DNA of 64,000 nucleotides. Origin: Candidatus Arcticimaribacter forsetii (GTDB lineage: Bacteria > Bacteroidota > Bacteroidia > Flavobacteriales > Flavobacteriaceae). The stretch covers positions 1,718,501 through 1,782,500 of the forward strand of contig NZ_OU342399.1 of assembly GCF_910589745.1 (NCBI RefSeq), in the 5' to 3' direction. The translations under genes and the position numbers were made by a program. Every line of letters begins with the position of its first letter. The first letter of the stretch is position 1. Of the stretch, positions 1 through 64,000 are shown in pieces. Under the pieces are notes generated by a model. That model worked only from the letters and a program-made list of their open reading frames with translations, had not been told where the DNA came from and ran no database searches.

Positions 1-303
1 GTTGTAATTATCAAAGAAGGGCAACTTGTAGCTGATAAAAACCTTGACGAACTTCGAAAAGGACAACAACAAATCATTATAGTTGAGTTTGATTATCGTG
101 TAGAAACAGAAGCTCTAGCTAAAATTAATAATGTAACCAAAGTAATTAACACCTTCGATTTTACTTATGAAATACATTTAGACACCCAAGAAGATATGCG
201 AACAAAAGTGTTTGATTTTGCCCACGACAATGAACTTAAGATTTTAGGACTACAACTTAAAAATGAAAATTTAGCACAGCTATTTAAAGAAACAACTTCC
301 TAG
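1..303 (+). CDS. gldA: GldA, gliding-motility ABC transporter ATP-binding subunit (C-terminal fragment)
   Basis: The window opens inside this gene. Frame 1 gives about 100 residues ending at TAG 301-303. No P-loop, signature or Walker B motif is present, because only the part after the nucleotide-binding domain is in view. The tail reads like the C-terminus of Bacteroidetes GldA: a segment near VADKNLDELRKGQ, then a small alpha/beta domain with FDFTYEIHLDTQ and FDFAHDNELKIL. GldA is the ATPase of the GldA-GldFG transporter needed for gliding and linked to type IX secretion. The call rests on remembered family similarity; another ABC ATPase with the same C-terminal domain is possible. Confidence 0.7.
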   Translation, partial: VVIIKEGQLVADKNLDELRKGQQQIIIVEFDYRVETEALAKINNVTKVINTFDFTYEIHLDTQEDMRTKVFDFAHDNELKILGLQLKNENLAQLFKETTS

Positions 304-331
304 ACGCATTGGGTAAGTTGTTTTATTCTTA
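290..331 (+). terminator. Possible intrinsic terminator overlapping the gldA stop codon
   Basis: A 9-bp perfect inverted repeat (AAACAACTT 290-298, AAGTTGTTT 315-323) with a 16-nt loop holding the stop codon is followed by TTATTCTT. The stem is A/T-rich and therefore weak. It lies between convergent gldA and metF and could act for either, though the T-tract favours the plus strand. Confidence 0.4.
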
Positions 332-360
332 AAAAAAGAAAAATTTCAGATTTTTAATAA

Positions 361-1317
361 TTAAAAAACAGCTTCTGCAATTGCCTTGATATTATCTGAT
401 TTTCCCATCGAATAGTAATGTAAAAAAGGAACTCCTGCTTCTTTTAACTCTTTACTTTGCTCGATACACCACTCAATTCCTACCTGACGAATTTCCTTAT
501 TATCTTTACACTTAATTACCGATTTGATCAAGGCTTCCGGAAGATCAACGTGAAAACGATGCGGTAAAGCATTTAACTGTTTTAGAGTTGCAAGAGGTTT
601 TAGACCTGGTATTATAGGTACATTTATTCCTGCTTCTTTACATTTCTCTACAAACTCAAAATATTTTTGATTGTCAAAAAACATTTGTGTAACGATGTAA
701 TCAGCACCGGCTTCAATTTTCTTCTTTAAAAAATGAATATCACTCTCTAATGAAGGTGCCTCCATGTGTTTTTCTGGGTAACCCGAAACACCAATACAAA
801 AATCTGTTTTAGATGTATTTAAAATTTCATCATCCAAATAATTACCCTTATTTAAATCTTTAATTTGACCAACCAAATCACTCGCAAAAGCGTGACCTTC
901 TTTATTAGGTTTGAAATAAGTTTCAGTCTTAATAGCGTCACCACGTAAGGCCACAACATTATCTATTCCTAAGAAATCAAGATCTATTAAGAAATTTTCG
1001 GTGTCTTCTTTTGTGAAACCTCCACATAGAATATGAGGAATTGCATCTACGTTGTATTTATGCTGTAAAGCTGCACAAATACCTACTGTTCCCGGACGTT
1101 TTCTAATTACATGTTTTTGAAGAAGACCATTTTCTTGCTCTCTATAAACATACTCCTCTCTGTGATAGGTAACATCAATAAAAGGAGGTTTAAACTCCAT
1201 TAAAGGATCTATAGATTCATATATCGATTGTATATTCTGACCTTTTAGCGGTGGAAGAATTTCAAATGTAAACTGGGTTTTACCAGCGGCATTTTTAACA
1301 TGATCTGTTACTTTCAT
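361..1317 (-). CDS. metF: 5,10-methylenetetrahydrofolate reductase MetF
   Basis: MetF reduces methylene-THF to 5-methyl-THF, the methyl donor for MetH, using FAD and a reduced pyridine nucleotide in the cytosol. The 318-residue protein has the full length of the bacterial family and its TIM-barrel landmarks: the start of the barrel at FEILPP (about residues 18-23), DVTYHREEY near residue 48, GIDNVVALRGD near residue 117, DYIVTQMFFD near residue 206 and PIIPGLKP near residue 235. It is the last gene of the minus-strand methionine operon, 6 nt after the C-terminal half of metH, so methyl-folate production and use are co-transcribed. No strong terminator follows it before convergent gldA. Confidence 0.95.
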   Translation of the reverse strand: MKVTDHVKNAAGKTQFTFEILPPLKGQNIQSIYESIDPLMEFKPPFIDVTYHREEYVYREQENGLLQKHVIRKRPGTVGICAALQHKYNVDAIPHILCGGFTKEDTENFLIDLDFLGIDNVVALRGDAIKTETYFKPNKEGHAFASDLVGQIKDLNKGNYLDDEILNTSKTDFCIGVSGYPEKHMEAPSLESDIHFLKKKIEAGADYIVTQMFFDNQKYFEFVEKCKEAGINVPIIPGLKPLATLKQLNALPHRFHVDLPEALIKSVIKCKDNKEIRQVGIEWCIEQSKELKEAGVPFLHYYSMGKSDNIKAIAEAVF

Positions 1318-1323
1318 AAATTT

Positions 1324-4005
1324 TTATTTTATGTTGGGGCGAAGCCATTTTTCGGCAACTTCAAGGTCTATTTTTTTTCTTTGACTAAAACTCTTTACTT
1401 GGTCCTGAGTAATTTTTCCTACTCCAAAATATTGTGATTTAGGATTAGCAAAATAATAACCAGAAACTGATGCAGCTGGCCACATGGCTAAACTTTCTGT
1501 TAATGTTACACCTATTTTTTCTTCAACTTTTAATAAATCCCAAATGGTGTTTTTCTCTAAATGGTCTGGACAGGCAGGATACCCTGGAGCAGGTCGAATT
1601 CCTTTGTAAGCTTCTTTTATTAAATCTTGGTTATCTAATACTTCATCAGAGGCATAACCCCAGTGTTTTATTCTAACTTCTTTATGAAGAAATTCTGCAA
1701 ATGCTTCTGCAAATCGGTCTGCCAAAGCTTTTACCATTATGGAGTTATAATCATCATTATCCTCTTCAAACTTTTTAGCTAATTCAGCAGTTCCAAAACC
1801 AGTTGTAACACAAAAACTACCTATATAATCTTTGACCCCAGTTTCTTTAGGAGCTATGAAATCGGCTAATGCAATATTATTTTTTCCTGCTCTTTTTTTA
1901 AGTTGCTGACGTAGTGTCAAAAACTTTACTTTTGACTGTGTTCTATCTTCATTTTCATAAACTTCAATATCATCATCATCGACTGAATTAGCTGGGAATA
2001 TTCCAAAAACTGCTTTTGCAGTAAGAGATTTATTTTCTAAAATCTCAGTTAAAATAACTTGAGCATCAGCAAATAATTCAGTAGCCTGCTTACCTACAAT
2101 TTCATCATCTAAGATAGCGGGATAATGTCCATGTAAATCCCAAGAGCGGAAGAATGGGCTCCAATCTATATAAGGAATTAATTCGTCTAAATTTTGATTT
2201 TCTATTACTTGAATTCCTAACTGGTTTGGAACTGTGGGCTTAAAAGAATCCCAATCTAACTGCAATTTACGTTCTCGAGCCGTTTGTATATCAATATGTT
2301 CCTTAGTTTCCTGACGATCCAAAAATTTAGATCTGAAAATTTCATACTCAGATCTGATGGTATCTTTATATGATTGTGCGTTTTCTTTGTTTAGTAAACT
2401 TCCGGCAACAGTTACAGCCCTTGATGCGTCATTTACATGTACTACAGTTGAATCCAATTCTGGAGCAATCTTTACTGCAGTATGAGCTTTGGAGGTAGTT
2501 GCTCCTCCAATCATTATTGGGATATTTAAGCCTCTACGTTTCACTTCTTGAGCAACATAAATCATTTCGTCTAACGAAGGAGTAATAAGTCCAGATAGTC
2601 CGATGATATCTATATTTTCTTCAATTGCAGTTTCAATTATTCGTTCCAATGGAACCATAACACCTAGATCAATAATTTCGTAGTTGTTACATGCTAGAAC
2701 AACTCCGACAATATTTTTTCCTATATCATGTACATCTCCCTTAACGGTAGCCATTAAAATTTTACCTGCAGCTTCTTGCTTACCATCTTTCTCTGCCTCA
2801 ATAAAGGGTAATAAGTGGGCTACTGCTCGTTTCATAACGCGGGCAGATTTAACTACTTGAGGTAAAAACATTTTTCCAGAACCAAAAAGGTCACCTACAA
2901 CATTCATCCCAATCATTAAATTACCCTCAATAACTTCTATAGGCCTTGACGCTAGTTGCCTTGCTTCTTCCACATCTTCAACTATAAACTCATCAATACC
3001 TTTTACTAAAGCATGAGTTATTCTGTCTTGAAGTGGATTAGAACGCCATTCTTTTACAACAACTTTTTTATCACTCTTATCTTCAACTATTTTTTCAGCA
3101 AAATCTAATAATCGTTCGGTTGCATCATCTCTTCTATTCAGAAGTACATCTTCTACGTGAATTAAAAGCTCCGGTTCTATTTCATCGTAAATTTCTAACA
3201 TAGTTGGGTTAACAATACCCATATTCATCCCATGTTTTATCGCGTGATATAAAAAAGCTGAATGCATTGCTTCCCGAACTTTATTATTCCCTCTGAAAGA
3301 AAAAGAAACATTACTTACTCCACCGCCTACATGTGCGTTTGGTAGGTTTTCTCTTATCCACTTAGCAGTTTTAAAGAAATCTAGAGCATTGTTTTTATGC
3401 TCTTCCATTCCTGTTGCTACAGGGAAAATATTTGGATCAAAAATAATATCCTCGGAAGGGAAGTTTGCTCTGTTTACAAGAATATCATAGGAACGTTTGC
3501 ATATTTCAATCCTTCTGTCTAAGGTATCTGCTTGACCTTGTTCATCAAAGGCCATCACAATAACTGCAGCACCATATCTTCTGATTTTTTTTGCTTGTTC
3601 GATAAAGTTTTCTTCCCCTTCTTTTAAACTAATCGAATTAACTACAGATTTTCCTTGAACTACTTTTAATCCAGCTTCAATAATTTCCCACTTAGAGCTA
3701 TCGATCATTATTGGAATTCTAGATATATCCGGTTCAGCAGCTAACAAATTTAGATAAGTTGTCATCGCTTTGGAACCATCGATCATCCCCTCATCCATAT
3801 TAACATCAAGGATTTGGGCTCCTCCATCTACTTGGTCTCGAGCAATTTCAACTGCTGTATTGTAATCTCCTTCTTCAATTAAACGTAAAAATTTACGTGA
3901 ACCAGTAACATTTGTACGTTCTCCAATATTAATAAAGTTCGTTTCTGAAGTAACCACAAGAGGCTCTAATCCCGAAAGTTTTAAATATTTAGATCTTGTT
4001 TTCAT
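1324..4005 (-). CDS. metH: Methionine synthase MetH, C-terminal part (pterin, cobalamin and reactivation domains)
   Basis: This is the cobalamin-dependent half of a two-gene MetH. In order, the 893 residues hold a methyl-THF-binding (DHPS-like) domain (about 20-290, with NIGERTN and DSSKWE), a helical cap (about 320-410), a B12-binding Rossmann domain with the cobalt-ligand motif D424-x-H426-x-x-G429 (GDVHDIGKN), and a C-terminal SAM-dependent reactivation domain (about 590-893, with [12 protein letters not shown]). It transfers methyl from methyl-THF to homocysteine together with the separate homocysteine-binding protein encoded just upstream. Its ATG overlaps the stop of that gene by 4 nt (ATGA), which suggests translational coupling and fixed stoichiometry. 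Two-gene MetH is usual in Flavobacteriia, so I do not read this as a frameshift. Confidence 0.95.
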
Positions 4006-5006
4006 TCAGAAGTTATTTCAATTTCTCGTGGTTTATATTTTTTAACAACATCTGAAATTAGAGCGATGTGTTTTGGTGTAGAACCGCAACAACCCCCTAT
4101 GATGTTAATTAAATTTTCTTTTAAATAGTTTTCAATCAATTCACTCATTTCTTCTGGTGATTGATCATAAGATCCAAAAGCATTGGGTAACCCTGCATTA
4201 GGGTGAGCAGAAGTATAAACATCCGTTTCTTGAGACAATCTTCTTAGATAAGGGAGCAACTGATCTGCTCCTAAAGCACAATTAAATCCTATACTTAAAA
4301 GAGGAATATGAGAAACAGAAATCACGAAAGATTCAACAGTTTGTCCAGAAAGTGTTCTTCCACTAGCATCGGTTATTGTTCCACTAACCATTACGGGTAT
4401 TTTCCAGTTGTTTTTTTCTTTTAGTGCATCAATTGCAAATAATGCCGCTTTTGCATTCAAGGTATCGAAAATTGTTTCAACTAAAAGAACATCGGAACCA
4501 CCTTCTACAAGTCCTTGTACTTGTTCCGAATATGCCTCTACTAAATCGTCAAATGTTACTGCCCGATATCCAGGATCATTAACATCTGGAGACATACTTG
4601 CAGTTCTATTAGTTGGCCCTATTGATCCTGCAACAAATCTCGGCTTATTGGGGTTTTGTTTTGTAAACTCCTCTGCTACTTCTTTTGCTAATCTTGCAGA
4701 CTCATAATTTAATTCATAAACCAACGATTCCATTTGATAATCTGACATTCCAATTGAAGTAGAAGAAAAGGTGTTGGTTTCTACAATATCAGCACCGGCT
4801 TCAAAATACTTTCTATGAATTTCTTTTATTGCTTCTGGTTGCGTTAAAGAAAGTAAATCATTGTTACCCTGAAGTGGACAGGGATGCTCTTTGAATCTCT
4901 CGGTTCTAAAATCCTCTTCAGTAAATTTATACTCTTGGAGCATGGTACCCATCGCCCCATCCAAAACAAGTATCTTATCTTTTAAGGTCTTCTCTATATT
5001 TGTCAT
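4002..5006 (-). CDS. metH: Methionine synthase MetH, N-terminal homocysteine S-methyltransferase subunit
   Basis: This 334-residue protein is the zinc-dependent homocysteine-binding barrel of MetH, made as its own polypeptide. It starts with the family signature [12 protein letters not shown] (residues 13-24). The three thiolate ligands for zinc are visible as C243 (GFNCALG) and C306-C307 (GGCCGSTP). Alone it lacks cobalamin and folate domains, so it must work with the protein encoded immediately downstream, with which it overlaps by 4 nt. The stop of the upstream metZ directly abuts its start. The length matches homocysteine S-methyltransferase domains, and the sequence ends soon after the last zinc ligand, as expected for an intact single domain. 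Confidence 0.94.
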
Positions 5007-6176
5007 CTACAAAGTATCTAGGGCTTGATTTAAATCATCGTTTATATCTTCAAAATGTTCTAAACCAACTGACAGTCTAATCATTCCGTCAGTAATTCCA
5101 ACTTCCAATCGATCTGGCTCACTCAACTTACTGTGAGTTGTAGACGCTGGGTGAGTAACAATGGATCTAGAGTCTCCGAGATTAGAAGAGAGGGAAAGCA
5201 TTTTTATAGAGTTAAGAAAACTTCTCCCTGCTTCAATACCCCCTTTGATTTCAAAAGCAATTATGTTTCCACCCTGACTCATTTGTTTTTTTGCAAGCTC
5301 GTATTGAGGATGAGATTTTAGGAATGGATATTTTACCCAATTAATTTTTGGATGTTTTTCTAATAGTGTAGCAATTTTTAATGCCGATTCACAATGTCTA
5401 TCAACTCGGACAGGTAGGGTTTCCATACTTTTTGATAAAATCCATGCGTTAAAAGGAGATAATGCTGATCCTGTATTTCTTGCAAAAAGATAAATTTCAC
5501 GAATTAAATCTGCGTTTCCAACAGTTACACCTCCTAAAACCCTTCCTTGACCATCTATTAATTTAGTTGCAGAATGAATTACTAAATCTGCACCGTATTG
5601 AACAGGTTGCTGTAAATATGGGGTAGCAAAGCAATTATCTATAATTAAAATTAGATTATGCTTTTTTGCTATTTTACCTAAGTATTCAAGATCAAGAATA
5701 TCTACTCCAGGATTTGTTGGTGTTTCAGCGTAAAGAATTTTGGTGTTCGGTTTAATTAAGCTAGCTATCGTTTCTGGTTCTTCAACTTTAAAATAAGAAG
5801 TTTCAATATTCCATTTAGGGAAATACTTTGTAAATAAAGTGTGGGTAGATCCAAAAATTGAACGAGCAGAAACAATATGATCTCCAGAATTTAAAAGCGC
5901 AGCAAAAGTTCCATAAATAGCACCCATCCCTGTAGCAAAAGAAACTCCGTCTTCTGCTCCTTCCATATCTGCTACTTTTTGAACAAATTCTGAAGTATTT
6001 GGGTTTGTAAATCTACTGTAAATATTACGCTCTTTTTCTTCGCTGAAAGAAGCACGCATATCCTCTGCATCTTCAAAAATAAAACTCGATGTTAAATACA
6101 AAGGGGTAGAATGCTCTAAAAATTTGGAACGTTCCATTTGGGTTCTTATCGCTTTTGTTTCAAGTTTTTGGCTCAT
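5007..6176 (-). CDS. metZ: O-succinyl/O-acetylhomoserine sulfhydrylase, MetZ-type PLP enzyme
   Basis: This is a Cys/Met-metabolism PLP enzyme (gamma-family, fold type I) that exchanges the acyl group of an O-acylhomoserine for a sulfur nucleophile. From the chosen ATG it has 389 residues. Landmarks are YSRFTNPN (53-60), the cofactor aspartate in LIIDN (D180), PLP lysine K205 in HSATKLIDG, and HPASTTH near residue 350. A TTG codon 24 nt upstream would lengthen it and overlap the OsmC-like gene. The ATG at 6174-6176, which leaves a 1-nt gap and starts MSQKLETKAIR, fits the family better. MetZ and MetY (7576-8841) are paralogues in one operon. Substrate preference (acetyl or succinyl, sulfide or cysteine) cannot be read from sequence alone. 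Confidence 0.88.
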   Translation of the reverse strand: MSQKLETKAIRTQMERSKFLEHSTPLYLTSSFIFEDAEDMRASFSEEKERNIYSRFTNPNTSEFVQKVADMEGAEDGVSFATGMGAIYGTFAALLNSGDHIVSARSIFGSTHTLFTKYFPKWNIETSYFKVEEPETIASLIKPNTKILYAETPTNPGVDILDLEYLGKIAKKHNLILIIDNCFATPYLQQPVQYGADLVIHSATKLIDGQGRVLGGVTVGNADLIREIYLFARNTGSALSPFNAWILSKSMETLPVRVDRHCESALKIATLLEKHPKINWVKYPFLKSHPQYELAKKQMSQGGNIIAFEIKGGIEAGRSFLNSIKMLSLSSNLGDSRSIVTHPASTTHSKLSEPDRLEVGITDGMIRLSVGLEHFEDINDDLNQALDTL

Positions 6177-6177
6177 A

Positions 6178-6606
6178 CTATACTTTTTCTCCGTTAACAA
6201 AAATGATTTGATTTATTTTGATATTGGGGTCAAGAGACTTTGAAACAGAACAATACTTATCGAAAGATAATTGAGCAGCTCGCTTAGCCTTCTCTGGACT
6301 AATATCTTCTCCTTCTAAAAATAAAGAAACATTAATTTCTTGAAATGGAGCTGGAACTGCATTAGGATCTCGAACTCCTTCAACTTCCATTCTTAGCGTT
6401 ACTGGATTAATTCTTTGTTTATTTAAAATTGCAACCACATCAATACTGCTGCAGCCTGCAACCCCCATGAGTAAAACTTCCATTGGGCTTATTCCTTCAA
6501 CTTTCCCTTCCTTTTTAGATTTATTATCCAATAAAACGTTCATTCCATTTGAACTTGTAGCTTCAAAAAGATAATCTTCATTTATCCTATTTAATGAAAT
6601 TTTCAT
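6178..6606 (-). CDS. OsmC/Ohr-family protein embedded in the methionine operon
   Basis: This 142-residue OsmC-fold protein carries the typical block SPMEVLLMGVAGCSSIDVV (residues about 40-58) with its conserved cysteine, and a second conserved cysteine in FDKYCSVSKSL (about 113-123). These two cysteines form the peroxidatic pair in OsmC/Ohr enzymes. The subgroup looks closer to the YhfA-like branch than to classic Ohr. Its place between metX-like and metZ, with a gap of 10 nt upstream and 1 nt downstream, suggests a role near sulfide or thiol chemistry, such as protecting or handling reactive sulfur species. That role is inference from context. No signal peptide is seen, so it should be cytosolic. 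Confidence 0.85.
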   Translation of the reverse strand: MKISLNRINEDYLFEATSSNGMNVLLDNKSKKEGKVEGISPMEVLLMGVAGCSSIDVVAILNKQRINPVTLRMEVEGVRDPNAVPAPFQEINVSLFLEGEDISPEKAKRAAQLSFDKYCSVSKSLDPNIKINQIIFVNGEKV

Positions 6607-6616
6607 AGTTGTATTT

Positions 6617-7567
6617 TTAATTAAATATTGGGCTCAAAAGAGGTACTACTTTTTCTGATTCCATCAGAAAAGCATCATGACCATATTTAGAAGTTATGAT
6701 TTGATGATTAATCGTTACGCCAACTTTTTTGGCTCTCTCTACAGTTTCTTTATCCTCACTTAATGGAAAAAACAAGTCACTATCAATTGAGAAAATATGG
6801 ATAGATGACTTTATACTTTTGACAATTTCTTCAAAGGTTCTTCCATCTCTTGTGATGTCAATAGAACCAAGTAAATGATTCATTGTTTTGTATGCTTGAA
6901 CTTGGAATCTATTCGTTAATTTTTCTCCATGATAGGCTAACCAAGACTCTACATTAAATAAGCCGAGTTCTTCATTCACGGTTCTATTAAATTTAATCTT
7001 AAAAGACTCTGGGGTCCTGTAACATAGCATAGCGTGCATACGGGCAACATCAAGCGAATCAGAACTTAAAGCTAAAATCTGTTTTTGAACGAAAGTATTC
7101 GCTATCATCCAATCTGTAGACTTCCAATCTCCTCCTACAGGAATTAAATTTGTTATGAAGTCCGGGTAAAGTGCTGCCATTTCCCAAGAAATTCCTGCCC
7201 CTAACGAACCACCAATTACAGTATGTAAGTGGCCTACTCCTAGTTGCTTTAAACCTTCATAAAAAAAACGGGCAATTGTACCTGTATTCCAAGACTCAAA
7301 ATCATCGATTAAATTACCATCAAAACCATTTCCTGGAATGTTAAAAGAAATAATTGCATAGGTATTTGTATCAATCGGCTTACCTTCCCCAATTAAATTA
7401 TTCCACCAACCAAACTCTCCTGTTACCCTAGAGTCACCCGTTAAAGGATGATTTACCAGAACTATTGGCGCAGTATGGTAATCTTGTCCGAATGTTTGAA
7501 AACTTAGTTTTCTCCCACTAGAAAGAGTTAATAAATGTATTCCATTATGAAGTTGAGATGCGTTCAT
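6617..7567 (-). CDS. metX: Homoserine O-acetyltransferase-family alpha/beta hydrolase (MetX-like)
   Basis: The protein has the MetX/alpha-beta hydrolase fold and would activate homoserine by acylation to feed the sulfhydrylases on either side. A complete triad is visible: nucleophile S121 in GGSLGAG, D264 in DSDLFFP, and H297 in the C-terminal GHDAFLME block that is diagnostic of MetX. An oxyanion-hole segment LVNHPLTGDS (about 37-46) also fits. At 316 residues it is shorter than the usual 350-380-residue MetX and seems to have a reduced lid region. Acetyl-CoA is the likely donor, because flavobacterial operons pair this protein with MetY, but succinyl-CoA cannot be excluded. It lies 10 nt from the OsmC-like gene and 8 nt from metY. 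Confidence 0.85.
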   Translation of the reverse strand: MNASQLHNGIHLLTLSSGRKLSFQTFGQDYHTAPIVLVNHPLTGDSRVTGEFGWWNNLIGEGKPIDTNTYAIISFNIPGNGFDGNLIDDFESWNTGTIARFFYEGLKQLGVGHLHTVIGGSLGAGISWEMAALYPDFITNLIPVGGDWKSTDWMIANTFVQKQILALSSDSLDVARMHAMLCYRTPESFKIKFNRTVNEELGLFNVESWLAYHGEKLTNRFQVQAYKTMNHLLGSIDITRDGRTFEEIVKSIKSSIHIFSIDSDLFFPLSEDKETVERAKKVGVTINHQIITSKYGHDAFLMESEKVVPLLSPIFN

Positions 7568-7575
7568 CTTTGGCT

Positions 7576-8841
7576 TTAAAAGGCTTGTTTTAAATCGTTC
7601 TTTAAGTCTTCAATATCTTCTAAACCAATAGAAAGTCGAACTAAATCTTGAGTAACTCCTGTTAATTTTTGAGAATCTGAATCTAGTTGCTGATGCGTAG
7701 TACTTGCTGGATGAATAATCAATGACTTTGTATCACCAATATTCGCCAAAAGAGAGAATATGTTGGTTTTATCTGCAACTTGTTTTGCAGCTTCAAACCC
7801 TCCTTTTAAACCAAAAGTAACAATTCCACTTTGGCCTTTAGGGAGATACTCTTTTGCTAATACATTATACTTACTCGAACTTAATCCAGGATAATTTACC
7901 CAGGCAACTTCTTCTTGTTGCTCTAACCAAAGTGCAATTTCAAGAGCATTTTTAGAATGTTGATTCATTCTAAGAGAAAGAGTTTCTAATCCTTGAATAA
8001 TTTGAAAACTATTAAATGGACTCAATGCTCCTCCAAAATCTCTTAAACCTTCTATTCTTACTTTTGCAATAAATGCGGCTGCTCCTAAAGCTTCATGGTA
8101 AACTAATCCATGATAACCTGGAGATGGCTCAGTAAATTCAGGGAATAAACCATTACCATAGTCAAATGTTCCAGCATCAATTATAACACCACCTAAAGAG
8201 GTACCATTTCCGTTTATATATTTAGTTAAAGAATGGATTACAATATTTGCTCCATGCTCAATTGGATTTAATAAAGCAGGTGTAGCTACAGTATTATCTA
8301 CAATAAATGGAACTTTTGCTTTTTTAGAATAAGCGGCAATACCTTTTAAATCTAAAACATCCAACTTAGGATTTCCAAGAGACTCTACAAAGAAAGCACG
8401 TGTATTGTCTTGCACTGCTTTTTCGAAATTTGAAGGATCGCTAGGATCTACAAAAGTTGTTGTAATCCCTAATCGAGGAAGAGTAACGTTTAATAAATTA
8501 TAGGTTCCTCCATATAAACTATTGGAAGCTACAATATGATCTCCTGATTTTAATAAAACCATTAAAGCAGTTGAAATCGCTGAAGTACCAGATGCAGTTG
8601 ACACTGCTGCTATACCTCCTTCAAGGGCAGCAAGTCTTTGCTCTAAAACGTCGTTTGTTGGATTATTTAAACGGGTGTAGATATAACCTGGTTCCGCTAA
8701 AGAAAATAAATTTGCAGCATGATCTGCGTCATTAAACACATAGGCAGTTGACTGATAAATAGGAACGGCTCTAGTACCTTGAGAGTTTGATGGTTCGTGA
8801 CCTGCGTGTAATGATTTTGTTTCGAAATTGTGATTTTCCAT
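7576..8841 (-). CDS. metY: O-acetylhomoserine sulfhydrylase MetY
   Basis: MetY makes homocysteine directly from O-acetylhomoserine and sulfide with PLP. The 421-residue length and motifs are those of the MetY branch of the gamma-family: ETKSLHAGHEP at the N-terminus (7-17), YTRLNNPTNDVLE (55-67), VDNTVATP (181-188), PLP lysine K207 in HSLTKYINGNG, and a long insertion after it (GNGLFPEFTEP region, about 228-242) that MetZ lacks. It is the second gene of the operon, 5 nt after metK. Having both MetY and MetZ suggests that the cell can use sulfide directly and may also use a second sulfur donor or acyl form. Confidence 0.92.
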   Translation of the reverse strand: MENHNFETKSLHAGHEPSNSQGTRAVPIYQSTAYVFNDADHAANLFSLAEPGYIYTRLNNPTNDVLEQRLAALEGGIAAVSTASGTSAISTALMVLLKSGDHIVASNSLYGGTYNLLNVTLPRLGITTTFVDPSDPSNFEKAVQDNTRAFFVESLGNPKLDVLDLKGIAAYSKKAKVPFIVDNTVATPALLNPIEHGANIVIHSLTKYINGNGTSLGGVIIDAGTFDYGNGLFPEFTEPSPGYHGLVYHEALGAAAFIAKVRIEGLRDFGGALSPFNSFQIIQGLETLSLRMNQHSKNALEIALWLEQQEEVAWVNYPGLSSSKYNVLAKEYLPKGQSGIVTFGLKGGFEAAKQVADKTNIFSLLANIGDTKSLIIHPASTTHQQLDSDSQKLTGVTQDLVRLSIGLEDIEDLKNDLKQAF

Positions 8842-8846
8842 GGCTG

Positions 8847-10103
8847 TTAAATATTAAATTCTTTTTTAATCTGTTCTATATAATCTAGTTTTTCCCAAGT
8901 AAATAATTCTACTTCTTGGGTAATTGTTCCGCTGTAAGGAGACTCGAAAGTTTTAGTTACTTTTTTTGGCTCTCTTCCCATATGTCCATAAGCAGCGGTT
9001 TCTGAGTAAATGGGTGTTCGTAATTTTAATCGTTTTTCAATCCCAAAAGGAGTTAAGTCAAATAATGAAATAATTTTATTTGCAATTTCTCCATCAGTAA
9101 AATCAACTTTTGATTTTCCGTAGGTGTTAACAGCGATTGATGTAGGCTCAGCTACTCCAATTGCATAACTCAATTGAACTAAAACTTCGTCAGTTATCCC
9201 TGCAGCTACAAGATTCTTTGCAATATGTCTAGAAGCATAAGCTGCACTTCGATCTACTTTACTTGGATCTTTACCGCTAAAAGCTCCGCCTCCGTGACCT
9301 CCCTTTCCACCGTAAGTATCGACAATAATCTTACGTCCTGTTAATCCAGTATCTCCGTGTGGACCTCCAATTACAAATTTACCTGTTGGGTTTATATGAT
9401 ACGTTATCTTATCATCAAATAGACGTTGAATTCGCTCTGGCAATTGACTCTTTACTCTCGGAATTAAAAGGGAAACAAGGTCACTTTTAATTTTAGCAAG
9501 CATAGCCTCATCATTAGAATCAAACTGATCATGCTGGGTTGAGATTACGATCGTATCTATTCTAATCGGAACTCCATCCTCGTTATATTCTAATGTAACT
9601 TGAGATTTTGCATCTGGGCGTAAATAGTTAATTTCTTTATTTTCTCTTCTTAAAGCAGCTAACTCAATTAAAAGCTTGTGTGAAAGATCGAGAGCTAACG
9701 GCATATAGTTATCCGTTTCATTTGAGGCATAACCAAACATGATTCCTTGATCTCCAGCACCCTGACGTTCTTTTACTTCACGATCTACTCCTTGATTTAT
9801 TTCTTTAGATTGTTCATGAATTAATGAAATAACTCCACAAGAATCTCCACTAAATTGATATTCGCCTTTTGTGTAGCCTATTCCATTAATAGTGTCTCGC
9901 GTAATTTTTTGAACGTCTAAATAGGTCTGACTTTTAACTTCTCCTGCTAGAACTGCTTGTCCAGTTGTAACAAGAGTTTCACAGGCTACTTTACTTTCCG
10001 GGTCAAAAGCTAAAAAGTTATCAACGAGAGCATCACTGATTTGATCAGCCACTTTATCTGGATGGCCTTCACTTACTGATTCTGATGTAAAAAAATATGA
10101 CAT
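8847..10103 (-). CDS. metK: S-adenosylmethionine synthetase MetK
   Basis: MetK forms SAM from methionine and ATP and is the first gene of the minus-strand operon. The 418 residues carry the family signatures: FTSESVSEGHPDKVADQISD near the N-terminus (methionine/ATP site), GAGDQGIMFGYA (about 115-126), the glycine-rich GGKGGHGGGAFSGKDPSKVDRS loop (about 263-284) and VGVAEPTS-like AIGVAEPTSI near residue 313. The ATG at 10101-10103 lies just 5 nt after the 3' arm of a hairpin in the leader RNA. The product SAM is therefore expected to repress translation of its own gene through the riboswitch upstream. Placing metK first makes it the most directly controlled gene. Confidence 0.97.
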   Translation of the reverse strand: MSYFFTSESVSEGHPDKVADQISDALVDNFLAFDPESKVACETLVTTGQAVLAGEVKSQTYLDVQKITRDTINGIGYTKGEYQFSGDSCGVISLIHEQSKEINQGVDREVKERQGAGDQGIMFGYASNETDNYMPLALDLSHKLLIELAALRRENKEINYLRPDAKSQVTLEYNEDGVPIRIDTIVISTQHDQFDSNDEAMLAKIKSDLVSLLIPRVKSQLPERIQRLFDDKITYHINPTGKFVIGGPHGDTGLTGRKIIVDTYGGKGGHGGGAFSGKDPSKVDRSAAYASRHIAKNLVAAGITDEVLVQLSYAIGVAEPTSIAVNTYGKSKVDFTDGEIANKIISLFDLTPFGIEKRLKLRTPIYSETAAYGHMGREPKKVTKTFESPYSGTITQEVELFTWEKLDYIEQIKKEFNI

Positions 10104-10108
10104 TTAAG

Positions 10109-10205
10109 GTTGCTTTCTGGAAGGATTTGAAGATTACTTCTTTTAAAGCAACACTGGTTTAGCATTTTTTTTATGAGGGTTGCAATCAGTCAAATCCTTC
10201 CTCAG
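10109..10205 (-). ncRNA. SAM-II riboswitch (aptamer 10152-10205 plus expression platform 10109-10152)
   Basis: Read on the minus strand, the metK leader contains the conserved SAM-II core. The P1 arms UGAGG (10200-10204) and CCUCA (10174-10178) pair perfectly. They enclose GAUUUGACUGAUUGCA and are followed by AAAUGCUAAACCAG. The pseudoknot is supported by ACUG (10187-10190) with CAGU (10153-10156) and GCA (10181-10183) with UGC (10162-10164). SAM-II is known from Alphaproteobacteria and marine Bacteroidetes in front of met genes. Downstream, GUUGCUUU (10145-10152) can pair with AAAGCAAC (10109-10116), ending 5 nt before the metK AUG. UCAAAUCCUUCC (10119-10130) is perfectly complementary to aptamer bases 10190-10201. 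I infer a switch in which SAM favours the start-proximal hairpin and lack of SAM favours the competing helix. Confidence 0.85.
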
Positions 10206-10215
10206 TTATTTGATA

Positions 10216-10246
10216 CAAAGGTAATTCATAAAAATTAAAAACAAAA
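10216..10246 (-). promoter_or_regulatory. Bacteroidetes-type promoter of the methionine operon
   Basis: On the minus strand a -7 element TACCTTTG (10216-10223, matching TAnnTTTG) follows a TTTTG -33 element (10242-10246) by about 18 nt. Transcription should start near 10210, just before the P1 helix of the SAM-II aptamer, so the transcript would begin with the riboswitch. Confidence 0.65.
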
Positions 10247-10358
10247 TCCATATGAATAATTTTTTTTTAATTCTTTTGATAGTACATTTATGGGGACAAT
10301 CACCAATGATTTACATTCTAAACAATGTATGTATATCTGTAATTTTAATTAAATAATT

Positions 10359-10970
10359 ATGCACATAGCTATAGCCGGCAATATAGGAGCAGGAAAAACA
10401 AGTCTTACAGATTTATTATCAAAACATTATAAATGGCAAGGTCATTTTGAAGAGGTTGTTGAAAACCCCTATTTAGATGATTTTTATCATCAAATGGAAC
10501 GTTGGTCATTTAACCTTCAAATTTATTTCTTAAATAGTAGGTTCGGACAACTCATAGAAATACAAAAAAGCGGAAAAAATGTAATTCAAGACCGAAGTAT
10601 TTATGAAGATGCTCACATTTTTGCACCAAATCTTCATGCTATGGGCTTATTGTCTCAGCGAGATTACCAGAACTACAAATCTTTATTTGAATTAATGGAA
10701 GGCATGGTAACAGGACCAGATTTAATGATCTACTTAAGATCCAGCATACCAAACTTAGTTAACAACATTCACAAAAGAGGGAGAGAATTTGAGAACTCAA
10801 TAAGCATCGATTATTTAAGCCGATTGAACGAACGTTATGAAGCTTGGATTCATAATTATGATAAAGGGAACTTATTAATTATTGATGTTGATGAATTGAA
10901 TTTCGTTGATAAGCCTGAAGATATTGAAAAAATAATTGAAAAAATTGACTCTGAAATTAAAGGGTTATAA
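10359..10970 (+). CDS. Deoxynucleoside kinase (dNK/dGK-dAK family)
   Basis: This 203-residue P-loop kinase phosphorylates deoxynucleosides for nucleotide salvage. The Walker A motif GNIGAGKT is at residues 7-14. The catalytic glutamate region follows as FEEVVENPYLDDFY (about 30-43), and the DRS motif QDRSIYEDAHIFA lies near residue 88. The lid-like arginine segment KRGREFE (about 139-145) and DYLSRLNERYEAW are also typical. It is divergent from metK across a 255-nt region that is occupied mainly by the metK leader, and it ends 14 nt from convergent hppA. Base specificity (dA, dG or broad) cannot be set from the sequence. Confidence 0.92.
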   Translation: MHIAIAGNIGAGKTSLTDLLSKHYKWQGHFEEVVENPYLDDFYHQMERWSFNLQIYFLNSRFGQLIEIQKSGKNVIQDRSIYEDAHIFAPNLHAMGLLSQRDYQNYKSLFELMEGMVTGPDLMIYLRSSIPNLVNNIHKRGREFENSISIDYLSRLNERYEAWIHNYDKGNLLIIDVDELNFVDKPEDIEKIIEKIDSEIKGL

Positions 10971-10984
10971 TTAAATAAGCTCAG

Positions 10985-13354
10985 TTAATGCTCAATGTGT
11001 AATTTAACCTCTTTGATTTCTGCAATAGAAGCTTGAATTTCTTCTTCAGTTCCCTCTATCACTTTTGTTTCAACTTTTACCTCACCACCTTCAGTTGTTG
11101 TTGTTGTAATTGTAGCTTCCATTTGATCGGACTCAGTAGATTGAACTTCAACACGAATCTCTTTTTTAATCTGATCTTCTTTTACTACAGATTCTGAAGT
11201 ATGTCCATCTAGATTTAAAGTTGGTGCTATAACTAAACTCACTAAACAAGTAAGCTTGATTAAGATATTCATAGAAGGTCCAGAAGTATCTTTAAATGGA
11301 TCTCCAACTGTATCTCCAGTTACTGCTGCTTTGTAAGCTTCAGATCCTTTGTAAGTCATTTCGCCTTTGATTTCAACTCCAGCTTCAAATGATTTCTTAG
11401 CGTTGTCCCATGCTCCACCTGCATTATTTTGGAAGATTGCCCACATTACTCCACTAACACAGACCCCGGCCATATAACCTCCTAAAGGTTCAGCTCCGAA
11501 TATAAATCCAATAATTATTGGTGTCACTATTGTAAGTAAACCTGGGAGTATCATTTCTTTTAGAGCAGCTTTTGTAGATATAGCTACACATTTAGCATAT
11601 TCTGGAGTTCCAGTACCTTCCATAATTCCAGGAATTTCTCTAAACTGCCTTCTGACCTCTTCAACCATTTCCATGGCAGCTTTACCTACCGACTCCATTG
11701 CTAAAGCAGAAAATACAACCGGTATCATCCCCCCAACAAATAGCATTGCTAAAACGTCCGCTTTGAAAATGTTAATCCCATCAATTCCGGTAAAAGTAAC
11801 ATAAGCAGCGAATAAAGCTAAAGCGGTTAAGGCAGCTGAAGCAATAGCAAATCCTTTTCCGACTGCAGCTGTAGTATTTCCAACTGAATCAAGTACATCC
11901 GTACGTTCTCTAACTTCTGGATCTAATTCACTCATTTCTGCTACACCTCCTGCGTTATCTGCAATTGGTCCAAATGCATCGATTGCTAATTGCATCGCTG
12001 TTGTAGCCATCATTGCAGAGGCAGCCAATGCTACTCCATAAAATCCAGCCAGCTCATAGGAACCATAAATTGCCGCAGCAAATAAAATAACAGATAAGAA
12101 TGTAGATTTCATTCCGACAGCAAGACCTGCGATTATATTAGTCGCTGCTCCAGTTGAGCTGTTTTCAACGATATCTAAAACAGGTTTTTTACCTAGACTT
12201 GTATAATAAGCTGTTACCATAGAAATAAGTGCCCCAACTGCAAGTCCAATACAAGATGCCCAAAATACATTTAGGGAGGAAATAGATTTGTAACCATCTC
12301 CAAAAAATTTCATATTCATAGTTTCAGGCAACATCCAAATAATCAAGAAATAACTTGCAACAAGAGTGATTAAAATAGCAACCCAATTCCCTATATCTAA
12401 AGCTTTTTGAACTTGAGATTCTTTTGCATCGTTAGAAGAAATTTTAATAAAGAAAGTACCTACTATAGATGCTAAAATCCCTACTCCTGCAATGACAACA
12501 GGCAGTAAAATTGGCCCCATATTGTTAAATACATCCGTATACTGTCCATTTAAAGACATATCTCGTACAAGATAGTTACCAAGTACCATTGCAGCTAATA
12601 CTGTTGCAACATAAGAACCAAATAAATCAGCCCCCATTCCGGCAACGTCTCCAACATTATCTCCAACATTATCCGCGATTGTAGCTGGATTACGAGGATC
12701 ATCTTCAGGAATACCTGCTTCTACTTTACCTACTAAATCAGCACCAACATCAGCTGCTTTAGTGTATATACCTCCTCCAACTCGAGCAAATAATGCAATT
12801 GATTCAGCTCCTAAAGAAAAACCTGCTAGGGTTTCTAAAACAATAGTCATGTCATTGTAAAAAGAATCACTTTGTCCAACGAACTGACTAACTAAGAACA
12901 TAAACAACAACGTAAGACCTAAGACTGCAAGTCCTGCAACACCTAATCCCATTACTGTACCTCCACCAAAAGCTACTTTTAGTGCTTTGGGTAAACTTGT
13001 TTTTGCTGCTTCTGCTGTTCTTGCATTGGCGTCCGTAGCGATTCTCATTCCTATATTCCCAGCAAGTCCAGAAAAGAAAGCTCCAAAAACAAATGCAGGT
13101 ACAATCATCCAACTTGTTGTGTCAACTAAAACTGAAATACCAAAAAGTGCTACTGATGCTATAACGACAAAGATAAATAACAATCGATATTCAGCATTTA
13201 GGAAAGCAAGCGCTCCCTCTTTAATAGCTTTTGAAATTTCTTGCATTTTTTCATTACCGGCAGATTGTTTTTTTACCCAACTTGCTCTTACAAACATGTA
13301 TGCTAATCCTAATACAGAAAGGACTAGAGGTATATATATAACATTTTGTTCCAT
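10985..13354 (-). CDS. hppA: Membrane-bound ion-translocating pyrophosphatase HppA
   Basis: HppA is an integral-membrane pyrophosphatase that couples PPi hydrolysis to H+ or Na+ pumping across the inner membrane. The 789 residues show many hydrophobic helices and the catalytic motifs DVGADLVGKVE (about 202), DDPRNPATIADNVGDNVGD (about 218-236) and DAFGPIADNAGG (about 464). The sequence GNTTAAVGKG carries alanine where K+-independent enzymes have lysine, so it should be the K+-dependent type. After the last membrane helix (SLVIAPTL) there is an unusual hydrophilic tail of about 70 residues rich in E, K, T and V. It follows pdhB by 39 nt on the same strand and converges on the deoxynucleoside kinase gene. 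The coupling ion is unresolved. Confidence 0.95.
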   Translation of the reverse strand: MEQNVIYIPLVLSVLGLAYMFVRASWVKKQSAGNEKMQEISKAIKEGALAFLNAEYRLLFIFVVIASVALFGISVLVDTTSWMIVPAFVFGAFFSGLAGNIGMRIATDANARTAEAAKTSLPKALKVAFGGGTVMGLGVAGLAVLGLTLLFMFLVSQFVGQSDSFYNDMTIVLETLAGFSLGAESIALFARVGGGIYTKAADVGADLVGKVEAGIPEDDPRNPATIADNVGDNVGDVAGMGADLFGSYVATVLAAMVLGNYLVRDMSLNGQYTDVFNNMGPILLPVVIAGVGILASIVGTFFIKISSNDAKESQVQKALDIGNWVAILITLVASYFLIIWMLPETMNMKFFGDGYKSISSLNVFWASCIGLAVGALISMVTAYYTSLGKKPVLDIVENSSTGAATNIIAGLAVGMKSTFLSVILFAAAIYGSYELAGFYGVALAASAMMATTAMQLAIDAFGPIADNAGGVAEMSELDPEVRERTDVLDSVGNTTAAVGKGFAIASAALTALALFAAYVTFTGIDGINIFKADVLAMLFVGGMIPVVFSALAMESVGKAAMEMVEEVRRQFREIPGIMEGTGTPEYAKCVAISTKAALKEMILPGLLTIVTPIIIGFIFGAEPLGGYMAGVCVSGVMWAIFQNNAGGAWDNAKKSFEAGVEIKGEMTYKGSEAYKAAVTGDTVGDPFKDTSGPSMNILIKLTCLVSLVIAPTLNLDGHTSESVVKEDQIKKEIRVEVQSTESDQMEATITTTTTEGGEVKVETKVIEGTEEEIQASIAEIKEVKLHIEH

Positions 13355-13393
13355 AATATCTTTTTAATAATTGTTGTAGTAATCCGTACTATT

Positions 13394-14377
13394 TTATTTT
13401 TTAAAGTAAACTACTTTTTTGACAGCTGCAATTACATCCTCACTTCCAGGAAGCCATTCCTGAAATAACACAGGAGAAAAAGGTGCGGGTGTATCTGCAG
13501 TGTTTATTTTTTCAATAGGTGCGTCTAAATAATCAAATGCTTCATTTTGAACTTGATAGGTGATTTCAGTGGAAATATTTCCAAAAGGCCAAGCTTCTTC
13601 AAGAATAACTAATCTATTCGTCTTTTTAACAGACGTTAAAATCGCATCAATATCCAAAGGTCTAACAGTTCTTAAATCAATAATCTCACAAGAGATGCCT
13701 TCTTTTTCAAGAGCATCTGCAGCAATGTATGCTTCTTTGATTATCTTTCCGAAAGAAACAATGGTTACGTCATCTCCTTTTCTTTTAATATCGGCAACTC
13801 CAATTGGAAGGATATACTCTTCTTCAGGAACCTCACCTTTATCTCCATACATCTGCTCAGATTCCATAAAAATTACTGGATCATCATCTCTAATTGCTGC
13901 CTTTAAAAGACCTTTAGCGTCGTATGGATTTGAAGGTACAATAACTTTCAACCCAGGGCAGTTTGCATACCAGCTTTCAAAAGCTTGCGAATGTGTAGCT
14001 GCAAGTTGTCCAGCAGAAGCAGTTGGCCCCCTAAACACAATAGGACAAGGAAACTGACCGCCTGACATTTGACGAATTTTTGCTGCATTATTTATAATTT
14101 GATCAATTCCAACAAGCGCGAAGTTAAAAGTCATGAACTCAATAATTGGTCTATTACCAGTCATTGTAGATCCTACACCAATTCCAGCAAAACCTAATTC
14201 AGAAATTGGAGTATCAATAACTCTTTTTTCACCAAACTCATCTAACATTCCCTTAGATGCTTTATATGCTCCATTGTACTCTGCTACTTCCTCACCCATT
14301 AAATAAATGGATTCGTCTTTACGCATTTCCTCGCTCATCGCCTCACAAATAGCTTGTCTAAACTGTAATACTTTCAT
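13394..14377 (-). CDS. pdhB: Pyruvate dehydrogenase E1 component, beta subunit
   Basis: This is the 327-residue beta subunit of an alpha2-beta2 thiamine-diphosphate dehydrogenase E1. It has the start RQAICEAMSEEMRKDE, the conserved VAEYNGAYKASKGML (about 31-45), FGEKRVIDTPISELGFAG (about 49-66), EFMTFNFA (about 80) and the C-terminal transketolase block RLVILEEAWPFG (about 265). The ThDP-contacting glutamate in the ISE segment (E61) is kept. No alpha subunit or E2/E3 gene lies beside it, which is common in Flavobacteriia. Pyruvate rather than branched-chain oxo acids is inferred from overall similarity and not proven. A TAnnTTTG promoter element lies about 33 nt upstream of the start. Confidence 0.9.
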   Translation of the reverse strand: MKVLQFRQAICEAMSEEMRKDESIYLMGEEVAEYNGAYKASKGMLDEFGEKRVIDTPISELGFAGIGVGSTMTGNRPIIEFMTFNFALVGIDQIINNAAKIRQMSGGQFPCPIVFRGPTASAGQLAATHSQAFESWYANCPGLKVIVPSNPYDAKGLLKAAIRDDDPVIFMESEQMYGDKGEVPEEEYILPIGVADIKRKGDDVTIVSFGKIIKEAYIAADALEKEGISCEIIDLRTVRPLDIDAILTSVKKTNRLVILEEAWPFGNISTEITYQVQNEAFDYLDAPIEKINTADTPAPFSPVLFQEWLPGSEDVIAAVKKVVYFKK

Positions 14378-14409
14378 AGAATTTATTTCTAGTTTTTTTT
14401 ATAGGTGCG

Positions 14410-14440
14410 CAAATTTAAGTTTTTTAAATGTATATAAAAA
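14410..14440 (-). promoter_or_regulatory. Promoter of pdhB
   Basis: The minus strand reads TAAATTTGC at 14410-14417 (-7 element TAnnTTTG). A TTTT tract 19 nt further upstream (14437-14440) may stand in for the -33 TTTG. Confidence 0.5.
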
Positions 14441-14536
14441 ACCTAAAACACAGAGAAATTGCTAATTGAAATGAAAATAAGGAAAAATAATGTGAATATT
14501 TTAAAAAAGGATTAATTTCACGTCGTAAATGATGTT

Positions 14537-15148
14537 ATGGATTTGATTAAACTTGAAATTATTGGAGTATCATACACTCAAGCTCAAACTGGGGCTTATG
14601 CCTTGATTTTAAAGGAAAGTGATGGGAATAGAAAATTACCAATAGTGATTGGAGGGTACGAAGCTGAAGCAATTACAGTGGGTCTCGAAAACGATATCGT
14701 TCCACCCCGACCATCAACCCATGATTTATTCATTAACCTGATGGAACGATTTGAAATATCTATCAAACAAGTAATTATACATAAACTTGTTGACGGGGTC
14801 TTTTTTTCAAGCTTAATTTGTGATAGAAACGAAATTGAAGAAATTATAGATGCCCGTACTTCTGACTCTATTGCGTTAGCCATCCGATTTAATGCTCCTG
14901 TTTTTACCTATGAGAACATTATGTCAAAAGCAAGTTACTCTGACGACATAAGAGTTAGTAAATCTGAACAAGAAGATAAAAACTGGATTAAAAATTTCAT
15001 TGACGAAAAAGATTCAAAAAACAAGGAGGTTCAAAATTTAACCAAACTTTCTACAAAAGATCTTCATGCCATGCTCAACAAACTTGTCAAAGCTGAAAGT
15101 TACGAGGCTGCAGCAAAAATAAGAGATGAACTCTCGAGAAGAAAATAA
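14537..15148 (+). CDS. Bifunctional nuclease (BFN/DUF151) family protein with C-terminal UVR motif
   Basis: The first 130 or so residues match the bifunctional nuclease family. They have a start of the type LIKLEIIGVSYTQAQTGAYALIL, then LPIVIGGYEAEAI (about 34-46), RPSTHDLF (about 58-65) and the strongly conserved DARTSDSIALAIRFNAPVF block (about 105-123). The C-terminus (about 165-203) carries a UvrB/UvrC-like helical pair (LNKLVKAESYEAAAKIRDEL), which is common in Bacteroidetes members. Plant and bacterial members have been reported with RNase/DNase activity, but the cellular role here is unknown. It has no signal peptide. It is transcribed towards thyA, with a 97-nt gap that contains the thyA promoter. 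Confidence 0.85.
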   Translation: MDLIKLEIIGVSYTQAQTGAYALILKESDGNRKLPIVIGGYEAEAITVGLENDIVPPRPSTHDLFINLMERFEISIKQVIIHKLVDGVFFSSLICDRNEIEEIIDARTSDSIALAIRFNAPVFTYENIMSKASYSDDIRVSKSEQEDKNWIKNFIDEKDSKNKEVQNLTKLSTKDLHAMLNKLVKAESYEAAAKIRDELSRRK

Positions 15149-15220
15149 CTAAGTTTAGTTGTTAACGGATAATTTTAATAACTATTCCCAAACCGACTTT
15201 TTTCCGGAAAAATAAAAATA

Positions 15221-15228
15221 TACATTTG
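15221..15228 (+). promoter_or_regulatory. Promoter -7 element of thyA
   Basis: TACATTTG fits TAnnTTTG and ends 17 nt before the thyA ATG. The matching -33 position holds only TTTT, within the A/T-flanked palindrome TTTTTCCGGAAAAA (15199-15212). Confidence 0.5.
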
Positions 15229-15245
15229 ATTATAATATTTTATAA

Positions 15246-16070
15246 ATGCAACAATATTTAGACCTAATTCGACACATTCAAGCAGAGGGAGTTGAAAAAA
15301 CAGATCGAACTGGAACTGGAACAAAGAGTGTTTTTGGATATCAAATGCGTTTTGATCTTTCGAAAGGATTCCCAATGGTAACCACAAAAAAACTCCACTT
15401 AAAATCTATAATTCATGAATTATTATGGTTTTTAAAAGGAGATACCAACATAGGGTACCTCCAAGAAAACGGTGTTAGAATTTGGAATGAGTGGGCAGAT
15501 GAAAAAGGAAACCTAGGTCCTGTTTATGGATACCAGTGGAGAAACTGGAATGGCGAGGAAATAGATCAGATAAAAGATATTATTCACACCTTAAAAACAA
15601 CTCCGGATAGTCGAAGAATGTTGGTTTCTGCATGGAACCCGAGTGTTTTGCCTGATACATCAAAGAGTTTCTCGGAAAATGTTGCAAACAACAAAGCTGC
15701 TCTTCCTCCCTGTCATGCCTTCTTTCAGTTTTACGTTGCCGACGGAAAACTTTCATGTCAGTTATACCAAAGAAGTGCAGACGTGTTTTTGGGAGTCCCT
15801 TTCAACATAGCTTCTTACGCATTACTAACACTAATGATGGCTCAAGTTTGCGGTCTTAAAGCAGGTGATTTTGTTCATACTTTTGGTGATGCACACATTT
15901 ATTCAAATCATGAAGAACAGATTAAACTTCAATTATCTAGAAAACCTAAGAAGTTACCTACAATTAAAATTAATCCTGAAATAAAAGATATTTTTGAATT
16001 CACCTTTGATGATTTTGAACTTATAGATTACGATCCCTTTCCATTAATAAAAGGAGCTGTTGCTATTTAA
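15246..16070 (+). CDS. thyA: Thymidylate synthase ThyA
   Basis: ThyA methylates dUMP to dTMP using methylene-THF and yields dihydrofolate, which the nearby folA product recycles. The 274 residues include the phosphate-binding R21 (DRTGTGT), WFLKGDTN (61-68), [10 protein letters not shown] (94-103), nucleophile C156 in [30 protein letters not shown] (about 176-194) and the C-terminal [14 protein letters not shown]. Compared with E. coli ThyA there is an insertion of roughly 13 residues just before the catalytic cysteine ([14 protein letters not shown]), as seen in other Bacteroidetes. Its last 8 nt overlap the convergent aminotransferase gene. Confidence 0.97.
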
Positions 16071-17100
16071 CTGCTTTGTCTAAAACTTGGAGAAAAAAAT
16101 CTACTTCTGCTTTAGTGTTATAAAAGTGAACTGCAATTCTAACTCCTGATCCACGTTGAATACAACGAATGTTATTCTTTTTTAGAATTTCAAATAATGC
16201 TTTGTTTACTTTAATTGTAAAAATTGTTGAATGTTTTTTTCTTTCAGAAATAAAATCCTCTAATAGATTTCTTTTTTTAAGCGCCTCAAATAAATAATTG
16301 CCTAATTCTTTATTTTTCTGAAAAACAACATCAAGATCATAAGACATTAATTCTTCGACAGCAAAACCTAATGAACCCATTGCGATTGGAGCCCTATGAC
16401 CCCGATCTAAAAGATTAAACACATCAATAGCACTAATTTTTAACCTATTCAGAAGTGATTTTTTCAAACACAAAAAACCATTTCCATGCCCTGCTAACAA
16501 CCATTTGTATCCACTTACAAATATTCCATCAATAAGACTTCTATTAAAATCAAATGGCTGGTTTCCAATATACTGGGTGCCATCAACCAGGATTATTAAT
16601 TCCGGAAATTCATTTTTAATTTCTTCAATAAAATTCATATCAAACAAAAGACCTGAATTATACTGGACTGCACTAAAAAGTAAAACTTGATACGGACGGT
16701 TTCTTAATTCTTCTAAAACAGATGACTCCAAGGTGCTACTCATCGAAACTTCCGAAAATTTAAATTGATGATCTGTTACCATTTCTGTAATAGAAGGGTA
16801 ATCATCATTAATTAATAGAAAATGATAGTCTTTTGGGATTTTCAACAAAAAAGCTTCTAATCCAGCAGAACAACTTGTCGATAAAAAAATATTTTCCTCT
16901 TCTGTTCGCATCAATTTCGAAAGCTGATGCACCGCATTCTTTTCAATATTAATGGCTTGTTCACTTTTAAAATAATCCCCTTTAGCAACAAAATCAAGGT
17001 CTGATTCTGTTCTCCATTGCAGTAAACGTTCAGAATACAAACCACAGTATGCTGTGTTAAGATAAGTACAGTTTTCAAGTGTAGGGTAATTACTTTTCAT
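16063..17100 (-). CDS. Class V aminotransferase (cysteine desulfurase/kynureninase-like fold)
   Basis: This 345-residue PLP enzyme has fold-type I class V features: [11 protein letters not shown] near residue 13, a [12 protein letters not shown] segment with the cofactor aspartate D173, and the PLP lysine K199 in the signature [15 protein letters not shown]. The active-site loop cysteine of true cysteine desulfurases is not obvious, so a desulfurase role is doubtful; many such flavobacterial proteins remain uncharacterised. It sits alone on the minus strand between thyA (8-nt overlap, convergent) and folA (divergent). The substrate is unknown. Confidence 0.75.
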
Positions 17101-17185
17101 AAAGATTTTTATATTGATGAGAATTAGTATGTTTTGCTAATTAGTAAATATAACAAACTCCATTAGTTATATTTCAAAGGAAATC

Positions 17186-17216
17186 TTTGTTATTAAACAT
17201 ATTTTTACGGTCTTTG
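17186..17216 (+). promoter_or_regulatory. Possible promoter of the folA-fabD unit
   Basis: TTTG (17186-17189), a 19-nt spacer, then GGTCTTTG (17209-17216) match the spacing of Bacteroidetes promoters, but the TA of the -7 element is replaced by GG. Transcription would start near 17223. Confidence 0.35.
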
Positions 17217-17349
17217 TACTCGATTATGTTATTAAGTTTTACATCCTAAAGTTAGAAGAGAAAGTTTGAATAAATTAAAAGAAACAATTAAATCTCAGAA
17301 CGAACAGGTCTTATACGAAGAAGATAATGTTTCAAATAAAAGCTCAGAA

Positions 17350-17847
17350 ATGCTTAAAAAAAAGACGATAACCTTAATTGCTGCAGCAGCAGAGAACGAT
17401 GCTCTTGGGAAAGACAATGATTTAATTTGGCACATCCCTGAGGACTTAAAGCGATTTAAAAGACTAACAACTGGGCATGCAATTATTATGGGTCGAAAGA
17501 CATTTGAATCGATGCCTAAAGCACTTCCAAACAGAACTAATATAGTTTTAACAAGAAACAAAAATTATAAAGCTGATGGAGCTTTGGTTACTTCAAATAT
17601 AGAAGAAGCTCTTGAAATGGCAAAAGATGACCCGCAACCCTTTATAATTGGTGGAGCTCAAATTTATTCTCTTTTGATGGACCACTGCAATAGAATTGAA
17701 CTTACTCGTGTTCATCATGATTTTGATGCAGATGTATTCTTTCCTAAAATTGATAAAAACAAATGGATCGTTGTCAAAGAGGAATTTATGTCTAAAACTG
17801 ACAACCAACCTTATGACTATACTTATTTAACTTACGATAAAAAATAA
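17350..17847 (+). CDS. folA: Dihydrofolate reductase
   Basis: FolA reduces dihydrofolate to THF with NADPH and closes the cycle driven by ThyA. From the chosen ATG the protein has 165 residues, the normal size. It carries LIAAAAENDALGKDNDLIWHIPEDLKRFK-type start motifs split over residues 8-36, with catalytic-region D27 equivalent E in IPEDL, then IIMGRKTFES (about 48-57), NIVLTRN (about 66-72) and PFIIGGAQIYSLLM (about 95-108). The reading frame is open upstream to a TTG at 17266, which would add 28 polar residues not seen in ordinary DHFRs; I prefer the internal ATG. fabD follows 4 nt after the stop. Confidence 0.93.
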   Translation: MLKKKTITLIAAAAENDALGKDNDLIWHIPEDLKRFKRLTTGHAIIMGRKTFESMPKALPNRTNIVLTRNKNYKADGALVTSNIEEALEMAKDDPQPFIIGGAQIYSLLMDHCNRIELTRVHHDFDADVFFPKIDKNKWIVVKEEFMSKTDNQPYDYTYLTYDKK

Positions 17848-17851
17848 TTTA

Positions 17852-18736
17852 ATGAAAGCATTTTTATTTCCTGGACAAGGTGCTCAATTTCCTGGAATGG
17901 GAAAAGATTTATACGAAGCTTCTGAAGAAGCCAAAGCACTATTTCATAAAGCAAATGATATTTTAGGATTCAACATTACTGAAATAATGTTTGGTGATGA
18001 TGCAGAAGCCTTAAAACAGACCCAAGTTACTCAACCCGCAATATTCCTGCATTCTGTTATAATGAGTACTGTTATGGGTTCTTCTTTCACGCCAGATTGT
18101 GTTGCAGGACATTCTTTAGGTGAATTTTCTGCTTTAGTATCCGCAAAAGCAATGAGTTTTGAAAGTGGTTTAAAATTAGTTCATCAGCGAGCATTAGCTA
18201 TGCAAGATGCGTGTGACGAAGTTCCTGGAACTATGGCTGCTGTTCTAGGACTTGATGACAAAACCATTGAAGATGTTTGTGCAAAAACAGCTGGTATTGT
18301 TGTTGCTGCCAATTATAATTGTCCAGGCCAATTGGTTATTTCTGGAGAAATAGAAGCCATTAAACTGGCATGCGAGGCTATGAAAGAAGCAGGTGCAAAA
18401 CGTGCATTGCCACTTCCTGTAGGAGGTGCATTTCATTCTCCTTTAATGGAACCTGCAAGAACAAAGCTGGCTACTGCAATAGAAAATACAGAAATTAAAA
18501 ATCCAATTTGCCCAGTATATCAAAATGTGGCCGCAATTGGAATCACAGATGCAGCTACTATAAAAGCTAACTTAATAGAACAACTTACTGCTCCAGTTCG
18601 ATGGACTCAAAGTGTTCAGCAAATGCTAGAAGATGGTGCAAACTCTTTTGTAGAAGTTGGACCAGGGAAAGTTTTACAAGGCCTTGTTAAAAAAATTGAT
18701 CGCTCTGTTGAAACAAGTTCAGGAGCAATTGCTTAA
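17852..18736 (+). CDS. fabD: Malonyl-CoA:ACP transacylase FabD
   Basis: FabD loads malonate onto acyl carrier protein for type II fatty acid synthesis. It has 294 residues, beginning with AFLFPGQGAQFPGMG (3-17). The catalytic serine is S88 in the GHSLGE elbow, the substrate arginine lies in HQRALAMQ (R113), and the catalytic histidine is H195 in GGAFHSPLM. The late VGPGKVLQGLVKK motif is also kept. It is 4 nt behind folA and probably co-transcribed with it, with no obvious functional tie. Its stop codon is 2 nt from that of the convergent amidohydrolase gene. Confidence 0.96.
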   Translation: MKAFLFPGQGAQFPGMGKDLYEASEEAKALFHKANDILGFNITEIMFGDDAEALKQTQVTQPAIFLHSVIMSTVMGSSFTPDCVAGHSLGEFSALVSAKAMSFESGLKLVHQRALAMQDACDEVPGTMAAVLGLDDKTIEDVCAKTAGIVVAANYNCPGQLVISGEIEAIKLACEAMKEAGAKRALPLPVGGAFHSPLMEPARTKLATAIENTEIKNPICPVYQNVAAIGITDAATIKANLIEQLTAPVRWTQSVQQMLEDGANSFVEVGPGKVLQGLVKKIDRSVETSSGAIA

Positions 18737-18738
18737 AT

Positions 18739-20016
18739 CTAATTGTGCTTGAAGACTTCACCGTTTTTCATTACAAACGTAATGTTTTCAAGGGTTTTTA
18801 TATCTACAAGTGCATTCTGATCTGAAGCAACAATATCAGCATAAAAACCTGGTTTTATTTGGCCCAGTTTATCTTGTTCTAAAATAGATGCATTAACAAT
18901 TGTAGCAGACTGAATTGCTTCACTTGCAGGCATACCAACCTCAACCATATAACCGAATTCTTTTCCGTTCAGACCATGTGGAAATACACCTGCATCTGTA
19001 CCAAAGGCAATTGGAACTCCCATTTCGTAAGCTTTTTTAAATGTTTCCTGGATTTTAGGCCCAACTTTTAATGCTTTCGGAACAATAATATCTGGGTAAT
19101 ATCCTGGAATTTTTGCTTTCTCAACTACTTGCTTCCCAGCAGTAATTGTAGGAACTAAATAAGCATTTTTCTCAATCATTAATTTCATTGTTCTTTTGCT
19201 CATTAAGGTACCATGTTCTATGGTCTTAACACCCGATGAGACAGCTCTATACATACCTTCATCTCCGTGAGCATGAGCAGCGACTTGCATTCCATAATCA
19301 CGTGCTGTAGCAGTAATAGCTGCTATTTCTTCTTTAGTGAATTGAGGGTTTTCTCCACTTTTAGCAACACTTAAAACGCCACCTGTCGCAGTGATTTTTA
19401 TCCAGTCTGCTCCATTTTTATAGCGCTGACGAACTGCTTTTCTTGCATCTTCTACAGAATTTACAACACCTTGTTTTGGACCTGGATCTCCTTGTAGTTC
19501 CGACTTATTCCCATTTGTTGGATCTCCATGTCCTCCTGTTGAAGCTAGTGTTTTCCCCGCTGTAAAAATTCGTGGACCTGGAACTTTTCCTTTTGCTATC
19601 GCATTACGAAGTGCAATATTTACTCCGGAACCTCCTAAATCTCTCACCGTTGTAAAACCTGCCATAAGAGATCTTTCTGCATAAATTGCTGCATCGAAAG
19701 CCATATCTGCTTCGTTTAATCTATATCTATTTAAATAAGTTTTAGGACTAGACTCAGATTCAATATGGACATGCATATCAATAAAACCAGGATAAACAGT
19801 TTTGCTTTTTAAATCTATAATCTTAGTAGCACTCGACTCATTTGTTTTGTATCCTTTTTCAACAGAAGTAATAAGGTTCCCCTCAATAACAATGGTTTGT
19901 TCTTTCTTTATTGATCCTGATTTACTATCAAAAAGCTGACCGCAATGTAAATAAGTTGTCTGTGCTACTATTCCGAATGAAATAAAAAAAGTAAAAGCAA
20001 AAATTAAGTTCTTCAT
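18739..20016 (-). CDS. Exported metal-dependent amidohydrolase (imidazolonepropionase-like)
   Basis: The 425-residue protein starts with a signal peptide (about residues 1-18, ending in IVAQ) and should be periplasmic or secreted. It belongs to the amidohydrolase superfamily: metal ligands in MHVHIE (HxH, near residue 81), a metal-bridging lysine candidate in WIKITATGG (about 206), histidines in VAAHAHGDEGM (about 246) and TIEHGTLM (about 267), and the catalytic aspartate in FGTDAGVFPHG (about 343). Close relatives are often annotated as Xaa-Pro dipeptidases or prolidase-like amidohydrolases of this subgroup. The substrate is not predictable here. It stands alone, convergent with fabD. Confidence 0.85.
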   Translation of the reverse strand: MKNLIFAFTFFISFGIVAQTTYLHCGQLFDSKSGSIKKEQTIVIEGNLITSVEKGYKTNESSATKIIDLKSKTVYPGFIDMHVHIESESSPKTYLNRYRLNEADMAFDAAIYAERSLMAGFTTVRDLGGSGVNIALRNAIAKGKVPGPRIFTAGKTLASTGGHGDPTNGNKSELQGDPGPKQGVVNSVEDARKAVRQRYKNGADWIKITATGGVLSVAKSGENPQFTKEEIAAITATARDYGMQVAAHAHGDEGMYRAVSSGVKTIEHGTLMSKRTMKLMIEKNAYLVPTITAGKQVVEKAKIPGYYPDIIVPKALKVGPKIQETFKKAYEMGVPIAFGTDAGVFPHGLNGKEFGYMVEVGMPASEAIQSATIVNASILEQDKLGQIKPGFYADIVASDQNALVDIKTLENITFVMKNGEVFKHN

Positions 20017-20076
20017 AATTGAAATGTTTTGGGTTAAGATACTATTTTAGCTTTAATATTTAAATTCTCTAACTTA

Positions 20077-20898
20077 TTGATTTTGAAAAAAAATCTAATC
20101 CATTTCCTATCCTCAATTTTCCCAAATCTATTTGTTTCAATTGCATACAAACAACTTACCACCCCTCTGGTTCACAAATATAGAGCCCACGAAATAAAGT
20201 CATTGGCAAAATCAAAACAAAAAGATTTTGCTTTTGAAAAATTTACTATTAAAACCTACCAATGGGGATCGGGTTCAAAATCCGTATTATTAATCCACGG
20301 TTGGGAAGGTCAAGCAGGAAATTTTGCTGATTTAATAGAAGTTTTAGTGGAAAATAATTTTACGGTATATGCGTTCGACGGACCCGGACATGGAGCAAGC
20401 TCACTTGGAGAAACTAGTCTTTTTAAGTTTAGTGATCTTGTCGGTGCCTTAATTAAAAAACACAATATAAATAACTTAGTGAGTCACTCTTTTGGTGGAG
20501 TTGCAACCTCTGTTTTTCTGGGGAACAATCCTCAAATAACTATTGATCGTTATGTACTTTTTACCACTCCAAATAAATTCGAGGACCGAATTCAATTTGT
20601 AGCCGATCGCGTTGGGATTTCAAAAAAAGTAACTACTAGATTGATCAATAAAATTGAAAAAGAAGAAGGAATTGAGGTAAGTAAAATGAATGTTGCTGAA
20701 TATGCTCAAAAATCTGGAGTTAAGAAAGCTCTTATCTTACACGATACAAATGATCGAGTACTTTCTGTCAACCAATCTAAGCAAGTAAGTGAATTTTGGG
20801 AAAATTCTACTTTAGAAGAAGTTACGGGCACAGGGCATTATAGAATTCTTAGAACTAAATCTATTCTAAATAGAGCTGTTGAGTTTTTGAATGCTTAA
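20077..20898 (+). CDS. Alpha/beta hydrolase
   Basis: A 273-residue alpha/beta-hydrolase with the oxyanion segment LLIHGWEGQAGNF (about 71-83), GPGHGASS (about 109-116), a nucleophile elbow SHSFGG (about 146-151, serine in the centre) and the triad histidine in TGTGHYRIL near residue 256; an aspartate in DTNDRVLS near residue 229 completes the triad. No ATG is available near the N-terminus: the frame begins with TTG at 20077 (or TTG at 20083), so a non-ATG start is implied. The N-terminal 20 residues are moderately hydrophobic but not a clear signal peptide. Substrate unknown. It converges with the DegT aminotransferase gene 13 nt away. Confidence 0.78.
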   Translation: MILKKNLIHFLSSIFPNLFVSIAYKQLTTPLVHKYRAHEIKSLAKSKQKDFAFEKFTIKTYQWGSGSKSVLLIHGWEGQAGNFADLIEVLVENNFTVYAFDGPGHGASSLGETSLFKFSDLVGALIKKHNINNLVSHSFGGVATSVFLGNNPQITIDRYVLFTTPNKFEDRIQFVADRVGISKKVTTRLINKIEKEEGIEVSKMNVAEYAQKSGVKKALILHDTNDRVLSVNQSKQVSEFWENSTLEEVTGTGHYRILRTKSILNRAVEFLNA

Positions 20899-20911
20899 TT
20901 TCAATATAATT

Positions 20912-22045
20912 TTACCTTTTCAAAAACTCTTTAATCTTAGAAACAATAAACTCTATTTGATCTGTAGTTAATTCGGAATGCATTGGAAGGGCAATAACCT
21001 CTTTCACCAATTGATTAGTAACTTTAAAATCATCTTCATTATAACCCTCATGGGTATATGCTTTTTGCAAATGAAGTGGCACAGGATAATATATACCACA
21101 CGGAATATCGTTTTCATTTAAAAACTTAACCAACCCGTCTCTATCATTATTGATTATCCTAAGAGTATACTGATGAAAAACGTGAGAATTACAATCATAC
21201 AACCTGAAAGGAGTAATTACATTAGGATGATCTTTTAGCAATTGAGTATACTGAATAGCAGCTTGCTTTCTTCTTTCGTTATAATAATCTAAATACTGAA
21301 GTTTAATCTTTAGAACTGCAGCTTGCATTGAGTCTAATCTTGAATTCACCCCAACTACATCGTGGTAATATCGAGTGTACATACCGTGGTTAACAATCCC
21401 TCTAATCAAGTGAGCCAATTCATCGTCATTCGTAAATATTGCTCCTCCATCTCCATAAGCTCCTAAATTCTTAGATGGAAAAAAAGAAGTAGCTGCAACA
21501 TGACCAATGGTTCCTGTTTTAGATTTTGAACCATCTTTATGAGTGTAGGTTGCACCAATTCCTTGAGCATTATCTTCAATTACAAAAAGCTTGTGTTTAT
21601 TTGCGATCTCCATAATCTCATCCATTGGAGCACATTGTCCAAAAAGATGAACTGGAATGATTGCTTTAGTTTTGGAAGTAATTGCTTTTTCGATTTCAAC
21701 GGGATCAATATTAAAGGTTTTTGGATCCACATCAACCAATACCGGGGTTAAATTAAGAAGTCCAATTACCTCAACTGTTGCTGCAAAAGTAAAATCTGCA
21801 GTAATTATTTCATCTCCTGGTTTTAATCCAAGACCCATCAATGCAATTTGCAAAGCATCTGTACCGTTTGCGCAAGGGATAACATTTTTAACCCCAAGAT
21901 ACTTTTCTAGATCGGACTGAAAAGCATGAACTGCTGGACCGTTTATAAAAGAAGTGTTTTCTAAAACATCTTGCAGGGCAGCATTTACCTCGGGCTTAAT
22001 AAACTCATATTGACCCTTCAGGTCTACCATTTGGATTTTTTTCAT
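20912..22045 (-). CDS. DegT/DnrJ/EryC1/StrS-family sugar aminotransferase
   Basis: This PLP enzyme (377 residues) belongs to the nucleotide-sugar aminotransferases that act in surface polysaccharide or modified-sugar synthesis. Landmarks are MVDLKGQY (6-13), CANGTDALQIAL (58-69), DFTFAATVE (84-92), cofactor aspartate D158 in VIEDNAQ, PLP lysine K192 in FFPSKNLGAYGDGGA, and RLDSMQAA near residue 240. The C-terminal block IPCGIYYPVPLHLQ resembles WbpE/WlbC-like 3-amino sugar enzymes, which suggests a UDP-3-keto sugar substrate; this is inferred. It is adjacent and divergent to the Kdo transferase gene but in no sugar cluster. Confidence 0.88.
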   Translation of the reverse strand: MKKIQMVDLKGQYEFIKPEVNAALQDVLENTSFINGPAVHAFQSDLEKYLGVKNVIPCANGTDALQIALMGLGLKPGDEIITADFTFAATVEVIGLLNLTPVLVDVDPKTFNIDPVEIEKAITSKTKAIIPVHLFGQCAPMDEIMEIANKHKLFVIEDNAQGIGATYTHKDGSKSKTGTIGHVAATSFFPSKNLGAYGDGGAIFTNDDELAHLIRGIVNHGMYTRYYHDVVGVNSRLDSMQAAVLKIKLQYLDYYNERRKQAAIQYTQLLKDHPNVITPFRLYDCNSHVFHQYTLRIINNDRDGLVKFLNENDIPCGIYYPVPLHLQKAYTHEGYNEDDFKVTNQLVKEVIALPMHSELTTDQIEFIVSKIKEFLKR

Positions 22046-22134
22046 CTTGAAAATTTAAAACGTAAATTTAAAAAAAGGATTCTTCTTTCATGGGATTACC
22101 AGATAAACTATTTTTGAATATTCAATACGAAGCT

Positions 22135-23370
22135 ATGTTATACACGTTTGTAATAGGAATTGTGCTGTTTTTACTTCGTTTAGTAGCATTATTTTCCAAT
22201 AAAATAGATCATTTTCTTAGCGTACGAAAGAATATCATCCCAACCATTCAAGAAAAAATAAGCCCCTCAGATCATGTTTTATGGTTTCATTGTGCTTCCT
22301 TAGGGGAATTTGAACAAGCTCGTCCTTTAATTGTTGCTTCAAAAAAAGAATATCCAAATTACAAGATTGCTCTTACTTTTTTTTCGCCCTCTGGATTTGA
22401 AATCCAAAAAAACTATCCACTAGCAGATGTTGTTACCTACTTACCTTTAGACAAAACAAGTTACCTACGGGAATTTCTTGAAGTTCTAAATCCTGATGCT
22501 CTTTTTTTAATCAAATATGAATTTTGGCCAGGCTTAATCAAAGAAGTTAAAAATAAAAATATCCTCATTTTTTCAATAGCAAGCATCTTCAGATCAGAAC
22601 AATTATTTTTTAAACCTTTCGGTCTATTTATGAGAAATATATTGAGAAAAATAGATTTCTTTTTTGTCCAAAATCAAGATTCTCAAGATCTTTTAAATTC
22701 TATTAACATCAATAATTCAATTATAATTGGTGACACTCGTAATGATCGAGTTCTGAATATTTTAAATAAAGATAATTCAAATGATGGAATTGAACGGTTT
22801 GTAAATAATAAAGACTGTTTTGTTGTTGGAAGTAGCTGGCCAGAGGACATAGAAATATTAAATAAAGTAATTGATTCATCAACAAACATTAAGACCATTA
22901 TCGCTCCACACAATGTAGATGAAAAATCATTAATTGAAATTGAGAGATCTTTTAAAAAACCAACCATTAGACTTAGCAGATTAGATGAACTCAAAGAAAT
23001 AGGAGAAGAGATTCTTTTAATTGATTGTATTGGAATTTTAACCCAGATATATAGTTATGCAGATATTGCATATGTGGGAGGAGGAATGGGCAATAAAGGG
23101 CTTCATAATATCTTAGAACCAGCTGTATTTGGCATCCCTGTTTTTGTTGGTAAAAACTATAAGCGTTATCAAGAAGCACTTGATTTAAAATCAAAAGGAG
23201 GTCTAATAAGTGTTCGTTCTGCTGAAGATTTTAAAGAAAAGTTTACTGAAATTTCAAATGATAAATTCATCCAAAAAAAGATGGGAACCCTAAATTCAGA
23301 ATACATTAAAAATCAAGCTGGTGCTACCTTAAAGATTATAACTAAATTAAAACAAGTATTAAAACATTGA
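22135..23370 (+). CDS. waaA: 3-deoxy-D-manno-octulosonic acid (Kdo) transferase WaaA
   Basis: WaaA adds Kdo to lipid A precursor at the inner face of the cytoplasmic membrane. The chosen ATG (22135) starts directly with the usual N-terminal membrane anchor (MLYTFVIG, hydrophobic to about residue 20) and gives 411 residues; an earlier ATG at 22090 would add 15 polar residues. The GT30 motifs follow: WFHCASLGEFEQARPL (about 61-76, with the base glutamate), KYEFWPGL (about 136-143), GSSWPED (about 250) and the C-terminal donor-binding YVGGGMGNKGLHNILEPA (about 313-330). Alkaline phosphatase is next on the same strand, 48 nt away. Confidence 0.92.
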   Translation: MLYTFVIGIVLFLLRLVALFSNKIDHFLSVRKNIIPTIQEKISPSDHVLWFHCASLGEFEQARPLIVASKKEYPNYKIALTFFSPSGFEIQKNYPLADVVTYLPLDKTSYLREFLEVLNPDALFLIKYEFWPGLIKEVKNKNILIFSIASIFRSEQLFFKPFGLFMRNILRKIDFFFVQNQDSQDLLNSININNSIIIGDTRNDRVLNILNKDNSNDGIERFVNNKDCFVVGSSWPEDIEILNKVIDSSTNIKTIIAPHNVDEKSLIEIERSFKKPTIRLSRLDELKEIGEEILLIDCIGILTQIYSYADIAYVGGGMGNKGLHNILEPAVFGIPVFVGKNYKRYQEALDLKSKGGLISVRSAEDFKEKFTEISNDKFIQKKMGTLNSEYIKNQAGATLKIITKLKQVLKH

Positions 23371-23418
23371 AAATACATAGTTTAATTGTTATTTTGTAAC
23401 CTATTTCAATTTTTCATA

Positions 23419-24468
23419 ATGAATAAAACTTCACTATTAGCGAGTCTTTTTTTTAGTTTCTCATGCGCCTTAGCTCAAGAAAAAACACCAACTAACATCA
23501 TCTTAATGATCGGTGATGGAATGGGGTTAACTCAAATATCAGCCGGAATGTATTATAATGGTAATAAAACTTCCTTAGAAAAATTCCCTGTTATCGGTTT
23601 ATCAAAAACACATTCCTCTAATGCTCTAGTTACAGATTCTGCTGCTTCAGGAACTGCAATGGCTTCAGGAGTTAAAACTCTTAATGGTGTTATTGGAATT
23701 GGATCAAAAAACCAATATCCAAAATCTATATTAGATTTATGTAATGAAAAAGGATATCAAACCGGATTAATTTCAACCTCCAGTATTGTTCATGCAACTC
23801 CTGCCTCTTTCTATGCTCATGTAGACTCAAGAAGAAAATATCAAGAAATTGCGTTTCAACTAAGCACAGGTGTTGTTGATTATTTTATTGGTGGAGGAGA
23901 AAATCATTTTAACAGAAGAAAAGACAAAAGAAATTTAATCAAAGAAATGACAGAATATGATATTGTTTCCTCTCTCTCAAAATTTGATAAATCAGAATCT
24001 AAAAAAATTGGTTTTTTCACTAACAGAGATGAACCCAATAGAATTTTAGACGGCAGGCTTCCTCTTGACAAAGCAGTTAAAAGTATATTAAGTAAATTTG
24101 ACCGAGACCAAAAACCATTCTTTTTAATGGTGGAGGGATCTCAAATCGATTGGGGCGGTCATGCAAACGAATTAGAGTATGTAGTCTCTGAATTCAATGA
24201 CTTTGATGTTGCTATTCAAACTGTTTTAGATTACACTGTCGAGCATCCAAACACCTTGGTAATTGTTACCGCAGATCATGAAACCGGAGGTTTAAGTCTT
24301 CCTAAGGGTGACATTAAAACCATGGAGCCCGAAGCTATTTTTTCTAGCTTAGGTCATACAGCAACAATGGTCCCTGTTTTTAGCAAAGGACCATCGGCTT
24401 CATTGTTTTCTGGTATATATGATAACACTGAAATCTTTACAAAGATGTTAAGTGTTTTAAATAAATAA
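23419..24468 (+). CDS. Alkaline phosphatase, exported (PhoA superfamily)
   Basis: A 349-residue exported metallophosphatase. The chosen ATG gives a clean signal peptide (MNKTSLLAS to CALAQ, cut near residue 20); an upstream TTG frame extension is unlikely. Metal and active-site motifs are IGDGMGLTQISAG (about 32-44), the nucleophile serine within VTDSAASGTAMASG (about 78-91), MVEGSQIDWGGHANE (about 236-250), and the zinc ligands in TADHETGG (about 284-291) and LGHTATMVP (about 312-320). It is shorter than E. coli PhoA, as in other Bacteroidetes members. No Pho-box was identified. It ends 1 nt before a convergent gene. Confidence 0.93.
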   Translation: MNKTSLLASLFFSFSCALAQEKTPTNIILMIGDGMGLTQISAGMYYNGNKTSLEKFPVIGLSKTHSSNALVTDSAASGTAMASGVKTLNGVIGIGSKNQYPKSILDLCNEKGYQTGLISTSSIVHATPASFYAHVDSRRKYQEIAFQLSTGVVDYFIGGGENHFNRRKDKRNLIKEMTEYDIVSSLSKFDKSESKKIGFFTNRDEPNRILDGRLPLDKAVKSILSKFDRDQKPFFLMVEGSQIDWGGHANELEYVVSEFNDFDVAIQTVLDYTVEHPNTLVIVTADHETGGLSLPKGDIKTMEPEAIFSSLGHTATMVPVFSKGPSASLFSGIYDNTEIFTKMLSVLNK

Positions 24469-24469
24469 G

Positions 24470-25489
24470 TTACTTAGTTCGCATTTCGTCTAAGACTTGT
24501 AACTTAAATTGTTTGTCATCTTCGATTATTTCAAAAAACGAAGTAATATAGTCAACAACTTCTTGATGAGATTTTGGATTATCAAAATCGTTTTTAAAAC
24601 TATTAATAACAGCAAAGAAAGCAGCTTTATTTGCTACAAACTCATCTCTCATATCAAACATTAAAGACTCGTCTCTTTTGAACCCCCTGTACTGTCTATC
24701 TCTTATGTTTTTTAAACCTAAACTTTCATTTGTAACGGCATAACTAGGATCTACAATACCAGACATATCGAAATCATAAGGAAGCGGTATGAATTTGTTC
24801 TGTGGAACAGTAACAAGTAATTTTCCATTATGAGAATAAGCAGTTGAAAAATCAGTATTACCAATCATAAATTGAAACAAATTGTTTTTAACAGATGCCT
24901 CAGGTAGCATATTCATTGGATGCATAAAACGCTCCCAAACTTTAGCCTCTGAGCGTTTCGCTACATTTTTATCATCCTCTATAAAAAAACCATTTAAGGT
25001 GAATTTTTTTGTGCTTTTTTTCTTAATCTCCTCGAAATCAACAGAAACTCTTCTGGTCTTAAAGTGATACGGCGATATGATTTCAAACAGCTTATAAGCT
25101 ATTAATTCTCTTAAAATATTATCATTTTTATTGTCCTCAAGCTTACATGGTAAAACTAGTTTAAGTTTTTTGTTTCCCTTAAAAAGGGTGCCTTTAGCAT
25201 CCGATTTTTTGATCTTCATTTTCACAGGTGGGAAATAACATGTAGCTCTTCTAAAATTTCCACGAGCACGAACACCCACATTTATTTCATTCCAAACACC
25301 ATTTTCTTTGAATTTCATTGTGGTATCAAAAAATACAGTGTCATTGTCACTCTTTTTTAATTCACGATTAGAAAAACTAATCTGAATCGGAACAATTTCT
25401 TCAGTTCTAAATAATTTGGTAGGTTCTTCTTGAGCAAAAACAAAGGTTGAAGCACATAAAAAAATTAATAATGTCTTGATGGTTTGCAT
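24470..25489 (-). CDS. Exported protein resembling the CotH kinase-like fold
   Basis: A 339-residue protein with a signal peptide (MQTIKTLLIFLCASTFVFAQ, cut near residue 20). The middle shows a pattern reminiscent of CotH-like atypical kinases: RARGNFRR with a conserved-looking cysteine, PPVKMKIKK, an NDNILRELIAYKLFE helix, LNGFFIEDD, and later FMIGNTDFSTAYSHN and FIPLPYDFDMSGIVDP. The last two could be the catalytic N/D and metal-binding DxD-like elements. I am unsure whether it is catalytically competent. It is convergent with alkaline phosphatase and divergent from a membrane protein gene, so context does not reveal its job. Confidence 0.6.
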   Translation of the reverse strand: MQTIKTLLIFLCASTFVFAQEEPTKLFRTEEIVPIQISFSNRELKKSDNDTVFFDTTMKFKENGVWNEINVGVRARGNFRRATCYFPPVKMKIKKSDAKGTLFKGNKKLKLVLPCKLEDNKNDNILRELIAYKLFEIISPYHFKTRRVSVDFEEIKKKSTKKFTLNGFFIEDDKNVAKRSEAKVWERFMHPMNMLPEASVKNNLFQFMIGNTDFSTAYSHNGKLLVTVPQNKFIPLPYDFDMSGIVDPSYAVTNESLGLKNIRDRQYRGFKRDESLMFDMRDEFVANKAAFFAVINSFKNDFDNPKSHQEVVDYITSFFEIIEDDKQFKLQVLDEMRTK

Positions 25490-25543
25490 AGCATATATAT
25501 AGTTAATAGATTTATCAAATATAATGTTTTAGAAATAAAAATC

Positions 25544-26281
25544 ATGAATAGGTATTTTTCCATAATTAACAAACGTACCCTTTATACTTTAATCATTTCA
25601 TTAGCCGTTCCTTATTTAGCTTATGAATTAGAAATTGTTTACAATATAGACCTCACTCTAATTAGTATCGCAATAATATTTCCCTTGGTTTTTGCAATTC
25701 GTGGTGCTTTCAGACGAAGAGAGAAAGCTTTAGAACACTTGAGTAGGTTTCGTGGATCTTTAAATGTAATTAAATCTTGTTTTGCAACAAACGCTAAATT
25801 ATCTGATGAAAAGAAAAAGGAAATCGAGTTAATTATTAATGAAATAAGCGATAATCTTCTTGATTATCTTCAAAACAATTCAAGAAAAATTCAGGAAATT
25901 GATGATTCTGTCAACAAAATAGAGCGTTTCATCTTAGCCAATGAGGATGTTATTTCAGGTGGATTTAAATTGAAAATTTTTGGTTTCATGAGATCTGTAA
26001 ATGAAGGTATTGAAAACCTTGAAGCAATTCACACACACAGAACTCCAATTAGTCTGAAAGCCTATTGTAAAATTTTTATTTATATTTTTCCATTAATTTA
26101 TACTCCCACAATAATTAACAAGATTGGATTTGAAGAACCAGAGTGGATTACTTATTTTGTTGTAATTGTAAGTGAATTTATCCTAATATCACTTTATAAC
26201 ATCCAAGATCAGATGGAATATCCTTTTGATAACGACGGTCTTGATGATATTAAACTAGATAACTTTAAATTAAATAGATAA
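25544..26281 (+). CDS. Integral membrane protein, possibly bestrophin-related
   Basis: The chosen ATG gives 245 residues: two hydrophobic segments near the N-terminus (about 12-28 and 35-53), a central charged helical region (about 55-160), and two more hydrophobic segments (about 175-192 and 200-218). After the last one comes the motif MEYPFDNDGLDDIKLD. This recalls the post-membrane E/NPF-x-x-D-x-N-D-L-P-L signature of bacterial bestrophin-type anion channels, and the overall four-segment topology also fits. The resemblance is partial, so the assignment is tentative. Neighbours give no further hint. Confidence 0.5.
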   Translation: MNRYFSIINKRTLYTLIISLAVPYLAYELEIVYNIDLTLISIAIIFPLVFAIRGAFRRREKALEHLSRFRGSLNVIKSCFATNAKLSDEKKKEIELIINEISDNLLDYLQNNSRKIQEIDDSVNKIERFILANEDVISGGFKLKIFGFMRSVNEGIENLEAIHTHRTPISLKAYCKIFIYIFPLIYTPTIINKIGFEEPEWITYFVVIVSEFILISLYNIQDQMEYPFDNDGLDDIKLDNFKLNR

Positions 26282-26348
26282 TAATTGTTAAGATTTATTG
26301 CAAACACGTTAAGTCCAAAAAGTATTTAATATATTCCTTCATGATTTA

Positions 26349-28031
26349 ATGAAGTTTATGACTAGAATTTATAATGGGATTTCAACTGGTTTAATTTGGC
26401 TTCTATCTTTTAGCTCTATTTTAATTAGTTGTAGTAAAGACGCCAAAATCAATACTGATAATAGTATTGAATCTCTAGTTGATATTGAAAATATTGAATC
26501 TAACGAATGGTGGAATGATGCTGTTTTTTACGAAATATTTGTCAGAAGTTTTTATGATTCTAATGGAGACGGAATTGGAGACCTAAGAGGAATTATTGAA
26601 AAATTAGATTATCTAAATGACGGAAATCCCGATACAGATTCTGATCTCGGTGTAACAGCTTTATGGTTAATGCCCATTTTCCCTTCTCCTAGTTATCATG
26701 GTTATGACGTAACGGATTTTAGGTCCATAAACGAAGATTATGGATCAATTAATGATTTTAAAGCATTAATTAACGCGGCTCATTCACGTGGAATTAAAAT
26801 TATAATAGATTTTGTAGGTAACCATACTTCAGACCAACATCCATGGTTTACAGCTTCTGCGGACAATCAAAGTAAAAGAGATTGGTATTTGTGGAATTCC
26901 ACAAAACCAAATTATAATGGCCCTTGGGGACAGGAGGTTTGGCACGAAAGAAATAGCTCCTACTACTATGGGATATTTTGGTCTGGAATGCCTGATTTAA
27001 ATTACAAAAATCAAGAAGTAACAAATGAAATTAAAAATACAATTCGTTTTTGGAAAGAAGATATCGGAGTAGATGGATTTAGAATTGATGCTGTTAAACA
27101 TTGGATTGAAAATGGTGATCGACAAGAAAACACAAGTGAAACACTAGCTTGGTGGAGGGATTTATATGTCTTCCAAAAGAGCTTAGACCCTGGATTGATG
27201 ACCGTGGGTGAAGCTTGGACCTCAACTCAAAATATAGCTCCATATAGTGACCATAGACTAGATTATTGTTTTGAATTTGATTTATCATATGCTATTATAG
27301 ACGGTATTAACAATCAGAATAGTTCGAACTTAAAATCAAAAATGAATGAAATAATTACAACTTATGAAGCCAACCAATATGGAACATTCTTAACCAACCA
27401 CGACCAAGACAGAAGTTTTTATAGATTTGGAATGGATGAAAGAAAAGCTAAACTTGCAGCTCGAATTTTACTTTCTCTTCCGGGGGTACCCTACATTTAT
27501 TACGGTGAAGAAATTGGAATGTTAGGGCAAAAACCTGATGAAAACATAAGAAGACCAATGCAGTGGGATTCGAGCACAAACTCTGGATTTTCATCAGCTC
27601 AACCATGGCATGGTATAAATTCTAACTACCAAGAATACAATGCAATTGACCAACAACAAGATCGGGAATCAATTTGGTCACAATATCAAATTTGGATTAA
27701 ATATCGTTCCCAAAATTCTGCTCTAAGAACCGGTTCTTATTCTTTTGTAGAAAGCAATAACAATAGACTATTTTCTTATGTTAGAGCGGATTCTGACAAT
27801 AATAATTTATTTATTGTAATTCATAATTTAAGTTCACAATCTAGCAATGAGCTTAACCTTAGAGCTACTAGTAGTAGCCTACCAGAAGGGAGTTATAACT
27901 TGGTAAATCTGTTAAACAATGATGTATTAGGAAGTATAACCATTACAAGTAATGGGGCTTTTAATACTTCGCTTTCAGAAGTTTCACTTGAAGGATTTAA
28001 TTCTTATCTTTTAAAGTTAGAAAGACCTTAA
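26349..28031 (+). CDS. GH13 alpha-amylase-family lipoprotein
   Basis: A 560-residue glycoside hydrolase anchored as a lipoprotein: the lipobox LISC ends at C28, followed by SKDA, which resembles a surface-export signal of Flavobacteria. The (beta/alpha)8 barrel shows the GH13 regions in order: DFVGNHT (154-160), GFRIDAVKH with nucleophile D247, VGEAW with acid/base E288, and LTNHDQD with transition-state stabiliser D352. Region PGVPYIYYGEEIG (about 374-386) and a C-terminal beta domain follow. It should cleave alpha-1,4 (or alpha-1,6) glucans or oligosaccharides. It heads a tightly packed five-gene unit with a TonB receptor, although no SusD-type gene is present. Confidence 0.92.
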   Translation: MKFMTRIYNGISTGLIWLLSFSSILISCSKDAKINTDNSIESLVDIENIESNEWWNDAVFYEIFVRSFYDSNGDGIGDLRGIIEKLDYLNDGNPDTDSDLGVTALWLMPIFPSPSYHGYDVTDFRSINEDYGSINDFKALINAAHSRGIKIIIDFVGNHTSDQHPWFTASADNQSKRDWYLWNSTKPNYNGPWGQEVWHERNSSYYYGIFWSGMPDLNYKNQEVTNEIKNTIRFWKEDIGVDGFRIDAVKHWIENGDRQENTSETLAWWRDLYVFQKSLDPGLMTVGEAWTSTQNIAPYSDHRLDYCFEFDLSYAIIDGINNQNSSNLKSKMNEIITTYEANQYGTFLTNHDQDRSFYRFGMDERKAKLAARILLSLPGVPYIYYGEEIGMLGQKPDENIRRPMQWDSSTNSGFSSAQPWHGINSNYQEYNAIDQQQDRESIWSQYQIWIKYRSQNSALRTGSYSFVESNNNRLFSYVRADSDNNNLFIVIHNLSSQSSNELNLRATSSSLPEGSYNLVNLLNNDVLGSITITSNGAFNTSLSEVSLEGFNSYLLKLERP

Positions 28032-28032
28032 A

Positions 28033-28764
28033 ATGAAAACAACCAAAGCTGTTTATATCCTACTTACTGTATTTGCTTTTTCTAAAGTATACGCACAGAA
28101 TCCACCTATTTATGATTTAATTTATCAGGAATATGAGGACAGTATGGATGTTTTCAATAGTGCTCTTTATGATGGAGAAGTACATCAGTCAAAATTTAAT
28201 GTAATTAATGAATATCACCCTTATTTTCTGCAAAATTCATTCAAAAAAATTGACTTAAACTATAAAGGAAATGTGTACTTAAATATCCCAGTTAAATATG
28301 ATGTATTCTTAGACCGTTTATTAATTAAACACTCAGAATCGAATGGCTCACCCATCTTGGTCTTGTATCCTGACTATATTCCTAGATTTAGCATAAATAA
28401 TCACGATTTTAAATATATAGATAACGGATTAATAGCATCAGGTTATTACGAGGAAATTTGTAATAATGATGTTTTTAAGGTCATAAAGAAATTTATCAAG
28501 AAAAAATACGAAAGAACTGATAGTGCCGTAATTTATCATGAGTTTAAAAACAAATCTGAATATTTCATTCAAATTAAAGGTTCTAAATTCATAAAACTAA
28601 AATCTGAAAAAACACTAATTAATGAATTTAAAAACTTTAAAAGTTCGTTGGTTAGCCTTAAAGAAGAGCTAAAAAATCTTAAAAAAGAAAAACCAGATCA
28701 ATATATCGAAAAACTAGTGAAACAATTGGAAGATTGGACGCTTAACAAAAGAGAATTGAAGTAA
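28033..28764 (+). CDS. Exported protein of unknown function
   Basis: I do not recognise a family. The 243 residues start with a signal peptide (KTTKAVYILLTVFAFSKVYAQ, cut near residue 22). The mature part is mixed alpha/beta with many aromatic residues. It ends in a charged helical region (about 190-243, with ELKNLKKEKPDQYIEKLVKQLEDW) that could form a coiled coil. It lies 1 nt after the GH13 gene and directly abuts the start of the STN/TonB receptor gene, so it is very probably co-transcribed and periplasmic or outer-membrane associated. A role as an accessory or signalling partner of the receptor is only a guess from position. Confidence 0.7.
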   Translation: MKTTKAVYILLTVFAFSKVYAQNPPIYDLIYQEYEDSMDVFNSALYDGEVHQSKFNVINEYHPYFLQNSFKKIDLNYKGNVYLNIPVKYDVFLDRLLIKHSESNGSPILVLYPDYIPRFSINNHDFKYIDNGLIASGYYEEICNNDVFKVIKKFIKKKYERTDSAVIYHEFKNKSEYFIQIKGSKFIKLKSEKTLINEFKNFKSSLVSLKEELKNLKKEKPDQYIEKLVKQLEDWTLNKRELK

Positions 28765-31521
28765 ATGAAAAAAGTTATTCTTTTAATTTTAGTATTTTCT
28801 TCTTACATCATATTGGGTCAGGAAAAAGAAAACTATTCTTTTATATTCTCAAATATTTACCTGAAAGATGCAATTTTAAAAATAGAAGAAGAAACTAATT
28901 TTAAATTTTACTTTGCTAATCAATGGGTTAATGATGAAATAAAAATTTCGCAAAGTTTTGAAAATAAACCGATAAATTTAATTTTAGACTCTATATTAAA
29001 AGAGACCGACTTAAATTACTTCCTTAAGAAGGATAATCAAATAATTCTCACAGAAAACACGGTTATTTACAATGAATTATCCTCTGGTTTCTTTAATGAA
29101 AATGAGAAGAAAAATAGATCAAAAAAACAAAATTCTGCTCCTTTTTTAAGCATAAGAAAAGCACAACAAAAAGAAATAGAAATTGTAAGAGTTACCATTG
29201 GAAAAACAATAATTGGAGAAGAAAAAGATTCCTACATTCTAAAAGGAATCATTCGTAATTCTAGAACTGGAGCACCACTAGAAAACATCAATATTTTAGT
29301 TAAAAACAAAAACTTAGGTGCTGTTACAAATCAAGAAGGCTTCTATACATTAGAACTTCCTGCAGGAATTAATCTAATCGAAACACAAGCATTAGGAATT
29401 GAATCTATTAAAAGAGAGCTGGTTCTTTATAATAATGGAATATTGAATCTAAACCTAGAAGAAGTAACGGAGGATTTAGATGAAGTCATCTTAAGTGTAT
29501 CTGCTCTAAAAAATGTTCAAAATGCTAGTACGGGAACTAATTTTTTAGAATCAGAAAACACAAAAAATATTCCATTAGTAATGGGTGAACGTGATATTTT
29601 AAAAGTAGCCACTACCCTTCCAGGAATAAGTAGCGCAGGAGAAGGCGCATCAGGATTTAATGTTCGCGGAGGTAAAAGTGATCAGAATTTAATCCTGTTA
29701 GACAATACAGTTCTTTATAACCCCGCTCACTTTTTTGGCATTTTCCCTGCTTTAAATCCATTTGCTATTGAAGACATATCCATATATAAAGGAGCGATCC
29801 CAGCACGATATGGAGGTAGGTTATCTGCTGTCTTTGATATTAAAAGTAAAATTCCTTCTAAAGATAAAATTAAAGGGGAAGCCTCATTGGGACCAGTTAC
29901 TGCAAATGCAGTCCTTGAAATTCCGATTAAAAAAAACAAATCAGGAGTCTTGATAGGTGGAAGAGGCGCTTACTCTGATTGGGTATTGAAATCTTTAAAT
30001 GATGAAAAATTAAACTCAAGTACTGCGAATTTTTATGACTTAATTGTTGGTTATCATCATGACATTTCTAAGAAAAACAAACTGTCGGCTGTAGCTTATC
30101 TTAGCAAGGACGAATTCAGTATAACATCGGACTCACTATATGGGTATAACAACCGATTAATTAACCTAAAATGGGAGCATCAATTCAATAACGAAAACTC
30201 AGTTAGACTAAAACTGTCTAACAGTAATTATAAATTCGGCATTGATTATGACGGAAGTACAACAAGCAATTTTAGACAACAATACAAAATTGACGAGAAA
30301 CATTTAAAATTAGCTTTTACTTCTGTAATTAATTCTAAAAACACTTTTAATTATGGAATTTCCAGTAAATACTATACCGTAGCTCCTGGTGAAAAAAAGC
30401 CCCTAAAATCAAGTGATTTAACTCTACCGTTTAAATTAAATAATGAATATGCTTTAGAAAGCGGAGTGTTTTTTTCAGATTCCTATAAGTTTAACGAAAA
30501 GTTATTGATAGATGCTGGAATTCGATTTTCTTTTTTTAATTCCCTTGGCCCAAAAACAGAGTTCGATTACGCTGAAGATCAACCGAAAAGTGTTTACAGC
30601 GTTGTAGGTACAAATGATTTTGGAAGGAACGAGGTAACTCAAACCTATGGTGGACCAGAATTTCGTTTTTCTGGACGTTATTTAATTACAGACACTTTCT
30701 CGGTCAAGTTAGGGTACCATTCCTTATATCAATATTTACACACACTAACAAATGTTACCACAGCATCTCCAATAGATACTTGGAAGTTATCCGATAGAAA
30801 TATTAAACCGCAACAATCAAGTCAATTCTCTCTTGGAGTATACAAAAACTTTAATGACAACATGTATGAATTGAGTATTGAAGGATTCCATAAAAACCAA
30901 GAAAATTTACTTGACTTTAAAACAGGAGCTAGCCTTTTATTAAACGAACAAATTGAAACAGAAGTACTCCAAGGAAAAGGAATGTCTTACGGGGCAGAAT
31001 TATTAATTCGTAAAAACAAAGGGAAACTATCCGGTTGGCTAGGATATACTTACTCCAGATCTTTTCAAAAATTTGAAAGTCAATTTAGGGAAGAACAAAT
31101 AAATGGTGGAGAATTTTTTCCTTCTAATTTTGATAAGCCACACGATTTTAGTTTAGTAATGAATTACAAATTCACACAACGTCTAAGCTTATCGAGCAAT
31201 GTTATTTATCAAACGGGTAGACCTGTAACTTTCCCAGTAGGAAATTATAGCTTTAACCAATCTGAATTTGTTCTGTACAGTGATAGAAATCAATTCAGAA
31301 TTCCTGATTATTTTAGAATCGATCTCGGTTTTAATATTGAAGGAAGTCATAAGCTAAAAAAACTTGCCCATAGTTTTTGGAGTATTTCAGTTTATAATAT
31401 TTTGGGAAGAAACAACCCATACTCAGTCTTTTTTGTTTCTCAAAATGGAGAAGTAAAAGGATTACAAAGCACAATATTTGGTGTAGCTGTACCTTCAATT
31501 AGTTATAATTTAAAATTCTAA
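28765..31521 (+). CDS. TonB-dependent outer-membrane receptor with STN and carboxypeptidase-like domains
   Basis: A 918-residue receptor. After the signal peptide (about 1-19, ending in ILGQ) come an STN domain (about 24-95, with LKDAILKIEEETNFKF), a linker, a carboxypeptidase-D-regulatory-like beta domain (about 155-235, with GAPLENINILVKNKNLGA), a plug domain (about 240-360, with GFNVRGGKSDQNLILLD and ARYGGRLSAVFD), and a beta-barrel ending in an aromatic/hydrophobic strand (YNLKF). STN domains in Bacteroidetes receptors usually signal to anti-sigma factors or partner proteins. Here the partners in the unit are a DUF4249 lipoprotein and an MG2-like protein, an arrangement repeated in this phylum. 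The ligand is unknown. The ExbB/ExbD/TonB set at 48.8-50.7 kb could energise it. Confidence 0.93.
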   Translation: MKKVILLILVFSSYIILGQEKENYSFIFSNIYLKDAILKIEEETNFKFYFANQWVNDEIKISQSFENKPINLILDSILKETDLNYFLKKDNQIILTENTVIYNELSSGFFNENEKKNRSKKQNSAPFLSIRKAQQKEIEIVRVTIGKTIIGEEKDSYILKGIIRNSRTGAPLENINILVKNKNLGAVTNQEGFYTLELPAGINLIETQALGIESIKRELVLYNNGILNLNLEEVTEDLDEVILSVSALKNVQNASTGTNFLESENTKNIPLVMGERDILKVATTLPGISSAGEGASGFNVRGGKSDQNLILLDNTVLYNPAHFFGIFPALNPFAIEDISIYKGAIPARYGGRLSAVFDIKSKIPSKDKIKGEASLGPVTANAVLEIPIKKNKSGVLIGGRGAYSDWVLKSLNDEKLNSSTANFYDLIVGYHHDISKKNKLSAVAYLSKDEFSITSDSLYGYNNRLINLKWEHQFNNENSVRLKLSNSNYKFGIDYDGSTTSNFRQQYKIDEKHLKLAFTSVINSKNTFNYGISSKYYTVAPGEKKPLKSSDLTLPFKLNNEYALESGVFFSDSYKFNEKLLIDAGIRFSFFNSLGPKTEFDYAEDQPKSVYSVVGTNDFGRNEVTQTYGGPEFRFSGRYLITDTFSVKLGYHSLYQYLHTLTNVTTASPIDTWKLSDRNIKPQQSSQFSLGVYKNFNDNMYELSIEGFHKNQENLLDFKTGASLLLNEQIETEVLQGKGMSYGAELLIRKNKGKLSGWLGYTYSRSFQKFESQFREEQINGGEFFPSNFDKPHDFSLVMNYKFTQRLSLSSNVIYQTGRPVTFPVGNYSFNQSEFVLYSDRNQFRIPDYFRIDLGFNIEGSHKLKKLAHSFWSISVYNILGRNNPYSVFFVSQNGEVKGLQSTIFGVAVPSISYNLKF

Positions 31522-31524
31522 GAA

Positions 31525-32745
31525 ATGATAAAAACAATCAAATTTCTTTGGATAAAAATAACAAAGTCGATAAGCCTGGGGACTTACATCTTGTTATTAA
31601 TTGGCTGTGTAACTCCTTTTAACGGAGTTCCATCTGATTTTGAAGAAGTTTTAGTAGTTGAGTCTATTATTACACAAGAATATAAAAAACATGAAGTGTT
31701 TTTATCTCGTTCCTATCCCTTTGGAGGATCTTTTACTCCAGAGAAAAATGCTGTCGTTCAAGTGAATGATGATCGAGGAAACACCTATACATTTGAAGAA
31801 AAAAGTAATGGGAAATACTTAGCTTCTGATGAATTTTCTGCTTCTCAAAACACAAACTATACTTTAAATATTACAACAGCAGATGGGGAAAACTATGAAT
31901 CTAAACCTCAGAGTCTGATTACATCGGCCAACCTAGATCGGTTATATGCAGAAAAAACATATGATGACTTTGGCAGAGAAGGTATCGGTATATATATTGA
32001 CAGTTATGATCCTTCCTCAAAATCTAAACTTTATCGTTTTGATTTTGAAGAAACATATAAAATAGTTGCTCCCTTATGGTCTCCCTATGATGCAGTTGTT
32101 GTCAATGAAGGAAGAAGTACTTTTGATTTAAGTGTTATTTTAAGAGAAAGAGAGGAACAAGTTTGTTTCGGATATGGAACTTCAAGTTCAATAATTTTGA
32201 ATAACACCTTGGGATTATCAGAAGATCGTTTAGAGAAATTTCAAGTCCATTTCATAAGAAAAGATGATCCTAAACTTCAACATCGTTATAGTATTTTAGT
32301 AAGACAATATGTTCAGTCAAAAGAAACCTATTCATTTTTTGAAACCCTCCAAGGTCTTTCGCAAGGATCAGAGAATATTTTCTCTGAAGATCAGCCGGGA
32401 TTCATTGAAGGTAATATATTGAACACCAATAATTCTTCTGAGAACATAGCCGGATACTTTCAAGTTTCTTCAACAGATGAAGAACGAATATTTTTAAACT
32501 TTAATGACTTTTTTGAGGGAAGTGAGTTACCTCCTTACTTTAACAATTGTAATTTAACAGCACCAATAACTGATGGAACAAGAGGGAATAGACCTTTATT
32601 AAATTTAATATACCAAGATGAAGTACGGTTTTATCAATACAACTTTGGAGTAATGGAGGGGGGACCATTCATAATGGTTTCACCTGAGTGTGGAGATTGT
32701 ACAACTTTTGGGTCTAACAAAAAACCTTCGTTCTGGGTTGAATAA
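31525..32745 (+). CDS. DUF4249-family lipoprotein
   Basis: A 406-residue lipoprotein with an unusually long N-region before the lipobox (LIGC, C28). The start FNGVPSDFEEVLVVESIITQEYKKHEV is the DUF4249 beginning: a first beta strand pair with VVES, then LSRSYPF. An Ig-like N-terminal sandwich (about 35-125, with AVVQVNDDRGNTYTF) is followed by a larger beta-rich domain. Paired cysteines near the end (NNC near 341, and PECGDCTTFG at about 390-399) may form disulfides. DUF4249 proteins are encoded right after TonB receptors in Bacteroidota and are thought to cap or assist them, by analogy with SusD, but this is not established. It lies 3 nt after the receptor gene. Confidence 0.88.
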   Translation: MIKTIKFLWIKITKSISLGTYILLLIGCVTPFNGVPSDFEEVLVVESIITQEYKKHEVFLSRSYPFGGSFTPEKNAVVQVNDDRGNTYTFEEKSNGKYLASDEFSASQNTNYTLNITTADGENYESKPQSLITSANLDRLYAEKTYDDFGREGIGIYIDSYDPSSKSKLYRFDFEETYKIVAPLWSPYDAVVVNEGRSTFDLSVILREREEQVCFGYGTSSSIILNNTLGLSEDRLEKFQVHFIRKDDPKLQHRYSILVRQYVQSKETYSFFETLQGLSQGSENIFSEDQPGFIEGNILNTNNSSENIAGYFQVSSTDEERIFLNFNDFFEGSELPPYFNNCNLTAPITDGTRGNRPLLNLIYQDEVRFYQYNFGVMEGGPFIMVSPECGDCTTFGSNKKPSFWVE

Positions 32746-32755
32746 CATAAATCAC

Positions 32756-34456
32756 ATGAAGCTACTTTGGTCCATAATTATAATTCTCTTTAGCCTAAAC
32801 ATAAAAGCTCAAACTAATTCTGAAATTGAATCAAATACAGAGGAGCAAATCCATCTTCACATAAATAACACTGTGTTTCTACCGGGTGAATACTTGTACT
32901 ATAAACTAAATTTAATAAATCCAAAAAACAGAAAGTATAGCAAAATAGCTTACGTACAACTTATAGATTCTGAGAAGAATATAGTAAGTACACAAAAATT
33001 AATCATTGAAGAAGGAAAAGCTAGTGGAGATATTTTTATAAAAGAAAACCTCCTATCGGGTAGCTATAAATTAATTGCATTTACAAACCTGATTAAATCT
33101 AAATTCCAAAATGAAGTCTACAAACAAAATTTAGTAATATTAAATCCTTATTCCGTAGATCAAAACAAAATTAATATTGATCCAAACGCGTCTAACAAAT
33201 TATTAGATTCAATAAAAACCGATCCTGATAATCAATGGGCAGTAAGTACAAACAAATCAAAGTATACTAAAAGAGAACTTATTATTTTGACTGTAAAAAC
33301 AAGAAACAATTCAGTCGATTCTATTGCCAACGTATCTATATCCATCCGTAAAAAAAATAAAATACCCGCTCCTGAAAGAAAAACAATAAAAGAATTGAAG
33401 AACCAAACAAAAACGAGTTTGGTGAACCTCAACTCAAAAAATAGCATAGCTGAATTAAAAGGAGAAGTTTTTTCCGGAAAAATAAACCTAAAACCAACAA
33501 AAAAACCAGTAAAAAATAAACTGATATCTGTTTCCATTGCAGGGAATCCATTTCAATTTAAACAAGTGAAGACAAATAATCTAGGAGAATTCAAATTTAC
33601 AATACCTTACAGATATGAAGCATCTGAGATAATAATTCAACCTCTAGAATACTTTAATCAAGAAATAACAATCAATTTAGATCCAAAAGAAAATATTGAT
33701 TTATCCACCCTGGTTTTTGAAGACTATACTTTATCAAAAAATCATCTTAAGCCGCTAGTTGAAAGAAGTCTTAGGAATCAAATAGAAAACGCATATTTTA
33801 AATTCAAAAAAGATTCAATAAATATCCTTTCTCAATATTCATACTTTAATGAGTCTGAAAAAGAATTTTATGAATTAGATGACTATAAAAGATTTAAGAC
33901 ATTCAAAGAAACCTGTTTTGAATTTATCAAGTCCATAGTGATTCGGAAAAATAAAAATAAAAAACATTCCATTTTTGTTAAAACTAAAACTGGAAAAATT
34001 TTAGACTTGGCTTCATCGCCTTTAATACTATTGAATGGAACGTATGTAGAAGATCTTGAAAAACTAATACAGTATGATACTCGTAAAGTCAAGAGAATTT
34101 CGATTTACAAAGAACCCTATGTGTTTGGAAAACAAAGATATCAAGGCGTTATACTGATCTCGACTTTTGATCCTACTGAAAAAATTCTTTCAGACCGAAG
34201 TCAAAGTAGAAGCTTCAGCATCATCAAACCAGAAGCAAACAAAAAATATTATAAACAAATTCACAACGATCAGACAAAACGCTTACCTGACGAAAGGCAC
34301 CAGCTTTTTTGGTCTCCAAACATTAAATTAAACAGCTCAAAGAAAGATATTCAATTTTACAGTTCTGACGTTTTAGGGACCTATTGGGTAGAAATTGAAG
34401 GGTTTTCTAAATTGGGTAAACCAATAAGTTTAACAACCTCTTTTGAGGTAAATTAA
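32756..34456 (+). CDS. Exported MG2-like beta-sandwich protein of a TonB receptor/DUF4249 unit
   Basis: The ATG at 32756 yields 566 residues with a signal peptide (MKLLWSIIIILFSLNIKAQ); the frame extends further upstream inside the DUF4249 gene but without a plausible start. Residues about 25-115 (HLHINNTVFLPGEYLYYKL to SGSYKLIAFTN) read as a macroglobulin MG2-like domain of the type found in large envelope proteins of Bacteroidetes. Further beta-domains follow (about 165-300), and a region with VLLNGTYVEDLEKL and VKRISIYKEPYVFGKQRYQGVI resembles a degenerate TonB plug. Such proteins accompany STN receptor/DUF4249 pairs. Function unknown. Its stop is 2 nt from the convergent lipoprotein gene. 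Confidence 0.75.
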   Translation: MKLLWSIIIILFSLNIKAQTNSEIESNTEEQIHLHINNTVFLPGEYLYYKLNLINPKNRKYSKIAYVQLIDSEKNIVSTQKLIIEEGKASGDIFIKENLLSGSYKLIAFTNLIKSKFQNEVYKQNLVILNPYSVDQNKINIDPNASNKLLDSIKTDPDNQWAVSTNKSKYTKRELIILTVKTRNNSVDSIANVSISIRKKNKIPAPERKTIKELKNQTKTSLVNLNSKNSIAELKGEVFSGKINLKPTKKPVKNKLISVSIAGNPFQFKQVKTNNLGEFKFTIPYRYEASEIIIQPLEYFNQEITINLDPKENIDLSTLVFEDYTLSKNHLKPLVERSLRNQIENAYFKFKKDSINILSQYSYFNESEKEFYELDDYKRFKTFKETCFEFIKSIVIRKNKNKKHSIFVKTKTGKILDLASSPLILLNGTYVEDLEKLIQYDTRKVKRISIYKEPYVFGKQRYQGVILISTFDPTEKILSDRSQSRSFSIIKPEANKKYYKQIHNDQTKRLPDERHQLFWSPNIKLNSSKKDIQFYSSDVLGTYWVEIEGFSKLGKPISLTTSFEVN

Positions 34457-34458
34457 TT

Positions 34459-35622
34459 TTAAAAATCTGCCCACTCTGGAATATCTCCTTTCGAACCCGA
34501 ACCAGAAGCATCTAATTGCTGAATATAATTTGGAAATACCTCCGATTGATTTGATAATTGATTATAGTTTTCAACTTGAACGGATTGAAAATTTAATAAA
34601 GAAGAACTTAAATTACCAAAAGGTTTTTCTCCAGATAAAGATACTCCTATAAAAACATCTGATAAATATAGGTTTTGAATAAGACCAATTGGGTTTCCCT
34701 CTTTAAAATGAATACCAAACGAATTATTGGTTCCAACAATTGAAATATTAGATAAGTTGAATTGGTTATTCCGATCATTTGATGAAGCAAAATATTGATT
34801 TTCAACCTGAATTCCAGAAATTTGATTGTAATAAGAATGCCAAAAAGAACCAGTCCCCTGCCATCCATCTGCAATCTCCATTCCTACAGATCCACTTTTA
34901 TTGGAAAAAAGATAACTACTATTCACTGTACCCCCGAACCATTTAAAAGAAGTACCTGCAGCTTCAAAAACGGTTATATTATTTAAAGAGGTATAATTAC
35001 CTACCCCGAAAAATGATAATGCATTGAAGCGTATTTCATCTGCATACACAGCACCAGCATATTCAATTCTGGTATACCTTAGGCTACCTGATCCATCACT
35101 AGGGTCATTTCCTCCATAGAAAAAATCACCCAATTCTGAACGCGATTGAATTCCATTTGAAACAGGTGCCTTTCCACAAAAAATTAAACCACCCCAATCT
35201 CCTGGAGCTGGGTTTTTAGAATTTGAAGTTATAATTACAGGATTATCCTTTGTTCCCCAGGTAAATAATTTACCTCCTTGGGCAACAGCAATATAGGCTC
35301 CTACATTTTCTTTCACTTTAATTTTAATTCCTGCTGGAACTTCAAGAATTGCTCCATCACGAATCAAAAAGGGACCTGTAACCAAATATTCAAATCTAAT
35401 ATCTAGTTTTAGTCTAGCAAAAAGCTCACCTTCCAAGACTTTAATACCTGGACAAAGTGCACAGGTACCTCCACAATCTACTCCATTTTCATCACCGTTC
35501 TGTATTCCATCCGAACAACTTACTACAGAAATCGGTCTAATTTCTTGATCATTAGATTTATTACACGAAGATGTGAAGATTAAAAGAAGTAATAGATATG
35601 AAAAACTAGATTTAAATATCAT
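34459..35622 (-). CDS. Surface lipoprotein with Cys-rich motif and parallel beta-helix-like repeats
   Basis: A 387-residue lipoprotein (lipobox TSSC, C20, followed by NKSNDQE, a likely surface-export signal). Residues about 35-57 contain the Bacteroidetes motif C-x-DGIQNGDENGVDCGG-x-C-x-x-C, found near the N-terminus of many secreted proteins. The remainder (about 60-387) is rich in short beta strands with G, N and aromatic residues (GDWGGLIFCGKAPV, RYTRIEYAGA, SYLFSNKSG) typical of right-handed beta-helix or multi-repeat surface proteins. No catalytic residues are evident. It is alone on the minus strand and may be an adhesin or carbohydrate-binding protein; that is inference. Confidence 0.75.
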   Translation of the reverse strand: MIFKSSFSYLLLLLIFTSSCNKSNDQEIRPISVVSCSDGIQNGDENGVDCGGTCALCPGIKVLEGELFARLKLDIRFEYLVTGPFLIRDGAILEVPAGIKIKVKENVGAYIAVAQGGKLFTWGTKDNPVIITSNSKNPAPGDWGGLIFCGKAPVSNGIQSRSELGDFFYGGNDPSDGSGSLRYTRIEYAGAVYADEIRFNALSFFGVGNYTSLNNITVFEAAGTSFKWFGGTVNSSYLFSNKSGSVGMEIADGWQGTGSFWHSYYNQISGIQVENQYFASSNDRNNQFNLSNISIVGTNNSFGIHFKEGNPIGLIQNLYLSDVFIGVSLSGEKPFGNLSSSLLNFQSVQVENYNQLSNQSEVFPNYIQQLDASGSGSKGDIPEWADF

Positions 35623-35690
35623 TGTTTATGCTTAAACTTATTTTGTTTCCTAAAATTATACTATTTATGGAACAAAAAAGTTATTAATGC

Positions 35691-35721
35691 AAAAAAAAAG
35701 CCTTCTCAAAAGAAGGCTTTT
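35691..35721 (-). terminator. Intrinsic terminator downstream of tRNA-Leu
   Basis: A perfect 11-bp stem (35696-35706 with 35711-35721) closes a 4-nt loop and, read on the minus strand, is followed by an unbroken run of nine T. It lies directly after the 3' end of tRNA-Leu. No plus-strand gene needs it. Confidence 0.9.
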
Positions 35722-35722
35722 G

Positions 35723-35804
35723 TGCGGGTGAAGGGACTCGAACCCCCAAGCCGTGAAGCACTAGATCCTAAGTCTAGCGTGTCTACCAATTTCACCACAC
35801 CCGC
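35723..35804 (-). tRNA. tRNA-Leu (anticodon UAG)
   Basis: The minus strand folds as a complete tRNA. The acceptor stem GCGGGTG/CACCCGC, the T-arm with GGTTCGAGTCC, a long variable arm (TGCTTCACGGCTT region) as in leucine tRNAs, and the anticodon stem CTAGA/TCTAG with loop CTTAGGA all fit. The anticodon is UAG. CCA is not encoded: the 3' flank reads A then CA. A -7 promoter element lies 18 nt upstream and a strong terminator follows. Confidence 0.96.
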
Positions 35805-35821
35805 AGTAAAATTTACTGTGG

Positions 35822-35829
35822 CAAATATA
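35822..35829 (-). promoter_or_regulatory. Promoter -7 element of tRNA-Leu
   Basis: The minus strand reads TATATTTGCC, a perfect TAnnTTTG. Between it and the mature tRNA lies an inverted repeat, CAGTAAA-A-TTTACTG (35804-35818), covering the expected transcription start. No TTTG is found at -33. Confidence 0.6.
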
Positions 35830-35912
35830 ATCAAGTTTTCATAAAAAAAGTTTTTTAGTGAGAAAAAAACATAATCTTTGTGATAAATATTTTAACCTAA
35901 AGATTTAACTGT

Positions 35913-37304
35913 ATGATAACTATTTCGGATGCTGATAAACAGCGTTTTATCGATGAACTTATTGATCTTTTAAAAATACCAACTATAAGTGCGGACTCTA
36001 AATATAATGATGAAGTTCAAAAAGGAGCCTCTTGGGTTAAAAAAGCGTTGACAGATGCTGGATGCAAACATACTGAAATAGTTCCTACAAAAGGTCATCC
36101 AATAGTATATGGAGAGCGCTTAATTGACCCTAATTTACCTACTGTTTTGGTATATGGCCATTATGATGTTCAACCACCTGATCCGGTTGAACTTTGGGAT
36201 AGCCCACCATTCCAACCCGTAATTAAAAAAAGTGAACTACACCCAGAAGGGGCAATTTATGCGCGAGGGTCCTGCGATGATAAAGGACAAATGTATATGC
36301 ACATTAAGGCACTGGAAGTAATGGTAAATAAAAACAGACTTCCTTGTAATGTAAAATTCATGATTGAAGGAGAAGAAGAGGTTGGCAGTGATAATTTAGA
36401 AATCTTCATAAAGGAAAATAAGGACAAACTTAAGAATGATATTATTCTTATTTCCGATACTGGAATGATAAGTAATAAACAACCCTCAATTACTACAGGA
36501 CTTCGAGGTCTTAGTTATATGGAAGTTATTGTAACCGGTCCAAATAGAGACTTACATTCAGGATTATATGGTGGTGCAGTCGCTAATCCTATTAATATAC
36601 TTACCAAAATGATTGCTCAGCTTCATGACGAAAACAACCACATTACCATACCCGGTTTTTATGATCATGTACAAGAAGTAAGTACCTCTGAGCGAAAAGA
36701 AATGGCAAAAGCTCCCTTTAATATTGAAGATTATAAAAATGAACTTGAAATTGATGCTGTTTATGGAGAAACTGGTTACACCACCCTTGAACGAAATTCT
36801 ATTCGTCCTACGTTAGACGTGAACGGCATATGGGGTGGATATACAGGAGAAGGAGCAAAAACTGTTATAGCAAGTAAAGCTCATGCTAAGATTTCAATGC
36901 GTCTAGTCCCTGGTCAAGACTGGGAAATAATTAGTGAATTATTCAGTAAACACTTCAAATCAATTGCACCAAATGGAGTTAAAGTAGAAATAATAAAGCA
37001 TCATGGAGGTCAAGCCTATGTAACACCTACAAACAATATTGGATATAAGGCTGCGCATAAAGCATATTCAGACACCTTTGGAGTTGAACCAATTCCTCAA
37101 AAAGGCGGAGGAAGTATTCCAATTGTCCCTCTTTTTGAAGAGGTTTTAGGAACAAAAAGTGTGCTTATGGGCTTTGGTTTAGATAGCGATGCTATACACT
37201 CACCCAACGAACATTTTGGGCTTTTTAATTTCTTTAAAGGCATAGAAACAATACCCCTTTTTTATAAGTACTATGTTGATTTATTTAACACCAATAAATC
37301 TTAG
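35913..37304 (+). CDS. M20-family dipeptidase/metallopeptidase
   Basis: A 463-residue cytosolic zinc peptidase of the M20 (CNDP/DapE-like) family. Metal-site motifs are VYGHYDVQPPDP (about 80-91), ARGSCDDKGQ (about 116-125, bridging aspartate), IEGEEEVGSDN (about 150-160, general base glutamate) and a late histidine in DAIHSPNEHFG (about 429-439). The dimerisation/lid domain spans about 195-330, with DLHSGLYGGAVANP. The sequence resembles peptidases of the subgroup that cleave dipeptides such as Cys-Gly or carnosine-type substrates. No signal peptide is present. Its last 4 nt overlap the convergent hemW. Confidence 0.92.
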   Translation: MITISDADKQRFIDELIDLLKIPTISADSKYNDEVQKGASWVKKALTDAGCKHTEIVPTKGHPIVYGERLIDPNLPTVLVYGHYDVQPPDPVELWDSPPFQPVIKKSELHPEGAIYARGSCDDKGQMYMHIKALEVMVNKNRLPCNVKFMIEGEEEVGSDNLEIFIKENKDKLKNDIILISDTGMISNKQPSITTGLRGLSYMEVIVTGPNRDLHSGLYGGAVANPINILTKMIAQLHDENNHITIPGFYDHVQEVSTSERKEMAKAPFNIEDYKNELEIDAVYGETGYTTLERNSIRPTLDVNGIWGGYTGEGAKTVIASKAHAKISMRLVPGQDWEIISELFSKHFKSIAPNGVKVEIIKHHGGQAYVTPTNNIGYKAAHKAYSDTFGVEPIPQKGGGSIPIVPLFEEVLGTKSVLMGFGLDSDAIHSPNEHFGLFNFFKGIETIPLFYKYYVDLFNTNKS

Positions 37305-38434
37305 CCATTTAAAATAAATAAATCAGAAGCAACTCCGTCTACTAAAAACATGGAATCTCTGGAGATTTTTAACACATCTCCATCCCAGTAAAGTATTTTA
37401 GAAGCTATTTGTGGTTCTACCTCTTTTTCCAGAAGTTCTCTAAAATGAGAACCAAATTTGTTTTCAATATAGTCCAGTGAAACTCCATCTTCTTTTCTAA
37501 GTCCTGTCATTAAATATTCATTATACTGATCTGCTTTGGTTAACTTTTCTCTTTCTATTGCAGGCTCTTTTAATGCAATTCCTTTAATATATTTTGTGTT
37601 ATTAGAAACATTCCAACTCCGAATTAATCCATCAAAACTGTGAGCAGATGGGCCAATTCCTAAATAAGAATCACCACTCCAATATCCAGAATTATTAACA
37701 GACCGGAACCCTGGGATTCCAAAACTTGATAGTTCATAATGCTCAAAACCTTCAGCTACTAACTTTTGATTTAGATAGTTAAACTGACTGAGAACAATTT
37801 CCTCATCTAATGATTCAACTATACTGGTTTCGATTTGATGCTTTAATACTGTTTTGGGCTCAACTGTTAAAACATAACTTGATATATGCTTAGGATTATA
37901 TTTTAATGCAAAATCAATATTTTGTTTCCAAGACTCTAAAGTGCTGTACGGTAAACCATAAATTAAATCCAAAGAGAAATTTTCAAAAATTGTTTTAATC
38001 TCTTCTAAAACATCAAATGCCTCTTGAGCATTATGAGCACGATTCATTAATTTTAATTCTTCTTCGTGAAACGATTGAATCCCTACGCTTAATCGATTCA
38101 CCCCAACTTTCTTTAGTTGTTGTAAGTAATTTGGTCGATAATCGTCTGGATTCATTTCTAGGGTAATTTCAGCAGACTCAGAAACCACATAAGAATCTCG
38201 AACAGAATTAATTAGAATTTCAATCTCATTTACGGATAATAATGAAGGGGTTCCTCCTCCAAAATAAATACTGTTTATGACGCCGTCAGATTTTAGTTCA
38301 AGCTTTCTTATTTTTAATTCAGATAACATTGCATCCAGTATAGATGCTTTATTTTTAATTGAAGTAGAAAAATGAAAATTACAATAGTGACATGCTTTCT
38401 TACAAAAAGGAATATGGAAATATACAGCTGCCAT
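37301..38434 (-). CDS. hemW: Radical SAM heme chaperone HemW
   Basis: This is a 377-residue radical SAM protein of the HemN/HemW family. The iron-sulfur ligands are C11, C15 and C18 in PFCKKACHYCNF, directly at the N-terminus as in HemW and unlike HemN, which has a longer N-terminal part. Further motifs are YFGGGTPS (about 58-65), EMNPDD (about 99-104), RLSVGIQSFHEEEL (about 117-130) and DLIYGLPYSTLESW (about 156-169). HemW binds heme and is thought to deliver it to respiratory proteins; it lacks coproporphyrinogen oxidase activity. It is followed upstream on the same strand by ruvC (15-nt gap), so the two are likely co-transcribed. Confidence 0.92.
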   Translation of the reverse strand: MAAVYFHIPFCKKACHYCNFHFSTSIKNKASILDAMLSELKIRKLELKSDGVINSIYFGGGTPSLLSVNEIEILINSVRDSYVVSESAEITLEMNPDDYRPNYLQQLKKVGVNRLSVGIQSFHEEELKLMNRAHNAQEAFDVLEEIKTIFENFSLDLIYGLPYSTLESWKQNIDFALKYNPKHISSYVLTVEPKTVLKHQIETSIVESLDEEIVLSQFNYLNQKLVAEGFEHYELSSFGIPGFRSVNNSGYWSGDSYLGIGPSAHSFDGLIRSWNVSNNTKYIKGIALKEPAIEREKLTKADQYNEYLMTGLRKEDGVSLDYIENKFGSHFRELLEKEVEPQIASKILYWDGDVLKISRDSMFLVDGVASDLFILNG

Positions 38435-38449
38435 AAAATAAAAAGGGAT

Positions 38450-39001
38450 TTAACTTTTAATTTTACCAGGATTTTGACTTACAAAAGCACCCCATCCTGT
38501 ATATTTTTTATCACTCTGTCCAGATCCGGAATTGAAAAAATGACAAACCGCAGCTGCTAACCCATCTGTAGAATCTAAATTTTTGGGAAGTGTTTTAAAA
38601 CCCAAAAGACTTTGAAGCATTTTTGCAACTTGCTCTTTGCTTGCATTACCATTTCCGGTAATTGACATTTTAATTTTTTTAGGAGAGTATTCAGTTACCG
38701 GTATATCTCTAGACAAGCCAGCTGCCATAGCAACACCTTGAGCCCTGCCTAACTTTAACATAGACTGAACATTTTTACCAAAAAAAGGTGCCTCTAGAGC
38801 AATTTCATCAGGATTATAACTGTCAATTAATTCGATTGTGCGATTGAAAATATGCTTTAACTTTAAGTAATGATTGTCATATTTAGACAGAATTAATTCA
38901 TTAAGTTGAATGAACTCCATTTCTCCTTTTACTATTTTAATTAGTCCAAAACCCATTATTGTAGTACCTGGATCAATACCTAAAATTATTTTTTCATGCA
39001 T
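38450..39001 (-). CDS. ruvC: Holliday junction resolvase RuvC
   Basis: RuvC is the endonuclease that resolves Holliday junctions with RuvAB. The 183 residues show the RNase H-like core: first catalytic aspartate D10 in ILGIDPGT, glutamate in [11 protein letters not shown] (about 72), DNA-contact segment [13 protein letters not shown] (about 84-96), [21 protein letters not shown] (split here; about 104-124), and the C-terminal acidic pair in [12 protein letters not shown] (about 143-154). Its start overlaps the stop of the upstream lipoprotein gene by 1 nt (TAATG). A hydrophilic C-terminal tail of about 20 residues extends beyond the core. Confidence 0.95.
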
Positions 39002-39489
39002 TATTCTCCAGGGGAACTAATTATTCTAATCGGTAGTTTAAGTTGAGTTTTAACTTTAACTCCTACATTGGTTTTAACCGCAGGAAGAGCTGTTGGTAAA
39101 TTTAGAATTATATCTTCTAGTTCTGAATAAAGAGACTCTACTTTAGAAATAACATCATTTTTATCTTGAATATCGGTTAAAGAAAAATTACCCTCCGCAT
39201 CAATCTCAATACTTATAATAATTTCTTCATCTATTATTTCAATTGAATTAAATGAATATTGATTTAGCGCAAATGAAATATTTTCACCTACCAAATTTTT
39301 AAAACAATCTAAATTTTCTTCTCCTTCTAAACCATCACAGTCTTCAAAAGAAGGTGCAGCATCTTTTTCACTCCAATTTGACTGCTCTTTTACTTGGGCG
39401 GGTGTTATTGTGGTAGTATTAAAGTATTCACAACCTTGCACGACTAAAAATAAAAATGAAACAAGAATGGTTCTGATTATAATATGCAT
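39001..39489 (-). CDS. Small lipoprotein of unknown function upstream of ruvC
   Basis: The ATG at 39489 gives 162 residues with a typical lipoprotein signal (hydrophobic residues 2-17, lipobox VQGC, C20). The mature part contains an acidic stretch with two cysteines ([15 protein letters not shown], about 47-61). Next come beta-strand-rich segments such as [20 protein letters not shown], which resemble the C-terminal domain of TonB-like proteins (conservation of a growing strand plus polar turn). A longer frame upstream would add 23 polar residues before the signal and is unlikely. It is transcribed with ruvC and hemW. Function unknown. Confidence 0.7.
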
Positions 39490-39586
39490 GAGATATAATT
39501 TTTTACAATTTAATCTAAAATTACTACTTTTTGAGCTACATTTCAACATCAACATCAAAACGTTTTAAAAACTAATTCAATACACA

Positions 39587-40075
39587 ATGGAAGTTTTAAT
39601 AATTATCGGCTCAGTTTTTCTAATTTTTCTAGGAATTCTAGGGAGTTTTCTGCCAATTTTACCTGGACCCTTAACCAGTTGGCTGGGTCTTTTATTAATA
39701 CACCAACACCCTAACATTAAAGAAAACCCCACGTTCATATGGATTACTTTTGCTGTTGCTTTAATCGTTTTTTTATTAGACTATTTTATCCCTGCAATTG
39801 GAACCAAAAAATTTGGAGGCACAAAGAATGGAGCTTATGGAGCTTCTATTGGGCTTGTACTGGGGCTTATATCTCCAGTACCTTTTGGAGTGATTATAGG
39901 CCCGTTTTTAGGAGCTTACTTTGGTGAACTTTTGCTTGATAATAACCAGAAAAAAGCTTTAAAATCTGCTCTTGGATCTTTAATTGGCTTTCTAGGCGGA
40001 GTCTTTATTAAACTCTTTGTTAGTGTTGTTTATTTATATTACTTCTCCGCTATTGTATTTAACGAATTGATGTAA
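39587..40075 (+). CDS. DUF456 membrane protein
   Basis: A 162-residue, very hydrophobic protein with three to four membrane segments. The beginning (IGSVFLIFLGILGSFLPILPG, split around residues 5-26) with GPLTSWLGLLL is the DUF456 signature, and the later glycine-rich blocks GTKKFGGTKNGAYGASIGLVLG (about 70-91) and GPFLGAYFGELL (about 104-115) complete it. The family is widespread in Bacteria; no function has been shown. It is divergent from the lipoprotein/ruvC unit and is followed by the poorly coding 40.1-40.7 kb patch. Confidence 0.88.
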   Translation: MEVLIIIGSVFLIFLGILGSFLPILPGPLTSWLGLLLIHQHPNIKENPTFIWITFAVALIVFLLDYFIPAIGTKKFGGTKNGAYGASIGLVLGLISPVPFGVIIGPFLGAYFGELLLDNNQKKALKSALGSLIGFLGGVFIKLFVSVVYLYYFSAIVFNELM

Positions 40076-40091
40076 GGTTAAAATTATATTA

Positions 40092-40228
40092 AATGAAAAA
40101 CTCCTCTTATAAACCTTCAATCAAACCACAACACTATATTTATTTATGAAATTGTAATGGGTTAGGACAATAAACTAAAGGCGGACCAATAGCTACTGTA
40201 TTTTTACTAAAAAGGAGTTTATTTCATT
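40092..40228. repeat. Short segment bounded by imperfect inverted repeats
   Basis: AATGAAAAACTCCT (40092-40105) is matched, inverted, by AGGAGTTTATTTCATT (40213-40228) with a 2-nt bulge. The 137-nt segment contains no gene. It could be a decayed MITE-like element or a chance structure; no target-site duplication was recognised. Confidence 0.35.
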
Positions 40229-40501
40229 CTAATATCGTTCTATTTTTCTTGTTATCTTTCCGATTATATTAACTTCTACTTTTATTGGATTGAATTTCAA
40301 CCAACCTGTTTTTCGTTCTCCGAAATTATTAATACGGATATATTCTGGAGCATCTGTGACTGCAGATGCCTGTTTATGAGCTAATCGTTCTTCAATAAAC
40401 TTACTAGAATCTTTAAAAAATGTGTTTGAAGTTTTTAGTTTAAAAATTACCCCATTAAACCAGGAAAAATTGTAAATATTCAATGTGTAAGAATTTATCA
40501 T
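40229..40501 (-). CDS. Doubtful small hypothetical protein
   Basis: A 90-residue open frame with ATG start (MINSYTLNIYNFSW). The translation has no recognisable family, no signal peptide and no membrane segment; it is mixed basic and aromatic, with a segment SAVTDAPEYIRINNFGERKTGWLKF that looks protein-like. It ends exactly at the edge of the inverted-repeat segment next to it. The amino-acid composition is plausible, but no promoter or partner gene supports expression. It may be the remnant of a longer gene. Confidence 0.35.
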   Translation of the reverse strand: MINSYTLNIYNFSWFNGVIFKLKTSNTFFKDSSKFIEERLAHKQASAVTDAPEYIRINNFGERKTGWLKFNPIKVEVNIIGKITRKIERY

Positions 40502-40565
40502 TTTAGATATAGTAAACTGTTAATTTCATTCAAAGATGAATGAATAAATAATACCTAATGTTACG

Positions 40566-40578
40566 ACCTGTTACAGGT
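40566..40578. repeat. Palindrome ACCTG-TTA-CAGGT
   Basis: A 5-bp perfect inverted repeat with a 3-nt centre. It is the most G/C-rich spot in an otherwise A/T-rich 200-nt intergenic stretch (40502-40703) before the small membrane protein gene. It could be an operator, but no regulator is known for it here. Confidence 0.3.
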
Positions 40579-40688
40579 GGTAGATTTATAATTAAATCTG
40601 GTTTAATTAATTAATAAGTGGTAATTTCTGAATAAATCAAAAGGAGATATTATGATTTTTAAATTTAGGGACTGAAAAAAAAATAGTG

Positions 40689-40696
40689 TATTTTTG
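40689..40696 (+). promoter_or_regulatory. Promoter -7 element directly upstream of a start codon
   Basis: TATTTTTG followed by C is a perfect TAnnTTTG element ending only 7 nt before the ATG at 40704. Transcription would begin at or within a few nt of the start codon, which suggests a leaderless or near-leaderless mRNA. Confidence 0.5.
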
Positions 40697-40703
40697 CAGT
40701 ACT

Positions 40704-40913
40704 ATGATAAAATTATTTCTAATAACTTTTGGACTAATTGCTTTAGCATTCGCTGGAATTGCGATTAAAATACTAGTAAAGAAAAATGGTGAATTTGCCG
40801 GAACATGTGCGAGTCAAAGCCCCTTTTTAAATAAAGAAAATGAACCTTGTGGTTTCTGTGGAAAACTCCCTGAAGAACAGGACTGTAAAAACCCAGAAAT
40901 GGCTAAAAGCTAA
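40704..40913 (+). CDS. Small membrane-anchored Cys-rich protein
   Basis: The ATG at 40704 gives 69 residues: one N-terminal membrane helix (about 3-26), then a short hydrophilic domain with four cysteines in the order C-ASQ-x(n)-C-GFC-x(n)-C (GTCASQSP, EPCGFCGK, QDCKN). The pattern could bind a metal or form disulfides. Similar small membrane proteins occur in Flavobacteriaceae without known role. The frame extends 18 nt upstream to a GTG, but that lies inside the likely promoter. It is followed after 27 nt by the sigma factor gene on the same strand. Confidence 0.7.
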   Translation: MIKLFLITFGLIALAFAGIAIKILVKKNGEFAGTCASQSPFLNKENEPCGFCGKLPEEQDCKNPEMAKS

Positions 40914-40940
40914 TTTTATTTTTTTGTAAATTAGCTTTAA

Positions 40941-41513
40941 ATGAAATCGCAGCAAGTCTTAGAGGCAATAAACGAGGCAAAAAAAAATAATCAAAAAGCT
41001 TTTGGTTTTTTATTTGACAACTTCTGGGACTATCTATACAATTACTTATTAAAAAAAAACAATAATGAAGACCAGGCAGAAGACATTGCTGTTCAAACTT
41101 TTGCTAAAGCATTTGACAAGATCGAAACTTTCAACCCTAAATACACCTTCGAAACTTGGTTAATTACTATTTCAAATAATCTTCAAATTGATCAACACAG
41201 AAAGGAAAATCTAAAAAACAAAATTGACTCCGCTTCCTATGACGATAAAGTAATTACTCAAGTTCAAGATGGAAACCCTTCTCCTGAAGATCTCTTAATT
41301 ATCACTCAAAACCTTTCCGATTTACTTCTAAAAATAAAAACATTAAAGACAGAATACAAAGCTATTATTCGTCTTCGATATTTTGAAGAGCTTTCCTACA
41401 AAGAGATAAGTGAGCGTTTAAGTCTTCCTTTAAATACAGTTAAAGTGACCCTACTTCGTGCAAAAAAAATACTAGCCCTAAAGATCACAAGTCATGAAGA
41501 ACAGATTAAGTAA
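40941..41513 (+). CDS. ECF-type RNA polymerase sigma factor
   Basis: A 190-residue sigma-70 family protein of the ECF group. Region 2 spans about 10-85, with FGFLFDNFWDYLYNYLL, the DQAEDIAVQTFAKAFDKIETFNP -10-recognition block (split, about 45-68) and FETWLITISNN. Region 4 lies at about 125-180 and holds a helix-turn-helix (YKAIIRLRYFEELSYKEI, then LPLNTVKVTLLRAKK). No anti-sigma gene is adjacent. Its last 20 nt overlap the start of the Nramp-like transporter gene, so the two are probably translated from the same mRNA. The regulon is unknown. Confidence 0.92.
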   Translation: MKSQQVLEAINEAKKNNQKAFGFLFDNFWDYLYNYLLKKNNNEDQAEDIAVQTFAKAFDKIETFNPKYTFETWLITISNNLQIDQHRKENLKNKIDSASYDDKVITQVQDGNPSPEDLLIITQNLSDLLLKIKTLKTEYKAIIRLRYFEELSYKEISERLSLPLNTVKVTLLRAKKILALKITSHEEQIK

Positions 41514-42708
41514 ACTCGGGCCAGGGCTTTTATTTGCTGGCGCAGCAATTGGAGTTTCACATTTGGTTCAATCTACTCGAGCTGGAGCTGATTTTGGTTG
41601 GGGTTTACTTTGGGCTTTAATTCTAGTGAATTTATTCAAATATCCCTTCTTTCAATATGGTCCTCGATTCGCCAACGCAACCAACAAAAGTCTTTTAGAT
41701 GGCTATTTAAACCTAGGCAAAGGATTTTTAAGAATTTACTTTTTATTGAACATTGGAACGATGTTTACCATTCAAACTGCAGTTACAATTGTAACTGCAG
41801 GACTAGCATCACAGATTTTTGGAATATCGGACAACTTGGTTTACTGGTCTGTAGCCATAACTTTACTTTGCACACTAATTCTTTGGCTTGGTAAATATGC
41901 GACCTTAGACAGAATAGTGAAATGGATCATTCTAACATTAACTATTAGTACAGTTATAGCGGTATGTTTAGCGTCTTTTAAAAACACCAATACTATTGAT
42001 TTTGTACAAATTTTACCTTCAGAAGCAAATATACTTTTCTTGATTGCATTTATGGGATGGATGCCAGCACCTATGGATATTTCAATATGGCATTCCCTGT
42101 GGGCAATCGAAAAAAACAAAGAATTACATAAAAACTCAACGATGAAAGAAAGTCTATTTGACTTCAATGTTGGATACTGGGTCACCCTAATTCTAGGCAT
42201 TTGTTTCATGGGACTAGGGGCATTTGTAATGTTTGGATCGGGAATTGAGTTTTCCGGTCAGGGAGGGACTTTTGCAGCACAATTGATTAATTTATACACT
42301 GCTACTTTAGGTGATGGATTTTATATAATCATTGCAATTGCAGCACTCACAACAATGTTTAGCACTACAATAACTACACTAGATGCTTCGCCAAGAGTAA
42401 TGAGTAAAACAATCGAATTACTTTATCCGAATAGAAACAAAAAAGATTATAAAACTTGGCTTTTAATTCTAGCCGTAGGAACCATTTTTATTCTTATGTT
42501 TCTTTTATCTGAAATGGGAATTTTAATTCAAATAGCTACGGTACTTTCCTTTATAACAGCCCCGTTCTATGCATTCTTAAACTTCAAATTAGTATTAAGT
42601 GATCAAATGCCAGAAGAACACAAGCCCAATAAATCTCTCAAAATACTTAGTGTTTTGGGGATTATTTTTTTAACAAGTTTTGCTATAAGTTATCTGCTGA
42701 TGCTCTAG
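41494..42708 (+). CDS. Divergent Nramp-family transporter
   Basis: A 404-residue membrane protein with about 11 hydrophobic segments and the LeuT-fold Nramp layout. It starts with [14 protein letters not shown], equivalent to the Nramp TM1 start. The metal-binding motif DPGN of TM1 is replaced (GVSH, in [14 protein letters not shown]), and the MPH motif of TM6 is also missing ([14 protein letters not shown]). Both metal-coordination sites of canonical Mn/Fe transporters are therefore changed, and the substrate is open; a different cation or a non-metal solute is possible. The gene overlaps the sigma-factor gene by 20 nt and is followed by the lipA promoter. Confidence 0.82.
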
Positions 42709-42719
42709 TAAGAAGTTTG

Positions 42720-42727
42720 TATATTTG
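42720..42727 (+). promoter_or_regulatory. Promoter -7 element of lipA
   Basis: TATATTTGC, a perfect TAnnTTTG, ends 18 nt before the lipA ATG. No TTTG is found 19 nt upstream. Confidence 0.55.
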
Positions 42728-42745
42728 CACTGGAAAATAAGATTT

Positions 42746-43615
42746 ATGTCGACTGAAACGAAAACAAAAGCTCCAACCGGAAAACCTAAATGGTTACGTG
42801 TTAAATTGCCTACTGGTAAAAAATACACCGAACTAAGAGGTTTGGTTGACAAATACAAGCTAAATACTATTTGTACCTCAGGAAGTTGTCCAAATATGGG
42901 TGAATGTTGGGGAGAAGGAACAGCTACCTTCATGATATTAGGTAACATTTGTACACGGTCTTGTGGATTTTGTGGTGTAAAAACAGGAAGACCTGAATCT
43001 GTGGACTGGGATGAACCTGAAAAAGTTGCCCGTTCTATTAAAATCATGAATATCAAACATGCAGTTATTACATCGGTTGATCGAGATGATCTTAAAGATG
43101 GTGGTTCTATTATATGGGGTGAAGCGATAAACGCTATTCGAAGAATGAACCCAAATACATCACTAGAAACTTTAATTCCAGATTTTCAAGGAAACAAAAG
43201 AAATTTAGATAGAATTATTGCCGTTCATCCTGAAGTAGTTTCACACAATGTTGAAACTGTTAGACGACTTACACGTGAAGTTAGAATTCAAGCTAAATAT
43301 GACCAAAGCTTAGAAGTTCTTTTATACCTAAAACAACAAGGTGTTCGTAGAACAAAATCAGGAATTATGCTCGGCCTGGGGGAAACGGAAGAAGAGGTAA
43401 TTGAAACCCTTCATGACCTAAGAAAAGCTGAAGTTGATGTAGTTACAATTGGGCAATATTTACAGCCTACAAAAAAACACCTAGGAGTAAAAGAATTTAT
43501 AACTCCAGAACAATTTGCTCGTTACGAAGCTATTGGAAAGGATCTTGGATTTAGACATGTAGAAAGTGGAGCTTTAGTTCGCTCTTCCTACAAAGCTCAC
43601 AAACACATTCATTAG
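42746..43615 (+). CDS. lipA: Lipoyl synthase LipA
   Basis: LipA inserts two sulfurs into octanoyl groups on E2 and GcvH proteins using two [4Fe-4S] clusters. From the chosen ATG it has 289 residues. The auxiliary cluster is held by C43, C48 and C54 ([12 protein letters not shown]) and the closing RSSY motif near the C-terminus. The radical SAM cluster is held by C69, C73 and C76 (CTRSCGFC). [13 protein letters not shown] (about 109-121) and HNVETVRRL (about 166-174) are also typical. An upstream TTG start would run into the promoter and is rejected. Pyruvate dehydrogenase (pdhB at 13.4 kb) is one expected client. It is convergent with lpxK, 1 nt apart. Confidence 0.96.
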
Positions 43616-43616
43616 A

Positions 43617-44645
43617 CTAAACTTTTGTTTTTGTGCTGTTTTCAATCAAGATTCGATTTAGATGATCTTGGTCTTTTTCATCTAACTTCATTTCAATACT
43701 AATATAGAAAAGCAAATTAGAATCTATAATTGTGTTGAGTCTTGCAAAATCTTTCTCCGTAGTTAAAATCAAAGACCCATTGGAACGTTTTTTAATATGC
43801 TCAATATCTTTTTCAGTGAAAAGATGGTGATCTTTAAACTCCATATGTTCAAACTGACCGCCAATTGCTCTTAAATAATATAAAAGTGGTTTGGGATCTG
43901 CAATCCCTGTAACCAATAAAAAAGGTATATTTTCGATCTTGTCAATAGGAAAAGTACGCTCTTTATTTCTAATTAAATCAGAATATCCAATATGAGCAAA
44001 AAATAAATGTTGGGTCTTGGCTAATTGTAATTTAGATGCAATTCTATCTTTAGATTTTTGATCAATTTGAGTAGGACATTTAGTAACAATGATTACATCA
44101 GCTCTTTTTTTTCCAGAACTCAATTCCCTCAAGTTTCCGACAGGTAAATGAAAATCATCAACAAATAAATGATCGTGCGAGGTTAATAAAATCATTAAAT
44201 CAGGTGAAACCCAACGATGTTGCATACAGTCATCCCAAACAAAAACTGTTTCTGAATCAGATGTTTTTAGTAAATTTTCCATTCCTCGGCGTCTACGCTC
44301 TGATACAGCTACACGAACATCGGGATGTTTTGAATATAACATCATTGGCTCGTCCCCAATACTTTTAAAAGTACTGTTTTGATCAGCCTCAAGGAATCCT
44401 TTTGATAAACGACCATAACCTCTACTCAAAACTGCAAGAGGTTTGTCTTCTTTTAGCAAGGATACGATATAATCGACGCATACAGACTTACCCGTCCCTC
44501 CAACCGATAAATTGCCAACTCCTATTGTGGGGTTGCTGTAAGTTTTAGAACTAAAAATTCCCAAATCAAAAAAAAGATTTCTTAAACTAGTCACAGAACT
44601 ATAAACAATAGCTAAAGGAAAAAGAAAGTAACGTAAGAAGGTCAT
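43617..44645 (-). CDS. lpxK: Tetraacyldisaccharide 4'-kinase LpxK
   Basis: LpxK phosphorylates the 4' position of the lipid A disaccharide at the inner membrane. The ATG at 44645 gives 342 residues starting with the N-terminal membrane-binding helix (MTFLRYFLFPLAIVYSSV); a frame extension of 33 residues upstream is unlikely because it would overlap the divergent gene's promoter. The P-loop is VGNLSVGGTGKS (about 43-54), followed by VLSRGYGR (about 76-83), GDEPMML (about 102-108) and DDCMQHR (about 144-150), where LpxK usually has DDGFQHR. Together with WaaA it marks a standard lipid A pathway. Confidence 0.93.
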   Translation of the reverse strand: MTFLRYFLFPLAIVYSSVTSLRNLFFDLGIFSSKTYSNPTIGVGNLSVGGTGKSVCVDYIVSLLKEDKPLAVLSRGYGRLSKGFLEADQNSTFKSIGDEPMMLYSKHPDVRVAVSERRRRGMENLLKTSDSETVFVWDDCMQHRWVSPDLMILLTSHDHLFVDDFHLPVGNLRELSSGKKRADVIIVTKCPTQIDQKSKDRIASKLQLAKTQHLFFAHIGYSDLIRNKERTFPIDKIENIPFLLVTGIADPKPLLYYLRAIGGQFEHMEFKDHHLFTEKDIEHIKKRSNGSLILTTEKDFARLNTIIDSNLLFYISIEMKLDEKDQDHLNRILIENSTKTKV

Positions 44646-44659
44646 GCCAACGAATATAT

Positions 44660-44667
44660 TATATTTG
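44660..44667 (+). promoter_or_regulatory. Promoter -7 element upstream of the Nif3-like gene
   Basis: TATATTTGT matches TAnnTTTG. It lies 60 nt before the Nif3-like start, within the divergent region shared with lpxK. No -33 TTTG was found. Confidence 0.45.
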
Positions 44668-44727
44668 TAAAGATAACATTTCGTTTCTGAGAGAATCACT
44701 TCAGAATGAAAAAACTGACTTACATCA

Positions 44728-45822
44728 ATGACAATTAAAGACATAATGAATACTTTGGAATCTTGGGCTCCAACAGTCTATGCTGAAGATTTTGATAATG
44801 TAGGGTTACTAGTAGGAGATGAAACTGTTGAATGCACTAAAACTCTAATAACATTAGACACAACTGAAGCGGTTGTTGATGAGGCAATTAAGAATAATTG
44901 TCAGCTAATAATTAGCTTCCATCCCATAATTTTTTCTGGGTTGAAAAAACTAACTGGAAAAACATATGTCGAAAGAGCCGTTTTAAAGGCAATTAAAAAT
45001 AACATTGCAATTTATGCAATTCACACTGCTTTAGACAATCATAAAAACGGGGTCAGCTACCAAATGGGTGTTGAACTTGGTTTAGAAGATCAAAAAATTC
45101 TCATCCCTAAAAAAGACACCCTATTAAAATTAACCACTTATGTACCTGAGGACGCCACCAAAGAGGTTTTAAATGCATTACATAAAGCTGGTGGTGGAGC
45201 AATAGGAAATTACGAAGAATGTAGTTTTAGTTCCAAAGGAATTGGAAGATTTACAGGAAACGAAAACAGCAACCCATCTGTTGGTAAAAAAGGGATTCCA
45301 AAAGAAGAAACAGAAAATCAGCTAAATCTAATTTTTCAAAAACATAAAGAGCAAGATATTATTACAGCTCTAAAAAACAATCATCCGTACGAAGAGGTAG
45401 CCTATGAAATTAGTATAATTAGCAATAAAAACCAGGATATAGGAATGGGTAGCATTGGTTATCTACCAAAGGCAATGGAAGAAAAAGACTTTTTATCCTA
45501 TGTAAAAAAGAACTTAAATTGCACCAACATTAGGCATTCTAACTTTAACGGAAGAAAAATCAAAAAAGTTGCATTACTTGGCGGTTCTGGAAGTTTTGCT
45601 ATTGGCGCTGCAAAAGCACAAAATGCTGACGTATTAATAACTTCAGATCTTAAATACCACAACTTTTTTGAATCAGAAAACAAAATTTTATTAGCAGATA
45701 TTGGGCATTATGAAAGCGAGCAATTCACAAATAAATTAATAGCTAGCTATCTTACAAAAAAAATGACTAATTTTGCATGCATTTTATCGCAAGAAAAAAC
45801 CAATCCAGTTAATTATTTCTAG
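44728..45822 (+). CDS. Nif3-like dinuclear metal-centre protein (GTP cyclohydrolase I type 2 / YbgI family)
   Basis: A 364-residue Nif3-family protein, which forms hexameric toroids with a two-metal site. It begins with the usual MTIKDIMNTLESWAP and keeps DNVGLLVGD (about 23-31), the metal histidines in ISFHPIIFSGLKKL (about 62-75) and YAIHTALDNHKNGV (about 96-109). A central PII/CutA-like insertion domain (about 135-245) is present, as in the long form, and the C-terminal metal histidine and glutamate are in DIGHYESEQF (about 327-336). The biochemical role is unresolved for the family. It is followed 1 nt later by the DUF164 gene, a common pairing in Bacteroidetes. Confidence 0.93.
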   Translation: MTIKDIMNTLESWAPTVYAEDFDNVGLLVGDETVECTKTLITLDTTEAVVDEAIKNNCQLIISFHPIIFSGLKKLTGKTYVERAVLKAIKNNIAIYAIHTALDNHKNGVSYQMGVELGLEDQKILIPKKDTLLKLTTYVPEDATKEVLNALHKAGGGAIGNYEECSFSSKGIGRFTGNENSNPSVGKKGIPKEETENQLNLIFQKHKEQDIITALKNNHPYEEVAYEISIISNKNQDIGMGSIGYLPKAMEEKDFLSYVKKNLNCTNIRHSNFNGRKIKKVALLGGSGSFAIGAAKAQNADVLITSDLKYHNFFESENKILLADIGHYESEQFTNKLIASYLTKKMTNFACILSQEKTNPVNYF

Positions 45823-45823
45823 T

Positions 45824-46603
45824 ATGGCAAAGAAAAACGAAATATCAGTAGAAGAAAAGTTAAGATCACTTTTTGACCTTCAAATTATAGACTCACGAAT
45901 TGATGAAATTCGAAATGTACGCGGAGAACTTCCTTTAGAGGTTGAAGACCTTGAAAACGAAATTGCTGGGATGGATGACAAACTTCAAAACCTTACTGCT
46001 GAATTAGACGATTTTGATTTGGATATAAAAGAAAATAAAAATACCATCGAAAGCGCTAATGACCTAATCGCTAAGTACGCTGATAAACTTAAAAATGTCA
46101 GAAACAACAGAGAATACAACTCTATTGTTAAGGAAGAAGAATATCAGCAGTTAGAAATTCAATTAGCTGAGAAAAAAATAAAAGAATTAAAGGTTAAAAT
46201 CGAGCAAAAGAAAGAAACCATTTCTGTTCTTAACGAGCAATTAGATGTTAAGAAAAATCACTTAACTGCGAAGAAGAATGAGCTAGATGAGATCATGCAG
46301 GAGACTGAAAAAGAAGAAACTCATTTATTGGCACAATCAGAAAAATTCGAAAGCAAAATAGACGAACGATTAATTACAGCATATAAAAGAATTAGAGGGA
46401 GTGTTAAAAATGGATTAGCAATTGTACCTATCGAAAGAGGTGCTTCTGGTGGATCATACTTTACTATTCCCCCTCAGGTTCAAATGGAAATAGCTTCGAG
46501 AAAGAAAATAATTACAGATGAATATAGTGGTCGAATCCTTGTTGATGCAGAATTAGCAGAAGAAGAATACACCAAAATTAATAAGATGATCAAAAACATC
46601 TAA
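45824..46603 (+). CDS. DUF164/CdsZ-like coiled-coil protein with a cysteine-free zinc-ribbon remnant
   Basis: The ATG at 45824 gives 259 residues: a long antiparallel coiled coil (about 15-180, rich in E, K and L, with NVRNNREYNSIVKEEE at its core) and a C-terminal domain. In most family members that domain is a zinc ribbon with two C-x-x-C pairs (GACGGC and IVCEYCGRI). Here the same positions read GASGGS and ITDEYSGRI, so all four cysteines are lost while the rest (IPPQVQMEI, RKKII, GRILVD) is kept. Some relatives act in tRNA/rRNA-linked or translation processes; the role here is open. The gene follows the Nif3-like gene by 1 nt and ends before a strong terminator. Confidence 0.88.
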   Translation: MAKKNEISVEEKLRSLFDLQIIDSRIDEIRNVRGELPLEVEDLENEIAGMDDKLQNLTAELDDFDLDIKENKNTIESANDLIAKYADKLKNVRNNREYNSIVKEEEYQQLEIQLAEKKIKELKVKIEQKKETISVLNEQLDVKKNHLTAKKNELDEIMQETEKEETHLLAQSEKFESKIDERLITAYKRIRGSVKNGLAIVPIERGASGGSYFTIPPQVQMEIASRKKIITDEYSGRILVDAELAEEEYTKINKMIKNI

Positions 46604-46624
46604 TCAGTCTTTCAAATAGATTAT

Positions 46625-46656
46625 AAAGCCACCTCTTTGGGTGGCTTTTTTATTTT
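46625..46656 (+). terminator. Intrinsic terminator of the Nif3-DUF164 unit
   Basis: AAAGCCACC (46625-46633) pairs with GGTGGCTTT (46640-46648), giving a 9-bp stem and a 6-nt loop followed by a T-rich tract, 21 nt after the stop codon. Confidence 0.9.
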
Positions 46657-46678
46657 ATAAAAATAAAACAATGTAACC

Positions 46679-46710
46679 TTTGCTTCTCATGAATGAAAAT
46701 GTTAAGTTTG
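46679..46710 (+). promoter_or_regulatory. Promoter of the DUF6249-HTH pair
   Basis: TTTG (46679-46682), a 20-nt spacer and TAAGTTTGC (46703-46710) match the Bacteroidetes promoter form. Transcription should start near 46716, about 17 nt before the ATG. Confidence 0.6.
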
Positions 46711-46732
46711 CGTTACATTAATAAAATAAATT

Positions 46733-47128
46733 ATGGACCAAAATATCATCATACCCGTTTTGGGAATGTTAACCGGAATTATTATTCCACTAGGAGTATT
46801 TGTATGGCTCTACTTTGAAGGAAAAGGAAAAAGAGAAACTGTATTAGAAATATCAAAATACTTGGACGATCCTGCAAAACTAGAAGAACTCATTGGAATA
46901 TTTGAGGAACGAAAAAAAGAACCTTTAGATTATCGCAGAAATGGTGTGATTACAATTTTTGTAGGAATTGGCTTGTATATTCTAGGATATATGGTAATTG
47001 GTATAATTCTGGAAGGAATTGGACTTTTGGTTTCAACCATCGGAATTGGTGTTTTAATCGCTGGATATCTATATCCAAATACTGGAAAAGAACTTACCAG
47101 TGCTGTAGAAGAATTTGAGAAAAAATAA
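46733..47128 (+). CDS. DUF6249-type membrane protein
   Basis: A 131-residue protein with three hydrophobic segments: about 5-27, then 69-90 and 92-111, separated by a charged cytosolic loop (EGKGKRETVLEISKYLDDPAKLEEL, broken at about residues 29-53). The loop-plus-hairpin layout is that of the small DUF6249 membrane proteins. They are often encoded next to an ECF sigma factor or a transcription regulator; here an HTH gene follows 2 nt later. The function is unknown, and a role as membrane-bound partner of the regulator is possible. Confidence 0.72.
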   Translation: MDQNIIIPVLGMLTGIIIPLGVFVWLYFEGKGKRETVLEISKYLDDPAKLEELIGIFEERKKEPLDYRRNGVITIFVGIGLYILGYMVIGIILEGIGLLVSTIGIGVLIAGYLYPNTGKELTSAVEEFEKK

Positions 47129-47130
47129 TT

Positions 47131-47358
47131 TTGGGAAAAAATCACGAAAAATTATTAAATAATCTAGAGGAATACCGGAAATCTGCTGGCTTAACTCAAC
47201 AAGAATTATCTATATCTGCTGAAGTTTCTAGAAAAAGCATCAATGCCATAGAGAATGGTATTTATATTCCTTCTACAGTTTTAGCACTAAAAATTGCAAA
47301 AACAATTAATTGCAGAGTTGAAGACTTATTTCAATTACCAGCTGTGAGAAATACTTAA
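47131..47358 (+). CDS. Xre-family helix-turn-helix regulator
   Basis: A 75-residue single-domain regulator of the YozG/Cro type: NNLEEYRKSAGLTQQELS, then the recognition helix VSRKSINAIENG and the closing VLALKIAKTINCRVEDLFQL. No ATG is available and the frame starts with TTG at 47131, 2 nt after the membrane protein stop, so a TTG start with translational coupling is likely. It probably controls its own operon together with the DUF6249 protein. A strong terminator follows. Confidence 0.85.
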   Translation: MGKNHEKLLNNLEEYRKSAGLTQQELSISAEVSRKSINAIENGIYIPSTVLALKIAKTINCRVEDLFQLPAVRNT

Positions 47359-47380
47359 ACTTCAGAGAAATTATGGAATA

Positions 47381-47413
47381 AAAAAACCTCACTTTTTAAG
47401 TGAGGTTTTTTTT
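47381..47413. terminator. Bidirectional intrinsic terminator between the HTH gene and tRNA-Val
   Basis: A 14-bp stem (47381-47394 with 47398-47411) with a 3-nt loop and A/T tracts on both sides ends the plus-strand HTH operon and, on the minus strand, the tRNA-Val transcript. Confidence 0.92.
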
Positions 47414-47414
47414 G

Positions 47415-47489
47415 TGGGCGCTAAGGGATTCGAACCCCTGACCCCTTGGGTGTAAACCAAGTGCTCTGAACCAACTGAGCTAAGCGCCC
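47415..47489 (-). tRNA. tRNA-Val (anticodon UAC)
   Basis: The minus strand gives GGGCGCT acceptor stem, D-arm AGCTCAGTTGGTTCAGAGC, anticodon stem CTTGG/CCAAGG with loop TTTACAC (anticodon UAC), T-arm GGGGTTCGAATCCC and AGCGCCC 3' strand. CCA is not encoded; the flank reads A, then CA. It has a full promoter upstream and a terminator downstream. Confidence 0.97.
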
Positions 47490-47498
47490 TTGCGGGTG

Positions 47499-47529
47499 CA
47501 AATATAGAATAGTTTATCTTGTTTACAAA
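47499..47529 (-). promoter_or_regulatory. Full-consensus Bacteroidetes promoter of tRNA-Val
   Basis: On the minus strand TTTG (47526-47529), exactly 19 nt, then TATATTTGC (47499-47506). Both elements and the spacing match the consensus, and the -7 element ends 9 nt before the mature tRNA. This is the cleanest promoter in the window. Confidence 0.85.
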
Positions 47530-47537
47530 GACTTTTT

Positions 47538-48752
47538 TTAAAGAATTTCAGCAACCACAAAAGTACTTCCTCCTACATAAATAATATCGTCTTTTTCTGA
47601 GTTGTTACAAGCTGATTTATAGGCCTTATCGATTGTGTCAAATGAGGATACATTCAGTTTATTTTTTTCAGCCAATTGCATTACCATTGAAATTTTTTCA
47701 GCTCGACTTATATTTGGAGTACTTATATAGTAAATTGCTTCTTTTGGAAGTATATTGAATATGGAAGATAAATCCTTGTCTTTTACAAAGCCCAAAACAA
47801 AGTGTAGACGATTATATTTCATTTTTTCTATTTGATCAACAACATATCTGAAGCCTGATTCATTGTGAGTAACATCGGCTATTATTGTCGGAGATGTTTG
47901 TAATTGTTGCCAACGACCTTTTAAACCTGTATTGAAAATAACTTTTTGCAAACCTAATTCAATATGTTCTGTTGTGATCCCTTCGAGTTCCAAAACATCG
48001 AAAACTACTTTTGTTGTCTGAATGTTTTTAGATTGATACAGTCCAACTAAATCTGATTTGTACTTCTTCTGATGTAATTGGTCAGCCCAATAAATTGGAG
48101 CATTTAAAGTCTTTGATTTATTTTTGAATACAGATACTATTTCGTGTTGCGTTTCTCCAATAACCACCGGAATTCGTTTTTTTATAATACCAGCTTTCTC
48201 CTTCGCAATTGAACTAAGAGTATTCCCCAAAAACTGAGTATGATCAAACCCAATATTCGTTATTACAGAAAGTATGGGAGTAATTACATTAGTCGCATCT
48301 AACCTTCCGCCCAAACCAACCTCAACTACTGCAACATCGATATTCTGATCTTTAAAATACGTAAAAGACATTCCAACAGTTAACTCGAAAAAAGACAACT
48401 TAGCTTCAACAAAATAAGATTTATGTTTATTTATAAATTCAACAACATAACCCTCCTCAATAGCGATTCCGTTAATTCGGATTCGTTCGGTAAAATCTTT
48501 TAAATGAGGTGATGTATACAAACCAACCTTATAATTAGCTTCCATTAATACAGAAGTAATCATATGAGCCGTTGAACCTTTACCGTTTGTACCAGCTATA
48601 TGAATTGACAAAAAATCTTGATGAGGATTGCCAAGATAATCAAGAAAACCTTCTATATTTTCTAACCCAGGTTTATAAGCACTACTTCCTTGTTTTTGAT
48701 ACGCAGGGAGCTGTTCATACAACCAATCCCTTACTTCTTCATAGGTGTCCAA
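47538..48752 (-). CDS. folC: Bifunctional folylpolyglutamate/dihydrofolate synthase FolC
   Basis: FolC adds glutamate to dihydropteroate and to folates, retaining them in the cell. The 404 residues show the Mur-ligase-like P-loop IAGTNGKGSTAHM (about 52-64), the lid YTSPHLKDFTERIRING (about 78-94), the glutamate in FELTVGMSF (about 123-131), VGLGGRLDATNVI (about 144-156) and DVTHNESG (about 290-297), where other enzymes read DGAHN. It is the last gene of the exbB-exbD-tonB-folC run, 2 nt after tonB, with no obvious functional reason. It adds to the one-carbon theme (folA, thyA, metF). Confidence 0.94.
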   Translation of the reverse strand: MDTYEEVRDWLYEQLPAYQKQGSSAYKPGLENIEGFLDYLGNPHQDFLSIHIAGTNGKGSTAHMITSVLMEANYKVGLYTSPHLKDFTERIRINGIAIEEGYVVEFINKHKSYFVEAKLSFFELTVGMSFTYFKDQNIDVAVVEVGLGGRLDATNVITPILSVITNIGFDHTQFLGNTLSSIAKEKAGIIKKRIPVVIGETQHEIVSVFKNKSKTLNAPIYWADQLHQKKYKSDLVGLYQSKNIQTTKVVFDVLELEGITTEHIELGLQKVIFNTGLKGRWQQLQTSPTIIADVTHNESGFRYVVDQIEKMKYNRLHFVLGFVKDKDLSSIFNILPKEAIYYISTPNISRAEKISMVMQLAEKNKLNVSSFDTIDKAYKSACNNSEKDDIIYVGGSTFVVAEIL

Positions 48753-48754
48753 AA

Positions 48755-49606
48755 CTATTCTCCTATTTTAAATTTGACAACAACAAAACCAACTTGTTTT
48801 GTTGGGGCATTAGAATCAGCAAACCACTTGTGTAGATAGGCTGTTTTCTTCGCTGGCTCTAACAAACAAGGGTGTGAATTTGTAGTCCCCTTGACTCCTG
48901 GTTCTGCAGAAATCACAGTACCAGATTTATCCACCGTTATACGAACCACAACAACACCTTCTTGATTACATTGTTGCGTGACGGAACCTTGGTTTTGTAA
49001 GCTTCTTCCATTTAGACCAAAACCATTTCCTTTGCCACCAAGACCAGCTGATCCATAATAACTACTAGCATATGGATTCCCTTCTTCCATACCTTTATCG
49101 CCTGGAACATCATCATCTCCTTCCCCTTCTTTTGAATCTCCCTTTTGGTTTTTATTATTTAGAAGGTTGCTTAAAATATTTTTTGTTGAATTTGAAACAG
49201 TAGGTTTAGGAGGCGATACTTTTTTTGCTTCCTCAACTTTTTTGTTTTTATTATGCTCCGAAGTATTTTCCGATGATTTAAGCACTTCCTTTTTGGGAGT
49301 TATAGGAACTGAATTATCTTTTTGAGTTAAAACTTCTGAAACATTGGTCTCACTAACTTCAGGGGACTTAAAAGAACTTTTAATTTGTTCCTGTTGTATT
49401 TCTTGCTCTACGGGTCTTGGTGGCGTTTTAGGTTGAGTTGTTCCTTTTCCTTGAGTCGCCATTCCAAAATTAACTTCCATACCATACGATATAGGAGGGT
49501 CAAAATATGAAAGTCCAATCCAAGAAAACACAAGCAATAGCAACAATGCAATTATGCTAGTTAACATTGCTGACTTCTTTTTATGTGGTGTATCAAGAAA
49601 ACCCAT
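48755..49606 (-). CDS. tonB: TonB-like energy transducer
   Basis: A 283-residue protein with one N-terminal membrane anchor (about 13-33, after the basic HKKK), a long Pro/Lys/Glu/Ser-rich periplasmic spacer (about 50-190, with PKTPPRPVEQEI), a glycine-rich stretch (GLGGKGNGFGLNGRS, about 196-210) and a TonB/TolA-like C-terminal domain. The last part (GVVVVRITVDKSGTVISAEPG, split at about 226-246) has the beta strand and turn pattern of this domain. It would link the ExbB-ExbD motor, encoded just upstream, to outer-membrane receptors. The glycine-rich part is typical of the Bacteroidetes form. Confidence 0.85.
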   Translation of the reverse strand: MGFLDTPHKKKSAMLTSIIALLLLLVFSWIGLSYFDPPISYGMEVNFGMATQGKGTTQPKTPPRPVEQEIQQEQIKSSFKSPEVSETNVSEVLTQKDNSVPITPKKEVLKSSENTSEHNKNKKVEEAKKVSPPKPTVSNSTKNILSNLLNNKNQKGDSKEGEGDDDVPGDKGMEEGNPYASSYYGSAGLGGKGNGFGLNGRSLQNQGSVTQQCNQEGVVVVRITVDKSGTVISAEPGVKGTTNSHPCLLEPAKKTAYLHKWFADSNAPTKQVGFVVVKFKIGE

Positions 49607-49615
49607 AAGTCTAGT

Positions 49616-50011
49616 TTATTTTGAGTCTACTGCTAGGACAACTTTGATCGAGTTTTGGTTTGCAATACTCATTACATATACCACCTCTTCAATGGATACA
49701 TCTTTCTCTGCTCTTAATATTATAACACGAGAATCTGACGTCCCTAAAACATTTAACAACTGTGTTTCTAAACTACTTTTTGAAACCGATTTTTCATCAA
49801 TATAAAATCGATTTTTTTTATTGATCGATACTGTTATTGAACTTCTATTTTCTGTTTTGCCTTTAGCTTGTGGCAATTTAACCTCAATTGTATCTAGCTG
49901 TTTAGATAATGTAGAAGCAATCATGAAAAAAATAAGCAACAAGAATACAATGTCCGTCATGGAGGACATATTGAATTCTGGTGTTATTTTATTTCTCCCC
50001 TTCAGATTCAT
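49616..50011 (-). CDS. exbD: ExbD/TolR biopolymer transport protein
   Basis: A 131-residue single-pass protein: short cytosolic N-terminus (NLKGRNKITPEFNMSSMTD), a membrane helix (about 20-40, IVFLLLIFFMIAS) with the proton-relevant aspartate D20 just before it, and a small periplasmic domain (about 60-131) with VIILRAEKDVSIEEVVYVM. ExbD partners ExbB in the proton-driven motor. It overlaps exbB by 1 nt and lies 9 nt before tonB. Only one ExbD is present in this cluster, whereas some Bacteroidetes clusters hold two. Confidence 0.93.
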   Translation of the reverse strand: MNLKGRNKITPEFNMSSMTDIVFLLLIFFMIASTLSKQLDTIEVKLPQAKGKTENRSSITVSINKKNRFYIDEKSVSKSSLETQLLNVLGTSDSRVIILRAEKDVSIEEVVYVMSIANQNSIKVVLAVDSK

Positions 50012-50694
50012 CAGGCTGCTGGTTCATTAAGTAAATCTAAAAACTCGAAAGAAATTGCTTCCATTTGATAAACAACCTTAGATGTTTTTGCCACTAAATG
50101 ATTGAAGGTTATGTAACCCACAATACCCACAATAAGACCTGCTACTGTAGTCGTCATTGCAGTATATAAACCATCTGACAATAGTTTCATATCTATATTT
50201 CCACCTGCATTTGAAATTTCAAAAATTGAAAGAATCATTCCAATTACTGTTCCTAAAAAACCTAACATTGGAGCTGCTCCTGCTATGGTGGCGAGAACAC
50301 TTACATTTTTCTCAAGTTTATAAACCTCTAATCTACCCGCATTTTCAATTGTAGTATTTATATCTTCTAAGGGCTTCCCTATTCGAGAAATTCCTTTAGC
50401 TATTAATCTTGCAACTGGCACATCTTCTTTAACACACAGTGCTTGTGCAGTTTCCATTTTACCCTGTGAAATAGAATTCCTAATCTGATCCATAAAATTA
50501 GCATCAATTTTTAGGGCAGACCGAATTGCAAACCAACGTTCAAAATAAATATAAAGGGCTACAATAAGAAGTAAAAAAAGCAAGCCTATAATCAATTGGC
50601 CTCCAACTCCTCCGTTCTTAATCAATTCGATTAAAGAAAGTGTTTTCTCAGTTCTTAATGCTTCTGGTGCTTGAATAAAAAAAGACATAATCAT
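50011..50694 (-). CDS. exbB: ExbB/TolQ/MotA-family proton channel protein
   Basis: A 227-residue inner-membrane protein with three hydrophobic segments (about 30-50, 132-155 and 172-195). The conserved core ATIAGAAPMLGFLGTVIGMI (about 135-154) and the DGLYTAMTTTVAGLIVGI block (split, about 177-195) identify ExbB/TolQ proteins. It conducts protons with ExbD to energise TonB. The start is either ATG 50694 or ATG 50688; the difference is two residues. It is the first gene of the minus-strand exbB-exbD-tonB-folC unit. Confidence 0.94.
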   Translation of the reverse strand: MIMSFFIQAPEALRTEKTLSLIELIKNGGVGGQLIIGLLFLLLIVALYIYFERWFAIRSALKIDANFMDQIRNSISQGKMETAQALCVKEDVPVARLIAKGISRIGKPLEDINTTIENAGRLEVYKLEKNVSVLATIAGAAPMLGFLGTVIGMILSIFEISNAGGNIDMKLLSDGLYTAMTTTVAGLIVGIVGYITFNHLVAKTSKVVYQMEAISFEFLDLLNEPAA

Positions 50695-50747
50695 TAGAAT
50701 ATATAGGTTTTAATTAAAGAACGAAAAAGCCGACGTTAAAGTATAAT

Positions 50748-52076
50748 CTAGGCGATAAATTCACGTAATAACATGAACGTAATAGATCCAGAGATAAATC
50801 CAATTAAAGCCAACCACGATATTTTTTTGAAGTACCAGAAGAAATCAATTTTCTCCATACCCATTGCAACTACTCCCGCTGCAGAACCAATAATCAGCAT
50901 ACTCCCTCCTGTTCCAGCAGAAAAAGCAATGAAATGCCAAAGAGGACTATCGGTAGGTTCTGAGAACATTCCTATACTCGCAGCAACCAACGGAACATTA
51001 TCTATAACTGCAGACCCAAAACCAAGTAACATGATCACAATATCGGTATTTGGAATTGTAGTGTTTAATGTCTCTGCAAAAGCAAATAACATCCCTAATG
51101 ATTCAAGAGCAGCTACTGCCAGAAGTATTCCAAGGAAAAATAATATACTTGGAAGTTCTATTTTAGAAAGCGACTTATGAACAGGACTATGATGAGAAGC
51201 AGAATCACTTTCTGCATCAATTGAAGTTATGTTAATTTTTGCTGCACTAAAAATTTCTGCAAAAGTGGAAACGATTGCCAGAGAAAACATCATACCTACA
51301 TAAGGTGGTAAATGTGTTATTGTTTTAAATACAGGAACAAATACGATAGCTGTAAGACCTAAATATAGCATTGTAGATCCGTATTTATGAATTGTTTCTG
51401 TGTCTTCAGATTCATCGATTTCAATCTCTCCTTTGAAAGCAGGTAACATAGAAGCAACCAATACAGGAACTATTACACAAACTAAAGAAGGAATCAATAA
51501 GAATTTAATCAAATTAAGCGTGGTTACTTTATCAGCAATCCAAAGCATCGTAGTGGTTACGTCACCAATAGGTGACCAAGCTCCACCAGCATTTGCAGCA
51601 ATTATAATCAAACCTGCAAACCACAATCTTGTATCTCGATCAGATATTACCTTTTGAAGGATAGTAATTAATACGATTGTAGCGGTTAGATTATCAATGA
51701 TTGCAGAAAGAATAAACGCCAGAGTTGCAAAAATCCAGAGTAAAGATTTTTTGGATTTAGTTTTGATAAACGATTTAATCGTAGAGAAACCATTGAAATA
51801 ATCAATAATTTCGACAATGGTCATAGCCCCTAGCAAGAAAATTATAATTTCAGCTGTCTTACCTAAATGATGCAATAAAATTTCATCAATGTGGGTAGGA
51901 ACTAATTTCTTTAAAGCAGTATCTACTTCAAATACGGGTAAGTGATTTAATGCGATTAGAGCCCACAAAATAGCCATCATTGCTAAAGCGGGTATTAATT
52001 TATCTACTTTAAGTGAGTGTTCTAATGTAATAGCTAAATAACCTAAAACAAAAATAGATACTAATACAATTTCCAT
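50748..52076 (-). CDS. nhaD: NhaD-type sodium:proton antiporter
   Basis: A 442-residue membrane protein with about 12 hydrophobic segments, of the ion-transporter (ArsB/NhaD) superfamily. Typical NhaD blocks are GAMTIVEIIDYFNGF (about 83-97), SAIIDNLTATIVLITIL (about 124-140, with the key DN pair), NAGGAWSPIGDVTTTMLW (about 161-178), SAVIDNVPLVAASIGMF (about 355-371) and FSAGTGGSMLIIGSAAG (about 385-401). It exports Na+ or Li+ in exchange for H+, as suits a marine organism. It is transcribed towards exbB on the minus strand but 53 nt away and probably has its own promoter. Confidence 0.93.
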   Translation of the reverse strand: MEIVLVSIFVLGYLAITLEHSLKVDKLIPALAMMAILWALIALNHLPVFEVDTALKKLVPTHIDEILLHHLGKTAEIIIFLLGAMTIVEIIDYFNGFSTIKSFIKTKSKKSLLWIFATLAFILSAIIDNLTATIVLITILQKVISDRDTRLWFAGLIIIAANAGGAWSPIGDVTTTMLWIADKVTTLNLIKFLLIPSLVCVIVPVLVASMLPAFKGEIEIDESEDTETIHKYGSTMLYLGLTAIVFVPVFKTITHLPPYVGMMFSLAIVSTFAEIFSAAKINITSIDAESDSASHHSPVHKSLSKIELPSILFFLGILLAVAALESLGMLFAFAETLNTTIPNTDIVIMLLGFGSAVIDNVPLVAASIGMFSEPTDSPLWHFIAFSAGTGGSMLIIGSAAGVVAMGMEKIDFFWYFKKISWLALIGFISGSITFMLLREFIA

Positions 52077-52164
52077 ATAACATAATTTAATATCTTCTAA
52101 AATTAAAAGACAACTGATTTATTTTGCTGACTAAAATATAAATTTAATCTCAAACAGAAGCTTA

Positions 52165-53232
52165 TTATTTTTTTAAAATAACACCTGTGGAATGATTGTG
52201 TTTTGAGCCAGTAACACTTGCAAAGCAATTATCTTGATTAAGATATTTCAAAAGACCTAAAAATCCGAATATCAAAGCTTCTTTAAAATCAATCAAATCA
52301 ATACTTGGAATGACTATTTCAGCTGAACTTTTTTCATCGATCAATTCAATTAAAAAAGTATTATGAGTACCTCCTCCACTAAATAAAACCTTTCCTTGTT
52401 TTGGTAAAACTCTCGAGATTTGATCCGCTAAATGTACGCAATACGTGTGCATCAAATCAGGAAGATACTCCTCTTTAAATTCTTCAAAAACAGACTCCAA
52501 ATTATCCGTTATCCACTCTACACCTAATGATTTTGGTGGCTTTTGATCGTAGTAAGAAAGTGCGTTAAGTTTTAAAAGAAATTCTGGAATGACAAAACCC
52601 TCTGAAGCAATCTTACCACCTGAATCATAGGGTAAGTTTAAAGCGACTGAAAAGCGATTTAAAACCAAGTTAGCTGCAGCAATATCAAATGCAACAGGCG
52701 TTTCGCCATCCAACAAACTTATATTTGCAAATCCACCAAGATTCACGCAGGCAACATACTCTTTAAATAAATAAAATTCACCCCCGGGAACCAAGGGAGC
52801 TCCTTGCCCTCCTAAAGACACATCCTGGACCCTAAAATCACAGACAACAGTATGATTGACAATATCCGAGAGTTCTTTTTTATTACCCATCTGATACGTA
52901 ATTCCTTTATCTGGCTCATGAAATACTGTATGCCCGTGCGAGCAAACTAAATCAATTGAATACTTGGAATTAGATTCAATAAATTCTCGAATTTTGTTCC
53001 CTAAAAAGCTAGTATATTCGGAATCTAAAGTTTCCAATTCAATTTTGCTTTTGTATCGAGCTTGAGCTAAACGGGCTCTCCAGTCTGTCGAATAATCTTC
53101 TGTATTTGAGGAAATAAAATCGTATCGCCATTGGTTATCCTTAAACTTGAACTCCACTAAAGATAAATCAATACCGTCTAATGAGGTTCCAGACATAACA
53201 CCAACTACAAAAAAAGACTGATTTTTCGGCAT
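52165..53232 (-). CDS. anmK: Anhydro-N-acetylmuramic acid kinase AnmK
   Basis: AnmK phosphorylates 1,6-anhydroMurNAc while opening the ring, recycling peptidoglycan fragments. The 355 residues carry VGVMSGTSLDGIDLSLVEF (ATP site, about 11-29), SHGHTVFHEP (about 101-110), DFRVQDVSLGGQGAPLVPGG with catalytic aspartate (about 133-152), NLGGFANISLL (about 169-179) and FDIAAANLVLN (about 188-198); the last usually reads FDTGPGN, so a partial deviation is present. LFSGGGTHN (about 299-307) closes the core. The gene is divergent from gltB across 214 nt. Confidence 0.92.
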   Translation of the reverse strand: MPKNQSFFVVGVMSGTSLDGIDLSLVEFKFKDNQWRYDFISSNTEDYSTDWRARLAQARYKSKIELETLDSEYTSFLGNKIREFIESNSKYSIDLVCSHGHTVFHEPDKGITYQMGNKKELSDIVNHTVVCDFRVQDVSLGGQGAPLVPGGEFYLFKEYVACVNLGGFANISLLDGETPVAFDIAAANLVLNRFSVALNLPYDSGGKIASEGFVIPEFLLKLNALSYYDQKPPKSLGVEWITDNLESVFEEFKEEYLPDLMHTYCVHLADQISRVLPKQGKVLFSGGGTHNTFLIELIDEKSSAEIVIPSIDLIDFKEALIFGFLGLLKYLNQDNCFASVTGSKHNHSTGVILKK

Positions 53233-53415
53233 AATTGTAAGATTTGGCTAAAAAATTTAAATAAAACTAAAAAGTCAATTCGAAAGTATTTGAATTAATC
53301 CTAAAAATAAGTGAATTATTTAATGATTTCTAAAAATATAGGGTAAGAAAATAAATTCTTTTCAACTCGTACAACATTTGACTTATTAGATAGCTTAAAA
53401 AGTACTGAAAACCAT

Positions 53416-53423
53416 TATTTTTG
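53416..53423 (+). promoter_or_regulatory. Promoter -7 element of gltBD
   Basis: TATTTTTGG matches TAnnTTTG and ends 23 nt before the gltB ATG. No TTTG is found at the -33 position. Confidence 0.5.
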
Positions 53424-53446
53424 GTACACCAAAAAAACAAACGATT

Positions 53447-56400
53447 ATGTTACCAGAAAAACAAGGACTCTATTCCCCTGATTATGAGCACGACAACTGC
53501 GGTGCCGGATTTATTTGCAGTTTAGAAGGAAAAAAAACCAATGATATCATTGGTAAAGCTTTAGACATTCTTGTAAAACTAGAACATAGAGGCGCTGTAA
53601 GTTCTGATGGAAAAACAGGTGATGGAGCTGGGATTTTAATTGAAATTCCACATGAATTTATGGTGAAAAACTGCTCCTTCAGCCTTCCTGAAGCGAATCA
53701 ATATGCAGTTGGAATGACTTTTCTTCCACAAAAAGACAACCAACGTGAGTTTTGTGTCCGAGTTTTTGAAGAAGAAATAAAAAAACAAGGTTTATCTATT
53801 TTAGGATGGAGACAAGTTCCAGTAAACAGATCTGTTGTTGGTAGAATTGCTCAACAAACTGAACCTTATGTCGCTCAAGTTTTCGTTGGTAAAGGGGATA
53901 ATGAACTTACCGACCATGAGTTCAATGTTAAATTATTCATTGCAAGAAAAATTACTGAGCATAAAATAATTGCTTCTAAACTTTCACAAAGCAAATATTT
54001 TTACTTCCCAAGTCTCTCAACGCATACACTTATTTATAAAGGACTTCTAGTTCCTGAAGATATTGAAGCTTATTACTTAGATTTATCTGACCCACTTGTA
54101 ATTACTCGTTTGGCTTTGGTACACCAACGTTTTTCTACAAACACATTCCCAACTTGGGATTTAGCACAACCGTTTAGATATATGTGTCACAATGGTGAAA
54201 TAAACACTTTTAGAGGAAACTCAAGTCGTATGCAAATGCGTGAAGAGTTATTTAAAAGTGATTTAATTGGTGATGATATTAAGGAAATACTTCCTGTTAT
54301 ACTTAAAGGCAAATCAGATTCATCTTCTATGGACATGGTTGTTGAACTACTTCTAGCTACTGGAAGATCTTTACCAGAGGTAATGATGATGATGGTTCCA
54401 GAAGCATGGGAAAAACATAAGGCAATGGATCCTTTAAAGAAAGCGTTCTACCAATACAACTCTTGTATTATGGAACCTTGGGATGGTCCAGCTTCAATCC
54501 CATTTACAGACGGAAAATATATTGGAGCACTCCTAGACCGAAATGGTTTAAGACCTTCTCGATATACGGTCACAAAAGACGGGTATGTTGTAATGTCTTC
54601 TGAAGCAGGTGTTTTAGATATTGAACCTGCTAACGTTGTTAAGCATGGTCGTTTAGAGCCAGGAAGAATGTTCCTTGTTAATATGGACGAAGGTCGTATT
54701 ATTGAAGACGAAGAAATTAAAACTAAAGTTGTTTCTGAACGTCCCTATCAAGAATGGCTTGATAAAAACCTCTTAAAACTATCAGAAGTTCCTTACACAG
54801 GAAACCATGTAACTGTTGAACCTGAAAACTACGATACCCGTTTAAGAATTTTTGGATACACTCAGGAAGACTTCAAAACCTTAATACTTCCAATGAGTGT
54901 TCAAGGAAAAGAAGCAATTGGATCTATGGGAACGGATACTCCTTTAGCGGTTTTATCTGATCGCCCTCAGTTACTATACAACTACTTCAAGCAACTTTTC
55001 GCTCAAGTTACTAATCCCCCTTTAGACGGTATCAGAGAAGAGATTGTAACCGATACTTCTTTATCTATTGGTAGCGACATTAATCTTTTTGAGGTAACTG
55101 AAGACCATGCAAAAAAACTAAGCATTCAAAACCCTGTAATCTCAAATGAAGATTTAGATAAAATCAAATACATAGAGCATGCAGATTATAAAACTGTTTC
55201 AATATCGACTCTTTATCCAATTGAGAAAGGAGTTAATGGTTTAGAAAATGCTTTAGACAATATAATTTTAGAAATAGAAAAAGGAATTGACAACGGCGCT
55301 AATATTGTAATATTATCCGATCGAGGTGTATCTAACAGTATGGCTCCGATTCCTATTTTATTAGCTTGTGCTCATACACACAATTCTTTTAAACGTCTTC
55401 AAAAAAGATCAAAATTTGGAATTGTAATTGAATCAGCTGAACCTCGTGAACCACATCACTTTTCTTGTTTATTTGGATATGGAGCTAGTGCCATAAATCC
55501 TTATATGGTGAACGAAATCATTGAAGAGCAAGTTGAAGTAGGTAACATAAAAGGAGTTTCTTCTGAAGTAGCAATCGAAAACTTCAACAAGGCTATAGCA
55601 ACTGGTATTGTTAAGGTTATGAACAAGATTGGAATCTCTACTCTTAATTCTTACCGTGGATCACAAATATTTGAAGCTTTAGGATTAAGCGAATTATTAG
55701 TTGAAAAATTCTTCTGTAATACAGCGACCAGAATTGAAGGTATTGGTCTCTATGAAATTGAAAAAGAAATCTCTCGCCGACACAAAAAAGCATTCAATGT
55801 TGAAGGATTATCTGGCTTAGATTTAGAAATAGGTGGAGAATATCGCTGGAGAAGAAATGGAGAAGCTCATATGCTTAACCCAACTACAATAGCAAAACTT
55901 CAGCAAGCTGTTAACCAAAACAATTTCGAAAGTTACGATGTTTACTCTAAAATGGTAAACGAGCAAACTGAAAAACTAATGACCATTAGAGGACTTTTCG
56001 AATTTTCTAGCTTTGACCCTATCCCACTTGACGAGGTAGAGCCCTGGACAGAAATCGTTAAAAGATTCAAAACAGGAGCTATGTCTCTTGGGTCTATTAG
56101 TGCAGAGGCTCACGAAAATCTTGCAATTGCAATGAATCGTATTGGAGGAAAAAGTAATTCTGGTGAAGGGGGTGAAGATCCTCAAAGATTTCAACCAGAC
56201 AATAATGGTAATTGGAGAAACAGTGCCATAAAACAAGTTGCCTCAGGACGTTTTGGAGTTACAAGCCACTACTTAAGTTCAGCTAAAGAAATACAAATTA
56301 AAATGGCTCAGGGTGCTAAGCCTGGTGAAGGGGGTCAACTTCCTGGTCCAAAAGTAAATCCTTACATAGCATCTGTAAGAAACTCTACACCTTATGTAGG

Positions 56401-57955
56401 ATTAATATCTCCTCCACCCCATCACGATATTTATTCAATTGAAGATTTAGCACAATTAATCTTTGATCTAAAAAATGCAAATAGAGAAGCTAGAATTAAT
56501 GTAAAATTAGTTTCAGAAGTTGGGGTAGGAACTATTGCTGCGGGTGTTGCGAAAGCAAAAGCTGATGTAATTTTAGTTTCTGGTTTCGACGGGGGAACCG
56601 GAGCTTCACCTCTTACATCCTTAAAACATGCTGGTTTACCTTGGGAACTTGGAATTGCTGAAGCTCAACAAACTTTAGTCATGAATGACCTTCGTAACCG
56701 TATTGTTTTAGAATGTGACGGTCAAATGAAAACAGGTCGTGATGTAGCAATCGCATGTCTTTTAGGAGCAGAAGAATTTGGATTCTCAACGGCTCCACTT
56801 ATTGCATCTGGTTGTATCATGATGCGTGCCTGTCACCTAAATACGTGTCCTGTTGGAATTGCAACCCAAGACCCTGAATTAAGAAAGAACTTTAAAGGAA
56901 AACCCGAACACGTTATAAACTTCATGTACTTTGTTGCTGAGGAATTAAGACAAATAATGGCGCAACTTGGGTTTAGAACAATCAAAGAAATGGTTGGACA
57001 ATCGCAAAAAATCAATATGAAAAAAGCGGTTGATCATTACAAAGCTCAAGGGATTAATCTATCGAAAATTCTTTACAAACCAGAAGTAGGATCACTCGTT
57101 AAACTCCACAATACACAAAAACAAGATCACGGTCTTGAAAATGTAATTGACTTCAAAATAATCGAAGCGGCTCACCCTGCTATATACAGAAAAGAAGAAC
57201 AACATTTGGAGTTCCCTATTTGTAATACAGACAGAACCGTTGGAGCAATTTTAAGTAATGAAATTTCAAAAATGCATGGAGCTCCTGGTTTACCAGAAGA
57301 TACCTTAAGTCTTAAATTCAATGGAACAGCTGGTCAAAGTTTTGGAGCATTTGCTGCAAAAGGATTATTCATGAAAGTATCGGGAACTTGTAATGATTAC
57401 TTTGGAAAAGGACTTTCTGGAGCTAAATTAATTGCACAGGTACCTGAAGAAGCTACTTTTAAAGCTGATGAAAATATTATTGTTGGAAACGTTGCGCTTT
57501 ATGGAGCGGTTACCGGAGAAGCTTATATCAATGGAATTGCTGGGGAGCGATTCTGTGTTAGAAACTCAGGAGCCACCGCAGTTGTTGAAGGAATTGGTGA
57601 TCACGGTTGTGAATATATGACTGGAGGTATTGCATTAATTCTTGGAGAAACAGGACGTAATTTTGCTGCTGGAATGAGTGGTGGAATTGCTTACCTATAC
57701 AGTCCAGATGGAACATTTGATGAGAAAAAATTTAACCTTGAAATGGTTGAATTAGAAGATTTAACAGATCAAGACAAAGAAACTGTTCAAGGTTTACTTC
57801 AAAACCATAACGATTACACAAACAGTTCTAAAGCAGCAAACATATTAAAGGATTGGCCAGATAGTTCTAAGAACTTTATTAAAGTAATGCCAACGGATTA
57901 CAAAAATGCACTGGCAATGCTTGCAGCTGAAGAAGAAAATAAATTAAACGCTTAA
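53447..57955 (+). CDS. gltB: Glutamate synthase large subunit
   Basis: The 1502-residue alpha subunit of NADPH glutamate synthase converts 2-oxoglutarate plus glutamine to two glutamates. The mature N-terminal nucleophile is C18 in DNCGAGF, after a 17-residue propeptide. Domains in order are a class II glutaminase (about 18-430, with LVHQRFSTNTFPTW and LDRNGLRPSRY), a central domain (about 470-760), and the FMN/synthase barrel (about 820-1200, with GEGGEDPQRF, AKPGEGGQLPG and DGGTGASP). The 3Fe-4S cluster cysteines follow in CIMMRACHLNTCPVG, then a beta-helix domain (about 1260-1480). It works with GltD encoded 3 nt downstream and is the GS-GOGAT entry for ammonia. Confidence 0.97.
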   Translation: MLPEKQGLYSPDYEHDNCGAGFICSLEGKKTNDIIGKALDILVKLEHRGAVSSDGKTGDGAGILIEIPHEFMVKNCSFSLPEANQYAVGMTFLPQKDNQREFCVRVFEEEIKKQGLSILGWRQVPVNRSVVGRIAQQTEPYVAQVFVGKGDNELTDHEFNVKLFIARKITEHKIIASKLSQSKYFYFPSLSTHTLIYKGLLVPEDIEAYYLDLSDPLVITRLALVHQRFSTNTFPTWDLAQPFRYMCHNGEINTFRGNSSRMQMREELFKSDLIGDDIKEILPVILKGKSDSSSMDMVVELLLATGRSLPEVMMMMVPEAWEKHKAMDPLKKAFYQYNSCIMEPWDGPASIPFTDGKYIGALLDRNGLRPSRYTVTKDGYVVMSSEAGVLDIEPANVVKHGRLEPGRMFLVNMDEGRIIEDEEIKTKVVSERPYQEWLDKNLLKLSEVPYTGNHVTVEPENYDTRLRIFGYTQEDFKTLILPMSVQGKEAIGSMGTDTPLAVLSDRPQLLYNYFKQLFAQVTNPPLDGIREEIVTDTSLSIGSDINLFEVTEDHAKKLSIQNPVISNEDLDKIKYIEHADYKTVSISTLYPIEKGVNGLENALDNIILEIEKGIDNGANIVILSDRGVSNSMAPIPILLACAHTHNSFKRLQKRSKFGIVIESAEPREPHHFSCLFGYGASAINPYMVNEIIEEQVEVGNIKGVSSEVAIENFNKAIATGIVKVMNKIGISTLNSYRGSQIFEALGLSELLVEKFFCNTATRIEGIGLYEIEKEISRRHKKAFNVEGLSGLDLEIGGEYRWRRNGEAHMLNPTTIAKLQQAVNQNNFESYDVYSKMVNEQTEKLMTIRGLFEFSSFDPIPLDEVEPWTEIVKRFKTGAMSLGSISAEAHENLAIAMNRIGGKSNSGEGGEDPQRFQPDNNGNWRNSAIKQVASGRFGVTSHYLSSAKEIQIKMAQGAKPGEGGQLPGPKVNPYIASVRNSTPYVGLISPPPHHDIYSIEDLAQLIFDLKNANREARINVKLVSEVGVGTIAAGVAKAKADVILVSGFDGGTGASPLTSLKHAGLPWELGIAEAQQTLVMNDLRNRIVLECDGQMKTGRDVAIACLLGAEEFGFSTAPLIASGCIMMRACHLNTCPVGIATQDPELRKNFKGKPEHVINFMYFVAEELRQIMAQLGFRTIKEMVGQSQKINMKKAVDHYKAQGINLSKILYKPEVGSLVKLHNTQKQDHGLENVIDFKIIEAAHPAIYRKEEQHLEFPICNTDRTVGAILSNEISKMHGAPGLPEDTLSLKFNGTAGQSFGAFAAKGLFMKVSGTCNDYFGKGLSGAKLIAQVPEEATFKADENIIVGNVALYGAVTGEAYINGIAGERFCVRNSGATAVVEGIGDHGCEYMTGGIALILGETGRNFAAGMSGGIAYLYSPDGTFDEKKFNLEMVELEDLTDQDKETVQGLLQNHNDYTNSSKAANILKDWPDSSKNFIKVMPTDYKNALAMLAAEEENKLNA

Positions 57956-57958
57956 GCC

Positions 57959-59425
57959 ATGGGAAAATTAAGAGGATTTTTGGAATACGATAGGATTAAA
58001 GAAGAAGTAATTGATCCTAAGAAACGAATTGATAATTATAATGAATTTACCGTTGCACCTTCTAATGAAGCACTTCAAGAACAAGGTGGACGTTGCATGG
58101 ACTGCGGTGTACCTTTTTGTCATAGTGGGTGTCCCCTTGGGAATTTAATTCCTGACTTTAACGATGCTGTTTACAAAAATCAGTGGGAAAAAGCATTACA
58201 CATACTACAAGCAACAAATAATTTTCCGGAATTTACTGGACGTTTATGTCCAGCTCCTTGTGAAGAAGCCTGTGTATTAGGGATTACGAATCCTCCTGTG
58301 TCCATTGAATTGATAGAGAAATATATCGTAGAAAGAGGTTTTGCAGAAGGATGGATTAAACCACAACCTCCTACAGAACGAACTGGAAAAACAATTGCGG
58401 TTGTCGGTTCTGGGCCTGCAGGTCTTGCAGCTGCTCAGCAATTAAATAGAGCGGGTCATACGGTAACTGTTTTTGAAAGAGACAATAAAGTGGGTGGTTT
58501 ATTACGTTATGGTATTCCTGATTTTAAAATGGAAAAAAATGTAATCGACAGACGTCTTGAGATTCTTGAGGCAGAAGGAATTATATTCAAGTGTAATATT
58601 GAAATAGGAAAAGATATCAGTGCAGAAGCATTAGAATCAGATTTTGATGTTATTCTTTTAGCGGCGGGTGCAACCATCAAACGAAATCTTCCAATTCCTG
58701 GGTCGGAATTAATAGGTGTTGTTCAAGCAATGGACTTTTTACCGCACAACAACAAAGCTGTTGATGGTCAGTTAGAACGCGAAGCTCAATACTTAGCTAC
58801 AGATCGTGATGTAATTGTAATTGGTGGTGGTGATACAGGATCAGATTGTATTGGAACCTCTAACCGTCAGGGAGCGAAAAGTGTTACAAACTTTGAAATT
58901 ATGCCGAAACCAGCAGATGGCAGAACTGAAGAAAATCCATGGCCTTACTGGCCATTTAAACTAAAAACCAGCTCTTCGCATGAAGAAGGTAGTCATAGAG
59001 AATGGAGTATTCTTACCAAAGAATTTGTTGGTGATGCTGATGGGAATGTAGTAGGTTTAAAAACAGTTCAAGTACGTTGGAAAAAAGTGCCTGGAGATCG
59101 TCCGCAACTAATCGAAAAAGAAGGTTCTGAAAAGGAATGGCCTTGTGATATGGCTTTGTTAGCCTTAGGATTTACGGGGCCAGAAAAAACCTTACCAGAA
59201 CAATTAGGGGTAACCTTCGATGAACGTGGAAATGTTAAGGGTATTAAACAATACCAAACAAACAAATCAAATATATTTGCAGCGGGTGATGTTCGTAGAG
59301 GACAATCTTTAATTGTTTGGGCAATCTCGGAAGGAAGAGAAGCAGCTCATCAAATTGACACCTACCTAATGGGGACTTCAACTCTTCCTAAAAAGGAAGC
59401 TTCAGGTGACTTGGTTTCTGCATAA
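57959..59425 (+). CDS. gltD: Glutamate synthase small subunit
   Basis: The 488-residue beta subunit takes electrons from NADPH to FAD and passes them to GltB. An N-terminal ferredoxin-like part binds two [4Fe-4S] clusters with cysteines in GGRCMDCGVPFCHSGCPLGN (about 42-61) and LCPAPCEEACVL (about 94-105). The FAD-binding GSGPAGLAAAQQL is near residue 150, GGLLRYGIPDFKM near 179 and the NADPH-binding GGGDTGSDC near 289. A closing GDVRRGQSLIVWAISEGR block (about 444-461) is typical. The gene follows gltB by 3 nt and is ended by a terminator. Confidence 0.96.
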   Translation: MGKLRGFLEYDRIKEEVIDPKKRIDNYNEFTVAPSNEALQEQGGRCMDCGVPFCHSGCPLGNLIPDFNDAVYKNQWEKALHILQATNNFPEFTGRLCPAPCEEACVLGITNPPVSIELIEKYIVERGFAEGWIKPQPPTERTGKTIAVVGSGPAGLAAAQQLNRAGHTVTVFERDNKVGGLLRYGIPDFKMEKNVIDRRLEILEAEGIIFKCNIEIGKDISAEALESDFDVILLAAGATIKRNLPIPGSELIGVVQAMDFLPHNNKAVDGQLEREAQYLATDRDVIVIGGGDTGSDCIGTSNRQGAKSVTNFEIMPKPADGRTEENPWPYWPFKLKTSSSHEEGSHREWSILTKEFVGDADGNVVGLKTVQVRWKKVPGDRPQLIEKEGSEKEWPCDMALLALGFTGPEKTLPEQLGVTFDERGNVKGIKQYQTNKSNIFAAGDVRRGQSLIVWAISEGREAAHQIDTYLMGTSTLPKKEASGDLVSA

Positions 59426-59446
59426 AAAAATTTAGCACTTAGTCAT

Positions 59447-59475
59447 AAAACCCTTGCTTTGCGAGGGTTTTTTTT
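59447..59475 (+). terminator. Intrinsic terminator of gltBD
   Basis: AAAACCCTTGC (59447-59457) pairs with GCGAGGGTTTT (59461-59471; one G-T wobble), with a 3-nt loop and a following T-run, 21 nt after the gltD stop. Confidence 0.9.
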
Positions 59476-59520
59476 TGATTATAAAATTCATCATTATTCA
59501 ATGAAAATCGAAAAATAGAG

Positions 59521-59528
59521 TACATTTG
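59521..59528 (+). promoter_or_regulatory. Promoter -7 element of the RimB-RimK fusion gene
   Basis: TACATTTGA matches TAnnTTTG, 60 nt before the ATG at 59589. No -33 TTTG is seen. Confidence 0.5.
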
Positions 59529-59588
59529 AGTAGTAAATAATTAGGTACTAAAAATAAAAAACGATTCATACATTAAATTCTCAAAGAA

Positions 59589-60962
59589 ATGAGTTTAAAT
59601 AAAATAATAGTAGGGAGTGAAGAATGGTGTGGACTACCTCAATTAAATATCCCAGCGATTAAAGCTCGCGTAGATTCTGGTGCAAAAACATCTGCACTTC
59701 ATGCTGTAAATATTATCCCCTTTAAAAAAGATGGTGATCCCTGGGTACGGTATGAAGTACATCCTTTGCAAAATGATGGAAAAACAAGTATTCATTGTGA
59801 ATCTCCGGTAATTGACAAAAGAAAAGTAAAAAGTTCTAGTGGTTTATCAGAATTGCGCTATGTCATAAAGTCCATTATCTCAATCGCAGAAAGTACTTGG
59901 GAAATTGACCTAACTCTGACCAATAGAGATTCTATGGGTTATAGAATGCTTCTCGGAAGACAAGCAATGGCTGGAAAAATGTTGGTCGATCCCGAAGCAT
60001 CTTTTCAATTAGGTAAATTAACCCCTACCTTGATTGAAAACTACTATCATATACACATTAAAAAATATTCTGGGCTCAAGATTGGATTACTTGCAAGCAA
60101 TCCTAATCTATATAGCAACAGACGAATTATTGAAGCAGGAGAAGAACACGGGCACAAAATGGAGTTCTTGAATATAAAAGATTGTTATATTAAACTTGAT
60201 GGTGAAAATCCTGAAATGCACTATCGAGGAGGACGCATTCTTAAAGATTTTGATGTAATTATTCCACGGATCCGTCCAAGCATGACCTTTTATGGCTGTG
60301 CACTAACAAGGCACTTTGAAGCATTAGGCGTTTATACCCAAAACAATGCAGATTCTATAGCCCAATCTAGGGATAAACTTTATTCGCTTCAACTTTTAAT
60401 TAATAGTGGATTACCAATACCAACAACAGGATTTGCAAATTCTCCTTTAGACACTGATGATCTAATTCAAATGGTAGGAGGAGCTCCTCTCATTGTAAAA
60501 CTTTTAGAAGGAACACAAGGAAAAGGAGTTGTTTTAGCAGAAACCAAAAAAGCGGCAGAAAGCTTAATAAATGCTTTTAAAAGCTTAAGAGCTAACATAT
60601 TAGTCCAAGAATTTATCAAAGAAGCCGATGGTAAAGACATTCGTTGTTTTGTAGTTAATGGAAAAGTAGTGGAAAGTATAATGCGAACCGCTGCACCAGG
60701 TGAATTCAGAGCAAATATTCATTTAGGCGGAACAGCACAAAAAATAAAAATAACTCCAACGGAACGAAAAATAGCAATTTTAGCTGCTAAAACATTAAAT
60801 CTAAAGGTTGCTGGCGTCGATATAATTAGAGGAAAAAACAGCCCATTATTGCTAGAAGTTAATTCATCTCCTGGTTTGGAAGGAATCGAGGGTGTTTCAA
60901 CTAAAGACATTGCTGGCACTATGATTGAAGCTATTGAAAAAGATTTGAAATTCAGGAAATAA
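59589..60962 (+). CDS. RimB-like protease domain fused to RimK-family ATP-grasp glutamate ligase
   Basis: A 457-residue two-domain protein. Residues about 4-150 form a retropepsin-like RimB domain (ATP-dependent zinc protease family): the active-site D29-S-G-A in ARVDSGAKTSALHA and RMLLGRQAMAG near residue 122. Residues about 160-457 are RimK-type ATP-grasp: GLKIGLLASNPNLYSNRR, IIPRIRPSMTFYG (about 220), PLIVKLLEGTQGKGVVLAE (about 302-320), IKEADGKDIRCFVVNG and the metal-binding LLLEVNSSPGLEGIEG (about 421-436). In Gammaproteobacteria RimB and RimK are separate and act on poly-glutamylation of ribosomal protein S6. Here they are one chain, so addition and trimming may be linked. The target protein is unknown. 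Confidence 0.88.
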   Translation: MSLNKIIVGSEEWCGLPQLNIPAIKARVDSGAKTSALHAVNIIPFKKDGDPWVRYEVHPLQNDGKTSIHCESPVIDKRKVKSSSGLSELRYVIKSIISIAESTWEIDLTLTNRDSMGYRMLLGRQAMAGKMLVDPEASFQLGKLTPTLIENYYHIHIKKYSGLKIGLLASNPNLYSNRRIIEAGEEHGHKMEFLNIKDCYIKLDGENPEMHYRGGRILKDFDVIIPRIRPSMTFYGCALTRHFEALGVYTQNNADSIAQSRDKLYSLQLLINSGLPIPTTGFANSPLDTDDLIQMVGGAPLIVKLLEGTQGKGVVLAETKKAAESLINAFKSLRANILVQEFIKEADGKDIRCFVVNGKVVESIMRTAAPGEFRANIHLGGTAQKIKITPTERKIAILAAKTLNLKVAGVDIIRGKNSPLLLEVNSSPGLEGIEGVSTKDIAGTMIEAIEKDLKFRK

Positions 60963-60972
60963 AAAATAAAAA

Positions 60973-61920
60973 ATGCGTTTTTGGATTTTAAATTTTATTA
61001 TTTGTTTGACTACAATTCCGAATTTTGCGCAAAACAAAAATGAAACTCCTGTTTCTCAAGCTTCTCTGATTATTTTAGGGACTAGTCAAGATGCCGGCAG
61101 TCCTCAAATCAATTGCACAAAAAGTTGTTGTCGAGCTATTTTTGAAGGTAAACAAAAACCGGAAAGAGTAGTTTCTCTGGGTGTTATAGACCCTATAAAC
61201 AAGAAACAATATTTATTCGAAGCCACTCCAGACATAACTTTTCAATTAAAAAATCTAAAAAACTATACCCCTGCTGCTGTAAATGAAATTCCCTCAGGGA
61301 TTTTTATTACCCATGCTCACATAGGACATTATACTGGACTAATGTATCTAGGGAAAGAAGTTATGAATGCTGATCAAGTTCCGGTGTATGTATCTTCTAG
61401 AATGAAAAAGTTTCTTGAAACTAACGGCCCCTGGAGTCAGCTCGTTTCAAATAAGAACATCGATATAAAATTAATGAACCTAGAGGAGCCGATACAGTTA
61501 AACTCTGAATTAACAGTTACCCCATTCATGGTACCTCACCGCGATGAATTTTCTGAAACCGTAGGGTACAAAATTAGTGGACCACAAAAAAGTGCACTTT
61601 TTATTCCAGATATCGATAAATGGGAAAAATGGGAGAAATCAATTCTTGAGGAAATCAAAAAAGTTGACTTTGCTTTCATTGATGCAACTTTTTTTAGTGG
61701 TAAAGAAATACAAGCTAGAGACATTTCTGAAATTCCTCATCCATTCGTGATCGAGAGTATTGAAATGTTTATAAATCTTTCAACCAAAGAAAAAAGTAAA
61801 ATTCACTTCATTCATATGAATCATACAAACCCATTATTAAAACCGGAAAGTAAAGAATCGAAACAAATAAAAAAATTAGGTTTCAATATTGCACGAACTG
61901 GAACTAGATTTACACTGTAG
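60973..61920 (+). CDS. Exported PqqB-like metallo-beta-lactamase-fold protein
   Basis: A 315-residue protein with a signal peptide (MRFWILNFIICLTTIPNFAQ). The fold is metallo-beta-lactamase of the PqqB type: LGTSQDAGSPQ (about 36-46) followed by cysteines in INCTKSCC (about 47-54), and the metal motif THAHIGHYTGL (about 116-126), in which the aspartate of H-x-H-x-D-H is glycine. Further ligands may be H190 region (PHRDEF), DID and HMNHTNPL near residue 280. No other pqq genes are nearby, so PQQ synthesis is unlikely. It is located outside the cytosol and its substrate is unknown. The gene lies 10 nt after the RimB-RimK gene and 1 nt before the flavoprotein gene. Confidence 0.85.
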   Translation: MRFWILNFIICLTTIPNFAQNKNETPVSQASLIILGTSQDAGSPQINCTKSCCRAIFEGKQKPERVVSLGVIDPINKKQYLFEATPDITFQLKNLKNYTPAAVNEIPSGIFITHAHIGHYTGLMYLGKEVMNADQVPVYVSSRMKKFLETNGPWSQLVSNKNIDIKLMNLEEPIQLNSELTVTPFMVPHRDEFSETVGYKISGPQKSALFIPDIDKWEKWEKSILEEIKKVDFAFIDATFFSGKEIQARDISEIPHPFVIESIEMFINLSTKEKSKIHFIHMNHTNPLLKPESKESKQIKKLGFNIARTGTRFTL

Positions 61921-61921
61921 T

Positions 61922-63142
61922 ATGACAAATAAAAAGGTTGCGGTTATTGGGGGTGGAGCAGCAGGTTTTTTTGCAGCATTATCTGTTAAAGAGCATCACC
62001 CAAATCATGAAGTACTCTTATTTGAAAAAACATCTAAAGTACTTTCTAAAGTAAAAGTTTCTGGAGGAGGACGATGTAATGTAACAAATAGCTGTTCAGA
62101 CATCCCTGTTCTTTGTGATGCCTATCCAAGAGGAGGAAAAAAACTCCGTTCCTTATTTCACCAATTTAACACCACAGATACCGTTAAGTGGTTTGAAAAT
62201 AAAGGAGTCGCTTTAAAAACAGAAAAGGATGGACGAATATTTCCAGTATCTAATAATTCGCAGACTATAATTGATTGCCTAGTATCAGAAATGGTCGGAC
62301 TCAACGTAAATCTTAAACTAGGGCAGAATATAGAAAAAATTGAAACAGAAGGAGAACAATGGAATTTATTCTTTAAAGATATGCCTTCTCTTCTATTCGA
62401 CTCCGTAATAATTGCAACAGGTGGGAGTCCTAAATTAAAAGGATTTGACTGGCTCCATAAACTCGGTCATACAATTATTGAACCCTTGCCTTCTTTGTTC
62501 ACTTTTAATATGCCTAAAGAGCCTATTAAAGAACTTATGGGAGTAGTTGTAGAACAAGCAAGAGTAAAAATAAAAGATACAAAAATTCAAACTGAAGGGC
62601 CTCTTTTAATAACCCATTGGGGCATGAGTGGTCCTGCAATACTCAAAGCCTCTGCTTTTGGAGCGAGAGAACTCAGTCAGAGAAATTATAAATTTGAAAT
62701 CCTAATAAATTGGGTTGACGAAACAAATACTGAATTTCTTTTTGAAGAACTTCAAAAATTCAGTCAAGAGAATCCACAAAAGAGAATCGGTAACCTAAAA
62801 CCCTTTCTAATACCGAATAGATTATGGGAGTTTTTATTAGAAAAAATTAAAATCCCAACCGACAGAAAATGGAATGAAGTTGGAAAAAAGAAATTTAGAC
62901 AGTTGAGTACTCTTTTAACACAAGATCAATATTCAGTATCTGGAAAAACAACATTCAAAGAAGAATTTGTAACCTGTGGCGGTATTTCTTTGAATGAAAT
63001 AAATTTAAAAACCATGCAAAGTAAACTACACTCAAACTTATACTTTGCAGGAGAAATAATCGATGTAGATGCAATTACTGGAGGATATAATTTTCAAGCT
63101 GCTTGGAGCGGAGGATTTGTGGCTGGGAAGCTTGATCATTAA
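61922..63142 (+). CDS. HI0933/YhiN-family FAD-dependent oxidoreductase
   Basis: The ATG at 61922 gives 406 residues; the frame extends 33 nt upstream into the previous gene and is not needed. The dinucleotide-binding motif VIGGGAAGFFAA (about 7-18) is at the N-terminus, followed by the family signature KVSGGGRCNVTN (about 46-57) and GGKKLRSLFHQF. Later blocks are IATGGSPKLKG (about 163-173), THWGMSGPAIL (about 236-246) and the C-terminal GEIIDVDAITGGYNFQAAWSGG (split, about 379-400). The family is an FAD/NAD(P)-dependent oxidoreductase of unsettled substrate; one member has been linked to RNA or lipid metabolism, but this is unclear. It ends the gene unit started at 59589. Confidence 0.93.
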   Translation: MTNKKVAVIGGGAAGFFAALSVKEHHPNHEVLLFEKTSKVLSKVKVSGGGRCNVTNSCSDIPVLCDAYPRGGKKLRSLFHQFNTTDTVKWFENKGVALKTEKDGRIFPVSNNSQTIIDCLVSEMVGLNVNLKLGQNIEKIETEGEQWNLFFKDMPSLLFDSVIIATGGSPKLKGFDWLHKLGHTIIEPLPSLFTFNMPKEPIKELMGVVVEQARVKIKDTKIQTEGPLLITHWGMSGPAILKASAFGARELSQRNYKFEILINWVDETNTEFLFEELQKFSQENPQKRIGNLKPFLIPNRLWEFLLEKIKIPTDRKWNEVGKKKFRQLSTLLTQDQYSVSGKTTFKEEFVTCGGISLNEINLKTMQSKLHSNLYFAGEIIDVDAITGGYNFQAAWSGGFVAGKLDH

Positions 63143-63268
63143 TTTAATAATTAAGATATAGTTAAAAATACCCCATAAGGTTATTCTAACTAAAGCTTCT
63201 TTATTTAAAATTGGATAAGCCATTTATTATAGCTAAGTTTATCAAAACAAAACTGGTAAACCAATTTT

Positions 63269-64000
63269 ATGAAATCATACTTATTAAATACGCTAAAGGT
63301 AACGTTAAGCATGAGCTTACTTGCTTTTTTTTCTAGCTGTACTGTAACTCCTTACACCAATGAAATTTTAGTTTCAAATGCAGAAGAACTAAACAATGCA
63401 ATCAGCAAAGCAACTCCTGGGACGGACATTATAATGAAGAATGGAGAATGGACCGATATTCAGATTAAATTTTCTGGAGCGGGAACAGATAAAAATCCAA
63501 TCCGATTGAGAGCAGAAACTTCAGGGTCGGTAATCGTGAATGGATTATCCGATTTAAAATTAGGAGGCTCACACCTAATTGTAGAAGGTTTGCATTTTAA
63601 AAACGGTCAAAGTCCTTCAAGAGCAGTAATTGCTTTTAAAATCGATGACGACAACCTAGCTTTTCATAGCCGAGTAACCAATTGTGTCATTGATGGTTTT
63701 AATAAATCTCAAAGAAATCAAACCGACTTATGGGTACAAATGCATGGTCGCCATAACCAATTAGATCATTCATACTTGACGGGTAAATCTAATAGAGGAC
63801 CCACAGTTCGAGTAGATTTAGAAGGAAATCAAAGCATTAAAAATTATCATAAAATAACGAACAACCACTTTGGACCACGTCCACCAAAAGGAGGTCCGAG
63901 TGCTGAAACTATTCAAATCGGTAATAGTTATACTTCAATGGCACCAAGTTATACTTTAGTCGCTGACAACTATTTTGAACGTTGTAATGGTGAAGTAGAA
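63269..64000 (+). CDS. PL6-family polysaccharide (alginate) lyase, N-terminal part
   Basis: The start of a gene cut by the window edge; 244 codons are visible. The first 24 residues are a lipoprotein signal with lipobox FSSC (C24). The mature part is a right-handed beta-helix: AISKATPGTDIIMKNGEW, IRLRAETSGSVIVNG, LIVEGLHFKNG and NCVIDGFN repeat the strand/turn pattern. The block NHFGPRPPKGG followed by AETIQIGNSYTSM and NYFERCNGEVE is typical of PL6 alginate lyases/chondroitinase-B-like enzymes. Cleavage of alginate by beta-elimination at the cell surface is expected. A palindromic TGGT-AA-ACCA (63254-63263) lies just before the ATG. It is probably the edge of an alginate-use locus beyond this window. 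Confidence 0.88.
   Translation, partial: MKSYLLNTLKVTLSMSLLAFFSSCTVTPYTNEILVSNAEELNNAISKATPGTDIIMKNGEWTDIQIKFSGAGTDKNPIRLRAETSGSVIVNGLSDLKLGGSHLIVEGLHFKNGQSPSRAVIAFKIDDDNLAFHSRVTNCVIDGFNKSQRNQTDLWVQMHGRHNQLDHSYLTGKSNRGPTVRVDLEGNQSIKNYHKITNNHFGPRPPKGGPSAETIQIGNSYTSMAPSYTLVADNYFERCNGEVE

Follow-up and report, generated by a model that had tools for sequence, protein, structure and literature searches.

Genomic context of the SAM-II element

The stretch of DNA analysed here (the window, 64,000 nucleotides) carries on its minus strand a complete SAM-II aptamer, followed by metK, a metY-type gene and a MetX-like acyltransferase gene (Table 1). The aptamer matches the RF01726 covariance model above the gathering score over model positions 1-60 of 60, and no other SAM-II match occurs in the genome of 2.03 Mb. 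It precedes metK, which belongs to the methionine and SAM genes, and on model score and gene context the metK leader RNA is a member of the SAM-II class that would be expected to bind SAM. Both strands of the P2 pseudoknot, ACUG (10190-10187) and CAGU (10156-10153), can be read in the sequence and are presumably partners. From the end of the aptamer (10153) to the metK AUG there are 49 nt, occupied in part by a start-proximal hairpin.

Table 1. Genes and leader elements of the metK region (window coordinates)
Feature	Position	Strand	Evidence
MetX-like acyltransferase	6617..7567	minus	best match TIGR01392, 179.5 bits, below cut-off 500
metY-type O-acetylhomoserine aminocarboxypropyltransferase	7576..8841	minus	TIGR01326, 631.8 bits, cut-off 495.1; 5 bases past metK
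metK, methionine adenosyltransferase	8847..10103	minus	TIGR01034, 495.4 bits, cut-off 309.4; AUG 10103-10101
Hairpin arm e (AAAGCAAC), 5 nt ahead of AUG, proposed start-blocking	10109..10116	minus	8/8 with arm c; arms in 19/19 genus leaders
Antisense segment d (UCAAAUCCUUCC)	10119..10130	minus	12/12 Watson-Crick with segment a; covariation with aptamer strand over 227 leaders
Antisense segment d' (GUAAUC)	10132..10137	minus	MFE fold, duplex; GTAATC in 16/19 genus leaders
Hairpin arm c (GUUGCUUU), directly after aptamer	10145..10152	minus	8/8 with arm e; flanking pairs covary
SAM-II aptamer (RF01726), complete	10149..10209	minus	72.8 bits, gathering 44
Aptamer segment a' (GAUUGC), P2 5' strand, second helix block	10182..10187	minus	pairs with 10132-10137 in MFE fold and duplex
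Aptamer segment a (GGAAGGAUUUGA), antisense target: two P1 bases, L1, first P2 base	10190..10201	minus	12/12 with segment d; Rfam alignment
Candidate promoter element TACCTTTG (-7 element); TTG at 10242-10244	10216..10223	minus	motif match to TAnnTTTG

The motif TAnnTTTG, which we take to be the flavobacterial -7 promoter consensus, occurs within 70 nt upstream of the aptamer in 157 of the 172 leaders that have enough sequence, against 7.6% of shuffles, and because of this the metK transcript is predicted to start probably at about the aptamer 5' end. The spacing of the motif is near-fixed, its end lying 10-20 nt ahead of the P1 mark in 145 of the 172 leaders; the riboswitch therefore appears to begin almost at the start of the transcript.

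Alternative structures in the metK leader

A preliminary description of this DNA had reported a 12-bp complementarity between 10119-10130 and 10190-10201, the latter comprising two bases of P1, the whole of L1 and the first base of P2. Direct reading of the sequence gives 12/12 Watson-Crick pairs (10201-10190 with 10130-10119), the Rfam alignment agrees with the assignment of the aptamer bases, and the long-range helix with L1 as its switching strand finds support in what follows. Of 100,000 dinucleotide-shuffled leaders, 7 contained a perfect 12-mer, and exact copies of the 12-mer seen here occur in the 64 kb window at these two places only. A looser threshold of 9/12 pairs was useless as a test, since 87-88% of shuffles pass it. 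As a total, however, 12 pairs was too few: beyond a 2x1 internal loop, GAUUGC (10187-10182) pairs with GUAAUC (10132-10137), with one G-U, so that the helix amounts to 18 pairs.

The duplex formed between aptamer strand and leader has an energy of -25.3 kcal/mol versus a shuffle mean of -10.1, and the leader fold has a z-score of -3.34. The ligand-free MFE fold contains all 12 pairs, with a probability of 0.997, together with the six GAUUGC:GUAAUC pairs, and the 18-pair antisense helix is thus predicted to be the fold that the complete leader prefers when SAM is absent. Since helix and aptamer share bases, the two are mutually exclusive. The leader therefore possesses, by MFE and by the covariation described below, the alternative helix made of aptamer bases and favoured without ligand that characterizes antisequestor/sequestor riboswitches.

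The 8-bp hairpin given in the preliminary description (10145-10152 with 10109-10116) was likewise read as 8/8 pairs, closing five bases (10108-10104) before the AUG. The claim that helix and hairpin exclude each other needs rewording. Helix and aptamer do so through shared bases, as proposed, whereas the hairpin has no base in common with the 12-bp helix; formed jointly they would give a pseudoknot whose linkers measure 37, 14 and 2 nt, and any exclusion between them would have to be steric because no strands are shared. The 18-pair helix would leave a 7-nt link from arm c, which may make the hairpin sterically difficult, not impossible.

Two further elements were considered and set aside. A mini-hairpin GAAG-UAAU-CUUC (10140-10129) was tried as a third element and reached p<=0.05 in just 19 of 60 leaders of the surrounding clade (defined below); GUAAUC is retained where several genus and near-genus leaders have lost the mini-hairpin 5' arm, which makes the antisense extension the better reading of this segment. 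A mini-hairpin before the antisense core recurs in relatives with other sequences, for example AAACG-CAC-CGUUU (p<=0.05 in the same 19/60). A second antisequestor helix, between the P2 3' strand UAAAGCA and arm c UGCUUUA, looked attractive in relatives but was rejected for this leader (-1.1 kcal/mol, p 0.56); 18 of the 19 genus leaders give values between -0.3 and -2.7, and p<=0.05 is reached by 11 of 58 clade leaders and 22 of 169 elsewhere.

Distribution and covariation of the antisense strand

Leaders for comparison were compiled from 266 loci, taken from the best-scoring matches listed and from one DNA pattern scan on the aptamer. Removal of 25 duplicates, 11 aptamers lacking a metK start and 3 loci lacking a clean aptamer left 227 distinct leaders, which are a non-random sample among the matches listed and of which 25 derive from the DNA pattern. 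For each leader, the antisense was tested as its own duplex against 300 shuffles, with 5% expected at p<=0.05. The hairpin clade referred to throughout is defined by the arms TTGCTTT and AAAGCA.

SAM-II is present in all 19 genomes of the genus. The exact 12/12 pairing is found in 12 of the 19 leaders, 10 or more consecutive complementary bases in 18 and GTAATC in 16, while the hairpin arms are kept, and the antisense beats shuffles at p<=0.01, in all 19. In wider samples, SAM-II occurs in 373 of 397 genomes from the family, 202 of 296 from the order and 34 of 247 from the class. Among the matches listed, the antisense reaches p<=0.05 in 60 of 62 hairpin-clade leaders, in 60 of 103 other leaders of the family (43 show none at this threshold) and in 25 of 62 leaders from other families of the order (37 none). 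Outside the order, 29 loci were collected, of which 7 belonged to order members and were skipped and 4 of the 22 examined were misparsed, leaving 6 of 18, few as these loci are, at p<=0.05. For an alphaproteobacterial outgroup (tblastn with the metY protein, plasmids), none of three annotated regions had a leader that was SAM-II-sized by gene spacing.

In the genus the leaders are alike throughout, which would fit a chance complementarity kept by descent. Across the wider set, each antisense strand was confronted with its own and with foreign aptamer strands. In an alignment-free permutation test with one leader per distinct aptamer strand and 5000 permutations, own strands scored -13.63 versus -11.07 for permuted ones in the other family leaders (32 strands; 0 of 5000) and -12.90 versus -10.12 in other families of the order (28 strands; 0 of 5000); in the hairpin clade, which has only 4 distinct strands, the own-versus-foreign test was not significant (417 of 5000). 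Close relatives whose strands differ were grouped into 105 disjoint pairs. The own combination was better in 74 of these, the swapped one in 22 and 9 were ties (sign test p 9e-8), a design that is also alignment-free and that lessens the effect of relatedness without removing it, related sequences not being independent. At the level of single bases, the L1 base that follows GATTTG faces its complement in 70 of 94 leaders when it is A (opposite U) and in 15 of 15 when it is G (opposite C), and in just 1 of 15 when it is U (opposite A); 103 leaders lack the motif scored in this column. One leader, L250, combines an altered L1 with an altered antisense strand and has 20 pairs. Barring an alignment artefact, the permutation and disjoint-pair results across the order refute mere descent, which we consider barely credible.

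A further question is whether the complementarity acts in RNA at all. An inverted repeat with 12 bp arms some 60 bp apart does exist in the DNA and could serve, for example, as an operator with no RNA role. However, one of its arms is the ligand loop of the aptamer, the pairing sits downstream of the predicted promoter, and G-U combinations, which pair in RNA only, account for 53 of 732 pairing cells in the clade versus 45 mismatches, besides the one in GAUUGC:GUAAUC; an explanation at the DNA level is extremely unlikely.

By sequence comparison, then, the antisense pairing is conserved and covaries across the Flavobacteriales. Lack of conservation in homologous leaders had been named beforehand as an outcome that would refute the helix, which proved to be conserved and covarying far beyond the genus; it is not confined to the metK leader of this organism, being a recurrent trait of SAM-II throughout the Flavobacteriales.

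SAM-II elements were also seen ahead of other genes. In marine flavobacterial genomes, SAM-II precedes a QueF-like gene (L027, L124 and L147, and with a similar start L049, L063 and L082), an unexpected SAM-II target outside methionine metabolism. Scans of five of these loci gave aptamer scores of 68.7-76.2 bits, and two proteins scanned matched PF14489 with 73.3 and 72.7 bits. Their antisense p-values are 0.005 (L124), 0.045 (L082), 0.055 (L147), 0.164 (L063), 0.204 (L049) and 0.224 (L027). In some relatives a second SAM-II aptamer with an antisense strand of its own lies before a metY-like gene (L038, p 0.05; L055, p 0.005), and in L081, where SAM-II stands before another gene, no antisense was detected (p 0.856).

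Start-proximal hairpin and output step

Since the arms define the clade, their presence within it is circular evidence; the flanking pairs lie outside the definition. The inner flanking pair is a standard pair in 53 of 59 clade leaders, with 33.3 expected and 0 of 10,000 permutations reaching this number, and it takes the forms T-A (23), C-G (23), A-T (4) and G-C (2). The next outer pair is standard in 45 of 59 (37.2 expected, 8 of 10,000 permutations), and pairs further out give no covariation signal (28 of 59 versus 28.6 expected). Within the clade, 1-9 nt separate the hairpin from the AUG. The other family leaders have a start-proximal hairpin no more often than chance predicts (6 of 104 versus 7.2 expected), and leaders from other families of the order have one slightly more often (11 of 62 versus 4.9). 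On these comparisons, the hairpin is conserved and covarying in the surrounding clade and confined to it. Many family leaders outside the clade (e.g. L084, L227 and L239) share another block after the aptamer, GCAGUGUAAACUUCC...GACG....CGUCAAAUC, which suggests that the same antisense strand is combined there with a different output structure.

Folding energies were compared for successive 3' ends of the transcript, pseudoknot and SAM being outside the fold model. With the 3' end at 10129, the free fold has -10.9 kcal/mol and the fold with aptamer P1 held -9.4; at 10117 the values are -27.0 and -9.4, a gap of 17.6 kcal/mol, which becomes 12.3 kcal/mol once the hairpin can form. Because the aptamer is almost as stable as the best alternative until the antisense strand has been transcribed, the choice between the two is probably made co-transcriptionally.

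Two measures of start-site accessibility gave opposite answers. The opening energy of -18..+8 goes in the wrong direction for a SAM-dependent shut-off in this leader (-3.9 kcal/mol, p 0.95) and, in the clade, its median of -1.6 versus -0.95 for shuffles, with 20 of 59 leaders at p<=0.05, also speaks against this reading; the sign is opposite because the antisense helix itself extends to -16. The region -14..+8, which was picked after that negative result, has a predicted unpaired fraction of 0.72 in the free fold and 0.51 with the aptamer held, and the clade medians are 0.64 and 0.52, with shuffles showing the opposite and 35 of 61 leaders at p<=0.05. The earlier suggestion that translation is off with SAM and on without it thus agrees with the folding of -14..+8 and is contradicted by the opening energy of -18..+8.

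Many SAM-II representatives elsewhere precede intrinsic terminators (available text of PMC1273637), and alternative structures in the metK leader might in the same way govern termination within it. Such attenuation is very unlikely: no terminator-like site, and so no terminator platform of the SAM-II type, was found in 9800-10500, and the U run lies inside metK codons at least 12 bases past the hairpin. Nor does the leader have a ribosome-binding site in or near P2 that could be occluded directly, the AUG being separated from the aptamer by 49 nt and a hairpin.

Discussion

We propose, with a probability of roughly 0.7, that the antisense strand 10119-10137 captures the SAM-free aptamer, so that the start-proximal hairpin forms only with SAM and metK translation is then off. 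In the absence of SAM, the antisense strand would pair with L1 and the P2 5' strand (10182-10201), the aptamer would be destroyed and metK would be on. With SAM bound, the hairpin would form and its 3' arm would cover -13 to -6 of the start region, turning metK off. The switch would be kinetic, and SAM would have only a brief time to bind until the antisense strand emerges. The leader would be expected to bind SAM, its logic would be OFF, as we infer because the gene is metK and from the riboswitch class, and the 18-pair helix would exclude the hairpin sterically. Support is good for the pairing and weaker for the output step, where the -14..+8 region, chosen later, agrees and -18..+8 opposes.

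It is at this output step that a different role for the antisense strand has to be weighed. The strand might merely tune the aptamer, by setting the SAM threshold or rescuing misfolded aptamers, with output through mRNA stability, Rho-dependent termination or ribosome access that needs no hairpin. The antisense is indeed more widely spread (60/103 in the family, 25/62 in other families) than the hairpin, which is at chance level in other family leaders, one accessibility test (-18..+8) was negative, and a SAM-II riboswitch affects mRNA stability in Sinorhizobium according to the available text of PMC9373788. Against mere tuning, the hairpin of this leader's own clade shows covariation and lies within 1-9 nt of the AUG, and holding the aptamer closes -14..+8; we regard tuning alone as rather unlikely and prefer capture of the SAM-free aptamer coupled to the hairpin.

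Beyond metK of this organism, it seems somewhat more probable than the contrary that Flavobacteriales share an order-wide SAM-II platform, in which the leader would carry its own antisense copy of the SAM pocket. This copy would race SAM for the loop during transcription and coevolve with the near-invariant pocket, and lineage-specific output hairpins, such as the one at metK, would decide the outcome.

The SAM-II class is already known; what is new in the metK leader is the expression platform. The 'long loops' form of SAM-II, RF01726, to which the metK aptamer is a full-length match of 72.8 bits, is listed as Bacteroidetes and marine in PMC2864571, the available text of which gives no expression platform for comparison. 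The preliminary description held that SAM-II is normally described with short Shine-Dalgarno sequestration. This is too narrow, as intrinsic terminators come after the aptamer in many SAM-II members from other phyla (PMC1273637, PMC2258182, in their available text). In the direct-occlusion type, the available texts of PMC10907184 and PMC9373788 place the ribosome-binding site inside P2; the metX SAM-II from the Sargasso Sea (PDB 2QWY) has the same aptamer class and a proposed translational OFF logic, but its ribosome-binding site is in P2 (PMC10907184), whereas 49 nt and a separate hairpin intervene at metK. The alphaproteobacterial metA/metZ elements (PMC1273637, PMC9373788, PMC2258182) resemble the metK leader in that the ligand state would decide a downstream hairpin; that hairpin is a terminator there, and the available texts do not describe a switching strand pairing to L1 and P2 such as is proposed here. 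P2 has been regarded as the interface to the SAM-II expression platform, and in antisequestor/sequestor translational riboswitches the ligand likewise breaks an alternative pairing so that a sequestering hairpin forms, but the switching strand there is usually the outer P1 helix, in contrast to the ligand-contacting loop found here (both after the available text of PMC2258182). A search of open-access literature, in the available text, yielded no description of an L1-antisense SAM-II platform.

Start sites in this bacterial group are not known to carry strong Shine-Dalgarno sequences. If correct, the proposed mechanism would provide a means of SAM-II gene control in a large group where the class is nearly universal (373/397 family genomes). 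The loop that contacts the ligand would itself do the switching, with SAM and an RNA strand as competitors for the same bases, and covariation with the downstream strand would account for part of the variation in the ligand pocket. The metK leader, being short, lends itself to a test of these proposals.
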